This document shows positions 1 through 14,181 of a DNA stretch of 14,181 nt, piece after piece. The notes below the pieces were generated by a model. The model was given only the letters and a program-made list of their open reading frames with translations. It did no database searches and had not been told where the DNA came from. This DNA comes from a candidate division KSB1 bacterium (GTDB taxonomy: Bacteria > Zhuqueibacterota > JdFR-76 > DREG01): contig JADFJB010000115.1 of assembly GCA_022566355.1 (NCBI GenBank), positions 1 through 14,181 of the forward strand. The letters are read 5' to 3'. The translations under genes were made by a program, and so were the position numbers. The stretch's first letter is position 1. Every line of letters begins with the position of its first letter.

Positions 1-10
1 GGGAATCTTA

Positions 11-142
11 ATGACTGACAAAATCACCGAATCCGTAATCGAAAAATTCGCCATAGAACTCTTTGAAAAACAGGGTTACCCATACATCTACGCCCCTTCT
101 ATTGCCCCTGACAGCGACTTACAGGAAAGAAACGTGAAATGA
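11..142 (+). pseudogene. hsdR: Truncated type I restriction enzyme R subunit (HsdR), N-terminal 43 codons only
   Basis: The reading frame opens with MTDKITESVIEKFAIEL and continues through EKQGYPYIYAPSIAPDSD. This closely resembles the extreme N-terminus of type I HsdR endonuclease/translocase subunits, which are normally about 1000 residues. After SIAPDSD the match fades (LQERNVK) and a TGA stop follows, so the nuclease and helicase domains are absent. The stop overlaps the start codon of the rhuM-like gene in an ATGA arrangement. HsdR and RhuM genes commonly sit together in type I R-M loci, which supports the call. The upstream bases are cut off by the window edge, so the hsdM/hsdS partners cannot be seen. 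The stub cannot encode a functional R subunit. It could still be translated and coupled to the next gene. Confidence 0.72.
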
Positions 143-921
143 AATACAATTCACTTGACAACCAATCCGATTTCCTTCTCTATACCGGGAATGATGGAAA
201 AGTAAATATCGAAGTGTTTCTAAAAGACGAAACTGTCTGGCTTACACAAATGGCTATGGCAGAACTTTTCGGGGTCAAAATACCGGCAATCAGCAAGCAC
301 CTTTCAAACATATTTGAAAGTGGAGAACTCCAGAAGGAGGCAACTCTTTCCATTTTGGAAACAGTTCAAAAAGAAGGAACAAGGCGGGTTAAACGAAACA
401 TGGAGTTTTACAGTCTTGACGCCATCATCTCGGTTGGTTACCGCATCAATTCTTACCAAGCTACGCAATTTCGCATTTGGGCGACCAGAACCCTGAAAGA
501 ATTCATCATAAAAGGCTTTGTTCTGGATGATGAACGGCTCAAGCAGGGCAAGCAGGTTTTTGGCAAAGATTATTTTGACGAACTGTTAGAGCGCATCCGG
601 GAGATCCGGGCCAGTGAGCGTCGCTTTTACCAGAAAATCACAGATATATATGCCCTCTCCGCTGATTATGATATGAACGCGCCTATTGCTAAAGATTTTT
701 TCGCTTCGGTCCAAAACAAGCTGCATTGGGCTATAACAGGAAAAACGGCTGCTGAAATTATTTATAGTTCAGCGGATGCTACTAAAATACACATGGGCCT
801 GACCAATTGGAACATGCGGCGAATAACCACTTTTGCTAAAGTCTATTGCGGTTCTCAACCCATGTTGCCCAGACACGAAAACACCTCACCTTCACTCCCA
901 TCTTCCCTAACATTTCTTTAG
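139..921 (+). pseudogene. rhuM: RhuM-family (virulence RhuM/Fic-associated) protein, C-terminally truncated
   Basis: Residues 1 to about 224 match the RhuM family. They include the N-terminal TGNDGKVNIEVFLKDETVWLTQ segment with its DNA-binding-like MAELFGV...ISKHLSNI helices, the FYSLDAIISVGYRINS block, the FRIWATRTLKEFIIKGF block, and the later ITDIYALSADYD and GKTAAEIIYSSADA segments. Homology stops after HMGLTNW. The last 36 residues (Ser/Pro/Thr-rich, ending SSLTFL) do not look like the usual RhuM C-terminus. The product is 260 residues against roughly 330 for the family. I read this as a 3' truncation by deletion or insertion near base 810. The start at 139 overlaps the HsdR stub by 4 bp, implying translational coupling. 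RhuM proteins have no firmly established biochemical function but often occur inside type I restriction loci. Confidence 0.8.
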
Positions 922-996
922 CGTTGGTATACTCATAGAAATTGTTAAGGGATCATTAAATCTTTGAATTATAAATCGTGAAAACCAAAAAGGAAA

Positions 997-1085
997 GACG
1001 GCACTGGTGTTGATAGCAGCGCTAAAACCACCAATGCCGTCCGGGAGGTTATATGATTATTCTATTTGAGACTTCTGAAAAATAA
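997..1085 (+). other. 13-bp stem-loop followed by a strong SD and a 10-codon ORF
   Basis: Bases 997-1009 pair with 1029-1041 at 12 of 13 positions (one C-A mismatch), leaving a 19-nt loop. Directly after the stem, GGGAGG (1043-1048) precedes ATG 1053 by 4 nt. The ORF that follows is only MIILFETSEK and stops at 1083-1085. The arrangement looks like a leader/attenuator whose main gene is gone, or the edge of a decayed mobile element. No poly-T tract follows the stem, so it is not a canonical terminator. The rest of 922-1094 shows nothing recognisable. Confidence 0.35.
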
Positions 1086-1094
1086 CAATAATGC

Positions 1095-1241
1095 TGTCAT
1101 TTCGAGGAGTTTACGACGAGAAATCTTTTGATCCACAAAAAAAATAATTTAATAGAGACAAGATTTCTTCTCGCAGAGTTCATCTTGAGCCTTTCGACTT
1201 CGCTCAAGATAAACTTGCCGAAGGGTATCGTCGAAATGACA
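1095..1241. repeat. Palindromic intergenic repeat (GTCATTTCGA type)
   Basis: Perfect 11-bp inverted ends TGTCATTTCGA (1095-1105) and TCGAAATGACA (1231-1241) enclose internal inverted segments. GAAATCTT (1120-1127) pairs with AAGATTTC (1160-1167), and CTTGAGC (1184-1190) pairs with GCTCAAG (1202-1208). It carries no ORF. The right end lies 2 bp from the stop codon of the minus-strand DUF5916 gene, so it forms that gene's 3' flank and may protect or terminate its transcript. A shorter related element starts near 9509, sharing TGTCATTTCGAG. It is best read as a MITE/REP-like dispersed repeat. Confidence 0.7.
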
Positions 1242-1243
1242 TT

Positions 1244-3883
1244 CTACAAGCCCAGCCAGTAGGTTGCTTTTACCATAAAAATATTGTCGGCGCGGATATC
1301 CATTAAGCGGTTGAAGGATCTTCTTAATTCAAATTCGCCGATATTTTCGTATTCAGAGCGGCTTTGGGTCCATACGAAAAATAACGTAGAGCCCGGGGAG
1401 TATTCCCAACGCAATACCGCATTACCACGCAAAGACACGATGTTAAAATCCGGGTTCGACAATTCGATTGGCGCTGCCGGACCCGGACCGTCCGGATCTG
1501 CTATGTAATTATCTTCGGAAAAAGTAGAATTCCCTTCGCCATAGACATTAAAGTCATAACTTTCCGGTCGGGCGAGTTCCTTGAAATCCGTATAATCGCC
1601 TGAGGAGATTAGTGGCTGTGCATAGAGTTGTAAGCTAAGATTTGGACTGAAAGTCCAATTTAAACGGATATTTGCTGAAAATGATTTTTGCTCCAGGGCG
1701 CCGAAAACATAACGATTTCCATAAGTTTGGGTTGCAGTGGCATCCTCAAACGAACCAAGGTATTGAGCCGGTTCCTGCATGCGGTTGTAACTCGGGGAAA
1801 CATTTAGAGAAATATTAGAAGCAGGTTTCCATTCGATATTGCCATCGATGCCCCATTGGCGAAATCCGGATTTTCCTCTTCCACCGAAAGATCCCAACCC
1901 AAACACCCAGGCATGCCTACGGTCCGTGTTTAACCAGCCGCTGGCAGACCAGTTGGGCAGGTTAAGGGTTAAGGGTCCGCCGCGGGTCCTTCTATTGTTT
2001 AAAGTTTCCGGATTATAACTGAAACTCCAATTTATACCATAATAATTTAAGAATTGGATATTACCGAATTGAAAGAAACCCTGGCCGATATTATTATTAT
2101 CAAAATCATAACTCCGGAAAGTGGCAAAAGTTAACCAGAGACTGCGGTAATATTGGGTGGGTTTTGTCCAACTATACCCGGTAGCGAGGTGAGCATTAAT
2201 CAGGTCTGTCCGCCACATAAAGCCCAGATCATTGACATCAAAATTCGGATGGATCATACCCAAAGCGGAATTCAAAAACCAGCTGCCTTTTTGGCGATTA
2301 AGCATCAACCTGCCGGCCCAGCCGGTAAGCGTTGTGGCATTACTATCAATACTTACATGGCCTGCATCCGGTCTTTGGAAATAATGGCTGGAGCTGTTCT
2401 GTAACGAGAGCATCCTGGTTTTATTGGCGTCTATGTGAGAAAGTCCTGCCCATCCGGTAATCACCCAAACTTTGTTTTTATCCAAAAACGTCCAGCCATC
2501 GACACCGCCGGAGAAAGCCGAGCTGTTCATATTATCGCGCAGGCCATCATTCTTAAACTGACGTGAAGTTAAGGTGGAAATGACACCCAATGCTTGTCTG
2601 CCTTCATTCATTTCTTTTTGTGCCCTAAAGACGCCATAATAAGTCATGGGCTCTACTTCTGCTGATGACCGATTCCCTTGAAAATCGAGGTCGGCATATT
2701 CGCGCTGGGTTAACGCGTGCACCATGCCAAAATTGATGTTATTCTGAATCTTTCCTGAGAGTTTTGCCGCTCCCAGAATTGTTGTGCCATCAGGGACATT
2801 TGCATAATCGTAGTCTGGCAAACTGCCTTGCGGCGCCCTGCCGATTCTTCGACTATGAAAAAAGTTTGGATTCCCCCAATTAAAGCCCCAATTGCTGCTG
2901 GAGCCGCCGCGACCAAAATTAAAAGTCGAGGAACCCTCGATAAAAAACGGCCTTTTTTCGCTAAAGAAAGTTTCCACATCGCTTAGGTTCACAACGGCAG
3001 GATCCACTTCCACCTGGCCAAAATCCGGGTTTATGGTCGCATCCAACGTCAAGCTGTTACTAAGCCCGATTTTAATATCGGCGCCAAAACCCGGTAAATA
3101 CTTAGAGCCGTCGTGAAACGGATTTCCGGCAGCCGGGTGGGTAAATTCGCCTTTCGTTCTCACGTAGGGCAATATCTCCACCTGGCGCGAGGGTTTTATA
3201 TCATTGATACCTACCAATTCGACAAAACGGGAAACGAAGCCACTTTCGTTCTTCGGTGTGAAGACCAGGTAATCCCGCTCATTATTTCGAGCAATATCCC
3301 TGCGGAAGTTAACCCCCCAGATTTGTTCGGTTTTATTTTTGAATCGCAGCTGGGAAAATGGGATACGCATTTCCGCAGTCCATCCTTCTTCATCGATATT
3401 GACCTTGCCTTCCCATACACCATCCCAGGAATTATCGTCCCAATCATCATTAAAAAGGATGCCGTCACTGCGGGTTCCACCGGCATATAAAGAGAAAAAG
3501 AATCCACTGCGTTTATCCAGGTATGGATCCACCATAAATTGAAAAATATCAGATTGAAGATGAGAATCCCTTCGTCCCAATCGTGCGATGATCGAATCAG
3601 GAGCGCTGTCGTACATCCTTGCCCCTACATAGATTGCGTCGTCATCATAAGCAACCCAAACAATTGTGTTTTGGCTGGGTTCGGCATTTTCAATGGGGTC
3701 ACGTTGTTTAAAATTTGTAATCCCGAAACCGTTTTGCCAAACAGCTTCATCGAGTTTACCATCGATAACCACTGCGTTCTTCAAACGAATAGCACGTACT
3801 TGTTTATCGACATCCGAAAGAAGAATTCCGGGTAAAATAGAAAGAACGGTAAAAAAAAGTAGCATTATGAATACGCGTTTCAT
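1244..3883 (-). CDS. DUF5916 outer-membrane protein with N-terminal CBM9-like domain
   Basis: This is an 879-residue protein with a Sec signal peptide (MKRVFIMLLFFTVLSILPGILLS). A CBM9-like carbohydrate-binding fold follows at about residues 27-230, with the hallmark VIDGKLDEAVW, then WVAYDDDAIYVGARMYD and WTAEMRIPFSQLRF. After it come the DUF5916 blocks LDATINPDFGQVEVDPAVVNLSDVETFF and SEKRPFFIEG. The long C-terminal half is rich in alternating aromatic/polar strands typical of an outer-membrane beta-barrel and ends in ATYWLGL. The start at 3883 is chosen because GGAGG (3889-3893) lies 5 nt upstream; a TTG at 3895 would place the SD inside the gene. It is monocistronic, with long noncoding DNA upstream. 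The role is unproven: probably glycan or polymer binding/uptake at the cell surface. The gene appears intact, with no frameshift seen. Confidence 0.9.
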   Translation of the reverse strand: MKRVFIMLLFFTVLSILPGILLSDVDKQVRAIRLKNAVVIDGKLDEAVWQNGFGITNFKQRDPIENAEPSQNTIVWVAYDDDAIYVGARMYDSAPDSIIARLGRRDSHLQSDIFQFMVDPYLDKRSGFFFSLYAGGTRSDGILFNDDWDDNSWDGVWEGKVNIDEEGWTAEMRIPFSQLRFKNKTEQIWGVNFRRDIARNNERDYLVFTPKNESGFVSRFVELVGINDIKPSRQVEILPYVRTKGEFTHPAAGNPFHDGSKYLPGFGADIKIGLSNSLTLDATINPDFGQVEVDPAVVNLSDVETFFSEKRPFFIEGSSTFNFGRGGSSSNWGFNWGNPNFFHSRRIGRAPQGSLPDYDYANVPDGTTILGAAKLSGKIQNNINFGMVHALTQREYADLDFQGNRSSAEVEPMTYYGVFRAQKEMNEGRQALGVISTLTSRQFKNDGLRDNMNSSAFSGGVDGWTFLDKNKVWVITGWAGLSHIDANKTRMLSLQNSSSHYFQRPDAGHVSIDSNATTLTGWAGRLMLNRQKGSWFLNSALGMIHPNFDVNDLGFMWRTDLINAHLATGYSWTKPTQYYRSLWLTFATFRSYDFDNNNIGQGFFQFGNIQFLNYYGINWSFSYNPETLNNRRTRGGPLTLNLPNWSASGWLNTDRRHAWVFGLGSFGGRGKSGFRQWGIDGNIEWKPASNISLNVSPSYNRMQEPAQYLGSFEDATATQTYGNRYVFGALEQKSFSANIRLNWTFSPNLSLQLYAQPLISSGDYTDFKELARPESYDFNVYGEGNSTFSEDNYIADPDGPGPAAPIELSNPDFNIVSLRGNAVLRWEYSPGSTLFFVWTQSRSEYENIGEFELRRSFNRLMDIRADNIFMVKATYWLGL

Positions 3884-3990
3884 AACAACCTCCAAAAAAG
3901 ATTTAATTATTGTGAGTCTGAAATTAAGACGATAAGAGAGCGGGAAAAGTTACAGAATAATTTTTAAGAGTGGGATTTGTGGAAAAAAGA

Positions 3991-4060
3991 GAGGCTAGAG
4001 GCTAGAGGCTGGATGCTGGATGCTGGATGCTGGATACTGGATGCCAGATGCCGGATGTTG
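3991..4060. repeat. 7-bp tandem repeat (about 10 units)
   Basis: Ten consecutive heptamers can be laid out: gaggcta twice, gaggctg, gatgctg three times, gatactg, gatgcca, gatgccg, gatgttg. The array lies in the noncoding stretch 3884-4362, upstream of both the minus-strand DUF5916 gene and the plus-strand permease relic. The gradient of variants suggests slippage followed by point decay. The reading frame running through it has low-complexity composition and is not considered a gene. Confidence 0.8.
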
Positions 4061-4224
4061 GGGGTTTCATTTGGACATCTTGTAGAATATTTCGCACTCA
4101 ATAAGCCAACTATTCCAAAGAAATCATTGATTTTTGTGATTGCTTCATCGCATATATTATGCTATTACAGTGTAAAACTTTGTTTTTTGAACAAACTATT
4201 TTTTATAGCCGTTTTTTCTTTTTT

Positions 4225-4281
4225 GACAGGATTAACAAAGATATACTTGCTTTTTATCTTGATAATCCTGTTTATCCTGTC
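4225..4281. repeat. Inverted repeat GACAGGATTAACA / TTTATCCTGTC
   Basis: GACAGGATTAACA at 4225-4237 is mirrored by TGTTTATCCTGTC ending at 4281 (one mismatch), and a further AATCCTG lies just inside the right arm. The element is AT-rich inside and noncoding. It resembles a common class of short intergenic palindromes. It lies about 80 bp upstream of the permease relic and could sit in its 5' leader. Confidence 0.5.
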
Positions 4282-4362
4282 TAAAAATGTGGATATTTTA
4301 AACAATATCCTTTTATTGGGTACTAGTAAATCAAATTTCTAATCAGGTTTAAGGAATAATGC

Positions 4363-5087
4363 ATGAATCAGATTGAAGATGCAGTTTGGGAAGAAAAACC
4401 TACCTTAAGAACACCAATCTACAAAATTAATGAAAGACCAAAAACCTGGTGGGAATGTATCCTTTTTGGCTGGCAACATACCCTCGTCGATATATCGCCA
4501 TTTGTTTTACCATTAGCTGTTGCCGCTGCAGTTGGCATGTCCATACATGAGAGAGCACAATTCATCAATTTTTGCCTGTTTTCTATGGGCATTGCTACCC
4601 TGCTTCAATCAACAATTGGCAATCGCCTGCCAATCATCCAGGGACCATCTGCTACGCTTACCGGGACTATAGTACCCATTGCCAGTCAAATGGGAGCTTC
4701 ATTTCTTTTGGGGAGCTGTATTTGTTGGTGGGTTAATCGAAATGATTATTGGCGCTTCCAAAATTTGGCGCACTGCTTGTAGCAATGCCCAGGTCGGTAC
4801 TAGGCGGAGTTTTTATAATCGTTTGTGGAATGATTTTCGTATCTGGTACCAGGATTTTGAATGTTGCGAAAAACACCAATGCCAATTCCTTCATTATAAG
4901 TATTTCCTTGATTTGTGCAATCTGTGTTCCCATTTATGCGACTTATTCCTTAGGATCGGAGTGGTTGGATCCGTTACCGATATTTGTTAAACTTTTGCTG
5001 ACCAACTCTGTTGTGTTGGCAGTGATTTTGGCTGTATCTCTTAACTTGATTTTAAACATTATTTTCAAAGGGGAAGAAAAAGAATGA
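4363..5087 (+). pseudogene. NCS2-type uracil/xanthine permease, frameshifted and internally deleted
   Basis: The start has an AAGGA SD 7 nt upstream. The first ~110 residues carry NCS2 landmarks: the QH pair in the first membrane helix (FGWQHTLVDISPFVLPLAV) and RLPIIQGPSATLTG in the third. A frameshift in the T-run near 4703-4711 moves the coding sense from frame 1 to frame 2 (WGAVFVGGLIEMIIGASK). Near 4750-4765 the sense jumps again to frame 3, giving FGALLVAMPRSVLGGVFIIV and the C-terminal helices to 5087. Intact NCS2 proteins are about 430-450 residues. Only about 240 codons remain, so roughly 200 residues are missing from the middle. It once imported a nucleobase, which fits the convergent cytosine-deaminase operon next door. 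Sequencing error could explain one frameshift but not the missing core. Confidence 0.83.
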
Positions 5088-5198
5088 ATCATCTCAACGC
5101 ATTATGCTACTACTGCTCTGTATTCTCTTTTAAAACACCAACAAATGATTTCCCCCCCCGATATAAGTGTGCTATTTTTAAACTGAATGGTACATAAT

Positions 5199-6605
5199 CT
5201 ACAGATATGGTAATCCTATGGGAAATAAATCCTGAACCCGCTGAGCCAATGCCAACACACTTTCTTCACTCCATGGTTTTCCAACAATTTGTAAGCCAAC
5301 CGGCAGTTTTTCACTGGTTAATCCACACGGGACACAACCAACAGGAAGTCCGGTTAGGCTAAGTAAAAATGTGGGTGCAAACCAATCCACATACGTTTTC
5401 ATCTTTTTACCTGCAACAGTTTCCGGATAATTTTGTTCAACAGGGAAAGGCGAGACAACCATGCAAGGCGTCAAAAGAGTGTCATAATCTTCAAAGAAAC
5501 TTTCAAATTTTTGTTGGATTTTAAGTCGCGTCTGTTCAGAAGCTGCCAATTGTTCTACTGTAATTTTAAGAGCTGCCCGTATATTCCCTCTTAGATTTTC
5601 TCCTAATTCATCTAGCTTGTCTAATCGATTAAAGTGCTGCGCAACCATTCTATATCCACGTAAATCCAGAAAGGCATCCCGACCGAAAGATAAATCAAAA
5701 TCGATTTCATCGACTTCCATTCCTATTTGCGATAATTCAAACGAAGCGTTGCGACAAATTTGTCCAAGCTCATCTTCTATTCCGATGCCGGCAATATCCT
5801 GGCAATAGGCTACCTTTAGCTTGTTCGGTAATTTTTTCCGGACTGCAGAAATAAAATCCCTCTCTTTATTGGGTTGGCAAAACGGCGTTTGTTCACCGGG
5901 ACCACTGACTGCCTGGAGCATTAAAGCCAAATCCTCAACCGTTCGAGCCAGCCCTCCCGTTACGGAGAGGCTATCCCAAAGATAGTTTGTAGGTTCGGTT
6001 GGAACCAATCCGGGGCTTGGCCTTAAACCCACAACGCCACAGAACGATGCCGGAATCCGAAGGGAACCACCCAAATCCGTGCCCTCGGCTAAAGTAATCA
6101 TACCACTTGCTAATGCAGCAGCGCCGCCACCTGTGGATCCTCCAGCGCTTAATTTTGTATTCCATGGATTCCGGGTTGCACCAAAGACTTCATTAAATGT
6201 ATTTCCGCCAGTAGCAAATTCCGGCGTGTTTGTTTTACCTAAAATAATAGCACCGGCTTGTTTGAATCGTTGAACAACCAGGGCATCTTCTTTAGGAATA
6301 TGTGTTGAGTAAAGCGGACTTCCATAAGTTGTGCGGATTCCGGCAGTTTCTGTGACATCCTTAATTCCGACCGGAAGCCCGTGCAATATCCCCAGTTTAT
6401 CACCATTAACTATTGCCTGTTCTGCTTTGTGCGCTTCATCTAAAGCGCTTTCGTTCACGGTACAAACCGCATTAATAACGCCATTGTATTTTTCGATTTG
6501 GCTCAAGCACGCTTCCACAACCTCGACAGGTGACAACTCTTTGTTGCCAATCAACCTGCGCAACTCAGTGGCCGACTTTCGGGCAATTTCATTTTCCGCA
6601 ATCAT
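5199..6605 (-). CDS. Amidase-signature family hydrolase (candidate ureido/amide hydrolase)
   Basis: This 468-residue protein is the usual length for the amidase-signature family. The catalytic triad is clear: Lys82 in LPVGIKDV, cis-Ser157 in SAGGSTGGGAAALASG and nucleophile Ser181 in GTDLGGSLRIPASF. Its spacing (75 and 24 residues) is identical to that of well-studied members. The reaction would be hydrolysis of a linear amide or ureido bond in the cytoplasm; the substrate cannot be read from sequence. It is the last gene of the operon, with only 9 bp between the cyclase stop and its ATG. A GGAGG lies about 15 nt upstream at the end of the cyclase gene, a slightly long spacing. Next to a malonyl-CoA synthetase, a ureidomalonase-like activity (ureidomalonate to malonate plus urea) is plausible but inferred. 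There is no obvious tRNA-amidotransferase (GatB/C) context. Confidence 0.9.
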   Translation of the reverse strand: MIAENEIARKSATELRRLIGNKELSPVEVVEACLSQIEKYNGVINAVCTVNESALDEAHKAEQAIVNGDKLGILHGLPVGIKDVTETAGIRTTYGSPLYSTHIPKEDALVVQRFKQAGAIILGKTNTPEFATGGNTFNEVFGATRNPWNTKLSAGGSTGGGAAALASGMITLAEGTDLGGSLRIPASFCGVVGLRPSPGLVPTEPTNYLWDSLSVTGGLARTVEDLALMLQAVSGPGEQTPFCQPNKERDFISAVRKKLPNKLKVAYCQDIAGIGIEDELGQICRNASFELSQIGMEVDEIDFDLSFGRDAFLDLRGYRMVAQHFNRLDKLDELGENLRGNIRAALKITVEQLAASEQTRLKIQQKFESFFEDYDTLLTPCMVVSPFPVEQNYPETVAGKKMKTYVDWFAPTFLLSLTGLPVGCVPCGLTSEKLPVGLQIVGKPWSEESVLALAQRVQDLFPIGLPYL

Positions 6606-6614
6606 ACGATTGGT

Positions 6615-7400
6615 TTAATCCTCCACAAATGCAATTACACGGGAAAATGCCGCTTCCCCTCCTTTAAATTTCCAGGGAAAACAACCGATAATCAATCGTT
6701 TATTTTGAATCTCCGGAGCTGAAAGATCACCACCCAGGTTTTCAATATGCATACAGTTATGCGGGAAAAGAACATTGTGGGTCAACTGGTAATCTTCGTC
6801 AGGGAATAATTTCTCCATATTCGCTTTACCGTATTTTTCTTCACATTTGGCACGAACCTTATCACAATGGCCATGCATACCTTTTCCCAAAAACCTTCCA
6901 ATCGGTAAGTCCATTGGATGGTCGGTGGAAACAACATCCACACCCCAAATCTTAATCTTTTTATCAAGCAGCCAGGGAACCATGTCCGGATGCGCCCCCG
7001 GGTGCATGTGAATATATTTTTCTTCATCCGGTTCGGAGCCAAATTGTGCATGCCGATGCCAGCCCGTATGCAGGATCAGTAAATCGCCTTGGTTTACCTG
7101 GACGCGCTGTTCGATCATATCCGGAGTATACACCGCCAATTCATCCATTTCATCGGTTAAATCGACGATGACGCCAGGGCCGTAAAGCCAATCGAGTGGA
7201 ATTTCGTCGATGGTCATACCGTTGGTTACAAAATGGCGCGGAGCGTCCAAATGGGTTCCCATATGGTTCGAAGTTTGAATATACTGCGCATTGACACCAT
7301 GCTCAGATTTGCGCTTGATATATTTCACTTCAAAGGGTGGGTAGTATGGCCAAGCTGGAACTTCCTGGTTTAACAGCTGTGAAAGATCGTACAATTTCAT
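6615..7400 (-). CDS. Cyclase family metal-dependent hydrolase (kynurenine formamidase/isatin hydrolase-like)
   Basis: This 261-residue protein has the family metal-binding signature HMGTHLDAPRHF at residues 46-57 (His46, His50, Asp52, His56) and the conserved LLILHTGW strand near residue 110. The C-terminus has HIENLGG and GGEAAFSRVIAFVE, also typical of the family. Characterised relatives are Mn- or Zn-dependent and open formamides or lactams (kynurenine formamidase, isatin hydrolase). A GAAGGAGG site 5 nt before ATG 7400 makes the start secure. It lies 43 bp after the ligase stop and 9 bp before the amidase. In this operon it is the best candidate for opening a cyclic imide/amide such as a pyrimidine-derived ring. 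That role is inferred from context only. Confidence 0.88.
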   Translation of the reverse strand: MKLYDLSQLLNQEVPAWPYYPPFEVKYIKRKSEHGVNAQYIQTSNHMGTHLDAPRHFVTNGMTIDEIPLDWLYGPGVIVDLTDEMDELAVYTPDMIEQRVQVNQGDLLILHTGWHRHAQFGSEPDEEKYIHMHPGAHPDMVPWLLDKKIKIWGVDVVSTDHPMDLPIGRFLGKGMHGHCDKVRAKCEEKYGKANMEKLFPDEDYQLTHNVLFPHNCMHIENLGGDLSAPEIQNKRLIIGCFPWKFKGGEAAFSRVIAFVED

Positions 7401-7443
7401 GAAGCCTCCTTCAATCCTTGACTGTTCATTTATTTTGTTGATT

Positions 7444-8925
7444 TTAAAATAATTTTTTAACAGCTGGTTTAATAACTTTTCCCATTGAATTTCGCGGCAG
7501 TTCCTCTAAAATCAATAATCTAGACGGAATTTTATAGTTTGCCATTCTTTCTTTACTCCATGCACGCAACTCCGATAATGACAATTCATAATGATCTGCT
7601 AAAATAACTACCGCAGAAACTCTCTCGCCCCAATCGGGATCCTCAACGCCCACGACACAACAATCAGAAATCGCAGGATGATTGCGCAAAACTTCTTCAA
7701 TTTCAAGCGCCGATACTTTATATCCACCAGTCTTGATGATATCAATCGAGCTGCGTCCGAGTATCCGAAAATAGCCATTTTCAATCACCGCAACATCGCC
7801 GGTGCAAAACCATTCGTTCCAATATGCTTCCTTTGTAGATTCCGGTTTTTGCCAATATTCCTTGAAAACATTTTCTCCTTTTATTCTAATTTCCCCGGAT
7901 TTCCCCTCCTTATGAATTGTTTTGTTTGAATCGTCAAAAAGCCGGACAGTTACCCCGGGAAGAGGCATTCCTACACTTCCCGGCCTTCGTTCACCATGGT
8001 ATGGATTCGATAGTGCCATGCCGATTTCAGTCATACCGTATCTTTCCAGCAGATTGTGGCTGCTGATTTCTTTCCATTTCTCAAATACATGCACCGGCAG
8101 CGCTGCCGATCCCGAAACCATTAATCGCATATTCCTGCATGCATCGGACATCTGTTTTCTTTTCGTTTGATTTGCTTTTTTCCAGCAGTTTAATAATTTG
8201 ATGTAAACGGTAGGCACTGCCATAAAAAGTGTAAGACCGCCTTCTATGAATCGGTCCCAAATTAAATCAGCGTCAATTTTTGGCAAGAATTCACAAACGG
8301 CTCCACTCCATAAAGCACAGGATAATGCATTGATGATCCCATGGGTATGATGCAGCGGAAGCACGTGTAGAATATGATCATCTGAAGACCATTCCCACGC
8401 CTCAGTTAAACAGGTGATTTGTGCATCGATATTGCGATGAGTTGTGACGACACCTTTGGGTTTATTGGTAGTTCCGCTAGTGTACAAAATCATTGCTCTT
8501 CGCTCTTTATCGATTTCAGGATGTACTTTCTTCCGGTTATTTTTGAATTCAGATGTTAAGACCAAACGAATGCTTTGCTGTTTTGATATCGAACTGAGTT
8601 TATTTTTAAATATCGGGTGGAGTACTAATATTTCAACTCCGGAATCCTGTAAAACATATTCGATTTCCGGTAAAGGATGTGTGACACATAAAGGAACCGC
8701 AATACCACCGGCCAGCCAAATTCCCCATTGGATGGCGACGTAATCAAAACCAGGAGGAACCATAAAGGCAACTCTGGCCTCATTCAAGTCATCCCGATTT
8801 TCCAACAAGGTTGAGGCAATTTTCTGTGCTTTTTCGAGTAACAGGCGATAGGAATGCGTTCCGTTTTCATCTAAAATGGCTGTGCGATCCGGAAATAACT
8901 TTGCTCTCTCTACAATTTGCGGCAC
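7444..8925 (-). CDS. Malonyl-CoA synthetase, ACSF3/MatB-like AMP-forming ligase
   Basis: This 493-residue ANL-superfamily ligase has all core motifs. These are the P-loop YTSGTTNKPKG (148-158), LPLHHTHGI (189-197), SGSAALP (271-277), ERYGMTEIGM (294-303), the hinge-side TGD (375-377), the GRSSIDIIKTGGYK block (390-403) and the C-terminal catalytic Lys483 in PRNSMGK. The run VSGSAALP...KW...LLERYGMTEIGMALS and the IDIIKTGGYKVSALE block agree closely with human mitochondrial ACSF3 and with bacterial MatB, both malonate-activating enzymes. The predicted reaction is malonate + ATP + CoA to malonyl-CoA. The start is GTG 8925, only 3 nt after the deaminase stop, with GGAGAGGAA just upstream, so translation is probably coupled. 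Methylmalonate or another short dicarboxylate remains possible. Confidence 0.87.
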   Translation of the reverse strand: MPQIVERAKLFPDRTAILDENGTHSYRLLLEKAQKIASTLLENRDDLNEARVAFMVPPGFDYVAIQWGIWLAGGIAVPLCVTHPLPEIEYVLQDSGVEILVLHPIFKNKLSSISKQQSIRLVLTSEFKNNRKKVHPEIDKERRAMILYTSGTTNKPKGVVTTHRNIDAQITCLTEAWEWSSDDHILHVLPLHHTHGIINALSCALWSGAVCEFLPKIDADLIWDRFIEGGLTLFMAVPTVYIKLLNCWKKANQTKRKQMSDACRNMRLMVSGSAALPVHVFEKWKEISSHNLLERYGMTEIGMALSNPYHGERRPGSVGMPLPGVTVRLFDDSNKTIHKEGKSGEIRIKGENVFKEYWQKPESTKEAYWNEWFCTGDVAVIENGYFRILGRSSIDIIKTGGYKVSALEIEEVLRNHPAISDCCVVGVEDPDWGERVSAVVILADHYELSLSELRAWSKERMANYKIPSRLLILEELPRNSMGKVIKPAVKKLF

Positions 8926-8928
8926 GGC

Positions 8929-9381
8929 CTATTCCTCTCCAATGTCTTCATTCCAAATATCCGGATTAGCGGAAATATAATCCGCCAGCAATTTAACACA
9001 TTCCTCTGAGTTGAGATCAACCACTTCTACATCATTTTCAAGAAGCCATTGGATGCCCCCTTTAAAATTTACCGATTCACCAACAATCACAGTTCCTATT
9101 TTAAATTGTCGAATGAGCCCGCTGCAATACCAGCATGGGGCAAGGGTTGTGACCATAATTTTATCGCGATAACTGCCTTGCCTTCCTGCTTTACGAAATG
9201 CATCTGTTTCTGCATGAACCGAAGGATCGTCTTCCTGAATGCGACGGTTATGCCCTCTGCCGAGTAAATTCCCATCCTGTTCAAACAAAGCAGCGCCAAT
9301 TGGGATGCCGCCTTCCTGCAAACCCTTTTTTGCTTCATCGATGGCAATTTGCAGCATTTGTTGATAACTGTTTTGATTCAT
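8929..9381 (-). CDS. Cytosine deaminase-like protein (FCY1-type CDA fold)
   Basis: This zinc-dependent cytidine-deaminase-fold protein has His59-Ala-Glu61 (VHAETD) and Pro85-Cys86-x2-Cys89 (PCWYC), numbering from the alternative GTG. Several features match yeast-type cytosine deaminase FCY1 rather than tRNA adenosine deaminase TadA: the GRGHN loop whose Asn contacts the base, the VGESVNFKGG segment, and the C-terminal PDIWNEDIGE whose Asp contacts the substrate amino group. The predicted reaction is cytosine (or a related aminopyrimidine) to uracil plus ammonia. ATG 9381 is chosen over GTG 9390 because a promoter-like -10 lies only about 8 bp upstream of that GTG; neither start has a good SD. 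It is the first gene of the four-gene operon and is followed after 3 bp by the ligase. Isoguanine or another base as true substrate cannot be excluded. Confidence 0.85.
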   Translation of the reverse strand: MNQNSYQQMLQIAIDEAKKGLQEGGIPIGAALFEQDGNLLGRGHNRRIQEDDPSVHAETDAFRKAGRQGSYRDKIMVTTLAPCWYCSGLIRQFKIGTVIVGESVNFKGGIQWLLENDVEVVDLNSEECVKLLADYISANPDIWNEDIGEE

Positions 9382-9396
9382 TTTTTGCACAATCTT

Positions 9397-9425
9397 AGTA
9401 TAGGAAGAAAGTTTTTGATGGGCAA
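9397..9425 (-). promoter_or_regulatory. Candidate sigma-70-like promoter of the deaminase operon
   Basis: On the minus strand TTGCCC (9420-9425) and TATACT (9397-9402) are separated by 17 bp, directly upstream of the deaminase. Transcription would begin near 9390, giving a very short leader before ATG 9381. Sigma specificity in this lineage is unknown, so this is a pattern match only. Confidence 0.35.
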
Positions 9426-9493
9426 ATATTCATGTTCAATGTATTCTAGTGAAATGATTTCTCGTTAAAAAAATGAATAAATAGTGAATTGAC

Positions 9494-9557
9494 CGAAAAC
9501 TCATTATTTGTCATTTCGAGCGAAGTGACAATGAGTGGTATGGGCAAAGAGTTTTCG
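9494..9557. repeat. Nested palindrome with GTCATTTCGA core
   Basis: CGAAAACTC (9494-9502) pairs perfectly with GAGTTTTCG (9549-9557). Inside it CTCATT (9500-9505) pairs with AATGAG (9530-9535), and the centre GTCATTTCGAGCGAAGTGAC is an imperfect palindrome. The 12-mer TGTCATTTCGAG at 9509-9520 is shared with the larger repeat at 1095. The element lies in the 372-bp divergent intergenic region between the deaminase operon and the DUF6398 gene, so it is unlikely to be a terminator. Confidence 0.6.
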
Positions 9558-9644
9558 TTCAGACACTAAATAATGATAACAAAACAAATAAAACAATTGC
9601 TACCGAAAACCAGGCGCCATTAAATTGAAACTTTCATTCTCTGG

Positions 9645-9672
9645 TTGCCTTTAGGAAAAAATATTTTATATT
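9645..9672 (+). promoter_or_regulatory. Candidate promoter upstream of the DUF6398 gene
   Basis: TTGCCT (9645-9650) and TATATT (9667-9672) are separated by 16 bp, about 90 bp before the DUF6398 start, in an AT-rich region. This is a weak consensus match in AT-rich DNA, so it is listed tentatively. Confidence 0.22.
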
Positions 9673-9700
9673 AATGAACAATTATCGTAGGATAAAAATT

Positions 9701-9793
9701 ATGCTGCATAAATCGACTGGTTATGTAGAAAAAAATATAACAAAATGCGGTTCATGTAAAAAATGTCAGATATCAAAGATGAAAAAGATGTGA
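9701..9793 (+). CDS. Possible 30-residue leader ORF with CxxCxxC motif
   Basis: ATG 9701 follows AGGA (9688-9692 region) at about 8 nt and opens a 30-codon frame containing TKCGSCKKCQ, a compact Cys cluster. It ends at TGA 9791-9793, overlapping the first 31 nt of the DUF6398 gene in another frame. The DUF6398 start itself has no visible SD, so coupled translation is possible. Alternatively it is a frameshifted former N-terminus carrying a zinc-binding knuckle, or chance. No homologue is recognised. Confidence 0.2.
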   Translation: MLHKSTGYVEKNITKCGSCKKCQISKMKKM

Positions 9794-10377
9794 AGCTTAC
9801 AGAGATTAAGAATCTGATTCACGATTTTTGCGAGGATTGTTTAAATTCCGAGATAGAAGGATTTTGTTCTAAATTGTGTGACACACTTGGCAGAAAAAGG
9901 AAAATAAATATTCTTCGAAGCACGAGCGAACAATGGGCTGCTTCAATAGTCTATGTGATAGCACTTCTCAATTTTCTTTTTGACCAAGATAACGAATATT
10001 ACATTACTGCCGATGACATCTGCGTTTTCTTTGAAACAAAAAAATCAACGACAGGAAATAAAGCGAAACAAATTCAGAAATTGTGTAATTTGTCTATAGG
10101 AGCAGATGGCTACTGTTTGGAAAAAATAAGTGATATGTTCACATTTTATGAAACAGAATCTGGGTTTATAATCTCCAAAGCTATGTTTGATAAGCAGATG
10201 AACGAAGTCCAGCAAGCAGAGGAAGAGGATTTTGTAGAAAACAGAATGAGGAGGGAAACTAAAGAATCAATTATGGAAAAAATGCAAAAAGAGAAACAGG
10301 AGCGTTTATCCGTTTTAAAAAAGAAATCCGAAGAGCGTAAAGACAATGATAACCAATTGGGATTATTTGATAGTTAG
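9763..10377 (+). CDS. DUF6398 domain protein with C-terminal clamp-binding-like motif
   Basis: This 204-residue protein has a core at about residues 14-130 that resembles DUF6398: a helical FCEDCLNSE...FCSKLCDTLGRKR segment, then ILRSTSEQWAASIVYVIALLNFLFD, then ITADDICVFFETKKSTTGNKAKQI. The last stretch reads like a helix-turn-helix or cyclin-like helix pair. Residues about 145-195 are highly charged (EEEDFVENRMRRETKESIMEKM...) and probably form a coiled coil. The last residues are NQLGLFDS, where QLGLF (198-202) fits the bacterial sliding-clamp binding consensus QL(S/D)LF. The function of the family is unknown. The frame is closed by TAA just upstream of ATG 9763, fixing the N-terminal limit; no clear SD precedes it. 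It stands alone, divergent from the deaminase operon. Confidence 0.75.
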   Translation: MSDIKDEKDVKLTEIKNLIHDFCEDCLNSEIEGFCSKLCDTLGRKRKINILRSTSEQWAASIVYVIALLNFLFDQDNEYYITADDICVFFETKKSTTGNKAKQIQKLCNLSIGADGYCLEKISDMFTFYETESGFIISKAMFDKQMNEVQQAEEEDFVENRMRRETKESIMEKMQKEKQERLSVLKKKSEERKDNDNQLGLFDS

Positions 10378-10499
10378 GCTTTGGAGAAAAGAGGTTGTTG
10401 AGCTTTAGCACTACTCTCGAAAACAATGAGCGTCAGGATTCCCCATGTGATTAATGGTATCCCCATAAGTATATCTCTTTTTAATACTTTTTTCTTCAA
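10374..10499 (-). pseudogene. Signal-peptide-like stub of an exported protein (41 codons)
   Basis: From TTG 10499 the minus strand reads MKKKVLKRDIL, a hydrophobic core IPLITWGILTLIVF and then SSAKAQQP, a good Sec signal with AKA-QQ as cleavage site, ending after PLFSKA. An in-frame ATG at 10466 would skip the charged N-region. The length is far too short for a secreted enzyme, so it is either a truncated gene start or a chance hydrophobic frame. It overlaps the DUF6398 3' end by 4 bp on the opposite strand and lies next to the kinase relic. Confidence 0.22.
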
Positions 10500-10550
10500 A
10501 TTTTTCACTTGCACCCAACCGAAGTTTCTGGGCGTCTAACTATTAAGTAG

Positions 10551-10570
10551 ACCCGCGAAAACGGGTGTTT
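10551..10570 (+). terminator. Possible short rho-independent terminator
   Basis: ACCCG (10551-10555) pairs with CGGGT (10562-10566) around a CGAAAA loop and is followed by GTTTTAAT. The stem is only 5 bp. It lies about 175 bp beyond the DUF6398 stop on the same strand, and its right edge touches the 3' end of the kinase relic. Confidence 0.35.
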
Positions 10571-10704
10571 TAATATGAATAATTATGAAAACTTATAGCA
10601 ACCTCCCTGTCAAGGTTGGTATCCTCGACTTTGTAGACCACACCCATCCCACCTTCACCGAGTTTGGAAAGGATTTTATAATGTGATATGGTTTTGCCGA
10701 TCAT
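10570..10704 (-). pseudogene. Ser/Thr protein kinase (PknB/Pkn2 type), 44-codon N-terminal relic
   Basis: The frame begins [25 protein letters not shown], an intact glycine-rich nucleotide loop (GEGGMGVVY), and continues [12 protein letters not shown]. At the position where the family has the ATP-anchoring Lys (VALK) this copy reads VAIS, then FHNYSY and a stop. Restoring one A in the ATAAGT stretch would give VAIK, so a single-base loss followed by truncation is likely. All later kinase subdomains are missing. The upstream region is shared with a second copy at 12452-12528. It lies downstream of, and in the same direction as, the lipoprotein gene. Confidence 0.85.
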
Positions 10705-10765
10705 GATATGGTAGTCACAAGAGTTTGATTTTAGTTAGGAGATATTTCCAGTCAACTAATATTAC
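10691..10765. repeat. Kinase 5'-region direct repeat, copy A
   Basis: About 75 bp covering the kinase start codon and its upstream flank. It recurs with small gaps at 12452-12528: ATCATGAT(A/G)TGG, GTCACAAG, TTTGATTTTAGT and AGATATTTCC appear in the same order and orientation. Most conserved positions lie outside the coding part, so the repeat includes the promoter/leader and not just codons. Confidence 0.75.
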
Positions 10766-10787
10766 GGGAATCTAAATGTGCCGTAGT

Positions 10788-12200
10788 TCACTTGTAAAAC
10801 TTCACAACCTCCCGCCCGATCTTGTCCACAGCACCAGAAATCATTTCATCCACCAGTGCAGGCAGTGGACGCGGGTTGCGCGGCGCATCCAGAAGGGCAC
10901 GCTTCTTTTTGGGCAGATCGTAAATGCTGCCCTGGTAGGCAATCCACTGTGCCACATCGCTAATCTTCCTGGTAAAGCGGTGGCGGTCGAGAATCTTGCC
11001 GGTTTGCGTTTCCAGGATGACGTGCTCCATTTGGACTCGCACATTGCGCTCGCGACTGTACTCGCGGTAGTAGATGGTCTTCGTTGTATCCACGTCTTTG
11101 CCCATGCTGTCCTTGACCGTAATTTCCTTCTCGTGCGTCATTTCGGTCATGTTCTCCGGGCTGTCAGCTACTGAGATGTCGAGAATGGTACCCCAGACAA
11201 AGGAATCCAACCCCTCCTCCAGCGCCACCTCGCGCAACTGTGATTCACTGATGCGGCCGTACGGACCGTAGTTGACGTTGTTCATCAGCGCCATGGTTTC
11301 GGAGTGCTGCATAAAATCCACGAATTTCAGATTGCGTGTCTCGAGCACGGTCAAGAGCGCTCTGGCGATATGATTGCCATCGATCCGCACACGCGTGCGG
11401 TTCACAAACGGGAAGACGGCGACGTACTGGACGGCTGCTTCGTACGCTTTGTCGGCCCATTGCTCGATGTGTTTTGCGTCCGGGTTGAGGCGTTCTGCCT
11501 CTTCTAGTTGGGTCAACGCCTGCCGGAATTGGCCATTATCATAAAACTGCCTGCCGAGACGATAGTGGCTTTCCGCCAGCCTTTTTTCCGCTGTGGCATG
11601 GTTCGGCGCAACCTTCAGGGCATCTTTGAAATCTTTGATCGCAGCGGGGTAGCTTCTCTCCTTCAACGATTGGTTGCCGGCACTCATGTACGACCGAATC
11701 GCCTTGTCAAACGACTGCTTGAAGTTGTCAACATGGTTGTGCGCCTTCAAATAAGCCTGCGCGGCACGGCGCCAGTCCTTTTTTTCAAAGAGCGTTTCGG
11801 CATTCTTGTGATGAAAAGCCGCCGCCCTGTTTCTCGCTTTCGCGAGGCGCTCCTTCACATTCACGGTTTCGAAAACCACACCATGCCGGAGGCAGCGACT
11901 CAGTAAACGGTCCAGATGTTTGTATTCCGCAACCGCCTGATCCCAGTTTTCGGCCTGCTGGAGATTCTGTGCCCGGCGCATCAGTTCATCGTAAGCCTTC
12001 GGCGCCACACCAAGCAGGTGCTTTTTCGCTTCTTTGAACTTTGGATCTTTATCCAGCGCTTTGAGATCCTGCTCGGCTGATTCGACAAAAAGGCCGGCTT
12101 CGTCGTATTTCCTCGCCTCTTTGTATGCCTGCTTGGAAGCGGAGCAACCCGCCATTATGGCGAGCATCAGCAACAGGCAGATGATTTTGGCTTGTCTCAT
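10788..12200 (-). CDS. TPR-repeat lipoprotein with CsgG/FlgO-like C-terminal domain
   Basis: This 470-residue protein has a lipoprotein signal peptide with lipobox IMAGC (Cys19). TPR-like helical repeats run to about residue 255; the clearest are around 133-160 (LFEKKDWRRAAQAYLKA), 171-200 (AGNQSLKERSYPAAIKDFKDAL) and 205-240 (LGRQFYDNGQFRQALTQLEEAERLNP). From about 258, YVAVFPFVNRTRV...IARALLTVLETRNLKFVDF and LEEGLDSFVWGTILDI resemble the CsgG/FlgO/LpoB-like periplasmic fold. A basic tail ends in VVKFYK. It probably acts at the inner face of the outer membrane as a scaffold; no partner is visible. AAGGA 8 nt upstream supports ATG 12200. Its base composition is visibly GC-richer (about half G+C in sampled lines) than its neighbours, and kinase 5' repeats flank it on both sides, which hints at acquisition or rearrangement. 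Confidence 0.87.
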   Translation of the reverse strand: MRQAKIICLLLMLAIMAGCSASKQAYKEARKYDEAGLFVESAEQDLKALDKDPKFKEAKKHLLGVAPKAYDELMRRAQNLQQAENWDQAVAEYKHLDRLLSRCLRHGVVFETVNVKERLAKARNRAAAFHHKNAETLFEKKDWRRAAQAYLKAHNHVDNFKQSFDKAIRSYMSAGNQSLKERSYPAAIKDFKDALKVAPNHATAEKRLAESHYRLGRQFYDNGQFRQALTQLEEAERLNPDAKHIEQWADKAYEAAVQYVAVFPFVNRTRVRIDGNHIARALLTVLETRNLKFVDFMQHSETMALMNNVNYGPYGRISESQLREVALEEGLDSFVWGTILDISVADSPENMTEMTHEKEITVKDSMGKDVDTTKTIYYREYSRERNVRVQMEHVILETQTGKILDRHRFTRKISDVAQWIAYQGSIYDLPKKKRALLDAPRNPRPLPALVDEMISGAVDKIGREVVKFYK

Positions 12201-12261
12201 ATTGTTTTCCTTGCGTGATACTGATGAAATTCAGAAGCAATAAACAAGAAATCTCAAATAC

Positions 12262-12348
12262 AACATAACGTCAACATTTGTGGCATCTTGGTTGTTACTG
12301 TTTTTCAAACAACGACCAAAATGACCAGTAACATATTTTTGTTATGTT
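12262..12348. other. Nested inverted repeats in the lipoprotein gene 5' flank
   Basis: AACATAAC (12262-12269) pairs with GTTATGTT (12341-12348). Inside it GTTACTG (12294-12300) pairs with CAGTAAC (12325-12331), and a GGTTGTT/AACAACGACC pairing is also possible. The structure lies 60-150 nt upstream of the lipoprotein start, where a promoter or leader would be. It may be regulatory or coincidental in AT-rich DNA. Confidence 0.3.
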
Positions 12349-12418
12349 TGCCGAAAGCTTCCATCCCATTTCATCCTTTTCATAAAACATAACAAGTTAT
12401 TCTATAGTTTTCCATATA

Positions 12419-12463
12419 TCATTCTAAGTTAAAATATTTTTTACGAACAATTTTACCAATCAT
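12419..12463 (-). pseudogene. Degenerate kinase 5' end (14 codons)
   Basis: The frame reads MIGKIVRKKYFNLE and stops. Only MIGK and the upstream 75 bp (copy B of the repeat) tie it to the kinase starts at 10704 and 13938; the glycine-rich loop is gone. It is called a relic on the strength of the conserved upstream flank, not of the peptide. Confidence 0.45.
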
Positions 12464-12528
12464 GATGTGGGCGTCACAAGTTAGTTTTTGATTTTAGTCG
12501 CAGATATTTCCGGTTCTACGATATTGAA
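12452..12528. repeat. Kinase 5'-region direct repeat, copy B
   Basis: Second copy of the element at 10691-10765, same orientation, with a few-base gap after GTCACAAG and scattered substitutions. The two copies bracket a segment of about 1.7 kb holding the lipoprotein gene. Confidence 0.75.
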
Positions 12529-12952
12529 TTTTACAAATTGATAAGTCTAAAATCAATGATTTTCTTGGAAATTAGTTGAAAATTTGACGGGTATGAAAAA
12601 TTTAAAATAGATACCTTTTATTGTATGCAAATCTGAATTAACAACTCCTGCATATTCCGGCGAAACCATGCTCATTTAGTCCAAAAGTATCTTTTACTTG
12701 CTTCGTCTATTCCTTCATATTTTTCTTTTTCAATATATTTGTAGTCATTATTGCATTCAGGTTACTCAATATTATGATTCGATGAATGAATCTTCTTCAC
12801 TTTTCCCTACAGAATAAGGCGTATCTATAGTCGCTCCTTTTTCGGATAATCAAATGAAATAAATTTGCCCTTTTTTTGCGAAACTTCCTTCCATGAATTC
12901 ACATTGAATTCAATTACAAATTACGCCACAATGATCAAAAAAATAATATTCC
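12529..12952. other. AT-rich noncoding stretch
   Basis: No supported gene is seen. AAAATCAATGATTTT (12549-12563) is a small perfect palindrome. The minus strand between about 12680 and 12770 has one 28-codon open stretch of protein-like composition (YKYIEKEKYEGIDEASKRYF) without a start or recognisable family; it may be a gene remnant. Confidence 0.5.
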
Positions 12953-13009
12953 TTGTGTTTGTGCTTTAGTATAAATATATTCCCATAGTCATAATAATTG
13001 GGTCATAAT
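12953..13009 (+). promoter_or_regulatory. Candidate toxin-antitoxin promoter and operator direct repeat
   Basis: TTGTGT (12953-12958) and TATATT (12976-12981) are separated by 17 bp. Just downstream, GTCATAAT occurs twice (12988-12995 and 13002-13009) with a 14-bp period, a plausible binding site for the Phd-type antitoxin, which normally autoregulates its operon. Both assignments are pattern-based. Confidence 0.33.
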
Positions 13010-13036
13010 TCGTCCGCAATAAATGGGAAACCAAAA

Positions 13037-13267
13037 ATGAAAACAATACCAGCTGGAAAATTTAAGGCGCAATGTCTTGCCTTGCTTGATGCCGTGGCAC
13101 AGACCAATGAGCCACTGGTCATCACCAAACATGGCAAACCTGTTGCGAAATTGCTGCCTTTCGACAACAAAAAAGACAGCACCGACGCTTCTCTTAAGGG
13201 GCTTGCAACATTTATCGGTGATATTATTTCTCCCATCGATAACGAATGGGAGGCCGCAAAAGAGTGA
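13037..13267 (+). CDS. Phd/YefM-family antitoxin
   Basis: This 76-residue protein begins MKTIPAGKFKAQCLALLDAVAQT and continues EPLVITKHGKPVAKLLPF, the standard Phd/YefM N-terminal DNA-binding and dimerisation fold. The C-terminal tail (SLKGLATFIGDIISPIDNEWEAAKE) would wrap the toxin. ATG 13037 is preferred over a TTG at 12998 because family members start at this point and the TTG extension lacks homology. A weak GGGA lies about 8 nt upstream. The gene overlaps the toxin by 4 bp (GTGA), the classical coupling of toxin-antitoxin pairs. Expected role: neutralise VapC and repress the operon. Confidence 0.88.
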   Translation: MKTIPAGKFKAQCLALLDAVAQTNEPLVITKHGKPVAKLLPFDNKKDSTDASLKGLATFIGDIISPIDNEWEAAKE

Positions 13268-13653
13268 TCGTTCTCGACACACATATCTGGTTCTATTTTA
13301 TCAATGATGGGCCTGAAAAGCTGCCAGCTAAAGCACGTAAAGCCATTAGAGACAACGACGTCCTCGGCGTGAGTATTATCTCCTGCTGGGAAATAGCCAT
13401 GCTGGTTGCTAAAAACAGGCTCAGATTCAGCATCGATGTCCAGGATTGGATTACACAAGCTTTAAAGTACAAAGGCATCAAGTTAATAGAGCTCACTCCA
13501 GAAATTGCTGTTTTAGCCACCAGATTACCTGGTGAGTTCCATAAAGATCCGGCAGACAGAATCATTGCTGCATCCTGCCTGAAACTCGGCGCCCCACTCA
13601 TTACCCTCGACAAGAGCATCAAAGAATGGGGTCATGTTCATACCATCCCCTAA
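13264..13653 (+). CDS. vapC: PIN-domain ribonuclease toxin VapC
   Basis: This 129-residue protein is read from GTG 13264, which shares bases with the antitoxin stop and has GGGAGG (13248-13253) 10 nt upstream. An in-frame ATG at 13246 would put that SD inside the gene. The PIN acidic residues are present: Asp5 in VLDTHIW, Glu43 in SCWEIAML, Asp98 in KDPADRIIAA (Asp95 nearby) and Asp116 in LITLDKSI. VapC proteins are Mg/Mn-dependent RNases that cleave tRNA or rRNA; the target cannot be predicted here. The subfamily with DTHIWFYF and LP...FHKDPADR usually pairs with Phd-type antitoxins, as seen. The stop lies about 30 bp from a kinase relic on the opposite strand. Confidence 0.9.
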   Translation: MIVLDTHIWFYFINDGPEKLPAKARKAIRDNDVLGVSIISCWEIAMLVAKNRLRFSIDVQDWITQALKYKGIKLIELTPEIAVLATRLPGEFHKDPADRIIAASCLKLGAPLITLDKSIKEWGHVHTIP

Positions 13654-13680
13654 TTTGAAGTCGAAAGATCTAAGCGCCGA

Positions 13681-13938
13681 ATTGTCGAAGCACCCTCATG
13701 CTCGTTAATTTCATAAATGGTAGCAATATTGGTGTGGTTCAATTGGGTAGCGGCTTTGGCTTCCTACTCGAAGCGTTGTTTTTTCTTCTCAGGTGTCAAG
13801 TTTATTCGTCGGAAGAAATTTCAAGGCGACGGTTCTGTTGAGTTTGATGTCCTCAGCTTTGTAGAAGACACCCATCCCGCCCTCTCCAAGCTTTGAGAGG
13901 ATTTTGTCCCGCCTGGGCGGAATGGTTTTGCCAATCAT
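13681..13938 (-). pseudogene. Ser/Thr protein kinase N-lobe, frameshifted and truncated
   Basis: The start reads MIGKTI, then an altered PPRRDK where SHYK is expected. It continues with [31 protein letters not shown], including the nucleotide loop and the VALK lysine. The frame then stops (NKLDT). The next frame resumes the kinase sense ([11 protein letters not shown]), meets an in-frame TAG and continues EAKAATQLNHTNIATIYEINEHEG, the alpha-C helix and following strand. Homology ends near 13685, close to the vapC 3' end, so the C-lobe with the HRD and DFG motifs is gone. One frameshift, one nonsense codon and a 3' deletion make this a clear pseudogene. Its ATG overlaps the stop of the upstream small ORF by one base (TAATG). 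Confidence 0.85.
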
Positions 13939-14162
13939 TATTGAGCCTCCTCATCAGCCAGCTGTTGGGGTGAAGCATTCTTCTCATTTGCTTTTAGGAT
14001 TTCACCAAAGCGTCTTCTAGAATGCTTCACCCTTACTTCGTAGTGAGATAATGTACATGGAGATTTATCATCATGTTGAAGTTCTCTCTTGGGTCCAATT
14101 ATTATTAGGAAATCGTGCATTTTAATCTCACAGGGTAAATGGGATATGGTTTTGCCGGTCAT
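13938..14162 (-). CDS. Small chimeric ORF beginning like a Ser/Thr kinase
   Basis: This 74-residue frame has a first eight residues, MTGKTISH, that match the kinase start MIGKTISH of the relic at 10704, and a GTCAC stretch upstream is also shared. From residue 9 on ([20 protein letters not shown]...) no kinase feature is present and no family is recognised; the tail is basic and then acidic ([13 protein letters not shown]...LADEEAQ). No good SD is visible in the 19 bases before the window end. It is probably a kinase 5' end joined to unrelated sequence, though a real small protein is not excluded. Its stop overlaps the next kinase relic by one base. Confidence 0.3.
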
Positions 14163-14181
14163 TTGTTGGTCACTTCATGTA

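Follow-up and report, generated by a model that had tools for sequence, protein, structure and literature searches.

The oxidative degradation of pyrimidines has been described in Rhodococcus, where uracil dehydrogenase, barbiturase and ureidomalonase take uracil through barbiturate and ureidomalonate to malonate. We know of no sequences assigned to the uracil dehydrogenase or the ureidomalonase. The route has been described as rare, with barbiturase homologues in only 3% of the surveyed genomes (PMC3758960). The Rut and reductive (dihydrouracil) pathways begin with the same base and follow different chemistry. In the open-licence literature only the classical oxidative pathway was found, with no PF04199 barbiturase, uracil molybdenum hydroxylase or ureidomalonate carbamoyltransferase, although subscription journals could contain such a description. 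For the anaerobic degradation of allantoin, E. coli uses AllFGH, which acts on oxalurate, has AllF and AllG as subunits and yields carbamoyl phosphate and oxamate (PMC11326118).

The stretch of DNA analysed here (the window, 14,181 nucleotides of a candidate division KSB1 bacterium) carries four unbroken open reading frames on the minus strand, separated by gaps of 3, 43 and 9 bp and facing the remnant of a nucleobase permease. This arrangement had been proposed in a first-pass annotation, and all the reading frames, together with the pbuX-like remnant, were verified:

8929-9390, minus strand: putative FCY1-like (yeast-type) cytosine deaminase (PF00383), with a GTG start and an alternative ATG at 9381
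7444-8925, minus strand: putative MatB/ACSF3-like (methyl)malonyl-CoA synthetase (AMP-binding; NCBIfam PRK07514; similarity to RpMatB)
6615-7400, minus strand: PF04199 cyclase-family metal hydrolase, putative barbiturate ring opener (Pfam; HxGTHxDxxxH metal motif)
5199-6605, minus strand: amidase-signature hydrolase, putative ureidomalonate cleavage (PF01425, 344 bits)
4363-5087, plus strand: NCS2 (pbuX-like) nucleobase permease pseudogene, with an internal deletion and a frameshift

Probably, the window encodes the lower part of a pathway that degrades pyrimidines oxidatively, built from enzymes unrelated to the Rhodococcus barbiturase. Gene content, conservation, co-occurrence and the pattern in which parts replace one another are observed, whereas the substrate of each enzyme is inferred. 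The initial reading of the locus as a variant barbiturate-type operon is well supported at the genomic level, through the conservation of the genes, their neighbours, their co-occurrence and the swapping of parts.

The remaining genes of the window include a RhuM-family gene (PF13310) at 139-921 on the plus strand, apparently truncated or frameshifted, as it matches profile positions 2-161 of 252 only; a large DUF5916 protein (PF19313, 883 aa) at 1244-3895 on the minus strand, which faces the permease relic; and a DUF6398 protein (PF19935) at 9763-10377 on the plus strand, upstream of the operon and divergent from it. Two small overlapping plus-strand genes (12998-13267 and 13246-13653) resemble, by eye, a Phd/YefM antitoxin and a VapC-like PIN toxin.

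A Pfam scan of the ten window proteins placed all four operon products well over the Pfam cut-offs. The cyclase scores 132 bits against PF04199 (cut-off 23), its sole Pfam match, while PF09663, the family of canonical barbiturase and cyanuric acid hydrolase, matched none of the ten, as the first reading had held. A search for PF09663 across the window genome gave no match, its controls being likewise silent, and the same was true, controls included, of a canonical barbiturase search in 396 genomes from the phylum to which the genome of locus L056 (labelled Acidimicrobiia) belongs. For the cyclase, a scan of 84,980 species genomes returned 107 confirmed relatives; the best 80 of the 107, 68-85% identical, were used as loci. 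The metal motif HxGTHxDxxxH is present in 77 of the 80 aligned loci. Foldseek, run on an AlphaFold2 model from which the fold match alone was used (pLDDT below 50 at residues 15-59 and 164-174, active-site region), returned isatin hydrolase as the top matches; kynurenine formamidase and a further PF04199 cyclase are also among the nearest folds. Both isatin hydrolase and kynurenine formamidase share the fold and the metal motif with the window cyclase, and isatin hydrolase opens a cyclic amide, as proposed here. However, the structural match corresponds to about 24% identity or less, and the window cyclase, unlike those two enzymes, belongs to a tightly conserved clade of its own that is linked to nucleobase genes. 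Kynurenine formamidase was considered as an identity for the cyclase and rejected, the TIGR03035 arylformamidase model scoring 68.5 bits against an equivalog cut-off of 223.

The ligase has as nearest solved homologues RpMatB of Rhodopseudomonas (E 5e-79) and ScMatB of Streptomyces (E 7e-72). Its best NCBIfam model is the malonyl-CoA synthase PRK07514, at 387 bits, and since this lies under the cut-off of 558, we file the enzyme as MatB-like and not as a certified MatB member; nor does it reach the cut-off of any other named NCBIfam model among those listed. The MatB hallmark ERYGMTE, whose arginine we take from the MatB structure papers to be the malonate-binding residue, is kept in 26 of the 27 ligases of cyclase loci. 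The amidase carries the Ser, cis-Ser and Lys boxes of its signature (GLPVGIKD, GGSTGGGAA and GTDLGGSLRIPA in the window sequence). The Ser and cis-Ser boxes are conserved; because the tblastn pieces are truncated, the Lys box of the amidase and the Mo Glu box could be counted only incompletely.

The nearest PDB match of the deaminase is yeast cytosine deaminase (E 1e-31), and all three members checked keep the zinc site (HAE and PCxxC) as well as the WxED box at the C-terminus. A deaminase stands in the same position at 3 of the 80 loci apart from the window (L021, L024 and L048), and is an optional part of the gene set; L024 holds MoL (the hydroxylase large subunit), CoxG, MoFAD (its FAD subunit), NCS1, deaminase, cyclase and ligase in one run. 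Aligned with an intact relative, the NCS2 relic retains residues of about 16-145 and 358-465, at about 50% identity, having lost the middle ~210 aa and acquired a frameshift near 4710-4725; it also matches the pbuX subfamily piecewise. A second NCS2 relic lies beside the same amidase in the sister genome G001 (contig C501; L111, 6442-6768). The two are deleted differently; the permease has thus decayed in both genomes, and both carry an NCS1 permease. An intact NCS2 homologue adjoins the cyclase at nine loci, for instance L087.

The gene set is conserved well outside the window: in many phyla cyclase, amidase and ligase occur as a group, in surroundings that resemble a pathway. The absence of conservation that would have told against the initial reading was therefore not seen. 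Neighbouring genes were clustered and annotated through cluster representatives, and presence and motifs were counted by tblastn; ORF calls in the G+C-rich loci pick shadow frames. Among the best 80 of the 107 relatives, the amidase is found at 52 loci, on the strand of the cyclase in all 52, and the ligase at 27, while an NCS1 permease neighbours the cyclase at 28 and an NCS2 permease at nine. A molybdenum hydroxylase subunit is present in 41 of the 54 loci that span at least 12 kb, and shares the cyclase's strand in 43 of 43 cases for the large subunit and 44 of 44 for the FAD subunit. The recurrent block runs in the order [2Fe-2S] subunit, Mo subunit, often CoxG, FAD subunit, often NCS1, cyclase, and finally amidase and/or ligase. 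A molybdenum hydroxylase and an intact nucleobase permease adjoin the cyclase in dozens of relatives.

The record labels of these relatives read KSB1, Calditrichaeota, Gemmatimonadetes, Acidobacteria, Planctomycetes, Caldilineaceae, Clostridia and Hadesarchaea, and orthologues span KSB1/Calditrichota, Gemmatimonadota, Acidobacteria, Chloroflexi, Clostridia and archaea. The closeness of bacterial and archaeal cyclases suggests that the clade spread horizontally between the two. In genomes related to that of the window, full-length cyclase orthologues are 78-85% identical and the remaining PF04199 proteins about 25-40%; the only other high-identity match, in G001, belongs to the same clade and is a fragment at a contig edge. 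At L045, L059 and L067 the pyrimidine block lies, by eye, back to back with another gene set that resembles xanthine dehydrogenase and includes PuuD-like and 5-hydroxyisourate hydrolase-like genes, which would place the degradation of purines next to that of pyrimidines.

The oxidase step was noted early on to lie outside the window. A candidate three-subunit molybdenum hydroxylase, of the kind found beside the cyclase in relatives, lies elsewhere in the window genome, on contig C119, in an operon of MoFeS, MoL (75% identical to that of L041), CoxG, MoFAD and NCS1; XdhC and MobA-like maturation genes accompany it. With the hydroxylase/NCS1 block on C119 and the lower genes on C115 (the window), the pathway is divided between contigs. 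Across the relatives, a candidate oxidase and a nucleobase transporter are genomically linked to the putative ring-opening enzyme. Among 59 related genomes the cyclase occurs in eight and the hydroxylase in seven, with six shared (p=4e-6, shared ancestry ignored). As a replicate in another phylum, 298 Gemmatimonadota genomes gave 29 and 29, with 28 shared (p=5e-37, shared ancestry again ignored). The link is not merely positional, since the two lie on different contigs in four Gemmatimonadota genomes and about 0.8 Mb apart on one chromosome in G072. Co-occurrence of genes does not prove chemistry, and to our knowledge no member of the cyclase, hydroxylase or amidase clades is known to be active on the proposed substrates.

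Two further observations concern the window genome (G000). The start of C119 (L106, 3-218) holds a C-terminal piece of an NCS1 permease, 97% identical, at the contig edge, with an intact copy at 1012-2505, reflecting either a tandem duplication or an assembly break. Contig C10 (12000-31000; L130) holds, by eye, a purine-type cluster with an XdhD-like Mo enzyme and YgeX-, YgeY-, YgeW- and HyuA-like genes. A D-hydantoinase model match on C10 was set aside as a sign of the reductive pyrimidine route, its neighbours being this purine-type cluster.

Mechanistically, the deaminase would convert cytosine (or 5-methylcytosine) to uracil (or thymine), and NCS1 or NCS2 permeases would import uracil and probably thymine. 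The molybdenum hydroxylase of C119 would oxidize uracil to barbiturate and thymine to 5-methylbarbiturate, and the PF04199 cyclase would open the barbiturate ring to ureidomalonate. The amidase would then release malonate plus urea, or ammonia and CO2, and the MatB-like ligase would activate malonate to (methyl)malonyl-CoA. The capture of malonate by the ligase, already part of the first-pass annotation, gains support from the hallmark motif and from CoA-transferases that stand in the ligase's stead, malonate remaining its presumed substrate. Several points count against this pathway: the oxidase and ring-opening genes lie on separate contigs, the deaminase is rare, the window permease is dead, NCBIfam calls the L041 hydroxylase a CO dehydrogenase, and the ligase stays below named-model cut-offs.

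The amidase had been assigned as a ureidomalonase giving malonate and urea. The release of urea is doubtful, because no bona fide urease was found in the window genome or its 58 relatives, where the few matches are fragmentary and cover about 39-53 of the 121 profile positions, and urea would be wasted in these genomes. The cell may excrete urea or split it by another route, or else the amidase yields ammonia and CO2. The latter, a sub-variant of the same pathway rather than its competitor, would proceed stepwise from ureidomalonate through malonamate to malonate, and we hold it tentatively as a real possibility. Besides the missing urease, it draws on the related amidase-signature enzymes biuret hydrolase and malonamidase, and on the separate amidase that the proposed anaerobic version described below has for the malonamate that its carbamoyltransferase would leave. 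On the other hand, urea may indeed leave the cell or be split by some other enzyme, and the known ureidomalonase gives urea (PMC3758960).

Taken globally, the loci treat their parts as interchangeable. Amidase and AllF are mutually exclusive in all loci but L049, and ligase and family III CoA-transferase in all loci without exception. In anaerobes, AllF/AllG homologues and a nitrilase-type amidase take the place of the amidase, the nitrilase-family gene being near AllF/AllG-type genes at seven loci; in the archaeon L092, AllF/AllG are followed by a family I CoA-transferase gene. A carbamate kinase over its cut-off is found at L069, a methylmalonyl-CoA epimerase at three loci (the L087 copy over the NCBIfam cut-off), and an mmdA-like subunit at L095 (best model, 864 bits, under the cut-off of 999). 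The cultured strain Lutispora saccharofermentans m25 carries the full set of genes. Ureidomalonate is oxalurate plus one CH2. The swaps of amidase for AllF and of ligase for CoA-transferase are expected if ureido(methyl)malonate is the shared intermediate, and are hard to explain with oxalate or an amino acid as product; the epimerase and the mmdA-like gene fit a breakdown of thymine via methylmalonate.

We lean towards an anaerobic, energy-conserving version around the same cyclase in Clostridia, Chloroflexi and archaea. In its proposed form, an AllF/AllG-type carbamoyltransferase would split ureidomalonate into carbamoyl phosphate and malonamate, carbamate kinase would make ATP from the carbamoyl phosphate, and malonate or methylmalonate, set free by the nitrilase-type amidase, would enter metabolism by way of CoA-transferase, epimerase and decarboxylase. 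If true, pyrimidine bases would be fermentable through oxidation to barbiturate, in bacteria and archaea.

An alternative we consider improbable would have the cluster break down not a pyrimidine but an imidazole ring or one derived from purines, such as hydantoin or parabanate, via oxalurate to oxamate and oxalate, with the Mo enzyme acting as a xanthine dehydrogenase. The hydroxylase does belong to the xanthine dehydrogenase superfamily, the best models of the permeases are xanthine and allantoin permease, and AllF/AllG are known from allantoin degradation. However, activation of the acid falls to a MatB-like ligase that bears the MatB hallmark, or to a CoA-transferase whose best score is against succinate-glutarate and not oxalate transferase, and some loci have the epimerase and mmdA-like gene beside them. 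A cytosine deaminase within the operon also speaks against this alternative, as do the distinct purine-type cluster of the window genome on C10 (XdhD-, HyuA- and YgeW-like) and the additional xanthine dehydrogenase and urate genes that several Gemmatimonadota have alongside (by eye).

Least probable is a reading of the hydroxylase as an aerobic CO dehydrogenase of form II that is linked to the cyclase incidentally, with the operon serving to scavenge amides and malonate in general: the hydroxylase does come with CoxG and XdhC/CoxI genes, and NF040766 names the L041 large subunit (274-2646) aerobic CO dehydrogenase at 957 bits against a cut-off of 950, but the window genome's own large subunit stays under that cut-off at 912 bits, the form I CO motif AYxCSFR occurs in 0 of 45 large subunits, most carrying PVRGAGR or PYRGAGR (PVRGAGR in the C119 copy), and the hydroxylase co-occurs tightly with the cyclase and nucleobase permeases. 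A form I CO dehydrogenase was ruled out by the missing AYxCSFR. With AYxCSFR absent, the L041 call is possibly a systematic misannotation. The data suggest that uracil or thymine hydroxylases are hidden among the genes currently annotated as aerobic CO dehydrogenase.

With oxidative pyrimidine degradation as the preferred reading, the system is a new, non-orthologous variant of that pathway, and probably has an anaerobic, ATP-yielding branch of similarly proposed chemistry. The data point to a second, unrelated ring-opening enzyme across several bacterial phyla and archaea, offer candidate genes for uracil dehydrogenase and ureidomalonase, and suggest that anaerobes may gain ATP from pyrimidines; what emerges looks like a widespread, unrecognised microbial use of uracil and thymine via barbiturate.

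Compared with the reductive pathway, the window genome does have a dihydropyrimidinase-like gene, but within the purine-type cluster. As in E. coli AllFGH/AllK, AllF and AllG homologues adjoin the cyclase in anaerobes, once with carbamate kinase; AllH was not identified as a neighbour, the proposed substrate is ureidomalonate and not oxalurate, and a nitrilase-family amidase comes next. With the Rhodococcus route our variant shares the proposed intermediates uracil, barbiturate, ureidomalonate and malonate. It differs in the ring opener, a PF04199 metal hydrolase instead of the AtzD/barbiturase (Toblerone) fold, in the activation of malonate inside the operon, and in a distribution that reaches far beyond actinobacteria, to anaerobes and archaea.
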